Shown: positions 1 to 64,000 of the stretch, piece by piece
Layout: each line of letters begins with the position of its first letter
Position numbering within the stretch: the stretch's first letter is position 1
NCBI GenBank assembly: GCA_030431455.1
Contig: JAUIJE010000005.1
Location: 1 to 64,000 of the forward strand
DNA length: 64,000 nucleotides
Direction: 5' to 3'
Source: a bacterium
Lineage (GTDB): Bacteria; Myxococcota; UBA727; JAUIJE01
Notes under the pieces: model-generated
What the model was told of the DNA's origin: nothing
Database searches by the model: none
What the model saw: the letters and a program-made list of their open reading frames with translations, nothing else
Translations under genes and position numbers: made by a program

Positions 1-157
1 CTTTGTCGATCTCGTCGTAGGCCATCACCTCGCCGCCCGAGGCCTCCGCCATCACTTTGGTGATCGCTGCCGAGAGCGTGGTCTTCCCGTGGTCGACGTG
101 ACCGATGGTGCCCACATTGACGTGCGGTTTGCCGCGCTCAAACTTCTCTTTCGCCAT
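1..157 (-). CDS. tuf: Elongation factor Tu, N-terminal part (cut by window edge)
   Basis: EF-Tu is the GTPase that delivers aminoacyl-tRNA to the ribosome. Only the first 52 codons lie in the window. The translation starts [20 protein letters not shown] and carries the P-loop GHVDHGKTT, which is diagnostic. The ATG at 157 is preceded by a GGAGAG ribosome site 8 nt upstream. It lies 56 bp downstream of fusA on the same strand, the classical end of the str operon. The 3' part continues left of the window. Confidence 0.97.
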
Positions 158-213
158 GACTCATACTCTCCTCGACCACGCCGGGTCGGATTAGATGCTG
201 TAGGACCGACCGA

Positions 214-2316
214 TCAACCGCCGGTGGCCTTGGACACGATTTCTTCCTCGATGGCCTTGGGCACCGCTTCGTAGTGCGAAAACTCCATCGTGTAGGTCGC
301 GCGCCCTTGGGTGCGGGACCGCAGGTCGTTGGAGTAGCCGAACATCTCGGCCAGCGGGACCTCCGCGGCGACGACTTTCAGACCCATGCGGTCTTCCATG
401 CCGTTGACGCGACCGCGGCGGGAGTTCACGTCGCCGATGACGTCGCCCATCCACTCTTCGGGGGTGATGATTTCGCATTTCATCACCGGCTCGAGGATTT
501 GGGGGGCGCCCTTCTTGGCGGCGTTCCGGAAGGCCTTGCTGCCGGTGATGTAGAAGACGTCCGCGGACGAGTCGACATCGTGGTAGCTGCCGTCGAACAG
601 GGTCGCCTTGATGTCCACCGCGGGGTACCCGGCTTGGATGCCGTTGGGCATCGCGTCGCGCAGGCCTTTCTCGACGGACGGGATGTATTCCTTCGGAACC
701 ACACCACCGACGATCTTGTTCTCGAATTCGAAGCCTTTGCCCGGCTCGTTGGGCTCGAGCTTGACCCACACGTGACCGAACTGACCACGACCGCCCGTCT
801 GCTTGACGTGCTTCTCTTCGTGCTCGACGGCTTTGGTGATGGTCTCGCGGTAGGCCACGCGGGGCTTGCCCACGTTGGTCTCGACGTTGAACTCACGCTT
901 CAGGCGGTCGACGATGATCTCGAGGTGGAGCTCGCCCATGCCCGCGATGGTGGTCTGGTTGGTCTCTTCGTCGGTGGTGCACCGCAGCGAAGGGTCCTCA
1001 CCCGAGAGCTTGCCGAGGGCCACACCAAGCTTCTCTTGGTCGGCTTTGGTCTTGGGCTCGATGGCGAGGGTGATGACCGCGGGGGGCACTTCGAGCGACT
1101 CGAGAATGATCTCGTTGTCGGGATCGCAGATGGTGTCACCGGTGATGGCATCAATGCCAATGCAGGCCACGATGTCCCCGGCGAACGCCTCTTCGAGGTC
1201 TTCGCGCTTGTCGGCGAACATGCGGACCAGGCGACCGATGCGGATCTTCTTGCCCGTGCGCATGTTCTTGACGCTCGTGCCCTTGGCGAGGGTGCCCGAG
1301 TACACACGGGTGAAGGCCAGCGTGCCGTACTTGTCATGAATGATCTTGAACGCCAGCGCGGCGAACGGCGCGTCGTCCTTGGACGGCCGGGTCGCGACTT
1401 CGTCTTCTTTGCCCGGGATGATGCCTTTGATGTCGGCGACATCGTTGGGCGCGGGCATGAAGTCGACGACCGCGTCGAGCATGAACTGCACGCCTTTGTT
1501 CTTGAAGGCGGTGCCGCAGAAGGTGGGGATGAGGTTGCCGGCGAGGCAGCCCTTGCGGACCGCGGCGATGACCTCGGCTTCGGTCATGTCGCCGCCTTCG
1601 AGGTACTTCTCCGCGAACGCGTCGTCTTGGTCGCCGCACTGGTCGAGCAGCGCTTCGCGGTACTCGTTGGCTTGGTCTTGCAGGTCCGCCGGGATGTCGA
1701 CGACATCGTATTTGGCGCCCAGGGACTCGTCTTGCCACACGATCGCTTTCATGCGGATGAGATCGATGATGCCGGCGAAGTCCGCCTCGGCCCCGATGGG
1801 CAGCGCGATGACGGCCGGGGTCGCCTTGAGGCGGTCCTTGATCATGCCCACGCAGCGGAAGAAGTTGGCCCCGGTGCGGTCCATCTTGTTGACGAAACAC
1901 ATCCGCGGAACGCCGTAGCGGTCGGCTTGGCGCCACACCGTCTCGGATTGCGGCTCCACGCCGGCCACACCGTCGAACACCACCACCGCGCCGTCGAGCA
2001 CGCGGAGCGAACGCTCGACCTCGATGGTGAAGTCGACGTGCCCGGGGGTGTCGATGATGTTGATCTTGATCTGCTTGGCCTTCGGGTCCTCGCGACGACG
2101 CCAGTAGGCGGTCACCGCGGCGGATTGAATCGTGATCCCGCGCTCGCGCTCTTGCGCCATGTAGTCGGTGGTCGCGGCGCCATCGTGCACCTCACCGATC
2201 TTGTGCGACAGACCGGTGTAGTAGAGGATGCGCTCCGTCGTCGTCGTCTTGCCCGCGTCGATGTGAGCGACGATGCCGATGTTGCGGGTGAGCTCCAAGG
2301 GATGCTCGCGTGCCAT
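214..2316 (-). CDS. fusA: Elongation factor G
   Basis: EF-G is the cytoplasmic GTPase that drives ribosomal translocation. The 700-residue product has the usual length for the family. It shows the G1 motif [15 protein letters not shown] near residue 20, the switch region [10 protein letters not shown]3 DTPGHVDF, G4 NKMD, and a full set of C-terminal domains ending in [16 protein letters not shown] chose the ATG at 2316 because GGAG lies 8 nt upstream; an in-frame TTG six bases earlier is too close to that site. The gene sits between rpsG and tuf, as is standard. Residues look intact. Confidence 0.98.
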
Positions 2317-2363
2317 GACCAATTCTCCGACCGCAGAAGTGCGGACCTAAAGGGGATGCAGGA

Positions 2364-2834
2364 TTACCAGCGGTAGTGGGCGAAGGCCTTGTTGGCTTCG
2401 GCCATGCGGTGGGTGTCTTCGCGCTTTTTGACCGCCGCGCCACGGCCTTGGGCCGCGTCGAGGATTTCGTTGGCCAGCCGCTCGCGCATGGTGCGCTCGC
2501 CGCGGGCGCGGGCGTGGTTGCGGAGCCAACGCAGGCCGAGGGCCACGCGACGCTCGGCGCGGACTTCGACCGGCACTTGGAAGTTGGCGCCACCCACCCG
2601 GCGAGACTTGACCTCGACCGAGGGCTTCACCTGCTCCAGGGCGTTCTTGAAGACCTTGATGGGGTCTTCGTTGGTGCGGTCTTTGACGATGTCAAACGCG
2701 CCGTAGACGATGCGCTCGGCCACGGACTTCTTGCCCTGCAGCATGACCACGTTGACCAGCTTGGTGACCAAACGATCCGCGTAGATCGGGTCCGGGTTGA
2801 TTTTGCGTTTGGGAACTTCGCGACGACGGGGCAT
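2364..2834 (-). CDS. rpsG: 30S ribosomal protein S7
   Basis: S7 nucleates assembly of the 30S head and contacts the mRNA exit region. The 156-residue product starts [20 protein letters not shown] and contains the conserved [13 protein letters not shown] and LANEILDAA segments; length is typical. It lies 27 bp downstream of rpsL and 47 bp upstream of fusA, so it is the second gene of the str operon. In many bacteria S7 is the autoregulator of this operon, but no regulatory hairpin was identified here. Confidence 0.98.
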
Positions 2835-2861
2835 GGCCGGTCTCCTGGAATCTGTGGGGCC

Positions 2862-3233
2862 TTACTTGGGCCGCTTGGTGCCGTACTTGGAACGACCGCG
2901 ACGGCGGTCGTTGACGCCGACGGCGTCGAGGGTGCCGCGCACCACGTGATAACGAACGCCCGGGAGGTCTTTGACCCGGCCCCCGCGGATGAGCACGACG
3001 CTGTGCTCTTGGAGATTGTGACCCTCGCCCGGGATGTAGGTGGTGACCTCGAGCTGGTTGGTCAGGCGGACACGGGCGACCTTGCGCAGCGCCGAGTTCG
3101 GCTTCTTCGGGGTCGTGGTGTACACGCGGGTGCACACGCCGCGCTTTTGCGGGCACGCCTTGAGGTGGGGCGAGTCGCTGCGGTCCTTGATTTGTTTGCG
3201 CCCTTTGCGCACGAGCTGATTGATCGTCGGCAT
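2862..3233 (-). CDS. rpsL: 30S ribosomal protein S12
   Basis: S12 lies at the decoding centre and controls accuracy. The 123-residue product contains the hallmark [20 protein letters not shown] and [17 protein letters not shown] segments. The first holds the lysine (KKPNSALRK) whose substitution gives streptomycin resistance in other bacteria; here it is wild type. The start ATG at 3233 follows GAGG with a 5-nt gap. It is the first gene of the str operon and is preceded by a strong-looking promoter at 3406-3433. Confidence 0.98.
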
Positions 3234-3405
3234 ACTGTCCTCTGTTCCTCAGGTTCCTCGCGAAAGAGACGAAGAGGGCCGCTCAAACGCCGAAAGCTAA
3301 TGGCCGGTGAGACAATGCTCTGGGCCAAGCCCGACGAATGACGCATCGCTATGAGCAACGCGAAAGCCCCCAACGGCGCGGATCGCGCGGTGTGGGAACA
3401 GGCGC

Positions 3406-3433
3406 ACTATATAGAGGGCGAATGGTCTGTCAA
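3406..3433 (-). promoter_or_regulatory. Sigma70-type promoter of the str operon
   Basis: On the minus strand a perfect -35 TTGACA (3428-3433) is followed by a 16-nt gap and TATAGT (3406-3411). This places the transcript start near 3399 and gives a leader of about 165 nt before rpsL. It is the best consensus promoter in the window. The rest of the 309-base spacer 3234-3542 holds the leader and the short upstream region of the kinase gene; no gene or clear terminator is seen in it. Confidence 0.75.
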
Positions 3434-3542
3434 CGGCTTTGGCGTACATTCTCCTACCCGAATTTCACCTTTTGAATCATGGGGTTAGAGAATCCGCCGA
3501 ACCGCGGAAGACCCCGCCAACCCAGCCGAGATACCCTTCGGT

Positions 3543-4766
3543 ATGACCGCAGAACGGGTCGGTCCCTACGAGATCCTGCAGCTGTTGGCCCAAGGGGGCA
3601 TGGCCGAGATCTTCCTTGCCCGCCGGGTGGGCCCCGGGGGTTTTGAGAAGCGCGTCGTGATCAAACGCATCGCCAAGAAGCTGCTGGGCGACGGTGAGAT
3701 CGAAGCAATGTTCATGGATGAGGCCCGGGTCCAGGCGCTGCTCGACCACCCCCACATCGTGCAGATTTACGATTTCGGCGAGGACGACGGCAACTACTAC
3801 ATCGCGATGGAGTTTGTGGCCGGGGCCACCCTCCGGTGGTTCATCGACAACGCGCGGGCCAAAGGCCGGGTGGTGCCGCTGCACCATGCCCTGCGCATCA
3901 TGGCCGACGTGCTCGGCGCCCTGCACTACGCCCACGTCCTCGAGGACGACCTCGGCCAACCACTGGGGGTGATCCACCGGGACATCTCCCCGGTCAACGT
4001 GTTGGTGGCCCGCACCGGGCACGCCAAGCTGTGCGACTTCGGGGTGGCCAAGAGCCAGCTGCAGACACATTTGACCCGGGTGGGCATCGTCAAAGGGAAG
4101 TTCCGCTACATGTCGCCCGAGCAGCTGTGTGGCGAGCCCATCGACCGGCGCGTGGACGTGTTCGGGGTGGGGGTTTGTTTTTGGGAGCTGCTCACCGGCC
4201 GGCGGCTGTTTCACCACAAGGACGAGGGGGACGTGGTGCGGGCCATCCGGTCGGGGGCCTACCCGCGGCCGTCGTCGCTGCGGTCGGACCTGCCCAAGGC
4301 GGTGGACCGGCTCTTGCGCAAGGCGCTGCAGCGCGACCCCGCGGAGCGGTTCGACACCGCGCGGGAGTTTGAGCTCAGCTGCGAAGAGCTGCTCAAGCAC
4401 CTGCCCAAGGGCAGCACCAGCGCCCTGCTCTCGCGGTATGCCCGCGGCGAAATCGACGGCCGGGCCGAGAACACCCGGGTCCGGACCGCGACCCACCGCA
4501 TCGAGAGCGTGTGGGAGAGCGGGTTCGAGGCGCTCGACCCGCCGGTCCCCGGCCACGACGACGAGGTTCCGCTCGAAGACGAGCAGACCATCCCGCGCAC
4601 CGAAGGCGCGTCGACGCTGACGCGGGCGGCAAGCCTGGCCCTCAGCGCCCCCGCGGGCGCGTTTGCCGGGGTCGCGAAGACCGCGAAGGTGGTCGAAAAC
4701 GCGCTGCGCCGGGGGCAGACCGACCCCGAGGTGAACATCACCCGCTCGACCTCGGGCGAGGATTGA
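3543..4766 (+). CDS. Hanks-type serine/threonine protein kinase
   Basis: This is a soluble Ser/Thr kinase of 407 residues. The catalytic domain spans about residues 8-280. It shows the glycine loop LAQGGMAEIF, the ATP lysine in VVIK (K41), the catalytic loop HRDISPVNV (H145-D147), the metal-binding DFG (165-167) and SPE in place of APE (191-193). HRDISPxN instead of HRDLKPxN is common in myxobacterial kinases. The C-terminal 125 residues are charged, low complexity and lack a transmembrane helix or sensor domain, so the kinase is probably cytoplasmic. The next gene follows at once, with its SD inside the kinase 3' end, suggesting co-expression with a surface lipoprotein. Substrate unknown. 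Confidence 0.93.
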   Translation: MTAERVGPYEILQLLAQGGMAEIFLARRVGPGGFEKRVVIKRIAKKLLGDGEIEAMFMDEARVQALLDHPHIVQIYDFGEDDGNYYIAMEFVAGATLRWFIDNARAKGRVVPLHHALRIMADVLGALHYAHVLEDDLGQPLGVIHRDISPVNVLVARTGHAKLCDFGVAKSQLQTHLTRVGIVKGKFRYMSPEQLCGEPIDRRVDVFGVGVCFWELLTGRRLFHHKDEGDVVRAIRSGAYPRPSSLRSDLPKAVDRLLRKALQRDPAERFDTAREFELSCEELLKHLPKGSTSALLSRYARGEIDGRAENTRVRTATHRIESVWESGFEALDPPVPGHDDEVPLEDEQTIPRTEGASTLTRAASLALSAPAGAFAGVAKTAKVVENALRRGQTDPEVNITRSTSGED

Positions 4767-4767
4767 C

Positions 4768-6570
<1,803 letters not shown>

Positions 6571-6653
6571 CCGGCCATGCCGGCCCCCGCCCGCGGGTGT
6601 GTCGAACCAGCGGACCTGTCGACGAACCGGGCATGGGCCGATAGGCTTTTGTC

Positions 6654-7058
6654 ATGACCGAGCAAAAGCGCCCCCCGCTGTACGAGGCCGATCACGGGAT
6701 CGTGGTCCGGGTCGAGAGCGCCTTTTTGCCGGAGCACTCCGCGCCCCGGGACGGGCGGTGGGCGTTTTCCTACACGGTCACCATCGTCAACGATGGCCCC
6801 GACGCGGCCACCCTGCTCGCCCGGCACTGGATCATCACCGACGGCAACGGGGATGTGGAGCACGTGCGCGGGCCGGGTGTGGTCGGCTACCAGCCCGCGC
6901 TCAAGCCCGGCCAGAGCTTTTCGTACACCAGCGGGGCCATCCTCAAGACCCCGCGCGGCATCATGCAGGGCGAGTACTTGATGCAGCGGCCGGACGGCAG
7001 CCGCTTCGAGGCCGACATCCCCGCGTTCGCCCTCGCCACCCCCAGCGCGATTCACTGA
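6654..7058 (+). CDS. apaG: ApaG family protein
   Basis: ApaG is a small beta-sandwich (fibronectin III-like) cytoplasmic protein linked in enterobacteria to cobalt/magnesium resistance and diadenosine tetraphosphate metabolism; its biochemical role is unsettled. The 134-residue product shows the family signature: SYTVTIVNDG, LLARHWIITDGNG, the glycine-rich GPGVVGYQPALKPG and YTSGAILKTPRGIMQGEY. Length is close to the family norm of about 125. It stands alone, 83 bp after the large lipoprotein gene and without its usual ksgA/apaH neighbours. Confidence 0.93.
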   Translation: MTEQKRPPLYEADHGIVVRVESAFLPEHSAPRDGRWAFSYTVTIVNDGPDAATLLARHWIITDGNGDVEHVRGPGVVGYQPALKPGQSFSYTSGAILKTPRGIMQGEYLMQRPDGSRFEADIPAFALATPSAIH

Positions 7059-7256
7059 TTCCCTGCGGGGGGCTGTCCCAGCCCCCTGCCCTGCTCGCGC
7101 GCGCGAGCGCTCGCGGGGCCCCACCCCCAATGTCGACGCTTCCAAGCTCGCTGCGCTCGCGTCGGGCCGGGTCGTACGCGGTGCGTACGACGGGTCAAGG
7201 AATGCTCGCGCGGGCAGACCGCGCGGCTTGTCGCCGGTGATCTTGCTCGAACGGGC
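7059..7256. repeat. Hairpin-rich intergenic spacer
   Basis: This spacer has no gene. It holds nested GC-rich palindromes, among them GGGGGCTGTCCCAGCCCCC near 7066 and CTCGCGCGCGCGAG near 7093, and a fragment AAGCTCGCTGCGCTCGCG. It resembles the repeat-rich spacers at 9503-9792, 50734-50926 and 53755-54142. It lies between convergent genes and may serve as a bidirectional transcription end. Confidence 0.5.
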
Positions 7257-7781
7257 TCAGCGCCAGGCGCGCATGGTGGGGCCGGAGGCGTCGAGGGCGT
7301 ACTCGGTGACGCGATCGATCTGGTCGCGCAGGAGGGCCACGGGGTTGTCCGCGAGCACCTTCCATTCGTCCATCGCCGCGTAGAACGCGACCGTCTGATC
7401 GCCATCGTCGTACAGGCCAAACACGTCGGGACCGGATCGGCCCCACCAATGTTTCTGCTTGAGCGCCTGGTGGGACGCGGGGGGGTACATCGCGATGCAC
7501 AGCGCGCCGGTCTGCGTGTCCCACTCGTCGAAGGTCTTGACCATCTCGGGTTCTTCCCGGCGGCTGAACAACCCCTCGAGCACCGCGGTCAGCAGCCCGC
7601 GCGCCGGGGCGGCGAGAAACACCGGGCCCGCGGCGGCGCAGGCCTTCTCCAGGTAGGTCCAGGGGGCCGCGGTGGCGTCGATGCCGCGCAAGACCTCGTC
7701 GAGGGCGGCGTCGTCCGCGCCGAGCACGCCGGCCAGGCGGTGAAACTCAATTTGCAGCTCGGCGAGGTTGGCTTGCTCCAC
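7257..7781 (-). CDS. Hypothetical protein
   Basis: I do not recognise this 174-residue protein. I chose the GTG at 7781 because GGAGG lies 7 nt upstream; longer starts reach into a non-coding-looking region. It has no signal peptide or membrane segment. The C-terminal half is rich in aromatic residues (FDEWDTQTG, KHWWGRSGPDVFGLYDD, FYAAMDEWKVLADNP), which suggests a compact globular domain. It stands alone between the convergent apaG and the same-strand outer membrane protein gene. Confidence 0.65.
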   Translation of the reverse strand: MEQANLAELQIEFHRLAGVLGADDAALDEVLRGIDATAAPWTYLEKACAAAGPVFLAAPARGLLTAVLEGLFSRREEPEMVKTFDEWDTQTGALCIAMYPPASHQALKQKHWWGRSGPDVFGLYDDGDQTVAFYAAMDEWKVLADNPVALLRDQIDRVTEYALDASGPTMRAWR

Positions 7782-7929
7782 GTCGCGGCCTCCGGGGATG
7801 GGCACCCCGGGCGGTGGGCACCGAGGGCTTATTATTCCTATACCCGTGGGCCGGATTTGGGCAGGGCTCCTGAGCAACTACAAGAACAATTCAGGGAGCA
7901 ATGGTGCTGTTTTCAGGACTTCACAGGCA

Positions 7930-9087
7930 TCACCAGTCAAGGCCCACCAGCCGGGGCAGCGACGGGATGCGCCACCGCACGCCGGCGCCGAACATGATGT
8001 CGAACTGTGGCCACACCCGCGGGGTCACGAACACGTCGACGTCAAAGGACTCGATCCGGCCGTAGGTCAGCCCGATGGGAATCGTCACGCTGCGGGACCA
8101 CCCATCATCGCGGAGCAGGAAGTGGTTGATGCCGGGGCGGTCGACGTTGACGAAGGTGACGGACAGCTCGCGCACTTTGGTGCCCACCACTTCGGCGTAG
8201 CCGAGACCGGCGGTGATCGCGAGGTTGTCGAGGAGGTCGTAGGTGAGGTGGAGGTCGGTGGAGATGGCGTTCTGGTTGTCGTTGGACAATAGAGACAAGC
8301 GGTACCGAAAGCGCGCTTGCCAGTAAATCGAGAAACGATCCCCCAGCGCCCGGGCGTAGGCGAGGCCGGCCTCGAAGTGCCACCGGAACCCGACCTGGGG
8401 CTCGCCCGCGTCCTCGACGAGGCGGAAGCCAGCATCGAAATATGACAAGCCCCCGTCGACGATGAGCGCCCCGAGCAGACCCTGCTGAGACCCGATCTTG
8501 AACCGGGTCATCAACCCCGCGGGATAGGGCGCCAGCGTCGTGCGCAGCTCCCACCAATCAAAAATGCCAAACCGCACGTCATTGGTCAGCCGGGTCGGCC
8601 CCGTGCCCACCAAGCCGTAGTGGATGTCGGCCTCGAACCCGAACTGCCCGAGCAGCGGCTCGCGCCGGGTCAGCGGCACCGGATCGCCCAACCGGCGTCC
8701 CGCCGGGGCCGGCTCCTCCGCCGCCGGGGCCTCCTCCGGGGGCGGCGCGGGCGGCGGCACCACCTCGACCTCAACCTCGGGCTCGTCGGTGGCCGCGGGC
8801 CGATCGGAGGGGTCTTGCGCGGGGGGCGGGACCGGCGCGGGGGTCTCGGCCGGCGCCGGGTCCTCCGCCGGGGGCGTCCCCGTCGGCGTGTCGGCAGGGG
8901 GCGCGGGGGTCTCGGCCGGGGGCGCCGGCGCGTCGTCGTCGTCCGCGGGCTCCTCGTCGAAGTCATCGAACTCGGACGTGTCGATGTCGTCAAACTCGTC
9001 CGCGTACTCTTCGACCCCACCGCCCTCTTGGGCCCCGGCGGTCGTCGACCACACCACACACATCGCCACCAGCCACGCCCTGCTCAT
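7930..9087 (-). CDS. Putative outer membrane beta-barrel protein with acidic/Pro-rich N-terminal region
   Basis: The 385-residue product begins with a signal peptide (MSRAWLVAMCVVWSTTAGAQ, cleavage after AGA). An acidic stretch (FDDIDTSEFDDFDEE) and about 85 residues of Pro/Ala/Glu low complexity follow, then a domain from about residue 150 to the end made of alternating-pattern strands rich in Tyr, Phe and Trp (FEADIHYGLVG, YWQARFRYRLSLLS, MFGAGVRWRI). This pattern is typical of an outer membrane barrel preceded by a periplasmic linker. The family could not be named. The start ATG at 9087 fits the signal peptide. Confidence 0.75.
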   Translation of the reverse strand: MSRAWLVAMCVVWSTTAGAQEGGGVEEYADEFDDIDTSEFDDFDEEPADDDDAPAPPAETPAPPADTPTGTPPAEDPAPAETPAPVPPPAQDPSDRPAATDEPEVEVEVVPPPAPPPEEAPAAEEPAPAGRRLGDPVPLTRREPLLGQFGFEADIHYGLVGTGPTRLTNDVRFGIFDWWELRTTLAPYPAGLMTRFKIGSQQGLLGALIVDGGLSYFDAGFRLVEDAGEPQVGFRWHFEAGLAYARALGDRFSIYWQARFRYRLSLLSNDNQNAISTDLHLTYDLLDNLAITAGLGYAEVVGTKVRELSVTFVNVDRPGINHFLLRDDGWSRSVTIPIGLTYGRIESFDVDVFVTPRVWPQFDIMFGAGVRWRIPSLPRLVGLDW

Positions 9088-9229
9088 GCCCCCCTCGTAC
9101 CACACCCGACCCCCCAGGCGGAAACGCCCGAGACGGTCAAAAACTGGCGGGGCCGCCCCCGGGGTCCGACAATGGCGCCAGATTGTGCCCGCGGGCCGAA
9201 GCCCGCCCCCCCTGCCGCCGGAGGTCCCC

Positions 9230-9502
9230 ATGGGTCGCGCCCAAGACGTCAACATCCCCGCCCCCGTGCGCCAGGCCCGCCTGAGCCGCGCCGCCCGCGC
9301 CCACATCGACGCCTCCTGGCGCGGCCTGGTCGAGGCCGCGGCCCACGAACGCAAGCGCCTCCTCGACGAGCTCAACGCCGCCCGGCGCGTCATTTGGGCC
9401 CAGCGCATGGAAGCCGCCCGCTGGCAGGAGAAGGCCGAACAGACCGCCCAGGAGCGCGACCACCTCTTCGCGCTCCTCGTCGACACCGACACCCCCCGCT
9501 GA
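9230..9502 (+). CDS. Small charged helical protein, hypothetical
   Basis: A 90-residue protein starting at ATG 9230, which has GGAGG five bases upstream. The sequence is Arg/Ala/Glu-rich and predicted helical (AAAHERKRLLDELNAARRV, WQEKAEQTAQERDHL), so a short coiled coil is likely. It has no signal peptide or known motif. The good ribosome site is the main reason to accept it. It is transcribed away from the outer membrane protein gene at 7930-9087. Confidence 0.6.
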   Translation: MGRAQDVNIPAPVRQARLSRAARAHIDASWRGLVEAAAHERKRLLDELNAARRVIWAQRMEAARWQEKAEQTAQERDHLFALLVDTDTPR

Positions 9503-9792
9503 AGCGCGGCAACGCTGCGCGTTGCTTGGGAACGCTTCGCGTTGCTTGGCAACCCTGCGGGTTGGCTTGGGCAGCCCTGCGGGTTGCTTGGGCAACCTGC
9601 GGTTGCCTTGGCCATTCCTCCGGAATCGCACGACGCGAACCTCACGCCTTCCACAGCGGGTTGCATCCGACCGGATGCAACCCGGCCCGACGGGCCGAAG
9701 GCCCTTGGAGGACCGAGGGGGATGGGGGCCCCGCGACTCGGCGAGCTTGCGAGCCGTGAGCGGGGGAAGGGGCCTGCGCCCCTTCCCAAAGG
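9503..9792. repeat. Intergenic repeat block: five ~21-bp tandem units plus a 12-bp-stem hairpin
   Basis: About 290 bases without a gene. From about 9508 to 9610 five degenerate units of about 21 bp built around CTGCGGGTTGCTTGGGCA follow each other. At 9658-9683 a perfect hairpin has the stem GGGTTGCATCCG and a two-base loop. A 29-bp stretch at 9733-9761 recurs without change at 53927-53955. The block ends just after the imuB stop codon and may also terminate transcription. Confidence 0.75.
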
Positions 9793-11346
9793 CTAATCGA
9801 ACCACGCGTGCACCGTCAGCTCCTCGGCTTCGGTGTCCCACACGCACAGCGCACGCCGGCCATCGGAGGTGAGCACCACCCGGTAGTCGCGCTCGACGGG
9901 GCGGTCTCGGTCGTCTTCGCCCGCGAGGCGAAAAAACGGGACCGCGCTCTTCACCGCCCCCGGGTGCACCCTTTCGGGGGCGGTCACAAACCGCACCGGC
10001 CACGACCAACCCGACCGGAAATGGCCGGGCCCGTCGTCGTCCTTCGGGGGCCAGCCGAGGCCGGTCATGCGCTCGGGCAACATGTGCGGCCGGGGATAGG
10101 GACTGCCCACCCGCTCAGGCCCGAGCTCGGCCATGAGCTCGGCGAGGAGCGAACGCAATGTCTCTGGAGCTTGTTCGGCCGCGGCCTCGACGTCGGCGAA
10201 CAGGGGAGACTGAACCCCCGCCACCCGCGAGGCCGGTCCCGCCCGGAGCACGAGCCGGTGCACCTCGCCGGACAGCCCCGTGCGCTCGAGCCGCAACCGC
10301 AGCGCGTCGAGGAGCGCGCGGGGATCGTCGAGGGGCTCGGGGAACATCAGCTCACAGACCTGCACATTTTTGTCCGCGGTCTCGACGTCGGCGTCCTCGC
10401 TCTCTTGGATGGGCAACACCAACAGCTCGAGCCTGACCCCGAGCAGCCGCTCGCCCCGCGCCCCCACCCGTCGACAGACCCGCTCACAAAGCGGCAACAG
10501 CGCGAACAGCAACGACTCGAGGCGCAACACCCCGAAATCGAAGTCGCGCACCTCGGCGATCTCGGGCGGGGGCCGGATGCCCTTGACCGGCATCTGGTCG
10601 TGGGCCGAGAGCAGGTCGAACACCGCCTTGGCCTCTTTGTACAACCGCGGCGCGAGCCGGCTCTTGGACAGGCCGGCCACGTCGGACAGCGTCTGCAGCC
10701 CGAGCTCGAGCAGGGCCTCGCTCAAATCCGGCGACAGCCCCGCGACCTCGAGGGGGAGCCGGCCGATGGCCTCTCGTTGGCGGTCGGCGGGCACATACAA
10801 CGTGCGGTCGCGGCCGGACCGTTGATACCGGTGCGCGGCCAATGCCAATGCGCGCGACAAGCGTTTGCCCGGGCTCGCCGCCACCGCGCATTCGTGGCCG
10901 GCTTGCTCGAGGAGGCCGGCGATGTGGCGCAGCTGGGTGGGCACCGGGCGGGGAATGCCGGTGAGGTCGAGATACAAAAACCGCTCCTCGGGCTCGACGA
11001 GGGGGGCGGCGGACAGGCAGAGCTCGGCCAAGCTCAAAAGCTCCGCTTCGATGCGCTCCTCGCGCACGATGGCCACATCAAGGGCGGGCTCGTGCACCTG
11101 GGCATCGAGGATGCGCATGGGGGGCAACACCCCCCGCGCGCGCAGGTCGTCCGAGCAGTCCACGATGCGCATCACCCCGCGCAGGACCCAATCAGGCTTG
11201 TCTCGGGGGCGCACCACCAGCACGGTCCCGCTCTCGATGGCCATGTCCTCGTCGTCGTCGCGCTCTTGGTCTTTGGCCAGCACCGTGCGCGGCAGCCGCG
11301 GCAAAAACGCGCAGGCGATGACCCGGTCGTGGCGGGGGCGGCTCAT
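9793..11346 (-). CDS. imuB: ImuB-like, Y-family DNA polymerase homologue
   Basis: ImuB is a catalytically inactive Y-family polymerase relative that bridges the sliding clamp, ImuA and the error-prone polymerase DnaE2 in SOS mutagenesis. The 517-residue product has the palm-like N-terminus with FLYLDLTGIPRPVPTQ, the GHECAVAASPGKRLSRALA region, a helix-hairpin-helix segment (LLELGLQTLSDVAGLSKSRLAPR, about 220-245) and the long C-terminal domain seen in ImuB. The acidic catalytic motifs of active Y-family polymerases are not evident. The length fits ImuB. The start overlaps the imuA stop by four bases, which implies translational coupling. No dnaE2 is in the window. Confidence 0.82.
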   Translation of the reverse strand: MSRPRHDRVIACAFLPRLPRTVLAKDQERDDDEDMAIESGTVLVVRPRDKPDWVLRGVMRIVDCSDDLRARGVLPPMRILDAQVHEPALDVAIVREERIEAELLSLAELCLSAAPLVEPEERFLYLDLTGIPRPVPTQLRHIAGLLEQAGHECAVAASPGKRLSRALALAAHRYQRSGRDRTLYVPADRQREAIGRLPLEVAGLSPDLSEALLELGLQTLSDVAGLSKSRLAPRLYKEAKAVFDLLSAHDQMPVKGIRPPPEIAEVRDFDFGVLRLESLLFALLPLCERVCRRVGARGERLLGVRLELLVLPIQESEDADVETADKNVQVCELMFPEPLDDPRALLDALRLRLERTGLSGEVHRLVLRAGPASRVAGVQSPLFADVEAAAEQAPETLRSLLAELMAELGPERVGSPYPRPHMLPERMTGLGWPPKDDDGPGHFRSGWSWPVRFVTAPERVHPGAVKSAVPFFRLAGEDDRDRPVERDYRVVLTSDGRRALCVWDTEAEELTVHAWFD

Positions 11347-12206
11347 GAACGGGCCTCATCATGCAATGCCATTTGGCGGCCGGCCTGGGACGCGGCCCGG
11401 GTCCGTTCGCGGTGGCCCCGGGCGTGGGTGGCCCGCCCGCGCAGCCTGCGCTTGCCCGCGGGGGAGTCCGCCACCGGCTCGTCGTAGCGCGGGGACAGGT
11501 CGTGCTCGGGCAACACATGAGACAATGGAGCATAGCGACCGAACATATGCCGCTGCACGGTGATGCACAGCTCCTGCTCAAGAGCCTCGTGGCGGGCCAC
11601 GTCGGCCCGCACCGCCACCGGGAGGGGCAATGGCCGGGGCGCGCTTTTTTCGGTCAACACAATGACACTGGTCTCGTGCTCCTCGGCGGCCAACGCCACC
11701 CGGCGCAGCCCCACGAGCACCCGGGACAGGTCAAACCCGCGCAGGTCGAGGATCACCCCCGCGAACACCCCGCTCTTGAGGCTGCGCACACACAGCCGGA
11801 GCCGATCCTCGGGGGGGGCATGCACGAGCAGCAGACGCGACAGAGGCACCGACAACTGTCGCAATGCATAGGCACACAAGGGCGCATCGGGGAGGGTGAG
11901 CAAAAAGCGGCGCGGCATGTGGGCCAAGGCGAGCCTCGCCAATGTCAACGCAAGCGAAAACGCCCCCTGCCCCACCTCGGCGCACAGCTCGGTGACCCGA
12001 CCGGGCAACAACAACGTCTCGGTCAAAGACGGGGGCGCGTCCCGGCCGAAGGCGGGCGTGCGGTCCTCGGCGAGCGCGAGGGGCAACGACGGCATCTGGT
12101 CTTTGAGCAACGCGAGCAAGGCCGCCCCCTGGCGCTCCTGGTCTTCGCGGTGGGCGGCAAAGATGTCCTCGGCCTGCTCGGCCCAAGCAGCGTGGATGTG
12201 CCCCAT
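11343..12206 (-). CDS. imuA: ImuA-like, RecA-related SOS mutagenesis protein
   Basis: ImuA is a RecA/SulA-like protein that works with ImuB and DnaE2 in damage-induced mutagenesis. The 287-residue product follows the family pattern: an N-terminal LLPGRVTELCAEVGQGAFSL segment where RecA has its P-loop (the P-loop lysine is missing here), then GVILDLRGFDLSR and EEHETSVIVLTEKS like the RecA core strands. The ATG at 12206 has GGAG about nine bases upstream. A LexA-type palindrome lies 46 bases before the start, which supports SOS control. The assignment rests mainly on the pairing with imuB. Confidence 0.8.
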   Translation of the reverse strand: MGHIHAAWAEQAEDIFAAHREDQERQGAALLALLKDQMPSLPLALAEDRTPAFGRDAPPSLTETLLLPGRVTELCAEVGQGAFSLALTLARLALAHMPRRFLLTLPDAPLCAYALRQLSVPLSRLLLVHAPPEDRLRLCVRSLKSGVFAGVILDLRGFDLSRVLVGLRRVALAAEEHETSVIVLTEKSAPRPLPLPVAVRADVARHEALEQELCITVQRHMFGRYAPLSHVLPEHDLSPRYDEPVADSPAGKRRLRGRATHARGHRERTRAASQAGRQMALHDEARS

Positions 12207-12251
12207 CTGACCTGTCTCCGGCTTGGGCGTGACCGCCCATCGATCACCCTA

Positions 12252-12267
12252 CTGAACATCCGTTCAG
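12252..12267 (-). promoter_or_regulatory. LexA-type operator upstream of imuA-imuB
   Basis: CTGAACATCCGTTCAG is a perfect 6-bp inverted repeat with a 4-bp spacer. On the plus strand it matches the published Myxococcus xanthus LexA motif CTRHAMRYBYGTTCAGS at every position except the last. It also contains GAAC-N4-GTTC, the core of the Gram-positive SOS box. On the minus strand it lies between a possible -35 TTTTGC and -10 TAGGGT, 17 nt apart, where LexA would block RNA polymerase. Confidence 0.8.
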
Positions 12268-12466
12268 AGCAAAAGCCAGTTGCGTTTTGCACACCCCAGA
12301 CACACCCCCGAGCGGGGGAAAAGGTGTGGTTCACACCATTTAACCCCTTGAAAAGATTCGATTTCGCGACATCCGTGTCGTGACCTTTGACCAGATGGGG
12401 CCGGATCTTTTGGAATGATTTTGCGGGTCTAGGCGGGGGGCGGGCCACGGCGCAACGCGGCAAAAC

Positions 12467-12482
12467 TGGCAAGGCACTTGCT
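12467..12482 (+). promoter_or_regulatory. Sigma54-type (-24/-12) promoter candidate
   Basis: TGGCAAGGCACTTGCT keeps GG and GC exactly ten bases apart and differs from the consensus TGGCAC-N5-TTGCA at two positions. Transcription would start near 12493 and leave a leader of about 260 nt before the gene at 12753. The rest of the 485-base spacer 12268-12752 holds no gene; it has small hairpins at 12325-12339 (GGTGTG/CACACC) and about 12538-12551 (CCGAAG/CTTCGG). Confidence 0.5.
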
Positions 12483-12752
12483 CAATAGAACAGCAGACGG
12501 TCCTCGGGCGCGCAAACACCCCCAAGGAACCACACCCCGAAGTGCTTCGGTGCTTCACCCCGCGCGCCCGAGGGCCGGCCTCTTTTCGGCGGGCCTGGTG
12601 CCCGCCGTTGCCTTGTGGGGCCCGCGATGCCGCGTGAGGTCTCGGCTGCTGCCTGCACACCGCAGTGGTCGTCGAGCACCCGGGCTCGCATTCAGCATTT
12701 TCACAGCCGAAATCGGCGCCTTTGCGATAGACACAGGCCTGAGGAGGTTTCG

Positions 12753-13547
12753 ATGCCGATTTCCAATTCCCAAAGCGCTGCCCGCTTCCGCCAAAACATC
12801 CAGCTCGCCCAGCAGAACCTGGGGACCCGCGGGGCCGACGTCACCCACGCCGAGGTGAAAAGCGCGCTGAACGAACTGAGCCAAGCCACCGACCTCTCCG
12901 GCGCCGAGAAGGCCCAGCTCGCCCAAGAGGCGCTCTCCCAGCTGAGCCAACGGGGCGTGCGCCTCGGACTCGGCTCCGCCGACGCCCTGTCGAACTTCAT
13001 CAAAGAGCGTTCGCTCGAGGGCGGCAACCCCGCCACCTTCACCAACAACGCGATGTCGATCCGCATCTCCAACGCCCTGGAGGGCCAGGTCGATGCCCTC
13101 GGCTCCGCCGCCGACCGCCTCGCCACCGCGATGAAACAAGCCAAGGGCGGCAACGTCGACCCCGCGGCGATCAACGAAGTCAAGACCGCCCTCGCCGGCC
13201 TCACCGGCGACTTCGGCATCGGCAACGACATCAACCAGCTCATGAAGGGCGGCCAGCACAGCCTGAGCGGCGGCGAGGTCAGCACCCTGCGCAGCATGTT
13301 CGCGGGTGCCCAGCAAGCGGCCCAGTCGCTCTCCGACCAACTCAACGTGTCCAAAGGCGGCGGCGCCGACGTGCCCGCGACCATGGCCGCCCTCGACCAG
13401 ATCGTCGGGGACCTCGAGGGCCAACGCAGCGTGCTGCTCGAGTCCGCGACCCCGGGCGCGATCGACACCGCCCCCACCCTCGGGGGTGGCAAGGGCCGCG
13501 GCGTCAGCGCCCCCGACCGGGGCGAGGTCTCCGGCTGGATCAACTGA
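12753..13547 (+). CDS. Helical cytoplasmic protein, hypothetical
   Basis: I do not recognise this 264-residue protein. The ATG at 12753 follows a strong GAGGAGG ribosome site 5 nt upstream; an in-frame upstream extension to 12615 lacks one. The product is Ala/Gln/Ser-rich and almost wholly helical (QNIQLAQQNLG, LSQATDLSGAEKAQLAQEAL), without Cys, signal peptide or membrane segment. The last 35 residues are Gly/Pro-rich and flexible, ending GEVSGWIN. It is the first gene of a three-gene set with the duplicated-domain protein at 13607 and the ATP-grasp protein at 14138, behind a sigma54-like promoter. It could be a structural, secreted or substrate protein; the sequence does not decide. Confidence 0.75.
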   Translation: MPISNSQSAARFRQNIQLAQQNLGTRGADVTHAEVKSALNELSQATDLSGAEKAQLAQEALSQLSQRGVRLGLGSADALSNFIKERSLEGGNPATFTNNAMSIRISNALEGQVDALGSAADRLATAMKQAKGGNVDPAAINEVKTALAGLTGDFGIGNDINQLMKGGQHSLSGGEVSTLRSMFAGAQQAAQSLSDQLNVSKGGGADVPATMAALDQIVGDLEGQRSVLLESATPGAIDTAPTLGGGKGRGVSAPDRGEVSGWIN

Positions 13548-13568
13548 ACACACCAACACACAGACACG

Positions 13569-13593
13569 CTGCGCCGCCCTCGAGGCGGCGCAG
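13569..13593 (+). promoter_or_regulatory. RNA hairpin directly before a ribosome binding site
   Basis: CTGCGCCGCC and GGCGGCGCAG form a perfect 10-bp stem with a five-base loop, 13 bases before the ATG at 13607. There is no T tract, so it is unlikely to be a terminator. It lies between the first and second gene of the 12.7-15.2 kb set and may shape mRNA processing or relative expression. Confidence 0.6.
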
Positions 13594-13606
13594 TCGCGAG
13601 GACACC

Positions 13607-14095
13607 ATGACCGAACCGATGTGGGGCAAGGCCGAAGTCGAGGCCGCTATTCAGTATTTCAACAACACCGACCAAGTCTCCGATGGCGACCGCCAGGGCC
13701 TGGCCAAGCTCGCGGTGCGCTTCGACCGCTTCGCGGCCATGGTCGACGACGGGAAGATCCAGGCCGGAGAGCCGCGCCAGCTCGCGGACACGTTCTTGAA
13801 GACCGCCCAGGCGTGGTTCGAGAAGAACCCCTCGGTGAAAAAAGACAAAGACCTGGTCTGGACCACGGCCAAGGTCGAAAAAGCCATCCTCTACTTCAAC
13901 GACACCGACGCGGTGCCGGCGACGGACAAGGACGGGATGAAAAAACTCATCGGCGAGTTCAAGGCGTTCGAAGCCGCGATCCAAGGCGGCTGGGTCGAGG
14001 ACGGGCCGGCCAAGGAGCTGGCGGACGCGTTCTTGAAACGCAGCCAAGAGTGGTTCGACGAAAACCCCGCGTTCCAGAAGCTGTACAAAGCCTGA
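13607..14095 (+). CDS. Protein of two tandem ~73-residue domains, hypothetical
   Basis: The 162-residue product consists of an internal duplication: residues 6-78 and 85-158 align end to end. Shared features are a leading Trp, a VExAIxYFNxTD segment, a central helix with FxxF/FxxA, an LADxFLK segment and a closing WFxxNP. It is acidic, soluble and lacks a signal peptide. I know no family with this pattern. ATG 13607 has GAGG six bases upstream and a hairpin before it. The ATP-grasp gene starts 42 bp downstream, so the protein may be a partner or substrate of that ligase (inference). Confidence 0.8.
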   Translation: MTEPMWGKAEVEAAIQYFNNTDQVSDGDRQGLAKLAVRFDRFAAMVDDGKIQAGEPRQLADTFLKTAQAWFEKNPSVKKDKDLVWTTAKVEKAILYFNDTDAVPATDKDGMKKLIGEFKAFEAAIQGGWVEDGPAKELADAFLKRSQEWFDENPAFQKLYKA

Positions 14096-14137
14096 GCCCC
14101 GACGACGGCACGACGACCGAGGAGCCAAGGAGGGCGT

Positions 14138-15214
14138 GTGCCCCGCGCGGTGGTCATCTACGACCGAGACTTCGGCAACATCTTTGACCGGCACGGCAAA
14201 GACGCCCACCCGGTCAGCGAAAAAAAAGAGGTCGTCGAGGACAGCAACGACGCCGGCCCCATTGCGCAAGCATTGGAGAAGGCCGGCTACGACGTGACCA
14301 TCATGGCCCTCGACGAGGGCTACATGGCCCAGCTGGTGTCATTGGGGCAGAGCCGGCCGGACCTGGTGTTCAACCTTTGTGACTCGCTGGCCGGCGACCC
14401 CCGCCTGGCCCACGTCGTGCCCGCGCTGCTCGACGGGTACGGGGTGCCCTACACCGGGGCCGCGGCCGAGGGGCTGTCACTCACCAAGCGCAAACACGAC
14501 GTGAAGGCGGTGCTCGCCCGCGAAGGCCTGCCCACCCCGCGCTACCAGGTGCTGTACGAGCACGAGGACCCGGCCGCGGTCGCGCTCGAGATTGTGCCCC
14601 CGGTGATCCTCAAGCTCACCGGCGAACACGCCTCGGTGGGCCTGCTGCAAAAAAACGTGTGCTGGACCCAAGCGGAGATGGCGGCCCGGGCGCGCGAGCT
14701 GTTTGACGAGTACCACCAGACGATCCTCGTCGAGGAGTTCGTCGACGGGCGCGAGTTTTATGTGTCGTCGGTGGGCGAGCCGCTGCAGCCCATGCCGTTC
14801 ATGGAGCAGAAGTTCGACCACTTGCCGGACGGGTTTTTGTCCATCCGCACCTTCGACACGAAGTGGTTCGACATGCCGGGCGTGGGGGGCGATCACCGGC
14901 CGCGCCACGACGACGAACGGTGGAGCCAACCCATCGCCAAGCGCCACCCGGTGACGCCGTTTTGGGGCCGCATCGAGCAGATTGAAAAAATCGGCGCGCG
15001 GGCCCTCGAGGTGTGCGGGGGCCGCGACTGGGGACGGGTCGATTTCCGCCTCGACCGCGGGGGGGTGCCGATGGTGATCGACGTGACCCCCAACTCGTAC
15101 CTGCACCCGAACACGCCGTGCGCCATCGCCGCCCGCCACATCGGCATCTCCTACGACGACCTCGTCAAACGCATCGCCGAGGCCGCGCTCTCCCGGTCCC
15201 GCGAGGCCGCTTGA
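14138..15214 (+). CDS. ATP-grasp ligase of the D-Ala-D-Ala ligase type, divergent
   Basis: The 358-residue product has the fold order of D-alanine-D-alanine ligase: an N-terminal Rossmann-like part (LVFNLCDSLAGDPRLAHVVP, GVPYTGAAAEGLSLTKRKHDVK), the ATP-grasp lysine strand PPVILKLTGEHASVGLLQ, the adenine loop TILVEEFVDGREFYVS and a C-terminal metal site. There GRVDFRLD is followed by VIDVTPNSYL, where classical ligases have an E-V-N-T/P pattern, so the metal Glu is Asp and the Asn is Thr. It is not near mur genes. An amide-forming role on a small molecule or peptide is likely, with the substrate unknown. GTG 14138 follows AAGGAGG; GTG 14136 is out of frame. Confidence 0.85.
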   Translation: MPRAVVIYDRDFGNIFDRHGKDAHPVSEKKEVVEDSNDAGPIAQALEKAGYDVTIMALDEGYMAQLVSLGQSRPDLVFNLCDSLAGDPRLAHVVPALLDGYGVPYTGAAAEGLSLTKRKHDVKAVLAREGLPTPRYQVLYEHEDPAAVALEIVPPVILKLTGEHASVGLLQKNVCWTQAEMAARARELFDEYHQTILVEEFVDGREFYVSSVGEPLQPMPFMEQKFDHLPDGFLSIRTFDTKWFDMPGVGGDHRPRHDDERWSQPIAKRHPVTPFWGRIEQIEKIGARALEVCGGRDWGRVDFRLDRGGVPMVIDVTPNSYLHPNTPCAIAARHIGISYDDLVKRIAEAALSRSREAA

Positions 15215-15234
15215 TCACCAGGGCGTGCGCCGCC

Positions 15235-15552
15235 TCAACGGTGCCGGTGCCGATGTCGGGCGCTGCGGTTGCGCTCGTCGAACCCGCGCATGCCATGCCG
15301 CCTCTGAAACGTGAGCGCGCTCTTCACCAACCCCACGACCAGCACGAACGACACCGGAAAAGCCCACAAGTGCAGCCAGGATCCACCCCCGACCACCTGC
15401 GCCACGCCGAACCCACCGCCGCCGACCAGGACCACGAGCAGCAACACCACCAACAGCTTGTTCAACGTTTCGTGGACTTCAAACGACAGCTCGCCGGAGC
15501 GCCCGTCCTGGACGGGCCGCGGCTTTTTTTGGGCACGATGGGGCGCGGGCAT
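15235..15552 (-). CDS. Small membrane protein with two helices, hypothetical
   Basis: A 105-residue protein with two hydrophobic helices (LNKLLVVLLLVVLVGGGGFG and WLHLWAFPVSFVLVVGLV) and a strongly basic C-terminus ending in alternating Arg-His. The loop between the helices is short, so both ends probably face the cytoplasm. No known family was recognised. It is convergent with the ATP-grasp gene and divergent from the oxoamine synthase gene; the 73-bp divergent spacer must hold promoters for both. Confidence 0.65.
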   Translation of the reverse strand: MPAPHRAQKKPRPVQDGRSGELSFEVHETLNKLLVVLLLVVLVGGGGFGVAQVVGGGSWLHLWAFPVSFVLVVGLVKSALTFQRRHGMRGFDERNRSARHRHRHR

Positions 15553-15625
15553 TCGCCCACGTTAGGGCCGCCCGGCCGTATGGCAACCCTGATCCCCCAA
15601 CCCGCCCCGCTTGATAGGAACCCTC

Positions 15626-16909
15626 ATGGCCGACGTCTTTGACCAGCTGATCGACACCACCCTGGGCCCCAAAAACGCGGTGGTGCAAGACCTCGTCGCC
15701 CGGGGGCAGCTGTACGACCGCGTCGCCACCGACATCGACGGCCGCATGGTCAAGGTCGACGGCAAATGGCTCGCCGACTTCGCGTCCTGCAACTACCTCG
15801 GCCTCGACCTGAACGACAAAGTCATCCGCGCGGTGGAGCCCGGCCTGAAAAAATGGGGCACCCACCCGTCGTGGGCCCGCCTCGCGTGTAGCCCCGTGCT
15901 CTACGAGGAGCTGGAGCAAAAACTCGCCGCCGTGCTCGGCACCGAAGATTGCCTGGTGCTGCCCACGATTTCGCTCATCGCCATCGGGCTCATCCCCGCC
16001 CTCACCAACAAAAAGAGCATCATCTTCGCCGACAAGTTCGTGCATAAGGTCAACCACGACGGGTGCCGCCTCGCCCGCGACATGGGCGCGACCCTCAAGA
16101 GCTTCCGCCACGACGAGCTCGCGGACCTCGAGGCCCAACTGCAACAAGCCGGCGACTACGAGACCCGCCTCATCGTCATCGACGGCGTGCTCAGTGTCAC
16201 CGGCCGCACCCCCAACCTCCCCGACATCACCGCCCTCGCCCGCAAGTACGATGCGATCTTGTACATCGACGACGCCCACGGCTTCGGCGTCATCGGCGAG
16301 CGCCCCACCGCCGAGCGGCCCTACGGCCACCGCGGCAACGGCGTGGTCCGCCACTTTGACCTCGGGTACGACAACATCATCTACGTGGCGGGCATGTCCA
16401 AGGCCTACTCGTCGCTGGCCGCGTTCATCGCTTGCCCCACCAAGATCAAGACCCTGCTCAAGTGCAACGTCACCAGCTACATTGTGTCGGGGCCGGTCCC
16501 GGTGGCGAGCCTGATCACGTCCTTGGTCGGCCTCGAGGTCAACGACGACGAGGGCGACGCCCTGCGCGACCGCTTGTTTGGCTACACCGCGGACATCATC
16601 GACGCCTACCGCGCGCGGGGCATCCGCACCGACAACGACAACCTCTTCCCCATCGTGTCCGCGTACGTGGGCGCGGCCGAGACGGTGCTGCGCGGGGGCC
16701 AGCTGCTGTTCGACGAGGGCATCTACGTGACGCTGCAGGCCTATCCGCTCGTGCCCCAGGACAAGGGCGTGCTCCGGGCCACCCCCACCGCGGCCAACAC
16801 CCAAAAAGAGGTGCAACACCTCATCGACGCGATGGAGCGCACCCACCACGCCCTGCGCCAAGAAGGGTTCGCGCTGCCCGGTTCGTCAGCTGCAGAATCG
16901 TCGAACTGA
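15626..16909 (+). CDS. Alpha-oxoamine synthase family PLP enzyme
   Basis: A 427-residue aminotransferase class I/II fold enzyme that would condense an amino acid with an acyl thioester and lose CO2, as do 8-amino-7-oxononanoate synthase, 2-amino-3-ketobutyrate ligase and serine palmitoyltransferase. It shows FASCNYLGLDL, a glycine/His-rich substrate region, IDDAHGFGVIG with the PLP ring aspartate, and the PLP lysine in GMSKAYSS (K259). No other biotin genes are near. The partner gene overlaps the stop by one base and encodes an acyl-CoA dehydrogenase-GNAT fusion, so a lipid or secondary-metabolite role is more likely than biotin synthesis. ATG 15626 has AGGA six bases upstream. Confidence 0.88.
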   Translation: MADVFDQLIDTTLGPKNAVVQDLVARGQLYDRVATDIDGRMVKVDGKWLADFASCNYLGLDLNDKVIRAVEPGLKKWGTHPSWARLACSPVLYEELEQKLAAVLGTEDCLVLPTISLIAIGLIPALTNKKSIIFADKFVHKVNHDGCRLARDMGATLKSFRHDELADLEAQLQQAGDYETRLIVIDGVLSVTGRTPNLPDITALARKYDAILYIDDAHGFGVIGERPTAERPYGHRGNGVVRHFDLGYDNIIYVAGMSKAYSSLAAFIACPTKIKTLLKCNVTSYIVSGPVPVASLITSLVGLEVNDDEGDALRDRLFGYTADIIDAYRARGIRTDNDNLFPIVSAYVGAAETVLRGGQLLFDEGIYVTLQAYPLVPQDKGVLRATPTAANTQKEVQHLIDAMERTHHALRQEGFALPGSSAAESSN

Positions 16910-18612
16910 TGGTCCCGGCCCCGTTTGTTCCCCTGTTCGACCGGTACCGCACCCTCGGGGCGGAGCTGGTGGCGCCCACCGTACAAGCCCGGGACGCGGC
17001 CTACGCCTTTGGGCGCGACGCCTTCGCCGCCCTTGGCCAGGCCGGCCTCTTTCGCCTGCCTGTGCCCCAGGGCTGCGGGGGCGCGGGACAAGGCATGGGG
17101 GCGTTCGCCGCGGCCATCTGTGGCCTCGCCGCGGGCTCGGGCGACCTCGGCTTTGGGGTCTCGCTCGTCGCGCACCAGGTGGGCATCTCCGCCCTGGTCG
17201 AGCACGGCAGCCCCGACGTGCACGCCCGCGTGCTTTCTGACCTGCTCGACGGGAACAAGCTCATCGGGGTGGTCAACGCCGAGCGCGGCGCGGGCACCGA
17301 CCTGCTCGGGCTCCGCTCCCGGGCCACGCCCACCGACGACGGCTTTGTGCTCCAGGCCAAAAAGCGCCGGGTCACCAATGTCTCGGAAGCGGACTGGATG
17401 CTGGTCTCGGCCCGGCGCACAGACCTCGAAGCCAAACGCGCGGTGAACATCTACCTCGTCGACAAAACCGGGGCCCGGACCTTCACCCGCCCCGCCCACG
17501 ACCTGAACGCGCTGCGCACCTCCCCCACCGGCGACCTCGTGGCCTGGCGCCAACCCTTGCCCACCTGGGCCGAGGTGGGCACGCCGGGGTCGGGGCTTTT
17601 GCAGTTCAAGACCATGTTCTCGACCGAACGCATCTGGTGCGCGTTTTTGTACCTCGCCGCCATCGAGCGGGCCCTGGCGCGCGGGCTCGCGTTCGTGCAG
17701 GAGCGGCGACAGTTCGGCCGGCCCATCGGCACCAACCAATACGTGCAAGAGCGCATCGTGCAGATGGAGGTCGCGCGCGACACGTTGAGCGCGCTGCTCT
17801 GGCGCACCGTCGAGCAATACGAGCGCGGCGAGGACGTGCAAAAGAGCCTCTCGGTGGCGAAGGTGTACGGCATCGAGGCCGCGCTCAGCGCGGTCGAGCA
17901 CCTCATGCGCCTGCTCGGGGGACGCGGCCTTCTGCAAAAAGAAGGCGCGGAGAAAATGCTCCGGGACCTGCACGGCCTCGCCATCCTCGGGGGCACGGTC
18001 GAGCTGCAAAAGATGATCGTCTACCAGGAAGCGGTGAACGCCATGACCAAGCCCGCGCCCACCGACCTCGACATCAGCCTCGTCGACGTGGACGACATCG
18101 ACCCCGCCCTGGAGCGGCAACTGGTGGCCCTCACCGCCCGGGTGTTCCCCGGGCAGGAGGCGCTCGAGGGCAAGTACTACTTCGATTCCAAACCGAGCGC
18201 GGTGTGCGTGGCCCGGCGCGGCGACCAGGTGGTGGCCCTGCGGCCCATCACCCGGCGCGACGTCGACATCGGCGGCCAGACCGTGCGCATCGCGGGGGGC
18301 ATCATCCCCGCGGTGGACCCCGCCCACCGCCGACAAGGCATCGCCCGCGCGATGGTCGAGCGCATCATTCCATACTTGCAGGAGTGTGGATATGACCTCT
18401 CGCTGGCGTTCTTGTTCAACCGGGCGCCGGACGCGTTCCTGTTGCCGTTTGGGTTCGAAAAGCTGGCCGCGACCTTCCGCTACACCGACCGCACGACGGG
18501 GAACGACATCGGCGAGGGCATGCCCGCCTACGCCCGCGCGCTCACCGACGACACCCTGCTCGAGCGGCTCGAGGCCCAGGGCGTGATCCACCTCGGTCTC
18601 GGGACGTTCTAG
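16909..18612 (+). CDS. Acyl-CoA dehydrogenase fused to a GNAT acetyltransferase
   Basis: The 567-residue product joins two enzymes. Residues about 1-375 are an acyl-CoA dehydrogenase: the N-terminal helical domain (AFGRDAFAALGQAGLFRLPVP), the FAD/substrate strand region (GVVNAERGAGTDLLGLRSRA) and the C-terminal bundle (FVQERRQFGRPIGTNQYVQ, LGGRGLLQKEGAEKMLRDLHGLAILGGT). Residues about 385-567 are a GNAT domain with AGGIIPAVDPAHRRQGIARAMVE, the acetyl-CoA binding loop RRQGIA, and an Eis-like ending LPFGFEKL. The ATG overlaps the oxoamine synthase stop (TGATG), so the two are coupled. It may oxidise an acyl chain and acylate an amine in the same pathway (inference). Confidence 0.87.
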   Translation: MVPAPFVPLFDRYRTLGAELVAPTVQARDAAYAFGRDAFAALGQAGLFRLPVPQGCGGAGQGMGAFAAAICGLAAGSGDLGFGVSLVAHQVGISALVEHGSPDVHARVLSDLLDGNKLIGVVNAERGAGTDLLGLRSRATPTDDGFVLQAKKRRVTNVSEADWMLVSARRTDLEAKRAVNIYLVDKTGARTFTRPAHDLNALRTSPTGDLVAWRQPLPTWAEVGTPGSGLLQFKTMFSTERIWCAFLYLAAIERALARGLAFVQERRQFGRPIGTNQYVQERIVQMEVARDTLSALLWRTVEQYERGEDVQKSLSVAKVYGIEAALSAVEHLMRLLGGRGLLQKEGAEKMLRDLHGLAILGGTVELQKMIVYQEAVNAMTKPAPTDLDISLVDVDDIDPALERQLVALTARVFPGQEALEGKYYFDSKPSAVCVARRGDQVVALRPITRRDVDIGGQTVRIAGGIIPAVDPAHRRQGIARAMVERIIPYLQECGYDLSLAFLFNRAPDAFLLPFGFEKLAATFRYTDRTTGNDIGEGMPAYARALTDDTLLERLEAQGVIHLGLGTF

Positions 18613-18630
18613 CTGTCCACACGCGAGGGG

Positions 18631-21348
18631 TCAGCCGAGCTTGAGCCCGATGGGGAGCGCGTCGCCGAGCAGCTCGCGGGCGGTGGCGTCCTGGGACGCG
18701 ACCCTCTGCTCGACCATGTCCACCCAGGCCGAGGACGCGCGGCTGTCGCGGAGCTTGCGGAGCACTTTTTGGCGCAGCTCGTCCCCGATGTCGCGCGCGC
18801 GGTCGTCGGTGCGGCGCGCGATCTGGGCCGCGGCGAAGGCCGCGCCTTCGGTGTCTTTCCACTTGAGGGCCAAGAGCCGCTCGAGCCAGGACTCTGCGCA
18901 GGCCACGTCGACCACGTCGTGGGCGCTGCCGCACAGAGGTTCGCGGGCGCCGAGGCGGCCGATGCACCAATGGCTCTGGATCGTCTTGTGCTCGAGATGG
19001 TGCCAGAAGGCTTCGCCCAGCTCTTGTTTGACCGGGGCCGAGAGCCGCTCCAGCGACGCACAGAGGCGCACCATCTCGTCGTGGCCTTCGCACTTGGGCC
19101 CCTTGGGGGCTTTGCCCTCTCGCATCGATTTCGGGGTCACGTACCAGCGCACCTGGTCGAGCAGCGCCTCTTGTTGCTCTTTGGAAAGGCCGCCCGCGAT
19201 GCGCCGCCACATGACCCAATAGGCGGCCCAGTTGGGCTTTTCTTTGACGAATTGCACCCCGGGGGCGAAGAGCGAAAACGCTTCTTCCATGCGCCACTCG
19301 TCGACGGGGGCGCCGAAGCCAGGACGCAGGGTGTAGCCGAGGAGCTGGAAAAACGCGCGCTCGTGTTCGGGACTGCGGCGACGGCGCTTTTTGCCCGCAA
19401 TGAGACTGCCGCACAGCTCGCGGCTCACCGCCAGCGACCACATATCGCGCGGGCCGAGGACCTTTTCGAGTTTGCGCCGGAGCTGTTTGACGCTCTTGGG
19501 ATCGACGTCGGCTCCTTTGTTGCCGTAGTAGGCCTCGACCAGCGCCTTGGCCTCGTCCATGCGGTCGGGCAGCGGGTCGGCCTTGGTGGGCGAGGGCGTG
19601 TCGGTGTTGGTCGCGGGCTGTTCGGCCGCACGGGTGGAAAAGTCCAGGGCCCAGGAAAAGGCCGAAGCGTCGGCCACGTCGAGGCTGAGCGCGAGCGTTC
19701 CGACCTCGGTGAGCTCGGCCGAGAGCCGGACCGTGACCTCGTCGGGGGGCTGCAACACCGTGTGCACCGGGGGAAGCGCGGCCCGCGGGATGTCGTGGGG
19801 CAAAAACGCGCCGGGCTCGACCGGGGCCGCGGTCGACGACTGGCTGACCTGAAACGTCACCGGCCGGCCGAGCACCAACCGAAAGTCGCGCGGCACGGTG
19901 ACGCGTTCGCCCTCGTGCAGGCCGCGCGGCACCACCGACAGCGCGCGCGCGGTGCCGTCATCGTCCACGTCGATGAAATACCCGCGCGCGGCCCCGGACA
20001 CGATGCGCGTGCCCTGCCCGCGCCGCACCTGTGCATAGTGGGCCGCGCCGAGGGCCACGGCCTGGTCGAGCGCGGCATCGTCGAGGGACACGACGTGGGG
20101 GACCTTTGCGAACCAGCCCGCGAACACCTGGGTGAGCCGTTCGCGGATGCGCGCGCTTTTGAACACCCCGCCGTTGAGCACCACCGCGTCGGGCACGCAC
20201 AGTCCGTGTTCGGTCTTCGCCCCCCGGGCCGCGGCCGCGGCACAATGCGCCTGCAAAAACGAGCACACGTGGCGCGAGATGGCCGCGTCACGTTCGTAGG
20301 GCAAGCCCAGCGTCGAGAGCGCGGCCCGGGCTTCGTGCTGCACGCCCTCGCCGGGACCGGTGAGCGGGAAGAACCCGTCGAGGACAAGCTCCTCGGTCCG
20401 CGCCCGGGAGAGCGTCGCCGTCTTGGCCCCGGACAGAAGCGAGCGGCCCCGCCCGGACAGGGTCACGCCCATCTCGTCGGGCCCGCCGGCGGACAGCAGG
20501 CTCTCTTTGGCCAATCGCGCAGACTGGCTCAGCTGGGCCCAGCGCGCCGCGGTGAGGCTGCCGACGGTGCCGGTCAGCTCCTGCTCGGCCACCCGGGCCA
20601 AGGTCGCGTCCATGTTGTCGCCGCCGAGCATGAGGTGTTCGCCCACCGCGATGCGCGAGAGCTGGCCGTGGTCGTCGCGGCTGAGCAACGTGAGGTCGGT
20701 GGTCCCGCCCCCGACGTCGACGACGAGGATGAGCTGGTGGCCGGCCAAGGGGTCTTGGCCCGGTTGGGACAAAAGCGCGTAGACCGCGGCTTGCGGTTCT
20801 TCCAGGAGGCGAAAGGTGGAGAGCCCGGCCTGTTGCGCGGCTTGTTCGGTCAGGCGCCGCGCGACCTCGTCGAACGACGCGGGCACGGTGATGACCACGT
20901 CCTGGGCCGCGAGGTCCTCGTCGGTGGCGAAGCGGTACGCGCCCTTGACGTGCTCCAGGATCGCCGCGGTCACCGCCACCGGGGACAGGCGGCGCACGTC
21001 GTCGAGGCCCCCCCAGGGCAGGATGTCCGCGGTGCGATCGACCCCGGCATAGCTGAGCCAACTTTTGGCGCTCACGATCTGGCGGCCGGGCACCTTCGCC
21101 CCCTGGGCGTGCGCATAGGCCCCGACGAACCACGGGCGCGGGGTCTCGAAAAACGGCAGCCCGCGGTCTTGGTCACTGCCCTCGGCCGCCGCCGGCAGGT
21201 ACAGCACCGAGCTCAGCTTCTCGAGCGCGCTTTGCTCGCCGGGCGCGGTGTGCTGCAAAAGCGGCAACACGATGGGGGCGGCGCCGTCTTTGGACCGCGC
21301 CAGCACCGTGTGGGTGGTGCCGAGATCGATGCCGACCAGACTGCTCAC
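18631..21348 (-). CDS. Hsp70-family chaperone with DUF3731-like C-terminus
   Basis: A 905-residue Hsp70 relative. The nucleotide-binding domain (about 1-430) shows VGIDLGTTHTVLARS, VVITVPASFDEVARR, LILVVDVGGGTTDLTLL, LGGDNMDATLA and VVLNGGVFKSARIRER. A short beta substrate-binding-like part follows (to about 565). The last 330 residues are a separate helical region (HERAFFQLLGYTLRPGFGAP, VMWRRIAGGLSKEQQEALLDQVRWY) that fits the DUF3731 domain found with such Hsp70s; the classical helical lid and its DnaK C-terminus are absent. The GTG at 21348 overlaps the stop of the upstream Hsp70 gene by four bases. Client proteins are unknown. Confidence 0.88.
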   Translation of the reverse strand: MSSLVGIDLGTTHTVLARSKDGAAPIVLPLLQHTAPGEQSALEKLSSVLYLPAAAEGSDQDRGLPFFETPRPWFVGAYAHAQGAKVPGRQIVSAKSWLSYAGVDRTADILPWGGLDDVRRLSPVAVTAAILEHVKGAYRFATDEDLAAQDVVITVPASFDEVARRLTEQAAQQAGLSTFRLLEEPQAAVYALLSQPGQDPLAGHQLILVVDVGGGTTDLTLLSRDDHGQLSRIAVGEHLMLGGDNMDATLARVAEQELTGTVGSLTAARWAQLSQSARLAKESLLSAGGPDEMGVTLSGRGRSLLSGAKTATLSRARTEELVLDGFFPLTGPGEGVQHEARAALSTLGLPYERDAAISRHVCSFLQAHCAAAAARGAKTEHGLCVPDAVVLNGGVFKSARIRERLTQVFAGWFAKVPHVVSLDDAALDQAVALGAAHYAQVRRGQGTRIVSGAARGYFIDVDDDGTARALSVVPRGLHEGERVTVPRDFRLVLGRPVTFQVSQSSTAAPVEPGAFLPHDIPRAALPPVHTVLQPPDEVTVRLSAELTEVGTLALSLDVADASAFSWALDFSTRAAEQPATNTDTPSPTKADPLPDRMDEAKALVEAYYGNKGADVDPKSVKQLRRKLEKVLGPRDMWSLAVSRELCGSLIAGKKRRRRSPEHERAFFQLLGYTLRPGFGAPVDEWRMEEAFSLFAPGVQFVKEKPNWAAYWVMWRRIAGGLSKEQQEALLDQVRWYVTPKSMREGKAPKGPKCEGHDEMVRLCASLERLSAPVKQELGEAFWHHLEHKTIQSHWCIGRLGAREPLCGSAHDVVDVACAESWLERLLALKWKDTEGAAFAAAQIARRTDDRARDIGDELRQKVLRKLRDSRASSAWVDMVEQRVASQDATARELLGDALPIGLKLG

Positions 21349-23099
21349 GCTTCGTGCCCCCGCACGTCGAACGAGAGCTTCCAGCGGCGGTCGGCGCCCT
21401 GCTGGCGGCAGTACAGTTCGAGGGTGCCGAGTTCGGTGTAGACCGCTTCCAATGTCACAGGAACGACCCCGGACAGCTCGCCCCCGGCGTTGTCCAAGGT
21501 GGTGCGCACCGGGGGCAGCTCGACCAACGGCGGGGCCGGCGCGACCTTGTCCCCCGGCGCATCTTCGTTGCGTTCCGACGAGGAGAAGAAGCGAAACGCG
21601 GCCGGTTGGCCGACCATGAGCCCGAGCGGTTGGGACAGCGCGGTGGTGTCCCCCGCGGTCATGCCCACGGGGGCGATGCACACCGCGTCGAGGGCGGGGG
21701 GCATGCCGGGGATGGCGAGCTCGTTGCGTTCGATGCCGACATAGTAGCTGCGGGCGGTGCCGGACTTGATGCGCACCCCCTCGCCCTGCTGCACCTGGGC
21801 GAAGTAGGCCGCGCCCCGGGCCACGGCCAGATCGGGGTCGCCGTCGTCGAGCACGCGCACGGGGGCTTGGCCCCGATTTTGGCGCCAACGGTTCAGCTGT
21901 GCACAGATGCGGTCCCGCACCCCGGCGGCTTTGGTCACGCCCCCGTTGAACAACACCACGCTGGGCAGGTCGTCCTCGTGCACGCTCCGCCGCAAAAACG
22001 CCGCCAGGTGCCGGGTGATGGCCGCGTCCCGGGCGTAGGGCAGCCCCAGGGTGGTGAGGCCCGCGGCCTGGGTCATGACCTCGGCCTCGAGGGGCACATC
22101 GGGCAAAAACGCCTGGACCACGCCCTCGGTGACGTCGGCCCGGGTCACGGTGGCGCGCAGGGTGCCCCCGATGAGTTTGCGGCCGCGGCCGGGGATGACC
22201 ACGGGCACTTCGGCCAGGCTCTCGTCGGAGAGCAGTCTTTCTTTGGCCTGGCGGCAGCCGTGAATGAGCGCGCGCAGCTGGCGATCGTCGAGGGTGGTGC
22301 CTTGCTGTTCGAGCGCGAGCTTGGCCCGGACCGCGAGGGCCAGGTCCATGTTGTCGCCGCCGAGCAAGATGTGATCGCCCACCGCGACCCGTTCGAGCCC
22401 GAGGGCGCCGTCGTCGTCGACCGCACGGATGAGCGAAAAGTCGCAGGTGCCGCCCCCGATGTCGACGACGAGCACGGTCTCATCGACGGTGAGCTCATCG
22501 CGCCAGGTGCCCTCGTGGTCGCCGAGCCAGGCATAGAGCGCGGCCTGCGGCTCCTCGAGCAGCGTGACGTGGTCGCCGAGGCCCGCTTTGCCCAATGCGC
22601 GTTCGGTCAGCGAGCGCGCCACCGCATCGAACGACGCGGGCACGGTCACCACCACCGGCGCGTCCGCGAGCACGTAGCTGTCGTCGTGGGCCCGGGCCGC
22701 GTGCACCATGTGCGAGAGCAGAAGCGTGGCCACCTCGATGGGCGAGCGTTTGGTCACATCCTCGGGCGCGCCGGGGGGCAGAATCGCTGCGGTGCGGTCC
22801 ACCCCAGCGTGGCCGAGCCACGACTTCGACGAGGAGATGACCCGCAACGGGGTCTCGGCCCCGCGCTGCTGGGCATAGCGGCCCACCACCGCCTGCGGGT
22901 CCGCGTCAAAGGGCAGCTCAAAGCCGCCCTCGCCCGCCGCCGGCGCATACACAAACGACGGCAACTTGTCGTCGACGATGCGCTCGCCTGGGGCGGCAAT
23001 TTGCGCCAAGGGAACAACCTGGGCCGGGCCCTCGCCGTCGTGCACCGCCACCGCGCAGTGGGTGGTCCCGAGGTCGATGCCAAACACGCGCTTGCTCAC
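21345..23099 (-). CDS. Hsp70-family chaperone, short, without lid
   Basis: A 584-residue Hsp70 relative with all ATPase signatures: FGIDLGTTHCAVAVHDG, VVVTVPASFDAVARS, TVLVVDIGGGTCDFSLI, LGGDNMDLALAVRAK and VVLFNGGVTKAAGVRDR. A beta-rich substrate-domain-like stretch follows to the end (LPPVRTTLDNAGGELSG, LGTLELYCRQQ); the helical lid of DnaK is missing. It overlaps the upstream DUF2760 gene and the downstream second Hsp70 gene by four bases each (ATGA, GTGA), so the three proteins are probably made in fixed ratio and may form one complex. No J-protein or GrpE gene is adjacent. Confidence 0.9.
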   Translation of the reverse strand: MSKRVFGIDLGTTHCAVAVHDGEGPAQVVPLAQIAAPGERIVDDKLPSFVYAPAAGEGGFELPFDADPQAVVGRYAQQRGAETPLRVISSSKSWLGHAGVDRTAAILPPGAPEDVTKRSPIEVATLLLSHMVHAARAHDDSYVLADAPVVVTVPASFDAVARSLTERALGKAGLGDHVTLLEEPQAALYAWLGDHEGTWRDELTVDETVLVVDIGGGTCDFSLIRAVDDDGALGLERVAVGDHILLGGDNMDLALAVRAKLALEQQGTTLDDRQLRALIHGCRQAKERLLSDESLAEVPVVIPGRGRKLIGGTLRATVTRADVTEGVVQAFLPDVPLEAEVMTQAAGLTTLGLPYARDAAITRHLAAFLRRSVHEDDLPSVVLFNGGVTKAAGVRDRICAQLNRWRQNRGQAPVRVLDDGDPDLAVARGAAYFAQVQQGEGVRIKSGTARSYYVGIERNELAIPGMPPALDAVCIAPVGMTAGDTTALSQPLGLMVGQPAAFRFFSSSERNEDAPGDKVAPAPPLVELPPVRTTLDNAGGELSGVVPVTLEAVYTELGTLELYCRQQGADRRWKLSFDVRGHEA

Positions 23100-23641
23100 A
23101 GCTCCACCTCCGCGGGGGCCAACACCCGGTCATCGTGGGACGCGTCCCGGGCCGGCAATGTTACAGCATTGGCTTTCCAGCCCGCGTGCACCAATGTGCC
23201 TGTGTAGGGCGGCTGCCCGGTGACGTTGCCGGTGAGCTTCACCGTGGTGGGGTCAAAGCCGGCCGGCACCGTGACCTGCGACTCCTCCGCCTCGGCGCGC
23301 ACCGGGCCGAGACCACAAAGCTGGCCCACGGCCTTCTTGCAGCCTTCGTGCACCGCCCGCGCGGCCGCCCCGACGTCCGCGTCGGGGTACGAGGTCACGT
23401 CCTCTTGCACAAAATCGAGCAGGCGGCCCTCGCGCTGGAGCACGGAGAGCACGATCAGCGCCCCCTCCTCGCGCGCGGCCTTGACCAAGGCATCGGTGTC
23501 GACGGGGGGCGGCGCGGTCGCGGGCTCTTCGCTCTTCTCCGGCAGCGCCGCGTGGGGTGGCGCATCCTGCACCAGCAACTTCGCCACCTCGGCGGAAAAC
23601 AGCACTTTGAGGGCCCACGACAGCCGTTCGAAAAAACCCAC
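23096..23641 (-). CDS. DUF2760 family protein
   Basis: A 181-residue protein that fits the DUF2760 family, known from its place beside unusual Hsp70 genes. The core ALIVLSVLQREGRLLDFVQEDV, the segment YPDADVGAAARAVHEGCKK and the beta-rich C-terminus (TGNVTGQPPYTGTLVHAGWKA) are characteristic. I chose GTG 23641 because AAGGAG lies 7 nt upstream; the longer TTG start at 23710 lacks a site. It begins GFFERLSWALKVLFS, an amphipathic helix that could touch membrane or a partner. It is the first gene of the Hsp70 operon. Function unknown; a dedicated cochaperone or client adaptor is a reasonable guess. Confidence 0.85.
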   Translation of the reverse strand: MGFFERLSWALKVLFSAEVAKLLVQDAPPHAALPEKSEEPATAPPPVDTDALVKAAREEGALIVLSVLQREGRLLDFVQEDVTSYPDADVGAAARAVHEGCKKAVGQLCGLGPVRAEAEESQVTVPAGFDPTTVKLTGNVTGQPPYTGTLVHAGWKANAVTLPARDASHDDRVLAPAEVEL

Positions 23642-23760
23642 GCCCTTGCTCCTTGCTGCGCCATCCAGCGCCACACGCTGGCTCTTGTGCGGCGCGTTAG
23701 CAGTTCGCAAGGGGCTTGTCGCGGGTTGAACGTGAGGCCGGACATTGCCAGGCTCCCCCC

Positions 23761-25278
23761 ATGCACACGCTGTCCCTCGTCGGCCGACCGGCCCTTGTCC
23801 GCCTGGCCCTCCTGTCCGCCGCGTTCGGTGTCGCGGGCCCCGTCCAGGCCCTGTCGCTCAACAAGCTGGAGCTGTCCGCCAGCGGCCAGATTCAGCACAC
23901 CCTGACCGTCGACCTCGACGGGGACGGCCTCAACGATCTGCTCGCCACCGCCCGCGAGGGCAAATCGGCGAGGCCCCAGCGCACCCTCTACGTCTGGAAA
24001 GGCAAGACCACCGGCTTTTCCAAGAACCCGGACATCACCCTCGACCTGCCCTGGACGGTGGTGGGCATCGACGCCTGCGACGTCGACCCCGCCCCCGGGC
24101 GCGAGATCGTGGCCCTCACCGCCAAGGGCCTCGAGGCGTTCAAGGCCCAGGGCAACGGCTACGCGAAAAAGCCCATCAACGTGATGTCGCTCCGCCCCGC
24201 GGTCCCCTACCCCGACCCCGCCGACGCGCCCTTCTTAGAGCTGTGCATGGAGCCGAAGGGCGCCAAGACCAAAGAGCTCTGGGTGCCGGTGGTGCGTGGC
24301 GTTCAAATCGTCATCAACCGCGGCGACGTCCTCGAGAAGGGCCCGCTGTTGCCCATCTGGCCGGTGGCCGAAAACCTCGTGCCCGACGAGTTCCGCGGCC
24401 CGCGCAAACGGCGTGACTATTCCCTGTTGACCCAGCTGGCGGTGCCGCAGCTCTACTCCATCGACGTCGACAAAGACGGCGACGATGACCTGCTCGGCAC
24501 GATCGAAGATCGGGTTTGGCTGTTCTTGCGCGACGGCGGCACCCTCGCGAGCCGGCCCGCCTCGCAGCTCAACTTCCTGCTCCGCACCGAGGAGGAGTGG
24601 CGGGAAAACAAGAACCGCCTCCAGGTCTTTTTCGGCGACGTCACCGGCAATGGCTACCCCGACGCGGTGACGGTCAAGAGCACCGGCTCGATCCAAAACC
24701 TCAAGACCGACCTGCGCGTCTACCAGGGCAAAGGGGCCAAGGGTTTTGAAAAACGGCCGATGGTGACCCGCCAGGCCGACGGCTACGCCATCCCCGAAGG
24801 GGTGGTTGACCTCGACGGAGACGGCGTGTTCGAGATCCTCGAGCCCACCCTCGACACCAGCCCCATGGTCATCGCCCGCTTGGTGGTCACGGGCAAGATC
24901 GCGATGTCGTTTGTGGCCCTGAAGGTCAAAAACGGAAAGTTCGTCGAGGGGGACGCCATGGACTTGGACTTCTTGTTCGACCCCGGCGGCAGCGGGGTCA
25001 AAGGCACGCTCCCGCTGTTCGGCTACGACGTTGACGGGGACAAGGTGAGCGACCGCGTCGACCTCGGCCTCGGCGACCAGGTGTCGGTGGTGCGCGGGCA
25101 GAAGGGCAACCCGGTGTTTCAGGAGGATCCGGCGTTCACCGGCAGCGTGCCCTCGTCGCGAAAGGCGTCCTGGTACTGGCTGCGGGAGGGGTCGCCGGCG
25201 TCGTTTGTGGTGTTCAGCCCCAAGGACAAAGAGGTGGGCAACCGCCTGTACGTCTTCTGGAACCAGGCCGCGCGCTGA
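23761..25278 (+). CDS. Exported FG-GAP/VCBS-repeat protein
   Basis: The 505-residue product starts with a signal peptide (LVRLALLSAAFGVAGPVQA, cleavage about residue 31). The mature part has several beta-propeller blades of the FG-GAP/VCBS type, marked by calcium-loop motifs DLDGDGLNDLLA, DVDKDGDDDLLG, DVTGNGYPDAVT, DLDGDGVFEILE and DVDGDKVSDRVD. Such proteins are secreted or surface-bound; ligand unknown. The ATG at 23761 is not well marked by an SD but fits the signal peptide. It is divergent from the DUF2760-Hsp70 operon. Confidence 0.85.
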   Translation: MHTLSLVGRPALVRLALLSAAFGVAGPVQALSLNKLELSASGQIQHTLTVDLDGDGLNDLLATAREGKSARPQRTLYVWKGKTTGFSKNPDITLDLPWTVVGIDACDVDPAPGREIVALTAKGLEAFKAQGNGYAKKPINVMSLRPAVPYPDPADAPFLELCMEPKGAKTKELWVPVVRGVQIVINRGDVLEKGPLLPIWPVAENLVPDEFRGPRKRRDYSLLTQLAVPQLYSIDVDKDGDDDLLGTIEDRVWLFLRDGGTLASRPASQLNFLLRTEEEWRENKNRLQVFFGDVTGNGYPDAVTVKSTGSIQNLKTDLRVYQGKGAKGFEKRPMVTRQADGYAIPEGVVDLDGDGVFEILEPTLDTSPMVIARLVVTGKIAMSFVALKVKNGKFVEGDAMDLDFLFDPGGSGVKGTLPLFGYDVDGDKVSDRVDLGLGDQVSVVRGQKGNPVFQEDPAFTGSVPSSRKASWYWLREGSPASFVVFSPKDKEVGNRLYVFWNQAAR

Positions 25279-25290
25279 CCCCAGCACAAA

Positions 25291-25323
25291 AGAAGAAAAA
25301 AGCGCCGCTCCGAAGAGCGGCGC
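25291..25323 (-). terminator. Intrinsic terminator of the 25.4-26.3 kb lipoprotein gene
   Basis: On the minus strand the hairpin GCGCCGCTC-TTCG-GAGCGGCGC (stem 25302-25310 with 25315-25323, perfect 9 bp with a stable UUCG tetraloop) is followed by a run of six T and further T-rich sequence. It lies 46 bp after the stop codon at 25369. The T tract is on the minus strand, so it acts on the leftward gene, not on the FG-GAP gene that ends at 25278. Confidence 0.88.
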
Positions 25324-25368
25324 CGACCATGAAGAACTCTTTGCGCCCGACGACACAGTGACAAGCGG

Positions 25369-26262
25369 TCAGGGCGCCAGCTCGGCCGCGGCCCGCTGTC
25401 GCGCGTAGCAGTCGTTGCGGGCTTCTCGGTAGAAGGCTTTTTCCGCGTCAAGCCCGATGGCGGTGTCGTAGGTCTCGAGGGCGTCGGCGTAGCGGGCCTG
25501 GGCGTCGAGAAACACCGCCTTGTTGTAGAGCACGGCCGCGTCCTGAGGGTTTTGGGCCAAGCGCTCGTCGGCCATGGCGATGGCGGCGTCGAGGTCGCCG
25601 CCCTGGGCGATGTCGATCATCGGGCGCAGGCTCTCGTCGTCGCTGTCGAGGGGCACCGCGTGGGTGCGGGTGTGGGGGGCGATGGTGGACACGATTTCGG
25701 CCAGCGCCGCGTCGGCGGCGTCGCGCAACAGATCGACGTCGGGCACGTCAACGTCCTCGGTCTCGCGCACCGCGTGGTACGTCACGCCGTTCATCAGGGC
25801 AAAGCCATCGTCGGCCGCGAGGTACACGTCGAGACGCACCTCGGCGCGGCGGATGGGCACGAACAGGTCATAGACATTGCCGGCCTCGTCCGTCGCCTCT
25901 TGCACCACGTAGTCATTGACCACGAAGCGCTCGAGAATGTCCACCTCGAGGGTGAGGGCTTTTTGCGGCAGGGCCTGTTGGTTGTTCAGCTGCAGCCCGC
26001 CGTCGTCGTCGTGCACCAAGATCGCGCGGTCGTGGCTCTCGTCGCGCACCCCGAAGTAGCCGTTGGATTGAAACTTGTTCGTCAGGGTGTTCCGCAGCTC
26101 GTCGAGAGCGCCGGGCGCGCCGTAGCCATCGATGAGCACCACGGTGTCGGCGTCGCCGAAGTCCACCTCGCCCTTTTCCCAGGTCGAGAAGCGCAGGCTC
26201 TCGCCGCCACAAGCGGTGAGCGAAGCGGTGAACATCAAGATGCAAGCCGTCTGGCGAAGCAT
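25369..26262 (-). CDS. Lipoprotein with C-terminal TPR repeats
   Basis: A 297-residue lipoprotein with the signal MLRQTACILMFTASLTAC, lipidated at C18. I chose ATG 26262 because AGGAGG lies 6 nt upstream; an ATG two codons earlier abuts that site. The middle part (about 25-190) has mixed strands and helices and resembles the nucleotide-independent periplasmic domains of other myxobacterial lipoproteins. The end (about 220-290) holds two TPR-like units (GDLDAAIAMADERLAQNP, YADALETYDTAIGLD), so it probably scaffolds protein contacts in the envelope. Exact family not recognised. Confidence 0.8.
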   Translation of the reverse strand: MLRQTACILMFTASLTACGGESLRFSTWEKGEVDFGDADTVVLIDGYGAPGALDELRNTLTNKFQSNGYFGVRDESHDRAILVHDDDGGLQLNNQQALPQKALTLEVDILERFVVNDYVVQEATDEAGNVYDLFVPIRRAEVRLDVYLAADDGFALMNGVTYHAVRETEDVDVPDVDLLRDAADAALAEIVSTIAPHTRTHAVPLDSDDESLRPMIDIAQGGDLDAAIAMADERLAQNPQDAAVLYNKAVFLDAQARYADALETYDTAIGLDAEKAFYREARNDCYARQRAAAELAP

Positions 26263-26387
26263 GGTCATCCTCCTGGGCAAGCGCCCGGTGTTGGTTGCTT
26301 CATCGACGGGGGCCACCGCGCGACTGTTCAGGCCGTCCCGATGACGAAGCTCACGGCGTGCGGAATATCCGGCGGTTGGCGGGCGCG

Positions 26388-27320
26388 TCAGTCCGTGCCG
26401 GCGAGGGCCTTCAGCGCGCGGAACACCGCTTGGTGGCCTTCGAGCTTGTGGCTCAGCTCTTCTGCGCGGCGCAACGTAACCTGAGAAAACCCAAGGAAAT
26501 CGCCCTCTTGGCGCACGATACGCACCGTCGCGTCCACCCGGAGGTCAAAGTCCACCACCGCCTGCAGCACGCGGTTGTCGGCGGTGACCACGTGCACGGG
26601 CAGGCCCTCGAACCGCACCGGGAACAGGTCGCGGCTGATCACGATGCGGACCGCGCATTGGGTGTCGGCGCGCCCCACCGTGACCAGCGTGTCCGCGGGC
26701 TCGTCGAGCCGGATGCGCAACAGCTCGGCCGGCAGCGCGAGCTCAAACGAGAGCCGGCCCTGGCGGTGGCTGCGCGACAGCTCGCCCACCCGCTCGAGGT
26801 AGGCGGCGTTCATCACCCCGTCGGGCAAGAGCGGACTGAGCCGGCCGAGCGACCGGGTGGGGCTCTTGTCGAGGACGGGGCCGTCGAGACCGGCGGGACC
26901 GCAACGGCGCACCCCCGCCTGTTTGGCCACCGGCCCGAGGGCGCGCCGCAACACCGCCAGGCGCGCGTCGGCGGCGCGCTCCTTTTGGTCGTATTCAGCG
27001 TTGAGCCGGGCGAGCCGCTCGCGCCAGCGTTCTTTTTTGCCGTCGTCGTCGAGGGCCGTGGCCGACGACGGGTCCCCGCGTTCGCCCGCGCCGTCGACGG
27101 GGGGCGGCGGCTCGACAGGAAATGCCTCGACGGGGCCATCGACGCTGGTGCTCGCGGCTTGTTCAGGCAGCTCGTCGAGCACGACGATCTCGAGGGGGGG
27201 TGGCGCGTCGACTTCGATCTCGGCGACGAGCGCGTACACCGCGACCGCCCCGTGGACCATCACCGACAGCCCGCCCGCGAACAGCAGACCAAACCAACGT
27301 TCTGTGAACCCGGCGTGCAC
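26388..27320 (-). CDS. Membrane-anchored periplasmic protein, TonB-like N-terminus
   Basis: A 310-residue protein whose GTG start has AGGA seven bases upstream. A single N-terminal helix (WFGLLFAGGLSVMVHGAVAVYALV) is followed by Pro/Glu-rich sequence (APPPLEIVVLDELPE, EPPPPVDGAG), the layout of TonB/energy-transduction proteins. A charged coiled coil (KKERWRERLARLNAEYDQKERAADARL) and a C-terminal beta-rich domain of about 160 residues follow. The TonB C-terminal signature was not recognised, so only the topology is similar. It shares a 102-bp divergent spacer with the GDGD lipoprotein at 27423. Confidence 0.72.
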   Translation of the reverse strand: MHAGFTERWFGLLFAGGLSVMVHGAVAVYALVAEIEVDAPPPLEIVVLDELPEQAASTSVDGPVEAFPVEPPPPVDGAGERGDPSSATALDDDGKKERWRERLARLNAEYDQKERAADARLAVLRRALGPVAKQAGVRRCGPAGLDGPVLDKSPTRSLGRLSPLLPDGVMNAAYLERVGELSRSHRQGRLSFELALPAELLRIRLDEPADTLVTVGRADTQCAVRIVISRDLFPVRFEGLPVHVVTADNRVLQAVVDFDLRVDATVRIVRQEGDFLGFSQVTLRRAEELSHKLEGHQAVFRALKALAGTD

Positions 27321-27422
27321 GGTGTCATCCTACCGTCTGACGCCCTGACGGTCTGTTTCAGAACCTTTCCAGCCCAGGGCGCGTCCGGCTTGGTAGGACG
27401 ATGGGGTCAAAAGGAGTTGGTC

Positions 27423-29051
27423 ATGATGTCGTCGCGCGCGTCTTTGGTGTGGTTGTTGTGGGCTTGTCTCTGCTTGGTCCCGATCGGCTGCCCGTCGACC
27501 ACCGACGGGGTGGGCGACGGCGATGGCGATGGTGATGGCGAAGGGGATGGGGATGGCGACGGGGATGGTGATGGCGACGGGGATGGGGATGGCGACGGGG
27601 ATGGGGATGGCGACGGCGACGGCGACGGCGACGGCGATGGGGATGGGGATGGGGATGGGGATGGCGACGGCGATGGTGACGGCGATGGCGATGGCGATGG
27701 CGACGGCGACGGCGATGGCGACATGGACAACGACGGCATCCCCGATGTGGACGACGACTGCCCGGACCAAGCCGAGGACATCGACGGCATTGAAGACGAC
27801 GACGGCTGTCCGGACCCGGGTGATTTGAGCGGCACCGTGTCATTGCCCCCGACGCAGAGCGGGGTGGTGTACGCGACGCACTTCTATTCGACCGAGCTGC
27901 GCTGGTACCGCGTCGACGGGGACGACCCCGCGCAAGAGGGACAGCTTGAGCTCGGCCAGGTCACCAACGACCTCGCCCTCGACCCGGTGCACGACCTGCT
28001 CGCGGTGGTCGAGGACCAAGCCCAGCGCGTCCGGCTGTTCGGCCTCGACCGGCCGAACGACGCGGCCACCCCCGTGGCCGACCCCGTCGAGGTCGCGACC
28101 ATCGACATCGCCGGCATTCCCCTGTTCGTCGAGTTCGACCCCGCGCGGAACCGCCTCTACATCCTCGGCTTCCCCGAGGACGCGCCCTCGCCCTCCCCCA
28201 ACATGGAGCTGCGCATCTACGACATCACCGACCCGGCGCTCCCGAGCGAAAAAAGCATCGACCCCCTCGTGGTCCCCGCCGCGGTGGACGTGGCCATCGA
28301 CGCCCCCCGCGGGCTGCTCTTTTTGGTCTCGATCCTCGAGGACGCGCTGTACGCCTACGACCTCGGCGACGACGCCCCCACCGCCCTGCCCGGCGGCCCC
28401 CTCGACCTCATCGCGCTCTACCCCCAGACCAACCAGAACGGCTTTCAGGCCATCAACCTCGTGGCCGACCCCCAGCAACACCGGGTGCTGGCCGGTCGTC
28501 GACAAGGCGCGCTCTCCGAGGTCATCGCCCTGTCCTACCCCGAGGGCGTGCCCCAAGGCGGCGCCCGCTATTCACAATATCACAGCACCGCTGACTTTGC
28601 GGTGGTGGACGACGGCTTTGACGTCGACATCCCCGTGGCCGACCGCGCCAACCTGCTCGACGGCTTCACCCCGGTGCCGGATCCGCTCACCGGCGCGGTG
28701 TTCTTCGTGGCCGGGGCCTGGAACGGCACCCTGCCTTCGGCCATCGTCGTGCCCCTCGAGCAGGACCTGGGCATCGCCACCGGCTGCGGCGAATACGAAG
28801 GCTTCGGCTGCTATTACCGCGGCGCGGCCGGCGGCAACCTCGTGACCTACATGCAGACCGACGGGGCCGCCTGTTACGACGCGACCCAAAAGGTGTTCGT
28901 GGGCAGCAGCTTTTCCACCGGGGCCGAGGACGGCACCGGCAGCCTCATGCTGTTCGACGTGGCCGGGGACTTGACCATGACCCGCTGGCTGAGCGCCACC
29001 GGCGGCAATGTCAATGCAGGAAACCTCGTCATCGGCCTCGCCTGCCACTAG
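27423..29051 (+). CDS. Surface lipoprotein: GDGD stalk plus propeller-like domain
   Basis: The 542-residue product begins with a lipoprotein signal ([15 protein letters not shown], lipidated at C23). About 70 residues of nearly pure Gly-Asp follow (nt 27516-27722), then a thrombospondin-type-3-like calcium motif ([20 protein letters not shown]). The remaining 400 residues repeat strands like those of a lactonase/YncE beta-propeller ([32 protein letters not shown]). ATG 27423 follows AAGGAG with a 6-nt gap. The stop TAG is where the IS630 element inserted; the codon was restored, so the protein is intact. It probably displays a sensor or binding domain on a long charged stalk. Confidence 0.85.
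27516..27722 (+). repeat. GAY-GGN hexamer repeat tract
   Basis: About 34 copies of a 6-base unit (GAT/GAC + GGC/GGG/GGT/GAA) in the lipoprotein gene at 27423, encoding an almost pure Gly-Asp stalk. Third positions vary, but blocks of six to twelve bases recur exactly, a pattern expected from slippage or unequal exchange. The same unit occurs at 4975-5424 in another lipoprotein gene. Confidence 0.9.
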
Positions 29052-30234
29052 TGTGCTGAGTCACAAATCTACTTGATTTTTGGCGCTTTTCTAGAATTCC
29101 GTGTGGCCGGGCGCCGTCCGTTCCTCGACCTGCTACTCGGAGGAACCTATGGGGCGTCGCGGACCACTTCCAAAACTCATTCTGACTGACGAGGAAAAGA
29201 GCACGCTGGAGCGGCTTGTTCGTCGTCAGACCACGGCTCAATCGATCGCTCGTCGGGCGCGTATCGTGCTCGAGTGTGCCAAGGGTCGGACGAACACTGC
29301 CGTTGCAGAAGACCTCGGTCTGGCGAACGTCACGGTCGGGATTTGGCGTCGGAGGTTCGTGGAGCGCCGTCTTGACGGCCTGTTTGATGAGCCCCGGCCC
29401 GGAACACCTCGCACGGTTTCGGACGAAGACGTGGAGCGGGTCATCACGATGACCCTCGAGGAAACACCAAAGAACGCGACCCACTGGAGCACTCGCTCCA
29501 TGGCGGCGGCAACGGGCCTCAGCCAATCGACCATCTCTCGGATCTGGCGTGCATTTGCATTGCAGCCTCACCGAACCGAAACATTCAAGCTCTCCAACGA
29601 TCCCCTCTTCATCGAGAAGGTCCGCGACATTGTGGGCATCTACATGAATCCACCTGAGCGCGCCGTCGTGCTTTGCGTCGACGAGAAATCACAGATTCAG
29701 GCGCTGGAGCGCAGCCAGCCGATTCTTCCACTCCGCCCCGGCCGCGTCGAACGTCGGAGCCACGACTACCGACGTCACGGCACCACGACGCTGTTCGCAG
29801 CGCTCGACTGCGCCACCGGCAAGGTGATTGGCGAACTCCATCGACGGCACAGGGCGGTTGAGTTCAAAAAGTTTCTGAAGACCATCGACCGTGAGGTACC
29901 GCAGGAGCTGGACGTCCATCTCATCCTCGACAACTACGCCACCCACAAGACACCGGCGATCAAACGGTGGCTTGCCCGCAACCCCCGCTTCCACCTGCAC
30001 TTCACACCGACGTACGCGTCGTGGCTCAACCTCGTCGAGAGGTGGTTCGCCGAAATCACAAACCGAAGAATACGGCGCGGCTCATTCCGGAGCACCCAGG
30101 CACTCGAAAGCGCAATCCGCGACTACGTCGAGAACAACAACGAAAACCCGAAGCCGTTCATATGGACAAAGACGGCGGATGACATTCTTCAGTCAATCGC
30201 TGCCTATTGCAATGAAATTTCTGACTCAGCACAC
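29051..30234 (+). mobile_element. Intact IS630-family insertion sequence, 1184 bp
   Basis: The ends are 18-bp inverted repeats, GTGTGCTGAGTCACAAAT on the left (29051-29068) and its complement on the right (30217-30234), with one mismatch. The element is flanked by the direct TA duplication of the IS630/Tc1-mariner group (29049-29050 and 30235-30236). Joining the flanks restores CTAG, the preferred target of IS630. It carries one full-length transposase gene and has lower GC than its surroundings. Near-identical ends and an intact gene suggest a recent insertion. Confidence 0.95.
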
Positions 30235-30237
30235 TAG
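29149..30237 (+). CDS. IS630-family transposase
   Basis: A 362-residue DDE transposase. The N-terminal part is a winged-helix/homeodomain-like DNA-binding region ([39 protein letters not shown]). The catalytic triad is complete: D178 in [14 protein letters not shown]261 in [10 protein letters not shown] and E297 in [11 protein letters not shown], with 35 residues between the last two, as in the IS630 group. ATG 29149 follows GGAGG. The stop codon TAG is not inside the element: its T and A are the target duplication and its G is host DNA. The gene is a single frame, unlike the two-frame IS630 relatives that need frameshifting. Confidence 0.95.
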
Positions 30238-30503
30238 CGCACGTCTCAAAATCGCCTTCGGCGCTTTCGAGCCGGGCCTTCTTCGCAGCGTAGGGCTTCG
30301 ATGAAGTCTGCTCGTTCGGCGTGCGCGCCGCCTCACCCACTTCGGAAATCTGTGTCGTTTGGTTGGGATCGCCGGTCGCGCCGGAGGCGACCGCGCGAGA
30401 TTTCTCCGCCTTGGGTTCGCTCGAACCGCGAGTGCCAGGCCAGACGATTCTGAGCGACTCATCCGCTCGAGACAACCACCTGAGGCTTGGTGGGCCGTGG
30501 CGC
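30238..30503. other. Spacer of unusual composition, no accepted gene
   Basis: This 266-base stretch between the IS and the serine hydrolase gene is less GC-rich than its neighbours. On the minus strand an open frame of about 90 codons crosses it, but it has no start with a ribosome site and an atypical residue mix. It contains a hairpin CGGTCGC/GCGACCG at about 30372-30392. It may be a dispersed repeat or a decayed element rather than a gene. Confidence 0.45.
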
Positions 30504-31724
30504 TCAACCCGCGGCGAGGGCTTGGACTTGGTCGATGACGTCGTAGACACCGAGCCCGATGCCTTGCGCCATTTGCGCGGGCTCGACGATGTTGTGGGTC
30601 AAAAACACGATCACGGTCTCGTTCGCGGGGTCGGCGCGCCACCAGCCGCCGAACGCCCCGGGCCAGCCCACCGCGCCCTTTGCCCCGCCGCACACGAAGG
30701 GGTCGGCGTCGTCGGGCTCCACCACCACCGCGAGGCCGAGGCTGTAGCCGTGGCCGGTGGCGAACATCGGGCGGCCCATCATGCGCGCGGCCTGTCGCTG
30801 GTCGGGGGTCATTTGGTTTGTGGTGAGCAGGGCGAGGCTCTCGGGGGTGAGCAGGCGCGTTCCGCCGGCCTCGCCGTTCATCACGAACAGTTGCGCAAAT
30901 ATCGAAAAGTCATCCACCGTCGACCACAGGCCCTGCCCGCCGGACAGGTACGTCATCGACGCGGGCCGTTCCGCCACGGTGGCGCCCCCCGCGGCCACGG
31001 TTCGCCGCACGATGTGGCCGGCGGCATCGAAGCCGTGCAGCGCCGCGCACCGCGTGCGTTTTTCCGCCGGAACCACGAAGCTCGTGTCGACGAGCCCGAG
31101 GGGGTCCCACACGAGTTCGTGCAGGACCTCGTCGAGGGCCGCGCGGTGGAGCCGGGCGAGCAACAGGCCGAGCAGGTCCGTGGCGTGGCCGTAGCTGAAC
31201 GCGGCCCCGGGCTGGGCGAGCAGGGGGAGCGTGGCCAGGCCCGCGATCCATTCGTCGGGGGTGCGTTCGCTGTCGATCTCGGCCCCGAGCGCGGCGCGAT
31301 GCGCGCGCCCGAGGGCGGTGCCCTCGTGAAAGGAGCCGTAGGTCATGCCCGCGCGGTGGCCCATCAGGTCGCGGAAGGTGAGCGGCCGCGCCGCGGGCTC
31401 GACGTCGTCGAGGGACGAGGTGGGCGTGCGCAGGACGCGCATCGCGGACAGCTCCGGGGCGGCCTCGGTGATGGGCTGGTCGAGGTCGAACAGGCCGAGC
31501 TCCCAGCTGCGCAGGGCCGCCACGTGGGTCATGGCCTTGCTCATGGACGCGATGCGGTAGAGCGTGTCCCGGCCGCAAGGCGACCTTTGCTCGACGTCGG
31601 CAAAGCCCGTTCCCCCCGCGTACACGGTCTCGCCCGCGCGCCACACGGACACGCTCGCCCCCGCGATGTGCCCCGCGGCGACGGCTTCGTCGAGGGCGAG
31701 GGGGATCAGTTCTTCGTCGGCCAT
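30504..31724 (-). CDS. Class C beta-lactamase-related serine hydrolase
   Basis: A 406-residue enzyme of the beta-lactamase/penicillin-binding/esterase (EstB-like) group. The catalytic SxxK motif is S60-M-S-K63 (RIASMSKAMTHVA). The second motif, usually YxN, appears as YGH in FSYGHATDLLG. The C-terminal GWPGAFGGWWRADP is the WxGxxGxxxWxDP signature of the esterase-like members. There is no signal peptide, so it is probably a cytoplasmic esterase or peptidase, not an antibiotic resistance enzyme. The start ATG at 31724 was chosen because the upstream extension runs antiparallel over the next gene's coding region. Confidence 0.9.
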   Translation of the reverse strand: MADEELIPLALDEAVAAGHIAGASVSVWRAGETVYAGGTGFADVEQRSPCGRDTLYRIASMSKAMTHVAALRSWELGLFDLDQPITEAAPELSAMRVLRTPTSSLDDVEPAARPLTFRDLMGHRAGMTYGSFHEGTALGRAHRAALGAEIDSERTPDEWIAGLATLPLLAQPGAAFSYGHATDLLGLLLARLHRAALDEVLHELVWDPLGLVDTSFVVPAEKRTRCAALHGFDAAGHIVRRTVAAGGATVAERPASMTYLSGGQGLWSTVDDFSIFAQLFVMNGEAGGTRLLTPESLALLTTNQMTPDQRQAARMMGRPMFATGHGYSLGLAVVVEPDDADPFVCGGAKGAVGWPGAFGGWWRADPANETVIVFLTHNIVEPAQMAQGIGLGVYDVIDQVQALAAG

Positions 31725-31752
31725 CGTCCGCCCCCGTACCGCCCGTGCAGGC

Positions 31753-32748
31753 CTAAAAGCAGCGACCGGACAGGGCCGCGCAGGCGTCGTCGACGCACTG
31801 GGCGCTGCGGCACTCGGCGTTGGCCGCGCAGGGCGCACCGTCCGCCTTGGTCTCGACGCAGACCGCGCCGTCGCAGTACCCCGCCGCGCAGGGCGCGGCG
31901 GCCCCACAGGCATCGCCCAATGAGCCTGCAGCCACGCACACCCCGCCCACGCACGCGGTCTGGTAGGGGCAACGGTGGTCGGCGTCGCACGCGTCCCCGA
32001 GGGCCACGAAACTTGGCCCCGTGCACACCCCGCCGTCACAGGACGCGCCGAGCACACACCGGTCGTCGGGGGTACAGGCTTGGCCGATGGGCACGCGGGC
32101 GGTGCACACCCCGTCCTCGCACGAGGTCCCGTCCACGCAGGTGACGACGCCGTCGCCACAGGCCGCGCCGACGTCCACGGTGGTGCGGCACTCCCCGCAC
32201 AGGTCGAGACTCAAGACACATTGGGTCCCGGGCGCGCACACGAAGCTCTCGACGTCGAACCCGCACGCCCCGCCCGCGGGCACGGTGCCTTGCCACATTT
32301 GGCCACAGGGCCCGGCGAGCTCGAGCACCTGGGTCTCGCAGGCCACGTCGGCGAGGTGGTCGGCGCAGACCTCGACCCCGGCCGGGGACAGCGACAGGTA
32401 ACCCGCGGCGGCGAGGCCGAGGTAACGGCCCTCGAACCCGTTTTCGCAGCCCTCGGCGAACGCGACCAAACACGTGTCCACGTCGGGCACGGCCATGCGC
32501 CCGCAGCGCAGGTAAAAATCACAAAAGAACGGCGCGATGGTCTCGCAATAGGCGTCCGCCGGCAGGGGGCCCGCGTCGGTCCCGCCCGCGTCCGGGGCGT
32601 TGTCCCCCGCGTCGGCCGCGCCCGCATCCGGCACGCCCGCGTCCCCCGCCGCCCCCGCGTCGGCCCCGTCGGGCCCCGGACACGCCGCCACCAGCGCGAG
32701 CCAAACCATCCCCCCCACCGTGGTGCCGAACCGATGCGCAGCGTTCAT
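31753..32748 (-). CDS. Cysteine-rich lipoprotein with DAG-repeat stalk
   Basis: A 331-residue lipoprotein; the signal MNAAHRFGTTVGGMVWLALVAAC is lipidated at C23. ATG 32748 has AGGAGG ten bases upstream; an earlier ATG lacks a site. A flexible stalk rich in Asp-Ala-Gly follows (residues 28-63), then a domain with widely spaced Cys (CETIAPFFCDFYLRCG) and a long series of Cys-rich repeats of the form G-x-x-C-x(4-8)-C-x(5)-C-x-x-x-x-C (CGDGVVTCVDGTSCEDGVC, CDADHRCPYQTACVGGVC). Proteins of this build are abundant in Myxococcota and are thought to be exposed at the cell surface. Disulfides are expected. Confidence 0.85.
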   Translation of the reverse strand: MNAAHRFGTTVGGMVWLALVAACPGPDGADAGAAGDAGVPDAGAADAGDNAPDAGGTDAGPLPADAYCETIAPFFCDFYLRCGRMAVPDVDTCLVAFAEGCENGFEGRYLGLAAAGYLSLSPAGVEVCADHLADVACETQVLELAGPCGQMWQGTVPAGGACGFDVESFVCAPGTQCVLSLDLCGECRTTVDVGAACGDGVVTCVDGTSCEDGVCTARVPIGQACTPDDRCVLGASCDGGVCTGPSFVALGDACDADHRCPYQTACVGGVCVAAGSLGDACGAAAPCAAGYCDGAVCVETKADGAPCAANAECRSAQCVDDACAALSGRCF

Positions 32749-32801
32749 CGCGTTTGTCCCTCCTGGGGCGGACATGCCATATTCGCGTCGACGTCAAAAC
32801 C

Positions 32802-33722
32802 ATGCGCACGCTCATCATTCTTCTCTCGCTGTCCCTCTCGCTCCCGGCCCCGGCCGAGACCGTGAAAAAACAAGCCACCACCGTCATCGAGGTCTGGACC
32901 CGCGCCCCCGGCGATCACAGCGCGGGCGGGGTGCAGAAGCTTCACCGGGCCCGGGTCGACGTGAGGTCGCTCAAGCCCACCGAAAAGAAGCTGTTCGACC
33001 TCCAGTACCAAAAGAAGCTGGGCATGAAGGTCGTGCCCTTGCGCGCGGTGCTCGACAAGGCCGACACCCGGCGCGGTGACACGCTGCTGTTGCATTTCGA
33101 AAACGGGATGATCATCCCCCTCCCCAATGATCCTGCAGTGCTCGACAAGGTCGACGCCCACATCGCCATCGATGTGCGCGCCCCCGACGCGAGCTGGCGC
33201 AAGGAGCTCCCCTACGCCATTCGCCACGACGACGTGACCGTCGACCCCGCCCCCATCGTGTTCGGCCAGAACAAGGTGGTGGTCGAGAAGGGCTTTTTGC
33301 CCGGCCTCATCGCGGAGAGCGGCGAGTACTTCACGCCGTGGCGCCACTGCGACTCGCTCACCGGCATCGAAGTCGTCGACGGCAACGCCTACCGTTCGCA
33401 ATACGAGGTTCTGGGCCAGGCCTCCGCCGCGGCCAAGCACGGGGCCAAGGTCTTTGTCAGCGCGTGCATGTACTGCCACAGCGTGCGCGACGTCGGCGCA
33501 ACCTATGGCTGGGACTTCATGCTCCCCTACCCGCTGCACGAGCACAAAAAGCCGCGCGCGCTGTACGAGCACGTCACCGTCGAAAAAGCGCTCGCCGCGG
33601 ACAAGGGCTTGATGATGCCCACCCAGCACAACATCCAAAAACGCGACGTGGCCGGCCTGCAGGCGTGGAGCAAAGAAGTTCACCAAGCCGGCGCGAGCCC
33701 GAACTACCAACCCAAACGCTGA
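32802..33722 (+). CDS. Exported mono-haem c-type cytochrome with a novel N-terminal domain
   Basis: The 306-residue product has a signal peptide (MRTLIILLSLSLSLPAPAE). A region of about 190 residues follows that I cannot place in a family; it holds ENGMIIPLPND, a segment also seen in some oxidoreductase partners. The C-terminal part is a class I cytochrome c: haem motif C222-M-Y-C-H226 in VSACMYCHSVRDVGATYG, and MMPTQHNI supplies the likely distal Met. It would act in periplasmic electron transfer. It is divergent from the Cys-rich lipoprotein gene and convergent with the AraC gene, so its redox partner is not apparent. Confidence 0.82.
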   Translation: MRTLIILLSLSLSLPAPAETVKKQATTVIEVWTRAPGDHSAGGVQKLHRARVDVRSLKPTEKKLFDLQYQKKLGMKVVPLRAVLDKADTRRGDTLLLHFENGMIIPLPNDPAVLDKVDAHIAIDVRAPDASWRKELPYAIRHDDVTVDPAPIVFGQNKVVVEKGFLPGLIAESGEYFTPWRHCDSLTGIEVVDGNAYRSQYEVLGQASAAAKHGAKVFVSACMYCHSVRDVGATYGWDFMLPYPLHEHKKPRALYEHVTVEKALAADKGLMMPTQHNIQKRDVAGLQAWSKEVHQAGASPNYQPKR

Positions 33723-33771
33723 GCCGCCCGCCGCGGTCAGACCACCCGGCTGCGCCGTCGGCCGCCGCCGG

Positions 33772-34803
33772 TCAGCTCAGCGAGGCCTGGACCAGCGCCG
33801 CCCGCCGGGAGGTGCGGTGGGTGCGCGGGGATTTGCCCGTCCACCGCTTGAACGCCCGCCGGAACGCCTTGGGTTCCGAGAACCCGAGCATCATGGACAC
33901 GTCGTGGATCGCGAGCCGCTCGTCGTCGAGCAGCTTGAGCGCGGCCTCGCGGCGAAACTTGTCGAGCAGGGTCGCGTAGTTGACCCCCTCGGCGGAGAGC
34001 CGGCGCTGGAGCGTGCGCGAGCTGAGCCCGAGGCGGCGGGCGACGTGCTGCACGGTGGGGGCGCCATCGGCGATGGTCGCGCGCACGATGCCCTCCACCT
34101 CCTCGAGCAGGTCGCTGCGGCGGGGCAACGCCTCGAGCAAGGCGTCGGCGCGCTTTTTTAGAATCGCGTGCAGCACCGGGTCGCGGCCGAGCAACGGCAC
34201 GTCGAGCTTGTCCTGGCTGATGAGCATGGCGGTGCGGCCGGCGGAGAAGCGGACCGGGCACCCAAAGAACGCGCGGTACGCGGTGGTGTCGGGGGGCGCG
34301 GGGTGGGCGAACAGGACCTCGTCGGGGACCCACTCGGTGCCGGTGAACTCGCGCACCTGGGTGAGGTAGACGCCCATCAACCACTCGGCGTAGTGGCGCG
34401 CGGTCCCCGACGTCGTCTGCGGGGTGTGCTCGAGGGCGATGCCGGAGGGCCGGCGCTCGATGGTGGCCGCCGACCGCTCGTTGAGCAACCGTGCATAGCG
34501 GACGGTGGTCTTGATCCCGGTGGCCACGTCGGGCGCGGTGCGCACGGCGTAGCCGACCACGGAGAAGGCGCTGGTGTGGATGTGGGCGGCGAAGGCCAGG
34601 CCCACCGGGGCGAGGGGGTCGATGTCGACCAGCGCCTCCCACAGCGCGGCGTGCTGGCGGAACGGGATCCGGGCCTCGGGGTCTTGGAACAAAAAGTCGG
34701 TCAAGCCCGCGCGCGCCTTCAACGCGTCGGCGTCGTAGCCGCGCCGGTGCGCGGTGCGGAGGAGGTATTCGGTCAAGCTCGCAAAGACAGTTGGTTCGGC
34801 CAT
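33772..34803 (-). CDS. AraC-family transcriptional regulator (OruR/ArgR-like)
   Basis: The 343-residue product has an N-terminal effector domain of the type found in OruR and related regulators (about 20-210; FLFQDPEARIPFRQHAALWEA) and a C-terminal AraC DNA-binding domain with two helix-turn-helix units (TVQHVARRLGLSSRTLQRRL and IHDVSMMLGFSEPKAFRRAF, about 240-330). ATG 34803 has GGAG five bases upstream. It likely controls itself and the divergent gene at 34907; the effector is unknown. Confidence 0.93.
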   Translation of the reverse strand: MAEPTVFASLTEYLLRTAHRRGYDADALKARAGLTDFLFQDPEARIPFRQHAALWEALVDIDPLAPVGLAFAAHIHTSAFSVVGYAVRTAPDVATGIKTTVRYARLLNERSAATIERRPSGIALEHTPQTTSGTARHYAEWLMGVYLTQVREFTGTEWVPDEVLFAHPAPPDTTAYRAFFGCPVRFSAGRTAMLISQDKLDVPLLGRDPVLHAILKKRADALLEALPRRSDLLEEVEGIVRATIADGAPTVQHVARRLGLSSRTLQRRLSAEGVNYATLLDKFRREAALKLLDDERLAIHDVSMMLGFSEPKAFRRAFKRWTGKSPRTHRTSRRAALVQASLS

Positions 34804-34906
34804 GTCATCTCCCGATGCAGGGTCAACGAGACAGCGGCGGGGAGTGTAACAGCCGATCCGCGCCCGGTGGGTGGGCAGCGCCGGGGATTTGCGCCATCTT
34901 CCGGGG

Positions 34907-35845
34907 GTGCGGTTTGTTGGTGTGTACCTGGTCATGCAGGCGGTGGCCCTCGGCCCCGTGCTCGACGGGCAGAACCTCGGCGTCTACGGCGGCTTTGTGA
35001 ACGCCGCCGCCTTGCTCGTGGGCATCCCCGCGCTGTTGGCGGGCATCATCGGCGCCGGGCTCACGGTCCGGCGACGCCCCGCGTCGAAGCGGCGCGGGTT
35101 GGTGGAGGGCGTGGCCGGGGCCGCGCTGGTCCTGGGGACGTGGGCGGTGTTCGACCCCGCCCCGCTGTCCGGCGTGCGGCACGCGCTGGTGATCGGCGCG
35201 CCGTTGCTGCTCGGCCCCTGGCTTGTGCGCGCCGCGTCCCAGCGGTGGGTGGCGGCGGCCGCGCTCACCTTCGCCACCGGGTGCGGCGGCCCGGCGGATT
35301 TTTACGGCGCCCTCGCGGTCCGCCTCGAGGTCGTGGGCGCCGCGAGCGCGGACAACGTGCGGGCGGGCTTTTTCCGCGTGTCCGGCCTCGGGAACGAAGC
35401 CGGCCGGCTCGAGGTCGGCACCGGCCCCACCGCGCCCGTCACCCTCGTGGGCCGCGACCCGTTGTTGCCCGCCGCCTTCGGCATCGAACCCGTGCGAGAG
35501 ACCTACCCCGACGAGGACGGCGTCCTCTCCTTCGACCCCGCGGCGTTGGCCGACGGCGAATACGTGCTCGCGGTGTTTCACGACACCAACGACGATGGCC
35601 GCTGGGGGGGCACCTACGGGGGCGACATCGAGGCGATGCGCGCGCCCATCCGCCATGAAGGCACATTGGGACACGTGTTGGTCGAATACACCTACGTCGC
35701 CGACCTCCGCTTCGTGGAGGCCTACACCGCGTCCGCGGACAGCTTTGAGACCCGCCAGCGGGTGACCCCCGAGCACCGGGACGCCTTCACCGCCCGCATT
35801 GAGCGGCCCGGGGACGCGGCCAACGGCACCGCCGCCGCGCCGTAA
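34907..35845 (+). CDS. Membrane protein with C-terminal globular domain, hypothetical
   Basis: The N-terminal 120 residues form about four hydrophobic helices (YLVMQAVALGPVLDG, AALLVGIPALLAGIIGAGL, GVAGAALVLGTWAVF, VIGAPLLLGPWLV). The C-terminal half is a beta-rich domain in which DTNDDGRWGG looks like a calcium or DUF2141-type loop and YVLAVFHDTNDDG resembles that family. The start is uncertain: GTG 34907 gives a 312-residue protein with a direct membrane start, while GTG 34871 adds 12 residues. It is divergent from the AraC gene, so the two may be linked. Confidence 0.65.
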   Translation: MRFVGVYLVMQAVALGPVLDGQNLGVYGGFVNAAALLVGIPALLAGIIGAGLTVRRRPASKRRGLVEGVAGAALVLGTWAVFDPAPLSGVRHALVIGAPLLLGPWLVRAASQRWVAAAALTFATGCGGPADFYGALAVRLEVVGAASADNVRAGFFRVSGLGNEAGRLEVGTGPTAPVTLVGRDPLLPAAFGIEPVRETYPDEDGVLSFDPAALADGEYVLAVFHDTNDDGRWGGTYGGDIEAMRAPIRHEGTLGHVLVEYTYVADLRFVEAYTASADSFETRQRVTPEHRDAFTARIERPGDAANGTAAAP

Positions 35846-35877
35846 TTCCCATTTATTTCAGATACTTACCGCCCGCA

Positions 35878-36837
35878 TCACTCGCAGTCGTAGTGGTGCA
35901 GCGGCTGCCCCGGGTCCCCGTCGAGGTCCTCGGACACGGTCCAAAGCCCGAACCCGGCGTGGTCGTAGGCGATGGCCTCCCCCTGGGGCTCCACCAGCGG
36001 AATGGTGACAAGCTGGGCCTGGATGTCGCCGAGGTCGTCGACGGTCTGGCCCTCGTCGAACACGAACTCGTAGATCCCGGTGTAGACCCGCATCACCAAC
36101 GCCGCCCCGGTGGTGTGCAGGTCGGCGGCGGTGATCATCCGGCCCTTGTCCACCGCCACCCCCGGGGAATCGATGGTGGTCACCCACTGGGCGGTGAGCT
36201 TGGCCCCGTCGACGAAGGGACCGTCCAGCCGGAACACCCGCGAGGTGTCGGCGTCGATCTTCTCGAACAGGTACACGGTCTGGCCGTCGGGGGTCACCAC
36301 CACCCCCTCGGCGTCCACCGCGCCCCCCTCGTACGAAAAGCGCACTTTGTCGACGTGGGGATCGTTCATTTCGTCGGCGTCGTCGGGGTCCGGCTCGTCC
36401 ACGATGAACATCGCGACCTCTTCGCGGGCCTCTTGGTTGTCGCCGGTGTCGAACAGATAGAGACATGGGCCCTCGCCATCGGGACACAAGCCGGCGGCGA
36501 TCTCTTCGAGGTCTTGGACGTCGCCGGGCAGCTCAAACGACCCTTTGTCGGTGCCGTCCTCGTCGGTGGCGAACACCAAGGGGTCGCGCCCCGAGTCGTT
36601 GTGCACCCACAAGGTCTCGTTGTCACGCCAGGACGCGACAATGCCACTGGCCTCGACGATGGCGTTGTTCTTCAGGGTCCCGGTGGCCGAGGGCACCCCC
36701 GCGTAGGTCCGCCCGCAGAAGATCCGATCCGGGATCGCGCCGCCCTCGGGCTCGGGGCTGGGCTCGGGCTCGCCGGTCATGCCAGGGCAACCAGCGAGCG
36801 CGCACACAGCGGCGAGAAGCACGACGGGGCGGACCAT
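35878..36837 (-). CDS. Lipoprotein with propeller-like domain
   Basis: A 319-residue lipoprotein with the signal MVRPVVLLAAVCALAGC, lipidated at C17. A short Pro/Glu stalk (GEPEPSPEPEG) leads to a domain of repeated strands (ASGIVASWRDNETLWVHNDS, VQDLEEIAAGLCPDGEGPC, TPDGQTVYLFEK). The pattern, with SGRDPLVFATDEDG loops, resembles six-bladed propellers of the SdiA-regulated/esterase-like phytase group, but no catalytic residues can be assigned. It is convergent with the gene at 34907 and divergent from the one at 36885. Confidence 0.78.
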   Translation of the reverse strand: MVRPVVLLAAVCALAGCPGMTGEPEPSPEPEGGAIPDRIFCGRTYAGVPSATGTLKNNAIVEASGIVASWRDNETLWVHNDSGRDPLVFATDEDGTDKGSFELPGDVQDLEEIAAGLCPDGEGPCLYLFDTGDNQEAREEVAMFIVDEPDPDDADEMNDPHVDKVRFSYEGGAVDAEGVVVTPDGQTVYLFEKIDADTSRVFRLDGPFVDGAKLTAQWVTTIDSPGVAVDKGRMITAADLHTTGAALVMRVYTGIYEFVFDEGQTVDDLGDIQAQLVTIPLVEPQGEAIAYDHAGFGLWTVSEDLDGDPGQPLHHYDCE

Positions 36838-36884
36838 GCCGAAGGGTAGCTGTTTTGCCCGCCATGTGCTGCTATAGATGCCCC

Positions 36885-37391
36885 ATGAGCGGACGTCCCA
36901 CCAACCCCCTCGCGCTCTGGGCGCTGTTCACCGGGGTGATGTTGCTCGCCCCGGTGGCGGTGATCCTCGCGGTGATCGCCCTGTGGCAAATCAAGAACCG
37001 CCCCGAAAAAGGCGACGGCGCCCCCTTCGCGATCATGGCCCTCATCCTCGGCGGGGTGCTGCTGCCCGGGGGCGCGTGGTTTGTGCTCCAAGGGTCGCTG
37101 CCGGCGATGGACGGCTGCCAAGCGTTGCAGCGGGAGGGCGCGGCCGAGCTGCGCTTGATCGCGTTTTTGCAGCAGCGTTACCGCGACGACCACGGGCGGT
37201 ACGGCGCGAGCTTCGCCGAGATCGGCTTCAAAGACCCCACCCACGACTCGCCCTATGTGCGCCGCATCGTGTCCGCCGACGACCAGGGCTTTGTCGCCGA
37301 GGCCGTGGGCGAGGGGCCGATGGCGCGCGACCACATGGAGATCGGCCCCGCGGGCGAGGTCGTGCACATTCACAATGTCTGTGCAAAGTAG
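36885..37391 (+). CDS. DUF4190-like membrane protein with pilin-like C-terminal domain
   Basis: A 168-residue protein. Residues 8-70 have two membrane helices around a short polar loop (LALWALFTGVMLLAPVAVIL; PFAIMALILGGVLLPGGAW), the layout of DUF4190. The rest resembles the globular part of type IV pilin-like proteins: a helix LRLIAFLQQRYRDDHGRYG, a DPTHDSPYVRRIV strand region and a final Cys near the end. The pilin-like cleavage site GFTLIE is missing, so it is not a normal pilin. The last residues IHNVC and the GCQA Cys could form a disulfide. Confidence 0.72.
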   Translation: MSGRPTNPLALWALFTGVMLLAPVAVILAVIALWQIKNRPEKGDGAPFAIMALILGGVLLPGGAWFVLQGSLPAMDGCQALQREGAAELRLIAFLQQRYRDDHGRYGASFAEIGFKDPTHDSPYVRRIVSADDQGFVAEAVGEGPMARDHMEIGPAGEVVHIHNVCAK

Positions 37392-37397
37392 GCCGGC

Positions 37398-38030
37398 TCA
37401 GTCGTCGTCGTCGCCGGCCCGGCGCGCGCGTTTGTAAGCTTCTTCTGCGGCCAGCCGCTCCGACGCGTGGGCCAGCTCCCCCACGATCGCCCCGCCGCAA
37501 CCCGGGCAGACCACGTCGTCGGGCCCGAGCAAGTGGGCGCAGCCCAGCGTCGAGCAGTAATCGCGCCGCCGCCGCGCCCCGAACACAAACCCCGCGGCCA
37601 CCAGCCCCGCGCCCGACAGCGCCCCGACCACCGCGGGCAGCACCCAACTCAGCGCCATCGCCGCCCCCGCCCCCACGAACGCCCCCACGAGCACGCCGGT
37701 GGCGCGCTGGGTCGCCACCACCCGAAAGGTGGGCCCGGCCACGCCCAGGCTCGATGTGGCGAGCAACGAGCGCGCCTGCTCGAGCTCCGATTCGCGCACC
37801 TCGACCCCCACCCCGCCGAGGGCCCCGGCCAGATGGGGGGCCAAGCCCACGGTGGCGTCGTCGGTGAGCCGGACCTCGAGGTCGTGGGCCTCGAGCTGCG
37901 ACTTGATGAGCTCGGCCTCCATCAGGCTGTCCCGGGTGAGCAGCGGCACGAACGGCCCGCGCTCGTCGGGGGGCGCCTCGACCAACGCCGACAGCGGCGC
38001 CGCGGAGGTGGTGGGGGATTCCCGGCTCAT
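37398..38030 (-). CDS. DUF2007-like protein with membrane helices and a zinc-ribbon-like end
   Basis: A 210-residue protein. The N-terminal third contains PLLTRDSLMEAELIKSQLEA and GVGVEVRESELEQARSLL, the pattern of DUF2007 signal-transducing proteins. A central double helix follows (GVLVGAFVGAGAAMALSWVL; AVVGALSGAGLVAAGFVFG). The C-terminal CSTLGCAHLLGPDDVVCPGCGG has two Cys pairs as in zinc ribbons. Domain order suggests a membrane-bound adaptor. It is convergent with the 36885 gene (6 bp apart) and divergent from the DUF952 gene. Confidence 0.75.
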   Translation of the reverse strand: MSRESPTTSAAPLSALVEAPPDERGPFVPLLTRDSLMEAELIKSQLEAHDLEVRLTDDATVGLAPHLAGALGGVGVEVRESELEQARSLLATSSLGVAGPTFRVVATQRATGVLVGAFVGAGAAMALSWVLPAVVGALSGAGLVAAGFVFGARRRRDYCSTLGCAHLLGPDDVVCPGCGGAIVGELAHASERLAAEEAYKRARRAGDDDD

Positions 38031-38069
38031 GCCAGACTTCTGCCACCTTTGCCCCCGGGAGGAAACGCC

Positions 38070-38396
38070 GTGCCCCACGCGCTCCATCACCTCGTGACCG
38101 CGCCCTGGCCAAGACGGGACGACGCCCACTGGCCGGCTTCGCTGGCCCAGGAGGGTTTTGTCCACCTGTGTACGGCGGCCCAGCTGCCGGGGGTGCGGGC
38201 GCGTTTTTATGCCGCGGTCCCGGTCACGATCTGGACCCTGGACGCCGAGGCGCTCGACGACGTTCGCTTCGAGGACACCTACGGCCACGGCAGCTATCCC
38301 CATTTGTACGGGCCGATACCGGTGGGCGCGGTGTTGGCGGAGACCCCCTGGCCGGTGGGCGCCCCCTGCCCCATCCCCGACGACGACGCGCCCTAA
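38070..38396 (+). CDS. DUF952 family protein
   Basis: A 108-residue protein with the family pattern of DUF952: an N-terminal LHHLVTAPW, WPASLAQEGFVHLCTAAQLPGV, WTLDAEALDDVRFED, and GSYPHLYGPIPVGAVL. The fold is related to ADP-ribosyl transferases, but the function is not established. I chose GTG 38070 because GGAGG lies 7 nt upstream. It stands between a divergent and a convergent neighbour. Confidence 0.88.
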   Translation: MPHALHHLVTAPWPRRDDAHWPASLAQEGFVHLCTAAQLPGVRARFYAAVPVTIWTLDAEALDDVRFEDTYGHGSYPHLYGPIPVGAVLAETPWPVGAPCPIPDDDAP

Positions 38397-38409
38397 ACGG
38401 ACGCGGGCC

Positions 38410-39576
38410 CTATACGCGGTCGGTGTCGGCCAGCGCGGGCAACGAATGCAGCGCGCGGTCGGGGAGCGCGGCCACCGGGACCTCCCGGCGGAGCACCGCC
38501 CCGACGGGGAGCGACCCGGTGAGGGCGGCCATCTCGTCGTTGACCCGGGCGAGCAGCTCCCGCTTTTTGCGGTAGGGCAAAAACGCGCTCTTGAACCCTT
38601 GGACGATCATGACCTTCAGCTCCTCGAGGGTGAAGCCGATCTGGTCGTGGGCGAGCCACAGCTCATGGGTGACGGTGGTGTCGGTGATCAGGCGGTTGTC
38701 GGTGTTGAGCGAGACCCGCACCCCGAGGTCGTAGAACATGCGCACCGGGTGATGGGCGAGCTCGTCGACGACGGACGTCTGCAGGTTGGACGACAGGCAG
38801 ATCTCCAGCGGCACCCGGTGGTCGGTGACGTAGGCGAGCAAATCGCCGTCTTCGGCCAGGCGGGTGCCGTGGCCGATGCGGTGCGCGCCACAGAAATGAA
38901 GCGCCTGCTGGATGCTCTCGGGGCCGTAGGCCTCCCCCGCGTGCACGGTGGTGTTCATGTTGTTGGCGAGCACGAGGGCGAAGCTCGGCTGGTGCTTTTT
39001 GGCGGGGTTGCCGGCCTCGCCGCCGGCGAGGTCAAACGCGACTACCCCGCGCTGCTTGTACGCCACCGCGAGTTCGGCGAGGCGAAAGCTCTCCTTGGGG
39101 TCGATGTTGCGGATGCCGCAGAGGATGACGCCGGTGGAGATGTTGAACGTGCGCTCGGCTTGGGCCAGCCCCCGGAGCACCGCCTCGACGATGCGCACCA
39201 GCGACAGGCCCCGCCGGGTGTGGAGAATCGGGGCATAGCGGACCTCGAGGTGCCAGACGTTCTCTTTGGCCGCGTCCTCGGCCAGCTCGAACGCGGCGCG
39301 CTCGAGGGCGTCCTCGGTCTGCAGCACCGAACACGTGATGTCGAACGCCTCGAGGTATTCGTCGAGGCTGGCGCACACCTTGCCCATGTGAATGGCCTCG
39401 GCGAGCTGGTCCTCGGTCTGGGCCTTGAGGGGCACCTGGTGGCGCTCGGCGAGTTCCAAAATGGTGGAGAGCCGCAGGCTGCCGTCGAGGTGGCAGTGCA
39501 GATCGGTCTTGGGCAGCCGGGCGAGCAACGCTTCGGTCACCGCCGCGGGGGCGGCGTCGTTTTCGTTCGTGGTCAT
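38410..39576 (-). CDS. add: Adenosine deaminase
   Basis: This amidohydrolase converts adenosine to inosine in purine salvage. The 388-residue product shows the metal-binding DLHCHLDGS, HAGEAYGPESIQQAL and RIGHGTRL motifs and the last metal ligand in SLNTDN. The second Asp of the usual NTDD is Asn, a variant I recall from actinobacterial members, so the substrate could differ from adenosine. Length is normal. ATG 39576 has GAGG five bases upstream; an in-frame GTG six bases earlier is less likely. Confidence 0.9.
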   Translation of the reverse strand: MTTNENDAAPAAVTEALLARLPKTDLHCHLDGSLRLSTILELAERHQVPLKAQTEDQLAEAIHMGKVCASLDEYLEAFDITCSVLQTEDALERAAFELAEDAAKENVWHLEVRYAPILHTRRGLSLVRIVEAVLRGLAQAERTFNISTGVILCGIRNIDPKESFRLAELAVAYKQRGVVAFDLAGGEAGNPAKKHQPSFALVLANNMNTTVHAGEAYGPESIQQALHFCGAHRIGHGTRLAEDGDLLAYVTDHRVPLEICLSSNLQTSVVDELAHHPVRMFYDLGVRVSLNTDNRLITDTTVTHELWLAHDQIGFTLEELKVMIVQGFKSAFLPYRKKRELLARVNDEMAALTGSLPVGAVLRREVPVAALPDRALHSLPALADTDRV

Positions 39577-39625
39577 GCACACCTCGGGGCAGTCTGTGCA
39601 GCGTACCGTCGAGCGCCGGGGCCGG

Positions 39626-40612
39626 CTATTTTTGCGGCCCGCAGATGGCCTCCTCGAGGGCGGCGAGGTCGTCGGGCAGCGGGGCGGTGCACGCGATGCG
39701 GGCCCCGGTCACGGGGTGGTCAAAACGCAGGATGTGCGCGTGCAGGGCCTGCCGGGTGAGCTGCTCGGCGATGCGCCGGGTGTCGGTGGGCAACAAGCCT
39801 TTGAGCTTGTCCCCCCCGTACAAGGCGTCGCCGATCAGAGGGTGACCGTGGTCGGCGAGCTGGGCGCGAATTTGATGTGTACGCCCGGTGCCGAGATCGA
39901 CGTCGAGGGCGGAGATGCCGTCCCGCACCGCGCGGGTGATGTAGGTCGCGGACGCCCGGCGCACCGACGGGGGGCTGTGCTCGTCGGGCGGGGGAAGCTT
40001 GGTGAAGAACCGTTGGCGGTCCTTGGGGTGGCGCTTGTGGCCGGTGACCAGCGCGAGGGGAGACGTGGCGAGCGCGCCGAGGCAGTAGGCCCGGTAGCGC
40101 TTGTCGATGGCGCGGGCGCGGAACTGTTCGGCGAGGTGGGTGTGGGCGGCTTCGGTCTTGGCCACCACCATGACCCCGGAGGTGTCCTTGTCGAGCCGGT
40201 GCACGATGCCCGGCCGCTCCTGGTCCCCGACGTGCATCCCGGGCGCATGGTGGAGCAGCGCGTTGACCAATGTGCCTGTGTGGTGACCGGCGGCGGGGTG
40301 GACCACGAGGCCGGCGGGCTTGTTGACCACGATGAGGGAGGCGTCCTCGAAGAGCACATCGAGGGGGATGTCCTCGGGCACCAAGGACGACGGGGCCGGG
40401 GCCTGGACCGCGACCTCGATGCGCTGGCCGAGCAGGAGCTTGTGTTTGCTGCGGGTGACGGGGGCGCCGTCGATGCGCACCGCGCCCTGTTCGATCCGGC
40501 GTTGCCAGCGGGAGCGCGACACCGCGGGGAACAGCTGGCCGAGGGCCGCGTCGAGACGCAGGCCCGCGGTGCTGTCGTCGACGAGGTGAAAAAGCCGTTC
40601 GGCCTCGCTCAC
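39626..40612 (-). CDS. RluD-family ribosomal large-subunit pseudouridine synthase
   Basis: A 328-residue RNA pseudouridine synthase. An N-terminal S4 RNA-binding domain (SRSRWQRRIEQGAVRIDGAPV, about 30-90) precedes the catalytic domain. The motif PGIVHRLDKDTSGVMVVAKT holds the catalytic Asp; the later motifs GRTHQIRAQLADHGHPLIGD and QALHAHILRFDHP are intact. In Escherichia coli RluD modifies helix 69 of 23S rRNA; the exact site here is inferred from the family. The GTG start overlaps the upstream small gene by four bases. Confidence 0.93.
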   Translation of the reverse strand: MSEAERLFHLVDDSTAGLRLDAALGQLFPAVSRSRWQRRIEQGAVRIDGAPVTRSKHKLLLGQRIEVAVQAPAPSSLVPEDIPLDVLFEDASLIVVNKPAGLVVHPAAGHHTGTLVNALLHHAPGMHVGDQERPGIVHRLDKDTSGVMVVAKTEAAHTHLAEQFRARAIDKRYRAYCLGALATSPLALVTGHKRHPKDRQRFFTKLPPPDEHSPPSVRRASATYITRAVRDGISALDVDLGTGRTHQIRAQLADHGHPLIGDALYGGDKLKGLLPTDTRRIAEQLTRQALHAHILRFDHPVTGARIACTAPLPDDLAALEEAICGPQK

Positions 40613-40878
40613 CAGATGTTGGACTTCACGTGACCCTTCGAGCGCAGGATGATGTCGACCACCGCGCGTTCAAAGTAGTTGGTCTTGCCGTACAGCTCCG
40701 CGTCGACCCGGCCGCGGTACAACTCGCGGCCCTCTTCGATCTGCTCTTGGAGCTCGTCGAACAGGTTGTCGTCGGTGATGCCTTTGACGATTTTGTCCTC
40801 GTTGTAGAGCGAAATGTCCGAGGCGATGGTCCGGGCCAAACGAATGGCGCGCTCGGGGGTGTCGATGGGCTGGGCCAT
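40609..40878 (-). CDS. Small conserved-looking cytoplasmic protein
   Basis: An 89-residue acidic protein with the order helix-turn-helix-helix: PERAIRLARTIASDISLYNE, DNLFDELQEQIEEGRELYRG and FERAVVDIILRSKG. It has no Cys, signal or membrane segment. I recall similar short proteins in other deltaproteobacteria beside rluD, but cannot confirm it. ATG 40878 has GGAG 8 nt upstream. The four-base overlap with the pseudouridine synthase gene suggests a role linked to ribosome maturation (inference). Confidence 0.78.
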   Translation of the reverse strand: MAQPIDTPERAIRLARTIASDISLYNEDKIVKGITDDNLFDELQEQIEEGRELYRGRVDAELYGKTNYFERAVVDIILRSKGHVKSNIW

Positions 40879-40965
40879 GGGGAGGTCTCCACAAACGAGT
40901 GTCTATTCGGCCAAAGCTACAAAGGTGGCGGCAGCCACGCAATTTTTCGGGCCGGTCTGTCCGCT

Positions 40966-41619
40966 TCAGCCCGCCCCGCCCTGGGCGCGCCAAGCCAACA
41001 CCCGGTCCGCGGCCGCGGCCAGCGAGGGCACGTCCTGGCCGAGCACCAGGGCCCGCATGCCCGCCGACTCCGCGCCCTTTTTGTCCGTGTCCGCGCGGTC
41101 CCCGACGTGCACCGCGTCCTCCGGCGCGACCTGCAACAGCTCCAGGGCGGCTTCAAAACACCCGGGATAGGGCTTGAGCGCCCCGGTGGCGTCCGCGGCC
41201 ACCAGCGCGTCAAAGCCCACATCGGCGAGCCCGAGGGCGGCGAGCTTGTCCTCGACCGCAAAGTCGCTGACCACCGCGCACCGGACCCCCGCCTCCCGCA
41301 GCCGGGAGAGCGCGGCCTTGGCGTCTTTTTGCGGGCCCACCGCCCGGAGCACGTCGAGCAGGCGCACCTCGTACACGTCGTGCAGGACCTCCCGGGCGCC
41401 GTCCACGTCGAGCTCGAGCCGGCGCGCGACCTCGTTCTGTTCGGCCCGGAAAAAATCTGTGCCCGAGGCGAACACCTCGCCCCGCATCGCCTCGCGCACC
41501 GCCTGCGCCACCCGCACGTGCTTGAGGGCGGCGAAGTGGCGAAAGAAAAACCGCCGCTTCACCGGGCCCTTTTTGTAGAGGGTGCCGTCCAGATCGAATG
41601 TCACTGCACGAATGGTCAT
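40966..41619 (-). CDS. HAD-family hydrolase
   Basis: A 217-residue HAD phosphatase. Motif I is FDLDGTLYKKG (D9 and D11), motif II is in VVSDF, and motif III/IV in LKPYPGCFEAAL and HVGDRADTDKKGA. The cap is helical (C1 type), as in phosphoglycolate phosphatase. The start overlaps the stop of the GH3 gene by four bases (ATGA), so it is coupled to that enzyme; it could dephosphorylate a small product of the same pathway. Substrate cannot be read from sequence. Confidence 0.88.
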   Translation of the reverse strand: MTIRAVTFDLDGTLYKKGPVKRRFFFRHFAALKHVRVAQAVREAMRGEVFASGTDFFRAEQNEVARRLELDVDGAREVLHDVYEVRLLDVLRAVGPQKDAKAALSRLREAGVRCAVVSDFAVEDKLAALGLADVGFDALVAADATGALKPYPGCFEAALELLQVAPEDAVHVGDRADTDKKGAESAGMRALVLGQDVPSLAAAADRVLAWRAQGGAG

Positions 41620-43367
41620 GCCGCGCGCTCCTGGGCGCACAGCAGGCGGCCGGTCCAGCGCTCGTCGTCGAGCCCCACGTCGAGCAACAGCCGGCCGTCG
41701 GGCGAGATGTGGGGCACCTTCACGTGCGCGTCGGGGGCCCCGTCGCCGACCCGGCGCGCCCGGTGGGCATCGAAGGCGCCCCGGGCCAGCCGGCACACCA
41801 CCGCGGGCTCGAGGCGCAACGACTTGCGCTTGGCTTCGTATTCTTCGTTGTGGGCCTGGAGCTGGTCGTCGAACGCGGCGGCCAAGCCGGCCAAGTCTTC
41901 GTCGGACATCCGGGCCGGATCCGCATCCACCGCGACGAGGTAGCGGCCCGCCTCGGTCCCTGCCGGGACCAGGGGCGCGATGCAAAACCCATCGATGCCC
42001 CCCGCCCCGGCTTTGGCCATGGCCTGGACCACGTGGGCCTCGGAGAGCTTCTCCCCGGTGAGCGAACTCATCGCCCCGCCCTTGTGCCGGAACACCACCA
42101 GGGGCGCGTCCTCGTGTTTGCCCACCACCTCGACCACGTCGTTCATGTCGTAGCGGTAAAGCCCGGCCGAGGTGGTCACGAACACGTACACGTGCTCGCC
42201 CACCGACAGCTCATGCAACAGCTTTGTGGGTTTGTCCCCCGCCCGAACCGCGTCGATGTCGCCCTCGGGGGCGAACTCAAAGAAGTGACCGTGCGGGCTG
42301 ATCACGCTCGCGGCGGTGTTGGGCGCCAGCGGCGCGCCAAAGCACCCTTCGCTGGCCGCGTAGCCGTAGTCGACCATGGGCACGTCGCCGAACTGCTCGC
42401 GCAGCCGCTCGATGTACCAGGCCGCGCTCCCGCCTTGCCAGCACACCAGCCCGGCCACGTCGGCAAAGACGTCGCCCATGCGGGTCTGCCCGTCGTGGGC
42501 GGCGCGGCTTTGGCGAATGCGCGCGGCCGCGGCCGGGGCCGGGCGGGCCAAGGCCTCGAGCGAGGCGCGCACCCCGTCGTCGAGGTCCGCCCAGGCGGGG
42601 CCAGAAAAGAGGGTGCCCTCGTCGCAGGCCCGGGCGAGCTCGTCGGCGTGCTGGGCCAAGGTCCGCGCGAACAGCAGGATGGTCGAGGGGTTGACCGCCG
42701 CGATCTCGGTGATCGAGTCCTGCAACCCAAAGCGTATGCAAAGGTAGTAGCGGGTCGCGAAGTCTTTGACCCGAAACACCGCGGGCGGGATCGCGCTGCG
42801 GGTGTCGACGTCGGTCTCGTCCAGGCGACCGGACAGCGCCAGGGTGATCGAGCCCGCGACCTTGCCGTGGCCGAGGTCATCGGTGTGGGGGCTTTGCATG
42901 GAGAGCCGCTTGCCGCGCATCATCTCGGGCAGGTGCGTGAGGATGGTGCGGAACAGGATGCGGTTGGTGACCTTGCACTCGGCCACGTACGCGCTGGTCA
43001 CGGGGATGAGTTTGCGCCGGCCGGTGGTGCCCGAGGTGGTGGCAAAGAAGAAAGGGTCCTCGTCGACCAAGGCGCCTTTTTCGCCCTCGACCATGCGGTC
43101 GATGGTGTCGCGGTAGGTCTCGTAGGTGGACAGCGGCACCCGGGCCTGAAAATCGGCCACGCTCTTGACCTCGGCGAACGCGTGGTCGGCCCCGAACGTG
43201 GTGGCGGCGTTGCGGCCGACGATGTCGAGCAGCCGCTGCCGCTGGGCCCCGGCCACGTCGTGGGACGCGGCGTCGAGCAGGCGGGTGGTGCGCGAGAACA
43301 GCACCCGGGCCATCGCCGCCAGCCACGACGTCGGCAGCACCCGACACAGGAACACGATGAGCCCCAT
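41616..43367 (-). CDS. GH3-family acyl-adenylating enzyme
   Basis: A 583-residue member of the GH3 family, in plants known for joining jasmonate or auxin to amino acids through acyl-adenylates. The nucleotide-binding loop FFATTSGTTGRRKLIPVT (about 108-125), the later YGYAASEGCFG and YRYDMNDVVEVVG motifs, and the C-terminal domain EYEAKRKSLRLEPAVV support the family. Bacterial GH3 proteins have unknown substrates. The start ATG at 43367 leaves a short hydrophobic N-terminus (LIVFLCRVLPTSWLAAMARV). Coupled to a HAD phosphatase downstream; divergent from the potassium channel gene. Confidence 0.88.
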   Translation of the reverse strand: MGLIVFLCRVLPTSWLAAMARVLFSRTTRLLDAASHDVAGAQRQRLLDIVGRNAATTFGADHAFAEVKSVADFQARVPLSTYETYRDTIDRMVEGEKGALVDEDPFFFATTSGTTGRRKLIPVTSAYVAECKVTNRILFRTILTHLPEMMRGKRLSMQSPHTDDLGHGKVAGSITLALSGRLDETDVDTRSAIPPAVFRVKDFATRYYLCIRFGLQDSITEIAAVNPSTILLFARTLAQHADELARACDEGTLFSGPAWADLDDGVRASLEALARPAPAAAARIRQSRAAHDGQTRMGDVFADVAGLVCWQGGSAAWYIERLREQFGDVPMVDYGYAASEGCFGAPLAPNTAASVISPHGHFFEFAPEGDIDAVRAGDKPTKLLHELSVGEHVYVFVTTSAGLYRYDMNDVVEVVGKHEDAPLVVFRHKGGAMSSLTGEKLSEAHVVQAMAKAGAGGIDGFCIAPLVPAGTEAGRYLVAVDADPARMSDEDLAGLAAAFDDQLQAHNEEYEAKRKSLRLEPAVVCRLARGAFDAHRARRVGDGAPDAHVKVPHISPDGRLLLDVGLDDERWTGRLLCAQERAA

Positions 43368-43466
43368 GGCGCGGACCTTACCCCCGCGCCGGCGGGGGCA
43401 AAAGCCGCTCGATGTCCGCGACAAACGCCCCAGACCCCGGCCTGCCCTTTTGCTACGGTCCCGCGG

Positions 43467-44372
43467 ATGAACCGCCGGCCCCAGGGACCTGCCTTGCAGC
43501 GCACGCTGTCCGACAACGGACGGGTGCTGCTCAAACGGCTGAACCCTCCGCCCGTCCGGGTGAGCGACATCTACCACGGCCTGCTCGTGGCCCCGATGTG
43601 GTTGGTGATCGTGCTGTTCTTCGTCGTGTACGTGGCGATGAACGCGGTGTTCGCGGGGGCGTACCTCGCCTGTGGGCCGGGCGCGATCGAAGGCGCGACC
43701 CCGGGCTCGTTCGCCGACGCGTTCTATTTTTCGATTCAGACCATGACCACCATCGGCTACGGCCGCCTGCTCCCCGCCACCCCCGCGGCCAATCTCGTCG
43801 TCGGGCTGGAGGTGTTCACCGGGCTGATCGGGTTTGCCCTCGCCACCGGGATCATGTTCGCGAAGTTCTCGCGACCGAGCGCGCGCGTGATGTTCTCCCG
43901 GGTGATGACCTGGTCATCGTTCATGCCCGGCGAGCCGGTGCTCGCGCTGCGCATCGCCAACGAGCGGCGCACCCAGATCGCCGAGGCCCAGGCGCGGCTG
44001 ATGCTGCTCTGGAACGAGACCATGGTCGACGGGGGCACGCTGCGGCGGTTTCATGAGCTCAAGCTCACGCGGTCTTTGACCCCGGTGTTCGCGTTGTCGT
44101 GGACGGTGATGCACGTCGTCGACGAGCAGTCCCCGTTGTTTGGCCTCGACATCGACGATCTCAAAGAACGGGGAACGGAGTTTTTGGTCACCCTGTCGGG
44201 CACCGACCAAGCGTTCATGGCCCCGGTCCACATGCGGTGGGGCTACGAGCCCGACGACATCGTCGTCGGGGCCCGCTTCGCGGACATCTTTGTCAACGAC
44301 GACGCCGGGGTTCGGGTGCTCGACTTTGGCCGGTTCCACGACACCATCCCCCTTCCCCAGGAAGGGGGATGA
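43467..44372 (+). CDS. Kir-type (KirBac) inward-rectifier potassium channel
   Basis: A 301-residue potassium channel subunit. The first membrane helix is MWLVIVLFFVVYVAMNAVFAG, the pore helix and filter are SIQTMTTIGYG (TIGYG 95-99), the second helix is LVVGLEVFTGLIGFALATGIM, and the C-terminal immunoglobulin-like cytoplasmic domain follows (LALRIANERRTQIAEAQARL; SPLFGLDIDDLKERGTEFLV). All landmarks of KirBac channels are present. The last residues IPLPQEGG lie inside a 12-bp hairpin that also covers the stop codon. Confidence 0.95.
   Translation: MNRRPQGPALQRTLSDNGRVLLKRLNPPPVRVSDIYHGLLVAPMWLVIVLFFVVYVAMNAVFAGAYLACGPGAIEGATPGSFADAFYFSIQTMTTIGYGRLLPATPAANLVVGLEVFTGLIGFALATGIMFAKFSRPSARVMFSRVMTWSSFMPGEPVLALRIANERRTQIAEAQARLMLLWNETMVDGGTLRRFHELKLTRSLTPVFALSWTVMHVVDEQSPLFGLDIDDLKERGTEFLVTLSGTDQAFMAPVHMRWGYEPDDIVVGARFADIFVNDDAGVRVLDFGRFHDTIPLPQEGG
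44345..44371. terminator. Strong hairpin between convergent genes
   Basis: CATCCCCCTTCC and GGAAGGGGGATG pair perfectly over 12 bp with a three-base loop. The hairpin overlaps the last codons and stop of the potassium channel gene and lies 9 bp from the stop of the convergent gene at 44380. There is no T tract on either side, so it is a candidate 3'-end stabiliser or bidirectional attenuator rather than a canonical terminator. Confidence 0.55.
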
Positions 44373-44379
44373 CGTGAGG

Positions 44380-44679
44380 TCACAGCGGCAGCGACGAGGG
44401 GGTGTGGCCCTCGGGCAAGAACGCCAGCTCACTCAGCAGCACGTCGACCAGCCGCTGGTAGACGGTGCGCGATTGGGGAAAGTGAATCTCCGCCCCGGGC
44501 ACGCCGCACAAGCGGGCCCAGTCCTGCGGCCGAGGGCCGAAGCACAGCGCCGCCCCCCGGTTGCCCGAGGTCAGTTGCCAGCACTCGGAGTGTTGGACGT
44601 TGTCGCCGGGCTCGACGGAGACGTTCCAGCCGCGGGCGGTCAACGCCGCGTGCAAATCGTTCAGATGCCATTCGGCCAT
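44380..44679 (-). CDS. Hypothetical protein
   Basis: I do not recognise this 99-residue protein. ATG 44679 has GGGAG eight bases upstream; an upstream extension of 30 codons lacks one. It is soluble and of mixed composition (MAEWHLNDLHAALTARGWNV, SGNRGAALCFGPRP, HFPQSRTVYQRLVDVLLSEL), like a small one-domain alpha/beta protein. It is convergent with the potassium channel gene and divergent from the membrane protein gene at 44829. Confidence 0.7.
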   Translation of the reverse strand: MAEWHLNDLHAALTARGWNVSVEPGDNVQHSECWQLTSGNRGAALCFGPRPQDWARLCGVPGAEIHFPQSRTVYQRLVDVLLSELAFLPEGHTPSSLPL

Positions 44680-44828
44680 CGTTTGGGCTCCCTGCCCCCC
44701 ACGCGCCATTTTCAAGATCGTGATCGGCCCTATCAAGTTCGTGTCCCGAATCGTTGTGAATCGGAACAACTCCGCGGCTACGTTCGGCGCTGGCGCCCTA
44801 CATGCACGTACGTCGACGAGGCGCGCCG

Positions 44829-45683
44829 GTGAACGATTTCAAGCGCCGGGTCGCGGTCCGCACTTTTTTGGTGTGGTCAATCCTCGGATTCCTGGGTGCC
44901 GCGCTGGTCAAGGACGGCCACGTCGATCGCGATCACGTGTGGTTGTGGTTGCCCCTGCACGCGGCGAGCGCGGCGGTGTCCGGGCGCGCGGGGCTTTTGA
45001 TCACCGCGGCACGACGAGGGGGGGTCACGGTGGCCCCGGGGGGACGACGCTACTCCTTTGTGCGGTGGGGGTTGCCCGCGCTGGTGATCGGGCTGGTGGT
45101 GGGGTTGGGCTTGGCCTACGCGGTGGTGAACGCAGGGCGCGGGTTTCGGTTCACAATCCTGCTGCTTGGCCCGCTGAGCAGCGTGATCAGCGTGTACGCG
45201 AGCCGGGCCCCCGAGAGCTTCGCCCCGCGGCAGGAGAGCACCCTGCGGCTTTGTCTCGTCGACACCGCGGTGTGGTTTGGGTTGCTGGCCGGCCCCATCG
45301 GGTTGGCGGTGCTGGCCAGCCGGTTGCCCGAGCGGGACGCGGTGATGACCGGGGCGGCCTTCTCCCGCGAGATTGCAGGTACATTGATGTTCTACGGGTT
45401 GTGGATCGGGGCCAGCGCCTTCGCCAAGACCCGGGCCGAGCGGGTGTCGGGGTTGGTCGACTGCGCCCCCTTCAACGCCCCCGTGCCCGGCCCGCTGGCG
45501 GTGGCGGGCATCGGCGCGGTGGGCTTTTTGTTGGTCGGGCCCCGGGTGCTCGACGAGATGAACAGCACCACGTTGATGTGGACCCAGGGCCTCATCTGCA
45601 CCGTGGGCGGGCTGTGCTTTGGCGTGCTCGGCGCGTTGAAGGGCGCGCGCGATCCCGATAAGCCCGATGGTCCGCGACGCTGA
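44829..45683 (+). CDS. Polytopic membrane protein, hypothetical
   Basis: The 284-residue product has about six to seven hydrophobic segments (FLVWSILGFLGAALV, LWLWLPLHAASAAVSG, GLPALVIGLVVGLGLAYAVV, LCLVDTAVWFGLLAGPIGLAVL, GTLMFYGLWIGASAF, PLAVAGIGAVGFLLVG, GLICTVGGLCFGVLGAL). No transporter or enzyme motif was recognised. GTG 44829 has GAGG seven bases upstream. It lies 14 bp before the large transglutaminase-like lipoprotein gene, so the two are probably cotranscribed. Confidence 0.72.
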   Translation: MNDFKRRVAVRTFLVWSILGFLGAALVKDGHVDRDHVWLWLPLHAASAAVSGRAGLLITAARRGGVTVAPGGRRYSFVRWGLPALVIGLVVGLGLAYAVVNAGRGFRFTILLLGPLSSVISVYASRAPESFAPRQESTLRLCLVDTAVWFGLLAGPIGLAVLASRLPERDAVMTGAAFSREIAGTLMFYGLWIGASAFAKTRAERVSGLVDCAPFNAPVPGPLAVAGIGAVGFLLVGPRVLDEMNSTTLMWTQGLICTVGGLCFGVLGALKGARDPDKPDGPRR

Positions 45684-45697
45684 AACGAAGGAACGCG

Positions 45698-48600
45698 ATG
45701 CGACAACTCCCGCTCCGCCTTGCTCTGACATTGTGCCCGCTCCTCGGCGTCGCCGCGGGCTGCGCCACCACCGCGCCCCGGGGGGTGGTCATCGACCGCA
45801 CCCGGTTGGAGGTCACCGCCCCGCCCTTGGTCACGTCGGCCCCGGCCCCCGGGCTCGATGCGCTGCTCTCCACCATGTACGGGCCCGGCACCGTCACGAG
45901 CCTGCCGCTGCTCAAGACCCAAGCCGCGGCCGCGCTCGCCCAACACCCCGACGCGTGGGAGGCCCACGAGGCCGTGGCCCTCATCGCCGCGCTCGAGCTC
46001 GACCACGAAACGGAGTGGACCCACCTGATGCGGGCGGCCGCTGACCTGCGCGCCCCCGACACGATGTTGCACCTGCACCGGCTCAACGTGCTGTTGCGCC
46101 ACGCGGGCCAGATCGCGGCCGAGCGCGACTTGTTCGACGAGCTCGCCCGGCAGCACAAAGACCCCACCGTGCGCCATCACGCCAAACGTCTGGCCGCGTT
46201 GCGGGCCCGGGACCTGGGCGAGCCCAACGCCGAACGGCGCCTCGACGGCGAGGGCGTGATCACCCGGTGGCGCCTGATTGGGCCGTTCGACAACGACCAC
46301 GGCAAGGGCGCGATCACCCCCTACCCGCCCGAGGTCGATCCCGACCACCAAGGCCCGGTGCAAGGTCGCGTGGTCGAGGTCGATTGGCGCGACGTGCCCG
46401 GCCACGCGGTCAGCGGGAACATCCCCCTCGACGAGTACGTGCAGCCCAGCCGCCACGCGGTCGCGTACCTGAAGACCTATGTGTATGCAGACAAGGCGCG
46501 CCTGGCCCAGCTCCGCCTGAGCGTCACCCGCGAGACCAAGGTCTGGGTCAACCGCACGCTGGTCGCCGACGACAGCGACGTGCGCCGGTACGGGCCGGAC
46601 AACCTCATCGCCGCGGTGCAGCTCGCCCCCGGCTACAATGAGCTGCTGATCAAGACCAGCCAAGAGACCGGCCATTGGGACCTCCGGGCCCGGCTCACCG
46701 ACGACGAAGGCCGGCCGTTGCCCCTGCCCGTGCTCACCCAAGAGCGCCCGGCCAAAGCCACCGGTCCCGCCCTCAAGGTCCGGCCCCACCCGGCCGCGGG
46801 CCGGGGGCACGGCCTGCGCGACGCGTACATGTCCGCGTTGTGGCTGTGGTTCGCGGGGAGGGCCAAGACCGCGCTCGTCGCGGCCCAGGCCTACCTCGAT
46901 AAAGCCCCCGAGAACCCCTTCGGCGAAGCGTTGCTCGCGCGCCTGTACAGCCTCAACGACGAGGACGGCAAGGCCATCGACCTCGCCCAGGCGGTGCTCG
47001 CCCGGCCCGGGCCCCAGGTCCCGTACTTCTTGTCCCGGCGGCATTGGTTCTTTCGGGGCAAGCAACGGTACGACCGGGCCCAAGCCGACCTCGACGCGAT
47101 CCGGGTGGCGACGGGGCGCGACCTGATCGCGGTGGACCGCATCCAGGCCATGTTGTTCGAAGCGCGCGGCTGGCACGAGGACCGTTGTCGGGTGCTCGAC
47201 AAGCTCGCCCTCGGCCACCCCGGTCACGCCTGGCTCGAGCGCGAGCGCGCGGAGTGTTTGATCAAGCTGCAAAAGCGCAAAGACCGGCGCACCGCGCTGG
47301 AGACCGCGCACGCGTTGTTGCCCGGCCACCGCGGGCACGCGCTCCGGTTGCTCCGGGTGTACGTCGACGACGTGGACTTCGAGGGCGCGCGCGAACTCTC
47401 CCGCCAGGTCGAGACCCTGTACGCGCACCGGCCGGGCACGTTGCTCGAGCTCGCGGGCCTGCACCGCCGCATGGACGACACCGGCCGGGCCGTGCGGCTG
47501 CTCCAGCTCGCCGACGCCATGGCCCCCGGCGATCCCCGGCCCCAGGCCCAGCTTGCCACCATTGCGTACGTGCGGCGGGACGACCCGGTGGCGGTGCAGC
47601 ACTGGCAAGAGGCCTACCGGCGCGACCCCACCCGCACGTCGCTGCTCGACCGCATCGACCACGTGACCCAGGCCGGGCCCAACCGCCTGCGGCAGCTCGC
47701 CCCCGACGAGGGCGCCATCGCCGGCCTGGTCAAGACCGCCCAGACCCTGGACGTGCCCCCCGGCACCGACGTCGCGTACGTGCTCGACGACGAGGTGACC
47801 CGGGTCGAGCCCGATGGCTCCGCGCGGGCGATCGTGACCCTGGTGCGCAAGGCGATCACCGAGCGCGGGCGCGACCAGCTGATCAAGACCGGCTACCCGC
47901 GCACCCACAGCAAGCTCGTGCACGCGTTTGTGGTCGCCCCCGACGGGACCCGGCAAGAGGCGAGCTCCATCCGGGGCGGCACCATCCGGTTCCGCCGGGT
48001 CGAGCGCGGCTCGGTGAGCGTGCTCCAGTACGAGGTGACGCGGCCCCCGGCGGGGTTTTTGCCCAATCACTTTGTGTCCTCTTGGTATTTCCAAGGCGTG
48101 CACCGGCACTCGCACCGGGCCCGCTGGGTGTTGATGCTCGACGACGCGGTCGCCTTGCACACCCGCATCGACGGCCCGGTCGAGCACAAAAAGACCGAAC
48201 AAGACGGCCTCCAGGTCCACACCTTCATCGGCAATGACATTGGCCCGATCGTGCCCGAGCCGGGCATGCCCCCGCCCTCGGACGTGGCCGCGCGGGTGTC
48301 GGTCTCCACCGTCACGGGCTGGGACGAGTATGTGCGGTGGGAGCGCGCGTTGTTGCAGGACGCCTTCCGCAGCAACCCCGAGCTCGAGGCCCTGGCCCGG
48401 TCCCTCACCGCCGGGCAAGCCACCGCCCGCCAGAAGTTCGACCGGCTGTTCCGCTACGTGGCCGAAGAGATCCGCTACCAACAAGACTACGAAAGCACCA
48501 TCGCCGGCGTGCGCCCGCACGCCTGCCCCGTCGTGCTCGAGCGCGGCTACGGGGATTGCAAAGACAAGGCCGTGCTTCTGATTCTGCTCGGGCGCCACGT

Positions 48601-49513
48601 CGGGCTCGACATCGATTTCGCCATCCTCCGCACCACCACCGCGGGCAAGGTGGTGCGCGAGATTCCCAACCAACAATTCAACCACGCCATCGTGTACGTG
48701 CCGGCCCAAGGCGACATCGAGCAGGGTTTCTTCATGGACCCCACCGTCGACGGCGTCGACCTCGGCAGCCTGCGCCAGGACGACCAGGGCGCCACCAGCC
48801 TCGTCCTCGATCCGGACTCGGGCACCCACCGCTTCTACGACATCCCTTACCAGCCGGCCGACCTCGAGCAGCAACGCTTCGACATCGCCGTCGACCTCAC
48901 CACCCCGAGCGCGGCGCGCGCCACCATCGACGTCACCACCCGCGGCAATGTCGGCAGTTACATTCGCCGCAACCTGCGCGACGCCAAGACCGCCGAGAAG
49001 CTGTTCGAGGGGCTCGGCGGGGGCATGTTCCCCGGGAGCCGGGTCACCGCCGGCCGTGCCCCCGACGACGCGGAGAACATCGACAAGCCGGTGACCTTCA
49101 CCATCGAGAGCGACGTGCGCGCGAGCCTCGCGGTGGACAAACGGGGCCAAGCCCGCTTCCGCCTCCCCGCCCACCTCTTCCCGCTGGGCAAGTTCGCCCT
49201 CACGGACACGCGCCACTACAACATCATCACCGGCATCCCCCGGACCTTCCACCAGCAGGTCACGGTCAAGTTTGGCCCCGGCGCGGTGATCGAACGGGTG
49301 CCCGAGGACTTCAAGGTCCAGCATCATTGTTTTGACGCCGTGCGCACGACCACCCAACAGCAAGGCACGGTGTCGGTCGACTACCAGCTGCGCATCACCT
49401 GCGGTGAGATCGCCGCCGCCGACTACCCCGCGTTCCGCACCGCGGCCCAAAAGGTCCTCGAACAACAGCGCGAGGTCATCGTCTTCACCGCCGGCAAGGC
49501 GCTCAACCTCTAA
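45698..49513 (+). CDS. Giant lipoprotein with DUF3857 and transglutaminase-like domains
   Basis: A 1271-residue lipoprotein; the signal MRQLPLRLALTLCPLLGVAAGC is lipidated at C22. Residues about 60-650 contain helical TPR-like repeats and a beta-sandwich insertion. A DUF3857-type domain follows (AYVLDDEVTRVEPDGSARAI, from about 685). The transglutaminase core has a complete catalytic triad: C954 in GYGDCKDKAVLL, H996 in QQFNHAIVYV and D1014 in FFMDPTVDG. Such DUF3857-transglutaminase proteins are periplasmic or surface proteins of bacteria; activity may be protease- or crosslink-like. AAGGA precedes ATG 45698. The N-terminal TPR arm is longer than in usual members. Confidence 0.9.
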   Translation: MRQLPLRLALTLCPLLGVAAGCATTAPRGVVIDRTRLEVTAPPLVTSAPAPGLDALLSTMYGPGTVTSLPLLKTQAAAALAQHPDAWEAHEAVALIAALELDHETEWTHLMRAAADLRAPDTMLHLHRLNVLLRHAGQIAAERDLFDELARQHKDPTVRHHAKRLAALRARDLGEPNAERRLDGEGVITRWRLIGPFDNDHGKGAITPYPPEVDPDHQGPVQGRVVEVDWRDVPGHAVSGNIPLDEYVQPSRHAVAYLKTYVYADKARLAQLRLSVTRETKVWVNRTLVADDSDVRRYGPDNLIAAVQLAPGYNELLIKTSQETGHWDLRARLTDDEGRPLPLPVLTQERPAKATGPALKVRPHPAAGRGHGLRDAYMSALWLWFAGRAKTALVAAQAYLDKAPENPFGEALLARLYSLNDEDGKAIDLAQAVLARPGPQVPYFLSRRHWFFRGKQRYDRAQADLDAIRVATGRDLIAVDRIQAMLFEARGWHEDRCRVLDKLALGHPGHAWLERERAECLIKLQKRKDRRTALETAHALLPGHRGHALRLLRVYVDDVDFEGARELSRQVETLYAHRPGTLLELAGLHRRMDDTGRAVRLLQLADAMAPGDPRPQAQLATIAYVRRDDPVAVQHWQEAYRRDPTRTSLLDRIDHVTQAGPNRLRQLAPDEGAIAGLVKTAQTLDVPPGTDVAYVLDDEVTRVEPDGSARAIVTLVRKAITERGRDQLIKTGYPRTHSKLVHAFVVAPDGTRQEASSIRGGTIRFRRVERGSVSVLQYEVTRPPAGFLPNHFVSSWYFQGVHRHSHRARWVLMLDDAVALHTRIDGPVEHKKTEQDGLQVHTFIGNDIGPIVPEPGMPPPSDVAARVSVSTVTGWDEYVRWERALLQDAFRSNPELEALARSLTAGQATARQKFDRLFRYVAEEIRYQQDYESTIAGVRPHACPVVLERGYGDCKDKAVLLILLGRHVGLDIDFAILRTTTAGKVVREIPNQQFNHAIVYVPAQGDIEQGFFMDPTVDGVDLGSLRQDDQGATSLVLDPDSGTHRFYDIPYQPADLEQQRFDIAVDLTTPSAARATIDVTTRGNVGSYIRRNLRDAKTAEKLFEGLGGGMFPGSRVTAGRAPDDAENIDKPVTFTIESDVRASLAVDKRGQARFRLPAHLFPLGKFALTDTRHYNIITGIPRTFHQQVTVKFGPGAVIERVPEDFKVQHHCFDAVRTTTQQQGTVSVDYQLRITCGEIAAADYPAFRTAAQKVLEQQREVIVFTAGKALNL

Positions 49514-49527
49514 CCTTCGGAAGCTCT

Positions 49528-50733
49528 ATGGTCGACGTACAACCCTTCTCTGGCATCCGCCCCCGCGACGACATCGCCCACCAGGTGATCGCCCCGCCCT
49601 ACGACGTGCTCACCCTCGAAGAGGCCCAAGCCCTGGCCAAGAACGAAAAATCGTTCGTGCACATCACGCGCTCTGAGGTCGACCTCCCCGCGGGGACCGA
49701 CGCCCACAGCGAAGCGGCGTACCTCAAGGCCCGCGACAACCTCGACCAGATGCTCAGCGACGGCACGCTGATGCAAGACGACGAGCCCACGTACTATTTT
49801 TACGGGCAGAAGATGGGCGAACACCGGCAGGTGGGCATCATCGCCGCGTGCTCGGTCGCCGAGTACGACAAGAACATCATCAAAAAACACGAGTACACCC
49901 GGCCGGACAAAGAGGACGACCGCACCGAACACATGGACATCATCAACCGGCAGGTGGGGCTGGTGTTCCTCGCCTACCGGGCCCACCGGGGGCTGCGGGC
50001 GCTGACCAAGACCATCACCAGCGAGGAGCCGTGCTGGTCGGTGACCACCGAAGACGGGGTCGAGCACACCTTGTGGAAGACCCCGCCGGGCCGGGTCCAG
50101 GACGTGCGCCGCGCCTTTGATGAGCTCCCCGCGCTCTACATCGCCGACGGGCACCACCGGTCGGCGGCGGCCTCCCGGGTGCACGCCCGCCGCATGGACG
50201 ACCGCAGCGCCTACTTCCTCGCGGGCCTGTTCCCCGACGACGAACTCCAGGTGCTGGCCTACAACCGCGTGGTCCACGACCTCAACGGGCTCGACCGCGA
50301 CGCGTTCATGGCCGCGGTGGACGAACGCTTCCACCGCAGCCAGGGCGTGCCCGTGCCCGCGCACGTGCGGGACATCTCCATGTACATCGGCGGCGAATGG
50401 TGGACCATTCGCCCCCGGGCTGGCCAAGTGGTCGAGCAAGACCCCGTGGCCGCTCTCGACGTGAGCGCGCTGCAAGACTTGCTGCTCGCCCCCGTGCTCG
50501 GCATCGACAACCCCCGCACCTCGACGCGCATCGACTTTGTGGGCGGCATCCGCGGCCCCGACGCGCTCGTCGACGCGGTGGACAACCAGGGCAAGGCGGT
50601 CGCGTTCCACATGTACCCCACCCCGCTCGAGCAGCTGTTCCTCGTCGCGGACAAGGACAAGGTGATGCCGCCCAAGTCCACGTGGTTCGAGCCCAAGCTG
50701 CGCGAGGGCGTGGTCATCCGCAGCCTGGTCTGA
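49528..50733 (+). CDS. DUF1015 family protein
   Basis: A 401-residue soluble protein with the family signature of DUF1015: VQPFSGIRPRDDIAHQVIAP at the start, PPYDVLTLEEAQALA, IIKKHEYTRPDKEDDRTEHM, YIADGHHRSAAASRVHA and a final FHMYPTPLEQLF. The DGHHR and HEYTR motifs suggest a nucleotide- or phosphate-handling enzyme, but no activity is assigned. It starts 14 bp after the giant lipoprotein stop and is probably cotranscribed. It is followed by a repeat-rich spacer. Confidence 0.93.
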   Translation: MVDVQPFSGIRPRDDIAHQVIAPPYDVLTLEEAQALAKNEKSFVHITRSEVDLPAGTDAHSEAAYLKARDNLDQMLSDGTLMQDDEPTYYFYGQKMGEHRQVGIIAACSVAEYDKNIIKKHEYTRPDKEDDRTEHMDIINRQVGLVFLAYRAHRGLRALTKTITSEEPCWSVTTEDGVEHTLWKTPPGRVQDVRRAFDELPALYIADGHHRSAAASRVHARRMDDRSAYFLAGLFPDDELQVLAYNRVVHDLNGLDRDAFMAAVDERFHRSQGVPVPAHVRDISMYIGGEWWTIRPRAGQVVEQDPVAALDVSALQDLLLAPVLGIDNPRTSTRIDFVGGIRGPDALVDAVDNQGKAVAFHMYPTPLEQLFLVADKDKVMPPKSTWFEPKLREGVVIRSLV

Positions 50734-50926
50734 TTCTTTGAGGGGAATGTCCCATTCCCCTCCCCCGCTTGCGCCTCGCAAGCTCGGCGTTCTGCGGTTG
50801 GCCAAGCGGAGCTTGGCTTGCGCAACGTGATGCGTGGCCGGCCCCCTCCCCAATGCCGTTGCGCCAGGCGGCTTTCGCCGCGTCGCAGCGGGTTGCATCC
50901 TTCGGATGCAACAAGCTGAGGTTGGT
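50734..50926. repeat. Hairpin-rich intergenic repeat spacer
   Basis: This spacer contains GTTGCATCC-TTC-GGATGCAAC (50892-50912), which is the same hairpin core as at 9658-9683, and the segment CGCCTCGCAAGCTCGGCG near 50776, the reverse complement of the CGAGCTTGCGAG motif repeated at 9733 and 53927. It separates the DUF1015 gene from the lipoprotein gene; the hairpin may end the DUF1015 transcript. Confidence 0.7.
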
Positions 50927-50971
50927 ATGCGTTGGATGTTCTCGATTCTCCGCACTGGCTCGACGGGGCGC

Positions 50972-52735
50972 ATGTCACGTCCCGCCCCCCGCACGATGCC
51001 GGTCCGGGTCCTCACCGCGGGCCGTGTCGGGGCCCAGGTCGTTGCCATCCTCTGCGCCGCCCTCGCGGGCGTGCACTGTGCGCATGACCCGGGGCCGCCG
51101 GCGGCGGACGGGCCGCCGGCGCCGGCCCCACCCGCGGACGAACCCGCGCGTTCCTCGACGAGCGAGCCCGCGCCGGGGCCCGCCGAGACCACCACCAAAA
51201 CCGCCCCCGCCGCGCCCGAACCCGGCGCGGTCCAACTGACCTTCACCGCCCCCGTCCCCCCCACCCCCCGCGCGCCCGCGACCGACAACGGCCCCTGGGG
51301 TGACCGCGTGCTGCGCAAGGCCCAGAGCCTGCCCGGGGTCGACGCCACCGCGGCCATGGCCTGCGCCGCGCATGGTTTTGGCCAGGCCCGCCTCGACACC
51401 GGCCGGCCCGCCGGCCACCGGCTCAAACGAATCATTCCCGCGCGCTGTGGCGCGCCCGTGGCCGATGTGGAGCTCACCGTCCTCGCGGTGGACATCGACC
51501 CCGCGGTGACCGACGCCGACGTGGTGGACGGCTTCTCCGGCCCGCTCGACCGGCTTTTGGGCACGGTCCGGCCCGGGCCCTACGACATCGGCGGGGCCCT
51601 GTTGCGCGCGGGCACAAAGACATTGGCGGTCCTGGCGGTGGGCCTGCGCCGGGTGCGCACCACGACGCTGGAGCTCGACCGGGCCGCGGGGGTGTTGGTG
51701 GCCGAGCTGGCGGTCGAGCCGAGCGTGGCCGAGGCGTTTTTGTACGACAACGTCGAGCCGCTGATCACCTACGGCACCTGGGACGTGCGCCGCTGCGACC
51801 TGGACGTGACCCGCGCGCTCCCCGCGGTGGCGTTCGTGTGCCCCCTCGACGACGACGCGCCCCCCGCGAGCGTGGCCTACGCCACCGTCACCGCCTATCC
51901 CCAGGGCGCGTTTTTGGGCCATCACCTCGCGACCCTGGCCGTGCCCGGTCCGGCCCACGACGGCAGCGCGCACGTCCTGCGCGCGTTCGTGTCCCAAAAC
52001 CCCACCGCCGACCTGTTGCCGCTGGCCAACCGGGCCCGGGCGGCATCGGGCCGGCCCTTGCTCGAGGCCCAGGCCCCGTCGGCGGCGTTTTTGGCCGAAG
52101 CCAAGACCCTGCTCGGCTCCCTCGAGCGGCAGAGCCCGGGCGCGGACAAGGCGGCCCAGACCGCGCTGCTCTCGTTGATGCGCGGCCCCGATCCCGCCCG
52201 CCGGGCCGACGTGGGGTTTGTGGGCTGGAGCACCATCGGGCCCGAGGAAGATGCAGGTTCATTGTTGGCGGCCGCGTTTGCGTTCGCGGACACCCGCGCG
52301 GTGTTGATGTCCCCGGTGACGCGGACCTTGGTGGCCACCGAGCGGTTCGACGTCGCCCCCGGCGTGACCGGCCTGGTGTTCGGCACCTACCGGCCGGCGG
52401 CCGCCCCCGACGCGAGCGCGGTGCGGGACATCATCGACGTCCGGCGCGAAGCGCTCGGTCTCGCCGCACACGCCCCTTGGCCTGGGCTGCAGACGGTCGT
52501 CGACCAAGCCGCCGCCGACGTCGCGCGCGGCTTCGCGCCCGAGGAGGCCATCCGCGCCCGGGTCCAAAAGGCCCAGCTCCAAGACCCGGTCATCGCCGTG
52601 GTCCTCGACGGCCCCACGCTCAACAGTGTCAAGGTGGTGCCCGAACTGTTGGCCGACAACGCCGGCCGCCTCGCGCTCGCCGCGGCTTACGTCGAACACG
52701 GTGTGGTCGTCGTGGGCGTGCTCTCCACAAAATAG
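50972..52735 (+). CDS. Lipoprotein, hypothetical
   Basis: A lipoprotein of about 587 residues. The hydrophobic stretch VGAQVVAILCAALAGVHC carries a lipobox-like end. The start is uncertain: ATG 50972 with GGGG before it, ATG 50996 and ATG 50927 (GAGG, inside the repeat spacer) all keep the signal. A Pro/Ala/Glu stalk of about 60 residues follows. The main domain has no recognised motif, although LLPLANRARAASGRPLL resembles the start of CAP/SCP-like domains of myxobacterial lipoproteins. Cys pairs (CAAHGFGQ; RCGAP) suggest disulfides. It probably sits in the outer membrane. Confidence 0.72.
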   Translation: MSRPAPRTMPVRVLTAGRVGAQVVAILCAALAGVHCAHDPGPPAADGPPAPAPPADEPARSSTSEPAPGPAETTTKTAPAAPEPGAVQLTFTAPVPPTPRAPATDNGPWGDRVLRKAQSLPGVDATAAMACAAHGFGQARLDTGRPAGHRLKRIIPARCGAPVADVELTVLAVDIDPAVTDADVVDGFSGPLDRLLGTVRPGPYDIGGALLRAGTKTLAVLAVGLRRVRTTTLELDRAAGVLVAELAVEPSVAEAFLYDNVEPLITYGTWDVRRCDLDVTRALPAVAFVCPLDDDAPPASVAYATVTAYPQGAFLGHHLATLAVPGPAHDGSAHVLRAFVSQNPTADLLPLANRARAASGRPLLEAQAPSAAFLAEAKTLLGSLERQSPGADKAAQTALLSLMRGPDPARRADVGFVGWSTIGPEEDAGSLLAAAFAFADTRAVLMSPVTRTLVATERFDVAPGVTGLVFGTYRPAAAPDASAVRDIIDVRREALGLAAHAPWPGLQTVVDQAAADVARGFAPEEAIRARVQKAQLQDPVIAVVLDGPTLNSVKVVPELLADNAGRLALAAAYVEHGVVVVGVLSTK

Positions 52736-52786
52736 CCACGGTGGGTGCTTCCGGGCGCACCCGCGCCTGGCGTTGCGTGGGTCAGG

Positions 52787-53671
52787 TCAGGCGCAGACCC
52801 GGTTGCGGCCGGTCTGTTTGGCCTCGTAGAGCTTCATGTCCGCATCTTGGATCAACGCCTCGGGCGTGGGCTGGTTCTCGAGGCAGGCGACCCCCATCGA
52901 AATGGTCACCGGGATGGTGTTGTCCTCGAACTCGAAGAGGGTGCCTTCGATCATCTTCCGGATCTTCTCGGCGAGGATGACCCCGCGCTCCAAGGTGGTG
53001 TCCGGCAACAGGATGGAAAACTCCTCGCCCCCGTAGCGGGCGAAGCACTCTTCTTTGCGGATGTTGTTCTCGTGGATGAGATCGCTCAGGCGCTTGAGCA
53101 CATAGTCGCCCGCGAGGTGACCGTAATCGTCGTTGATGCGCTTGAAGTGGTCGAGGTCAAACATGATCAGGGTCAGCGGCCGCGCGTAGCGTTTGCAGCG
53201 CGCCATCTCGCGCTCCATGAACTCGAGGAGGTAGCGCTTGTTGTGCGCCTGGGTCAGGCCATCGATGATGGCCATGCGGTAAATCTCCTCGTAGTAGAGC
53301 TGCTCGATGTTGTCGCCGTCGATGAACTTGAAGATGACCCCACCGATCTTGATGAAGTCCCCGTTGTTCAACCGGCGGGGTTGCTCGACCTCGACGTCGT
53401 TGACGAAGCTGCCGTTGGTGGACCCCATGTCCTCGACGTGGTGCCCGTTGGCGTCGCTGTAGATCTTGGCGTGGGCCCGCGACACGTTGTCCATGTCGAC
53501 CACAATGGCATTGTCCGGCCCCCGCCCAATGGTGGTCTGCACCCGGTCAAGGCGAAACTTCTTACCAATGTCTTTGCCATAGATTTGAACCAGACACGCG
53601 ACCCCGCTCGCCATCAACCGTTTGTCGGCGATGCGGCTAACCTGACTGACCCGTGTTTTCTCGTCGCGCAT
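52787..53671 (-). CDS. FHA-GGDEF diguanylate cyclase
   Basis: A 294-residue cyclic-di-GMP synthase. An FHA phosphothreonine-binding domain (about 40-115; TTIGRGPDNAIVVDM and GSTNGSFVNDVEV) precedes a GGDEF domain (about 130-290; FDLDHFKRINDDYGHLAGD, active-site YGGEEF at 213-218). The product-inhibition site, usually RxxD, reads RKEE (205-208), so feedback by c-di-GMP may be weak. FHA input links it to the Ser/Thr kinases common in this lineage. It has no membrane segment. Stands alone between a convergent lipoprotein gene and a repeat-rich spacer. Confidence 0.95.
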   Translation of the reverse strand: MRDEKTRVSQVSRIADKRLMASGVACLVQIYGKDIGKKFRLDRVQTTIGRGPDNAIVVDMDNVSRAHAKIYSDANGHHVEDMGSTNGSFVNDVEVEQPRRLNNGDFIKIGGVIFKFIDGDNIEQLYYEEIYRMAIIDGLTQAHNKRYLLEFMEREMARCKRYARPLTLIMFDLDHFKRINDDYGHLAGDYVLKRLSDLIHENNIRKEECFARYGGEEFSILLPDTTLERGVILAEKIRKMIEGTLFEFEDNTIPVTISMGVACLENQPTPEALIQDADMKLYEAKQTGRNRVCA

Positions 53672-54142
53672 GCTCGTTCACCGCATGAAATCTGCGCGAA
53701 TCGTACACCACGCCCCCACCCCGCGCACAAGCCGCGCCCGTTGTCTCCCTCGAAGTACGACATCCCCCACAACCCCCTACACCGCGCGCGGCGCGAGCGG
53801 CGAGCCGAACCCAGCCCCTCCCGCAACACGCGCCTCGTGCGCAAACGCGCACGAGCCCCGAGCGAACGCGAGGGCGTGAACGCCGCGAGCGGAGCGAGCC
53901 TGGCGTGAACGACGCGGGGGTGAAAGGCGACTCGGCGAGCTTGCGAGCCGTGAGCCTGAGGGGGGAGGAACTCCCCCTGCCCACAACAAGTGCCTCGTGC
54001 GCAAACGCGCACGAGCCCGAGCGAACAGCGAGGCGCGGCGACGCGCCAAAGGCGCATGGAGCCGCGTAGGGGGAGTGGGGCCCCACGACACGCTGAGCTT
54101 GCGAAGCGTGAGTGGGGCGAGGGGCCTCCGCCCCTCGGGGGG
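53672..54142. repeat. 471-base repeat-rich spacer with two copies of a hairpin-bearing ~50-bp repeat
   Basis: No gene is seen. CTCGTGCGC-AAAC-GCGCACGAG, a perfect 9-bp stem, occurs at 53834-53855 and 53994-54015 inside about 50 bases of near-identical sequence, 160 bp apart. A 29-bp stretch at 53927-53955 is identical to 9733-9761, and a diverged copy (GAGCTTGCGAAGCGTGAG) lies near 54093. The first 80 bases next to 53671 are less GC-rich and probably hold the promoter of the diguanylate cyclase gene. Confidence 0.8.
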
Positions 54143-55432
54143 CTACTCGAAATCGTCGATGCTGACGAAGGGCACGTCGCGCATGGTGTCGAGCTGGCTG
54201 CGGGCGCCGGAGAGCTGTTCGTTGGTCTCGCGAAGGCGACGGGACAACACCTGCACAAAGCTCCAGAGGAGCTTGACCGCGAGCACCGGCTCTTTGCGAA
54301 TCAGGGTGTAGAAGCTGCGGCGCTGGACCACGAGCAGCCGGGTCGACTCTTTGGCCGTGATCGTGGCCGAACGCGGCGACTGGTCGACGAGGGCCATCTC
54401 GCCGAAGTGCACCCCGGGGTGCAGGTCGACGATGGCCTGGCCCTCCCGGCTGACCCCGACTTTGCCCGCGAGCACGATGTACAGCTCCTCGCCGGAGTCG
54501 CCCTCGACGATGATGTCGGTGTCGGCCTCGTAGGTCTCGAGGTAGGTGATGTTGAGCACCTTCACCAGCTCTTGGTAGGTGAGGTAGCGGAACAGCGGAA
54601 TCTTCTTGAGGGTCTCGAGCTTGAGGTTGACCTCGCGGGCGCGCGCGTCCTCGAGCTCGCGGTCTTTGTCGTCGGCCACGCCGCGCACGATCACCGCGGT
54701 GATGTTGTCCTTGCCGCCGCGATCGTTGGCCAACCCGATCAGCGAGGCGGGGATGGCCGCGGCGTCATCGACCGCGAGCAGCTCGGCCAGCTCGTTGGGG
54801 TCTTCGGTGTAGCCGGACAGGCCGTCCGAACAGATGAGGAAGGTGTCGCCGGGGAGCACGTCGAGGAGCAGCGTGTCCACCTGCACCGACTCTTGGATGC
54901 CCACCGCCCGGGTGATCACGTTGGCGTAGGGGCTGTTGCGGGCTTGTTCGCGCGTCATCTTGCCGCGCTTGATCATCTCCGTGCAGTAGGAGTGGTCTTC
55001 GGAGAGTTGGTGAATGTGGCCGCGGCGCACCATGTACAAGCGGCTGTCGCCGACGTGGCCCATGCACGCCTTGCCCCCGATGACGAGCAACATCACCAGG
55101 GTGGTGCCCATGCCCGCTTTGCCCGAGTCTTGGGTGGCCATGTTGTAGATTTCGTTGCACGCGGTCTGCACCGCGCGCTCGACGAGGCTGGCCACCGCTT
55201 CGCGGTTCTCGGGGGTGTCCTCTTCGGCGAACGCATCGATGACGTCGCGGCTTTCGTTGAGCACGCGCCGCACGCAGGTGGCGGCGTGTTCGCTCGCGAC
55301 CTCGCCGGCGGCATGACCGCCCATGCCATCGCACACGATGTAGAGGCCAAGCTCGGGCTCGAGGAGAAAATAGTCCTCGTTGTGGTCACGCTTTTGACCG
55401 ACGTCGGTCTGACCGTATGCCTCGATTTTCAT
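54143..55432 (-). CDS. PP2C-type protein phosphatase fused to a cyclic-nucleotide-binding domain
   Basis: A 429-residue protein. Residues about 1-250 are a PP2C Ser/Thr phosphatase with the metal-site motifs QKRDHNEDYF, CDGMGGHAAGE, GHVGDSRLYM, CSDGLSGYTED and GGKDNITAV. Residues about 275-395 are a Crp-type cyclic-nucleotide-binding domain (TDIIVEGDSGEELYIVLAGKV, PGVHFGEMALVDQSPRSATI) with the FGEMAL-xxxxPRSAT phosphate-binding cassette. Phosphatase activity could thus be set by cAMP or cGMP. It probably opposes the kinases of this lineage. Start ATG 55432; an AT-rich leader with a GGAGG 14 bases away precedes it. Confidence 0.95.
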   Translation of the reverse strand: MKIEAYGQTDVGQKRDHNEDYFLLEPELGLYIVCDGMGGHAAGEVASEHAATCVRRVLNESRDVIDAFAEEDTPENREAVASLVERAVQTACNEIYNMATQDSGKAGMGTTLVMLLVIGGKACMGHVGDSRLYMVRRGHIHQLSEDHSYCTEMIKRGKMTREQARNSPYANVITRAVGIQESVQVDTLLLDVLPGDTFLICSDGLSGYTEDPNELAELLAVDDAAAIPASLIGLANDRGGKDNITAVIVRGVADDKDRELEDARAREVNLKLETLKKIPLFRYLTYQELVKVLNITYLETYEADTDIIVEGDSGEELYIVLAGKVGVSREGQAIVDLHPGVHFGEMALVDQSPRSATITAKESTRLLVVQRRSFYTLIRKEPVLAVKLLWSFVQVLSRRLRETNEQLSGARSQLDTMRDVPFVSIDDFE

Positions 55433-55562
55433 GGTGCGTTTTTTCGCCTCCTCGGCGGAGATTGCCCTTGTCTTGCGCAGGCGTCAAACCCAGTCTGACC
55501 CTTGACGAGCGCGCCCGGGCACGGCATCCGGGGCCCCTCGACACGCATCGAGAGGGGGCGAG

Positions 55563-56315
55563 ATGAACAAGCTCTATCCTTCGGCCCAAGCGGCCACCGC
55601 CGACATCAAAGATGGCGCGGTGTTGATGAGCGGCGGCTTCGGCCTCTGCGGCAATCCCGAAAACCTCATCCTCGCGTTGCGCGACCACGGGGTGAAGGGC
55701 CTGTCGATCATCAGCAACAACTGCGGTACCACCGAGCACGGCCTCGGCGTGCTGTTGCAGAACGGCCAGGTGGCCAAGATGACCTCCAGCTACGTTGGGG
55801 AGAACAAAGAGTTCGAGCGGCAGTACCTGTCCGGCGAGCTCGAGGTCGAGCTTGTGCCCCAGGGCACACTGGCCGAACGGATTCGCGCCGGCGCCGCCGG
55901 CATCCCCGCGTTCTTCACCGCCACCGGGGTGGGCACCCAGGTGTCCGAGGGGGGCCTGCCCATGCGCTACGCCGACGACGGGAGCGTGGCCAAAGCCAGC
56001 CCCAAAAAAGAGGTCCGCGCCTTCGGCGGGCGCGACTACGTCATGGAGACCGCCCTCGTCGCGGACTTCGCCATCGTGCGCGCGCACAAAGCGGACACCC
56101 AAGGCAACCTCGTGTTCCGCAAGACCGCGCGCAACTTCTCCCCGATGATGTGCGGCGCGGCCAAGGTCACCATCGTCGAGGCCGAGCACATCGTCGAGCC
56201 GGGGGAGATCGACCCCGACCAGGTGCACGTGCCCGGCGTGTACGTGCAGCGCCTGATCAAAGGCGAGCACTACGAAAAATGGATCGAACAACGCACCGTC
56301 CGGCCCCGCGCCTGA
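55563..56315 (+). CDS. 3-oxoacid CoA-transferase subunit A
   Basis: The alpha subunit of a succinyl-CoA/acetoacetate-type CoA-transferase, which moves CoA between acids such as succinate and acetoacetate. The 250-residue product starts [20 protein letters not shown] and has the glycine-rich [26 protein letters not shown] and [15 protein letters not shown] segments. Length is normal. ATG 55563 has a purine-rich GAGGGGGCGAG directly before it. The beta-subunit gene follows after 21 bp, so the two form one operon. Role: ketone-body or acetoacetate/PHB metabolism. Confidence 0.95.
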
Positions 56316-56336
56316 CCGTCGACACTGGAGGACGCC

Positions 56337-56999
56337 ATGGCTCTCGACCGTGAAGGCATCGTCAAACGCGCCGCCCAAGAACTGCAGGACGGGTTTTACG
56401 TCAACCTCGGCATCGGCATGCCCACCCTCGTGGCCAATCACATCCCCGACGGGATGGACGTAGTGCTGCAGAGCGAAAACGGCATGCTCGGCGTCGGCCC
56501 GTTCCCCCTCGACGGGGAAGAGGACGCGGACCTGATCAACGCGGGCAAACAGACCGTGACCGCCCTGCCCGGCACCGCCTTTTTCTCGTCCGCGGAGTCC
56601 TTCGGGATGATCCGCGGGGGGCACATCCAGCTCACCATCCTCGGCGCGATGCAAGTCTCGAACAAAGGCGACATCGCCAACTGGATGATCCCCGGCAAGA
56701 TGGTCAAGGGCATGGGCGGGGCCATGGACCTCGTCGCCGGCTCGCCCCGGGTGGTGGTGACGATGACCCACGCGGCCAAAGACGGGACCCCGAAGATCCT
56801 CGAGGAGTGCGACCTGCCCATGACCGGCACCGCCTGCGTCGACCTCATCATCACCGACCTCGCGGTGTTCGAGGTGGCCCGCGGCCAGGGCATGACCCTG
56901 ATCGAAAAGGCCCCCGGCGTCAGCGTCGACGACGTCAGGGCCAAGACCGGCGCGCCCTTCGACGTCAGCGCATCGCTCAAAGACATCGACGTGGCCTGA
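56337..56999 (+). CDS. 3-oxoacid CoA-transferase subunit B
   Basis: The beta subunit of the same CoA-transferase. The catalytic glutamate that forms the acyl-CoA anhydride/thioester intermediate is E47 in [14 protein letters not shown]. Other landmarks are the start [20 protein letters not shown], the oxyanion segment [10 protein letters not shown], and [18 protein letters not shown]. The 220-residue length is typical. GGAGGAC lies upstream of ATG 56337. It is convergent with the hypothetical gene at 57006, six bases away. Confidence 0.96.
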
Positions 57000-57005
57000 G
57001 CCGCC

Positions 57006-57485
57006 TCAGCCGTTTTCGGTCCTGAGCTGTTTGACCGCCTCGAGGGCCTCGGGGGTGAGCTCACGCCAGAGCGTGCGCGAGCCGCTCTTGAGCGCGCGGG
57101 CAATGCGTTTGTCCTCGACGTAGACCCGGCTGGCCTGGGTCAACCCCAACGCCCGAATGAACGGTGACTTGGCGAAGCGGCTCTTGGCGGTGGCGTACAC
57201 CGTGCGCACCTCGTCGTCGCAGTGCACCACCCACACGATGTTCTCGCCGGGGGGCGGCACCTGCTCGGGGCCGGCGGCCGTGGCCTCGGGGATGGGCGCG
57301 CCCTCGCGCGAACGTTGGGCAAGGACCGCGCCCTCGGCGGTGAGCGCGTTGCGTTGGGCGTTGTCCTGAATCTGGGCCAGGGCCCGCATCAAAAACGCGG
57401 TGTCGCCCTCGAGGACCACGTGGGTGTCCGGTCCGATGCGGACCTCGATCTTGCCGTGCCCGGGGGGCCCTTCGTCGCTCTTCAC
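57006..57485 (-). CDS. Hypothetical protein
   Basis: I do not recognise this 159-residue protein. It starts with GTG at 57485, close to a weak GAAAGA. The product is soluble and of mixed alpha/beta composition: HVVLEGDTAFLMRALAQIQD, NIVWVVHCDDEVRTVYATAK and ALGLTQASRVYVEDKRIAR. The central VVHCDDEVRTVY could be a nucleotide- or ligand-binding strand. It lies between convergent and divergent genes and is probably a single transcription unit. Confidence 0.65.
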   Translation of the reverse strand: MKSDEGPPGHGKIEVRIGPDTHVVLEGDTAFLMRALAQIQDNAQRNALTAEGAVLAQRSREGAPIPEATAAGPEQVPPPGENIVWVVHCDDEVRTVYATAKSRFAKSPFIRALGLTQASRVYVEDKRIARALKSGSRTLWRELTPEALEAVKQLRTENG

Positions 57486-57550
57486 TCTTTCAATCTAACA
57501 CCACGCCCCCCCGGTTCGATTCGTGTCCCAACCGGCTACACTCGTGGCCG

Positions 57551-58591
57551 ATGTCACAGGTGTTGCTCGCCCTCGAACGCGCCCTCGACGCGCGCCATCC
57601 CGGCTGGGCCGAGGACGACGCGGTGGTGCGCGCGGCCCAAGCCCAGAGCGAAGCCTTCACCGCCGACGAGACCGCCCGCCGCACCCGGCCCATGCGCGGC
57701 CTCGACCTGCTCGCCTACCTCGCCTACTTCGCCCCCCGGGGCATCGCCGCCGCCGCCCGCATCCTGCCCGCCGCCCTCGACGTGGGCCAGCCGCGCCGCA
57801 TCGTCGACTGGGGCGCCGGGGTCGGCACCGCCTCGTTGGTGGCCGCGTCGTGTTCGGACGCGCGGCTGGTGCTCATCGACGCCCAGCGCGCGGCCCTCGA
57901 CGTGGCCGCGGCTTTGCTCGCCCCCCTCGACGTCGAGCTCGGCGCGTCGTTGCCCCCGGGGCTCGGCGCGGGCGACACCCTGTTGTTGAGCTTTTCCTTC
58001 GCGGAAATGGTGCACAGCCAATCCTTTGCCCAGGTGACCGACCCGCTGCGCCACGCCGCCCGCCGGGGGGCCCAGCTGGTGCTCATCGACGCTGGCGACC
58101 GCAAGAGCGCCCGCCCGGTGCAGCAGCTGCGCGACCTGCTCGTCGACGACGACGTGGCCATCGCCGCCCCCTGTCCCCACCGCGACCCGTGCCCCGCCCT
58201 GGTCCGCGAACGCGACTGGTGCCACACCCGGGTCCCGCGCAACCTCACCCCCCGCTTGGCCGCCTTCGCCGAACGGGTGGGCCGGGACGCCGACGTCATG
58301 GCCTGCGCGTATCTCGTCACCCAACCCAGACCCGGGGCCGCGGACGACGACCGTCCCCCGGTTCGGGTGCTGAGCCGCCCCAAGGTCGAAAAGGGCCGGG
58401 TGCGGGTCCCCGTGTGCGGGCCCGCCGGCGTCCGCTTCCTCCAGGCCAAGCGGCGCGACAAAGCCGCCACCAAATGTGTGCGCAACCTCGACCGCGGCGA
58501 TCGTCCCGACGTCGACCCGGCCACCGCCCGGGGCGACACCATTCACGTCGACGACGCGGTGGAGACCGCCCCCAAGGGGCGCTTCCCGTGA
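57551..58591 (+). CDS. Rsm22-like (METTL17-type) methyltransferase
   Basis: A 346-residue protein of the Rsm22 family, related to the mitochondrial ribosome assembly factor METTL17. The SAM-binding glycine loop is VDWGAGVGTASLVA (about 95-108), followed by LVLIDAQRAAL. The family's Cys/His cluster is present: APCPHRDPCPAL and RDWCHTRVPR, which in METTL17 binds a 4Fe-4S cluster. A C-terminal RVLSRPKVEKGRVRVPVC segment is also typical. It may act on the small ribosomal subunit. It is coupled to the Cys-cluster gene downstream by a four-base overlap (GTGA). Confidence 0.87.
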   Translation: MSQVLLALERALDARHPGWAEDDAVVRAAQAQSEAFTADETARRTRPMRGLDLLAYLAYFAPRGIAAAARILPAALDVGQPRRIVDWGAGVGTASLVAASCSDARLVLIDAQRAALDVAAALLAPLDVELGASLPPGLGAGDTLLLSFSFAEMVHSQSFAQVTDPLRHAARRGAQLVLIDAGDRKSARPVQQLRDLLVDDDVAIAAPCPHRDPCPALVRERDWCHTRVPRNLTPRLAAFAERVGRDADVMACAYLVTQPRPGAADDDRPPVRVLSRPKVEKGRVRVPVCGPAGVRFLQAKRRDKAATKCVRNLDRGDRPDVDPATARGDTIHVDDAVETAPKGRFP

Positions 58592-59361
58592 GCGGCGCCC
58601 TCGTCGTGCTCAACGACGCGCCCCCCGTGGGCCCCTTGGAGCAGGCGGTGCATGACCTGTGGGCCACGGTCTGGGCCAAGCGGTTTTCGCCCCGGGGGCT
58701 TTGGACCCGGGCCAAGCTGATGCGCTCGTTCAACCTCGAGTTCATCCGGCTCGGCCAGGTCCGGGTCACGGTGCCGCACGGCAGGGTGCCCGACTGCGAC
58801 GAGTGTCTCGAGCTGTGCTGCACCGGCGAAAACGCCTTGGTCAGCCTGCGCCTGCCCGACATCGCGCGGCTCTGTGACCAGGGCCTGTCGTCGTACGTGG
58901 TGCACGAGCGGCCTCCCGAAAAGGGCTACGACCAGGGCGCGACGGTGGCGCGGCGGGAGGCGGACACCAGCGTGTTCCACCGGATGTTCCCGGTGTTGCG
59001 CCGGGACGCGACCGGCACCTGCGCCCTGCTCACCGACGAGCGGACGTGCGGGGTCTGGCCCCACTGGCCGGTGTCCTGTGCGCGCTATCCCTACGCATTG
59101 GATGCGCTCTCCAAGGAGGTGTTCTGGGCCAAGGGGTGCAGGAGCTTTGTGACCCTCCCGAGCAGCGAAGCCCCGCCCCACATCCGGCGCCTGGTCCGGG
59201 CCGCGGTGGAGGGCTACAACCAGCGCATCCGCGACCTGTTCTTGGTTCACCTCGCGCTCGAGGAGCTGCACACCCTGGGGCTCACCGCCCACCTCGCCCT
59301 GCCCGCGTCGTGGCGGCAGCGGCTGCCCCCCGCGCCCGCGGGTCCGGGGGTGCCGACGTGA
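58588..59361 (+). CDS. YkgJ-like Cys-cluster protein
   Basis: A 257-residue soluble protein with the Cys pattern of the YkgJ family (zinc or iron-sulfur cluster): VPDCDECLELCCTGENALVS, CALLTDERTCGVWPHWPVSC and KGCRSF. The GTG start overlaps the methyltransferase stop (GTGA) and its own stop overlaps the next start in the same way. Being coupled to an Rsm22 homologue, itself a cluster-binding protein, fits a role in metal-cluster or ribosome maturation (inference). Substrate unknown. Confidence 0.85.
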   Translation: MSGALVVLNDAPPVGPLEQAVHDLWATVWAKRFSPRGLWTRAKLMRSFNLEFIRLGQVRVTVPHGRVPDCDECLELCCTGENALVSLRLPDIARLCDQGLSSYVVHERPPEKGYDQGATVARREADTSVFHRMFPVLRRDATGTCALLTDERTCGVWPHWPVSCARYPYALDALSKEVFWAKGCRSFVTLPSSEAPPHIRRLVRAAVEGYNQRIRDLFLVHLALEELHTLGLTAHLALPASWRQRLPPAPAGPGVPT

Positions 59362-60275
59362 CCTTCGCCCTCGACGTGCGCGGGGTCGATCTCGGCTTCG
59401 CCGGTACCCAGATTCTGCACCGGGTCAGCTTCGCCCTGCACCGCGGGGAGCTCTGCGCGCTGCTGGGCCCCTCGGGCGCGGGCAAGTCGACGTTGATGCG
59501 GGCGGTGCTCGGCGAGAACGCCCCCGATGCGGGCGAGATCATGCGCCGTGGCGCCGGTGGCGCCCCCCTGAGCATTGGGTACGTGCCCCAGGACGACGCC
59601 GTGCACCGCACGCTCTCCGCGCGCGCCGCGCTGGGGTACGCGGCCGAGCTGCGCCTGCCCGACGCCGACCACGCCACACGCCAAAAACGCGTCCAAGAGG
59701 TGCTCGCCCAGGTCGGCCTCACCGAGCGCGCCGACCTCGCCATCCGCCGCCTGTCCGGCGGCCAGCGCAAGCGGGTGTCGCTGGGCCTGGAGTTGCTCAC
59801 CACCCCCGACCTGCTCATTCTCGACGAGCCCACCTCCGGCCTCGACCCGGGCCTGGAGCGCAAGATGATGACGCTGTTTCGGGACCTGGCGGAGAGCGGC
59901 CGGGTGGTGATCGTCGCCACCCACGCGATGGAGTCCTTGCGCCAGTGCCACCTGATGCTCATGTTGGTCAAAGGGCGCGTGGTGTTTTTTGGGCCCCCCG
60001 CCGCCGCCCTCGACCACTTCCGGGTGCCGACCTTCGCCGAGGTGTTTGCGGTGCTGGAGCAAAGGACCCCAGATCAGTGGCAAGCGACCTTCGCGCGCAG
60101 CCAGACCGCCCAGGCGGTGCGCACCCGCGCCGCGCCGGTCCCGGGCCGCCCCCCCGGGCCGACCGCGGCCGCCCGCGCCACGCCGGCCGCGGCCGAGCCT
60201 CCCCCCGACGAGCCGCCGGCCACGTCCCCCGACGACGAGCTGTCCGCGCTCAAACAGAAGATGGGCCTGTCGTGA
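59358..60275 (+). CDS. ABC transporter ATP-binding protein (ABCG/ABC-2 type)
   Basis: A 305-residue ATPase with Walker A GPSGAGKST, Q-loop GYVPQDDAVHRTLSARA, signature RLSGGQRKRVSLGLELLT, Walker B LLILDEPTSGLDPGLE and H-loop VATHAME. The spacing and the Q-loop sequence fit the ABCG/eye-pigment group of exporters. The last 60 residues are Pro/Ala-rich and disordered, with an unusual ending DDELSALKQKMGLS. The GTG start overlaps the Cys-cluster gene stop; the permease gene overlaps its own stop (GTGA). Confidence 0.93.
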   Translation: MTFALDVRGVDLGFAGTQILHRVSFALHRGELCALLGPSGAGKSTLMRAVLGENAPDAGEIMRRGAGGAPLSIGYVPQDDAVHRTLSARAALGYAAELRLPDADHATRQKRVQEVLAQVGLTERADLAIRRLSGGQRKRVSLGLELLTTPDLLILDEPTSGLDPGLERKMMTLFRDLAESGRVVIVATHAMESLRQCHLMLMLVKGRVVFFGPPAAALDHFRVPTFAEVFAVLEQRTPDQWQATFARSQTAQAVRTRAAPVPGRPPGPTAAARATPAAAEPPPDEPPATSPDDELSALKQKMGLS

Positions 60276-61024
60276 CCGCCACCGCCTCGTCCCCGATCCG
60301 CCACCAAGCGGGGGTGCTCACCCGGCGCTACGCGGCGTGCCTGTGGGGGGACAAGGCCAGCCTGCTGCTGCTCTTTGGCCAGGCCCCGCTCATCGGCTAC
60401 TTCTGCACCCTGGTGTGGGGCGGGATCGAGACAGACACAGAGACATTGCGGTTTATCCTGTGCCTCTCGGCGCATTGGTTCGGGCTCATCGACGCCTGCC
60501 GCGAGATCGTCAAGGAGCGCGCGATCTTTGCCCGCGAGCGTGTGTTTGGCCTGTCCGTGACCGGGTACGTGCTCAGCAAGCTCGCCGTGCTCGGGGTGGT
60601 GGCGGTGACCCAGGTGGTGTTGCTGCAGTTCACGGTGGAGTGGTCGTTGGCCCTGCACGGCCCCATGTTGCTGCAGACCCTGTTGCTGTCTCTGTGCGCG
60701 TTGTCCGGGGTGGGCCTCGGGCTGTTGGTCTCGGCCCTGGCCAAGACCCAGGAGCGGGCGGTGTTCGCGGTGCCGCTGTTGATCCTCCCGCAGATCTTGT
60801 TCTCCGAGTTCGCGGTGCCGCGGAAGTATTTCGGCGCCGTCGTCGACGTGGTGGAGAAGTTCATGCCCGTGCGGTGGGCCTACACCGCGTTTCAGGCCAG
60901 CGCCGAGCTGTCGCCGAAGTACGGCGACGTGGCGCTGGGGGTGCTGGCCCAGCTCGGGTTCGTGGTTGTGTTCTTGGTGGGGATCGCGGCCCTGTTGCTG
61001 CCCCGCCGGTCTCAAGTGCAGTAG
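60272..61024 (+). CDS. ABC-2-type permease
   Basis: A 250-residue membrane component of the exporter. Six hydrophobic segments are visible, among them LLLLFGQAPLIGYFCTLVWG, GYVLSKLAVLGVVAVTQVVLL, LLQTLLLSLCALSGVGLGLLVSAL and LGVLAQLGFVVVFLVGIAALLL; the cytosolic EIVKERAIFARERVFG matches the coupling helix of ABC-2 permeases. It overlaps the ATPase gene by four bases, so the pair forms one transporter. Substrate unknown; lipid or small-molecule export is typical. Confidence 0.92.
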   Translation: MTATASSPIRHQAGVLTRRYAACLWGDKASLLLLFGQAPLIGYFCTLVWGGIETDTETLRFILCLSAHWFGLIDACREIVKERAIFARERVFGLSVTGYVLSKLAVLGVVAVTQVVLLQFTVEWSLALHGPMLLQTLLLSLCALSGVGLGLLVSALAKTQERAVFAVPLLILPQILFSEFAVPRKYFGAVVDVVEKFMPVRWAYTAFQASAELSPKYGDVALGVLAQLGFVVVFLVGIAALLLPRRSQVQ

Positions 61025-61033
61025 GGTTTCCCC

Positions 61034-61525
61034 GTGAAGAAATGGTTGGTCGCGGCGCTGGTGGTGGTGGTGATGGCGGTGGGGTATCTCGCCGTCGCCC
61101 ACGTGTCCGGGGGCGCGTTTTGGACGATGGGCTTGCCCCTGGGCGGGGAGCGCGGCTACCTGCGGCGGCAGGCGTTGGCGTTTCTCGAGGACATCCAGTT
61201 CAAAGACTTCGACAGCGCCGTGCGGTACCACAGCCCGGAGGACCAGAAGGACGTGGACATCAAGTTCCTCCTCTGGAAGCTGTTCAAGCTCAAGCCCGAG
61301 CAGCTTGACCTCATCGACTACGAGGTGGTCTTTGCTGAGCTTGACTCGTCAAAGCTCCGGGGCCGGGTGAAGGTGCGGATGACGGTCAAAGAGCTGGTGT
61401 ACAAAAAGCTCCGCGACCAGGAGATGGTCTTGTACTTCTACCGCGACACCGTGGATGGGCCCTGGTTCATGAAGTTCGAGGACTCGTTGCGCGAGGCCGA
61501 TCGCGCCCCCGACAAGAAGCGATAG
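61034..61525 (+). CDS. Membrane-anchored NTF2-like protein, hypothetical
   Basis: A 163-residue protein with one N-terminal helix (KKWLVAALVVVVMAVGYLAVA) serving as signal anchor. The rest resembles an NTF2/DUF4878-like fold: a first helix RRQALAFLEDIQFKDFDSAV, YHSPEDQKD, and C-terminal strands ELVYKKLRDQEMVLYFYRDT and GPWFMKFED. The GTG start at 61034 has AGGG seven bases upstream. It follows the ABC permease by nine bases and is probably in that operon, perhaps as a periplasmic accessory. Exact family not confirmed. Confidence 0.78.
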   Translation: MKKWLVAALVVVVMAVGYLAVAHVSGGAFWTMGLPLGGERGYLRRQALAFLEDIQFKDFDSAVRYHSPEDQKDVDIKFLLWKLFKLKPEQLDLIDYEVVFAELDSSKLRGRVKVRMTVKELVYKKLRDQEMVLYFYRDTVDGPWFMKFEDSLREADRAPDKKR

Positions 61526-61567
61526 CCACCGGCAAGTCGCCGTAAAATAAGGTCTTTTCCCGCCCGA

Positions 61568-62461
61568 TCAGGACTTGTCGACCACCCGCAACAACGCCCG
61601 CCCATCCGCGCACCGCACGTAGGCGGTGTCGCCGACCTCGGCGCTGTCCGCGGGCAACGCCTCGCCCCGGGTGAAGCCCAGGCCGTCGACCACCCGCAAC
61701 CGCTCTTCCCCAAAGACCCGCAGGTCGTGGATCCGGCCCATGCCCCGGGCCAGGCAATAGGTGGCCTGGGCGGTCATGGGGCCGCCCACCAGCCGATCGC
61801 GGGCCCGCGGCCGACGGGCCCGCACCGTGGGGGTCGGCCCCTGGGCGGTCGGGGTCCTTGCCCCCCGCGCGACATCGAGAACCGCCTCTTGCATCAATGT
61901 CCCTGCACGGGTGGCGAGGATGTCGAGCAGCTCGTCCAGCGTCGCCCCCAGCGGCACCGCCACCCGCCGCTGGGCCCAGATCGGCCCCGCGTCCTCGCCC
62001 GCCACCACCTGGTGCACGGTCAACCCGCCCTCGAGGTCGCCGTGCTTGAACATCCAGAACAGCGGACTCGGTCCCCGGTACCGCGGCAACAGCGACGGGT
62101 GCAGGTTGATCGCCCCGTGGGCGGGGGCGCCGAACACCGCCGCGGGCACGAGCTGGTTGAAAAAACAGATCACCAGCAGGTCGAGCTCTTCCCCGGCCAC
62201 GAACTCGGCCACCGCGGGGCGGCCCGCGTCGCCAACCACCCACGCGGGGATGCCCCGCTGGGCCGCGAGCACGAACGGGTCGAGCCCGCGCCGGAGGAAG
62301 TCATCGCGCGCGGCCTCCGCGCGCTCAAACAACGGTTGGCGCCGGCCGATGAGGCCCCCCACCGGCTTGAGCACAAAACGCACGTCGTGTCCGGCGGTGA
62401 GCAACGCTTCGAGCACCCGGACGGAGACGACGTTCTCCATGCCGAAAAAGCCCAAGCGCAC
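61568..62461 (-). CDS. Formyltransferase-family protein (Fmt-like)
   Basis: A 297-residue protein of the formyltransferase fold, which moves a formyl group from 10-formyltetrahydrofolate. The catalytic triad is complete: N119 and H121 in GAINLHPSLLPRYRGPSPL, and D157 in VVAGEDAGPI. The C-terminal domain (about 210-297) is shaped like the Fmt tRNA-binding part (GFTRGEALPADSAEVGDTAY) but shorter and diverged. It could be a second Fmt or a sugar/amine formyltransferase. GTG 62461 starts just after the stop of the FG-GAP gene on the same strand. Confidence 0.88.
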   Translation of the reverse strand: MRLGFFGMENVVSVRVLEALLTAGHDVRFVLKPVGGLIGRRQPLFERAEAARDDFLRRGLDPFVLAAQRGIPAWVVGDAGRPAVAEFVAGEELDLLVICFFNQLVPAAVFGAPAHGAINLHPSLLPRYRGPSPLFWMFKHGDLEGGLTVHQVVAGEDAGPIWAQRRVAVPLGATLDELLDILATRAGTLMQEAVLDVARGARTPTAQGPTPTVRARRPRARDRLVGGPMTAQATYCLARGMGRIHDLRVFGEERLRVVDGLGFTRGEALPADSAEVGDTAYVRCADGRALLRVVDKS

Positions 62462-62465
62462 CGGG

Positions 62466-64000
62466 TCACTCTTCGAGCAGGAGGAGCAGGGTCTGGGCGT
62501 TGCCCCCGGCGAGACCATTGCCGACCACGATCAGGTCGTTGTCGCCGTCGCCGTCGAGGTCGCCGCTTTCCAGGTCCGCGCCGAGGGTCGGCCCCCCTTG
62601 GTTGGCTTCGTCCATGCTGCGGGGGGACTCGACAAAGGTCCCGTCGCCGCGGTTGACGTACACCTTGTTGTGGAAGGTCGCCCCCCGGAGCCCGGTGAAC
62701 GCAATCTCATTGTCACCGTCGTTGTCGGCGTCGAAGATGTGGACGCCGACGTCACAGTCGTTCTGTTCGATGGGCAACGCAGAGAAGTTGCGCACCAGGG
62801 TGCCGGCTTCGTTGAAGTAGACCACCTCGCTGCTCTCGAACACCGGCTCACACGAGGCCGCGACCACGTCCTCACGGTTGTCCCCGTTGAGGTCGCCCAC
62901 GTCGACCCCGAACACGTCCCCCACCAGCCCGATGAAGGGCGTGTCGTCCTCGACGAAGCCGCCACCGGCGTTGGTCTCGTTGATCAGGATGCGGTGGCGG
63001 TTGCCGTCGGCCCCGAAGTTGAAGTTGTCCACGAACAACACCAGGTCGAGGTCGCCGTCCCCGTCGAGGTCGGTGGGCGCGATCTTGTGATCGTGCACCA
63101 GCCCGAGGTCGTGGGGGACAAGATTGGAGCGGTCGGCGAAGCTGTTGGGCCCGGTGCGCTCCCAAAAGCCATCCGCCCCCACCCCGAACGCCCCGCAGTC
63201 ACCGCTGTCGCCGTTGCTGCACCCGATGGTGAGCGCGAACAGGTCGTCTTTGGCGTCGCCGATGAGGTTGAGCAGCTGCACGTCGAACGCCCCCGACAGC
63301 GAGCTGATGTTGGTGCTGGGGGCGGTGACCTGGGTGAAGCTGCCGTCGCCGTTGCCGGTGTAGAGCAGGATCGAGCCCTGGTCGCTGACCCCGATGACCA
63401 TGTCGAGGTCGCCGTCGTCGTCGAGGTTGCCGAAGTTCACCGAGTTGGACACGAACGCCCCGGACGGGAGGTCCTCACGGTCAAAGTCCGCGGCCCCGTC
63501 GTTGAGGTACACGAAGTCGCTCTCGCCCCCCGACGAGAGCCCGTTGGCGATGACCGCGTCGAGGTCTCCGTCGGCGTCGATGTCTTCGATCGCCACCTCG
63601 TTGCCGTCGAGCCCGAGGTTGTTGAGCCCTTCGGTGGGCCGGAAGGTCCGGTAGGAGAAGGCCCCTTCCCCCACGTCTCCGGTGCCGTTGGGGTTGGTGA
63701 AAGACACGTCCACCGATCCGGTGCCCACGTGGGGCGGGGTCTGGCAGGACACTTCCTGGCTGCTCACCCAATTGCATTGGGTCGCGATCTCGTTGTCGAA
63801 GCGCCAGGTGGCGTTGGGGTCAATGCCCGCGGCCCGGATGCGCACCCGGGTGAAGCCAGCCTCGAGGCCGAAGTCCGGATCCACCGACACCGGCAAATAC
63901 TCGTAGAGGCTCGCGCCGGTGTCCTGCTGCCCGTCGGGGTTGATGACCTGCACGTCGACAAAGCCGGCGGGGTGCGGCGGGGTCACGCACACCAGGGTCT
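62466..64000 (-). CDS. Surface protein with IPT/TIG and FG-GAP repeats, N-terminus beyond window
   Basis: The frame is open to the window end, so the N-terminal part is missing. The visible 511 codons hold immunoglobulin-like IPT/TIG repeats (CVTPPHPAGFVDVQVINPDG and CQTPPHVGTGSVDVSFTNPN) and then FG-GAP/VCBS propeller blades with calcium loops DIDADGDLDAVIA, NLDDDGDLDMVIG, DLDGDGDLDLVLF, DLNGDNREDVVAA, DADNDGDNEIAFT and DLDGDGDNDLIVV. It is probably a secreted or surface adhesin-like protein. A formyltransferase gene begins four bases downstream of its stop. Confidence 0.88.
   Translation of the reverse strand, partial: TLVCVTPPHPAGFVDVQVINPDGQQDTGASLYEYLPVSVDPDFGLEAGFTRVRIRAAGIDPNATWRFDNEIATQCNWVSSQEVSCQTPPHVGTGSVDVSFTNPNGTGDVGEGAFSYRTFRPTEGLNNLGLDGNEVAIEDIDADGDLDAVIANGLSSGGESDFVYLNDGAADFDREDLPSGAFVSNSVNFGNLDDDGDLDMVIGVSDQGSILLYTGNGDGSFTQVTAPSTNISSLSGAFDVQLLNLIGDAKDDLFALTIGCSNGDSGDCGAFGVGADGFWERTGPNSFADRSNLVPHDLGLVHDHKIAPTDLDGDGDLDLVLFVDNFNFGADGNRHRILINETNAGGGFVEDDTPFIGLVGDVFGVDVGDLNGDNREDVVAASCEPVFESSEVVYFNEAGTLVRNFSALPIEQNDCDVGVHIFDADNDGDNEIAFTGLRGATFHNKVYVNRGDGTFVESPRSMDEANQGGPTLGADLESGDLDGDGDNDLIVVGNGLAGGNAQTLLLLLEE

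Follow-up and report, generated by a model that had tools for sequence, protein, structure and literature searches.

What does an ATP-grasp enzyme resembling D-Ala-D-Ala ligase (Ddl) do when it is encoded directly behind two small proteins of no recognisable family? The stretch of Myxococcota DNA analysed here (64,000 nucleotides, hereafter the window) carries such an arrangement, which the initial annotation described as a three-gene cassette under a GG-N10-GC sigma54 promoter, proposing the two small proteins, here termed P1 and P2, as substrates or partners of the ligase. The three genes do lie close together on the + strand, with gaps of 59 bp (P1-P2) and 42 bp (P2-ligase) and good ribosome-binding sites, and searches of P1 and P2 against Pfam, NCBIfam and PHROGs gave no family above cut-off, as that annotation had supposed. 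The cassette is real and makes up the leading half of a longer locus. A sigma54-like promoter is followed by P1, P2 and the ATP-grasp ligase and, further downstream, by genes for an alpha-oxoamine synthase (AONS) and for a fusion of acyl-CoA dehydrogenase with GNAT acyltransferase (ACAD-GNAT) (Table 1). The unit as first drawn ends too early: it continues through the AONS and ACAD-GNAT genes, the ATG of the latter (at 16909) overlapping the AONS stop codon. These two downstream genes, which had been missed, are the strongest partners of the ligase; in a second genome (G008) the ligase sits with them and without P1 and P2. The small hydrophobic protein encoded on the opposite strand between ligase and AONS is probably outside the system, since these two genes are directly adjacent in G008 and in a further genome, G096. 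A gene pair divergent from P1 (window 9793-12206, - strand) resembles ImuB/ImuA, with a weak IMS_C match (E 0.18).

Table 1. Features of the locus in the window and of its counterpart in genome G096.
Feature	Position	Strand	Description
Sigma54-type promoter-like site	12467-12482	+	TGGCAAGGCACTTGCT; 13/14 consensus letters
Leader hairpin, promoter to P1	12498-12577	+	16-bp hairpin; RNA fold of 12484-12756, z = -2.5
P1	12753-13547	+	264 aa; RBS GAGGAGG; helical, tail predicted disordered; candidate substrate or scaffold
Conserved P1 C-terminal block	13494-13547	+	GRGVSAPDRGEVSGWIN-stop; matches end of G096 P1-like protein
Stem-loop between P1 and P2	13565-13598	+	dG -24.6 kcal/mol, z = -4.29
P2	13607-14095	+	162 aa; tandem duplication of an all-helical domain of ~80 residues
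ATP-grasp ligase	14138-15214	+	358 aa; GTG start, RBS AAGGAGG; D/D/T metal site; PF07478
Small hydrophobic protein	15235-15552	-	between ligase and AONS; from ORF and composition
AONS	15626-16909	+	427 aa; PLP, BioF/KBL/SPT-like; NCBIfam/PDB matches
ACAD-GNAT	16909-18612	+	acyl-CoA dehydrogenase fused to GNAT acyltransferase; Pfam
G096 P1-like	L124 9691-10146	one strand with rest of locus	151 aa
G096 P2, single domain	9411-9668	one strand with rest of locus	only 4 bp from ligase ORF
G096 ligase	8348-9406	one strand with rest of locus	overlaps AONS
G096 AONS	7117-8373	one strand with rest of locus	overlaps ligase
G096 inserted gene	between AONS and ACAD-GNAT		unrelated, lipoprotein-like
G096 ACAD-GNAT fusion	3911-5626	one strand with rest of locus	

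The complete set from P1 to ACAD-GNAT was found in two genomes only, that of the window (G000) and G096, which belongs to another family of the same phylum and carries a P1-like gene, a single-domain P2, the ligase, AONS, an inserted gene and ACAD-GNAT, all on one strand. Two families thus share the gene order, and the catalytic residues are retained. In G008, from another family of the same order, ligase and GNAT genes face AONS and ACAD genes across ~100 bp. In G089, a 49%-identical ligase has no AONS, P1 or P2 within 19.5 kb around it; the suggested co-occurrence of the three cassette genes holds for G096, but the ligase is not tied to P1 and P2 everywhere. Run against 195 genomes of the phylum, a profile built on the four ligases gave 577-659 bits in G000, G008, G089 and G096, with no other match above 222 bits. 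Four of the 195 genomes thus carry the ligase clade and three of 179 the AONS clade, these three being among the four. Hypergeometric overlap with the ligase, in which relatedness is ignored, gave 3e-6 for AONS and 1e-5 for P2, so that their co-occurrence with the ligase is unlikely to have arisen by chance. A contig scan with a two-sequence ligase alignment returned only G008 and remote relatives, but its peptide patterns do not fit G096 and G089, and it is therefore no measure of absence elsewhere. We interpret the locus as a rare biosynthetic operon of Myxococcota, the operon itself being well supported, and its patchy spread suggests horizontal transfer.

The ligase matches Dala_Dala_lig_C (PF07478) with 43 bits against a cut-off of 24, in agreement with its first description as a Ddl-like ATP-grasp enzyme. 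As a Ddl proper it was rejected, scoring 52.2 bits (genome) and 73.0 bits (protein) against the TIGR01205 cut-off of 245.65, and a separate true Ddl is present in the window's own genome (315.7 bits). A tree of 37 sequences unites the four members of the ligase clade with 100/100 support, on a stem of 1.25 changes per site, and places E. coli DdlB and the Ddl of the window's genome outside this group; the clustering with D-Ala-D-Ala ligases that would have spoken against the initial annotation was not seen. When aligned with E. coli DdlB, the clade invariably keeps K97, K144, E180, E187 and R255 (DdlB numbers), including the ATP-binding lysines and glutamates that mark the ATP-grasp amide ligase superfamily. 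The helper triad of Ddl, E15-S150-Y216, is not retained: W replaces the Y216 that Ddl uses, and the counterpart of E15 is not clear. S281 is also lost. At the metal site, the Ddl ligands D257, E270 and N272 correspond to D (E in G089), D and T, and all four members share the motif ID[VI]TP. The altered site IDVTPN that had been pointed out is thus present, but only half of it is special, as the E270-to-D change is common to a large myxobacterial sister family reading DINPN and the N272-to-T change alone is exclusive to the clade. Most likely it is an active enzyme with a different substrate; the N-to-T change at a metal ligand could also mean altered or lost activity.

Two other groups of ATP-grasp proteins were seen along the way. 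Sister enzymes with the motif DINPNCDLHP occur in many myxobacteria, and two of them (L026 and L027, in G037 and G055) adjoin a small GNAT-like gene. The window's genome also encodes a tandem two-domain ATP-grasp protein of ~720 aa (L038; G000:C6:10670-12841), 31-34% identical to the ligase, next to genes with c-type-cytochrome-like motifs.

If the ligase has a protein substrate, the C-terminus of P1 is a candidate. The AF2 model of P1 is of low confidence (mean pLDDT 57.6), residues 231-264 fall below 50, and the tail is predicted to be disordered. P1 and its G096 counterpart, a gene with strong codon bias (third-position GC 0.93), align poorly outside the C-terminal block (local alignment p ~0.01), but their final 17 residues, GRGVSAPDRGEVSGWIN and GGHVRPATAEEIRSWLN, match with p ~6e-5 against shuffled composition (~1e-5 for the last 7 residues), both proteins terminating in E[VI]xxW[IL]N-stop. 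A search of eight genomes for E-[hydrophobic]-x-x-W-[hydrophobic]-N-stop returned only these two proteins, with a single occurrence in the window's own genome; as about 0.9 matches are expected by chance from composition across the eight genomes in all, the evidence lies in the position before P2 and not in the match count. A relaxed pattern found no such ending in G008. A conserved extreme C-terminus on a drifting body would be the pattern expected for a substrate end. A RiPP-like precursor would carry a conserved core and be encoded next to its modifying enzymes; in P1 the C-terminal block is conserved in two genomes. As precursors go, P1 is long, and neither a protease nor an exporter gene was seen next to it within the window. 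Moreover, because related motifs (E-x-x-W/A-L) also occur inside both P1 proteins, the end may be just one more structural repeat of a repeat protein. Conservation of the P1 end lends some support to the proposal that a neighbour serves as protein substrate, while which of the two proteins would be modified, if either, we can only infer.

The claim that P2 is a duplicated-domain protein was borne out, as its domain profile (A2, built partly from the two copies in window P2 itself) matches P2 twice, with 115 and 118 bits. The AF2 model (pLDDT 79.5) contains eight helices in two repeats of four, and a fold search in the PDB returned generic helical bundles only, such as 14-3-3, with a best E of 0.45. 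A role as phosphopantetheine carrier was rejected, there being no conserved serine and no Pfam match, and the C-terminal ends of P2 vary among relatives. Convincing profile matches were confined to G000, G006, G008 and G096; weaker ones in G085 and G024 fall inside apparently unrelated genes and were discarded. The G008 relative, 30% identical, is encoded on a different contig (G008:C12; L024 1-15966) after a serine/threonine kinase gene, with a TPR protein and small Gly/Gln-rich proteins encoded close by; the region may serve secretion or signalling. The G006 relative (G006:C11; L025 7455-9082) follows a 337-aa protein in which a DVEAVRRWL motif is reminiscent of P1.

The AONS matches SPT and BioF/KBL structures in the PDB almost equally and, when aligned with 8s1y, retains the PLP lysine, the stacking histidine and the D-x-A-H (AHG) aspartate of alpha-oxoamine synthases. 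It lies below every specific NCBIfam model (bioF 218/426, SPT 190/640, alpha-hydroxyketone autoinducer synthase 98/428 bits), so that it cannot be assigned as BioF, SPT, KBL or CqsA by the equivalog cut-offs. AONS genes 65-66% identical adjoin the ligase in G096 and G008, and a plasmid search returned only relatives of ~30% identity. A 48%-identical AONS belongs to a further uncharacterised cluster in two 12.5 Mb genomes, G092 (L125 4919-8169) and G089 (L126 5485-10875), with a JmjC/cupin-like gene on one side and a B12-binding radical-SAM-like gene on the other, both assigned by eye. The ACAD part has three Pfam domains above their cut-offs together with the catalytic glutamate of acyl-CoA dehydrogenases, which lies at the isovaleryl-CoA dehydrogenase position (xER) and is kept in three genomes. 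ACAD and GNAT are fused in the window's genome and in G096 and are separate genes in G008. In an earlier analysis of the genome context of peptide-forming clusters, acyl-CoA dehydrogenases were noted only alongside a GNAT enzyme and were proposed to prepare its acyl-CoA (PMC2922099); here the two form one protein.

The putative sigma54 site was also recovered: TGGCAAGGCACTTGCT is the only match to TGGCANGN4TTGCW within the 64 kb, where 0.01 would be expected. No comparable site was found upstream of P1 in G096, and the putative promoter is therefore a local observation. Stem-loops are often found 3' of genes needed in larger amounts, and we therefore count the one after P1 as a point for the protein-substrate model; the corresponding gap in G096 is only 22 bp, as against 59 bp with the stem-loop in the window. 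An Rfam search of the region, including the leader hairpin, gave no match. The sigma54 system is reported to regulate natural-product genes directly in bacteria, in a paper that treats Myxococcus (PMC7910581).

With these components in mind, one may speculate on how they would work together. Alpha-oxoamine synthases form alpha-aminoketones with loss of CO2, acyl-CoA dehydrogenases desaturate acyl thioesters, GNAT enzymes acylate amines, and ATP-grasp ligases make amides via acyl phosphates. Based on this known chemistry, ACAD would prepare an unsaturated acyl thioester, AONS would join an acyl thioester decarboxylatively to an amino acid, yielding an alpha-aminoketone, and GNAT would acylate an amine. 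The ligase would convert a carboxylate into an acyl phosphate and then form an amide bond with an amine. Less certainly, the carboxylate could be the P1 C-terminus with its flexible tail and conserved W[IL]N, or a nearby side group, and the most economical link would be that an amine, perhaps the aminoketone, is joined to this C-terminus by the ligase; P2, as a helical accessory protein, may present P1 or hold the enzymes. That AONS, ACAD and GNAT make an aminoketone or a modified acyl unit, which the ligase links through an amide bond, perhaps to the C-terminus of P1, is the reading we tentatively prefer. The more specific proposal, a new class of protein-tethered biosynthesis in which the ligase extends the P1 C-terminus, AONS and ACAD-GNAT build an alpha-aminoketone there and P2 helps, seems to us rather unlikely as a whole. 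The gene set may represent a novel strategy for assembling a small molecule at the end of a protein.

A cluster making a free small molecule is almost as likely as the P1-linked model. AONS, ACAD and GNAT would here make an acylated aminoketone, which the ligase would couple, in the manner of BacD-type enzymes, to an amino acid or dipeptide in free form, P1 and P2 being regulatory, storage or self-protection proteins that are never modified. Such a function would fit G008, where ligase, AONS, ACAD and GNAT stay together with P1 and P2 not nearby, the lone ligase of G089, and the GNAT-like genes next to some sister ATP-grasp enzymes (in the f13 genomes). It sits less well with the P1 and P2 genes heading the operon in both complete loci and with the exact retention of the P1 end while the remainder drifted. 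We consider it improbable that the locus is a lipid pathway, with an AONS akin to SPT or cysteate acyltransferase, a GNAT akin to ceramide synthase, a ligase adding an amino-acid head group and P2 as an unusual carrier: the near-equal structural matches of AONS to SPT and BioF/KBL would allow this, but lipid-specific NCBIfam models are far from their cut-offs, P2 lacks a conserved serine, and the neighbours scanned include neither an acyl carrier protein nor an acyl-CoA synthetase. There is a similarly small chance that P1 and P2 are the building blocks of a structural or surface assembly which the enzymes decorate or are merely co-regulated with; P1 is helical and repetitive and the P2 relatives of G006 and G008 are encoded apart from the enzymes, but P2 lies directly 5' of the ligase in both complete loci. 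Finally, that the ligase is a cell-wall Ddl paralogue present by chance is already contradicted, its best PDB and Pfam matches to Ddl notwithstanding, by its position outside Ddl in the tree, the changes at Y216 and S281 and a TIGR01205 score far below that of the genome's separate Ddl, and we regard it as highly improbable.

Each enzyme of the locus is a member of a known superfamily. Judged by the open-access papers searched, the way they are combined, the ligase clade and P2 seem not to have been described before. Even without P1 as a substrate, the N-to-T ligase clade and the P2 domain appear to be undescribed and are easily testable. If the ligase does act on P1, the system would join ATP-grasp extension of a protein end to C-C bond formation by an oxoamine synthase, a combination we did not find in the open-access papers searched. 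Peptidyl ketones are known protease-inhibitor warheads, and it would therefore be of use to make them by a ribosomal route.

The ligase shares with Ddl the ATP-grasp fold, both ATP lysines, E180, E187, R255 and the first metal aspartate, but differs from it in forming a separate, long-stemmed clade below the family cut-off, with D/D/T in place of D/E/N, W in place of Y216 and a different operon. In amino-group carrier systems of the LysW/LysX type, the carrier protein receives a small molecule at its end from a RimK-like ATP-grasp ligase (LysX), and the attachment proposed here would be alike; however, the acidic Glu end of LysW is absent, P1 ending in WIN or WLN and P2 in variable residues. 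As in graspetides (PMC8939145), an ATP-grasp enzyme adjoins a small protein gene, but the best models for the ligase are Ddl, and its branch is the Ddl-like one rather than that of RimK (rimK_fam 17/143 bits), and Pfam and NCBIfam revealed no known graspetide precursor family in P1 or P2. The AONS has the fold and catalytic residues of BioF, KBL, SPT and cysteate acyltransferase (PMC11906848, PMC9304779), from which its sub-threshold scores and its gene partners set it apart. The nearest parallel to the P1-linked model is PEARL (PMC11962472, PMC11117183), with which it shares the idea of ATP-dependent C-terminal extension of a ribosomal scaffold followed by tailoring. No LanB-like domain, the mark of PEARL, was found by Pfam and NCBIfam in any of the genes scanned, and the likeness is one of logic only: here the extension would be made by a Ddl-type ATP-grasp ligase on a scaffold of 151-264 aa, and the tailoring by AONS and ACAD-GNAT.
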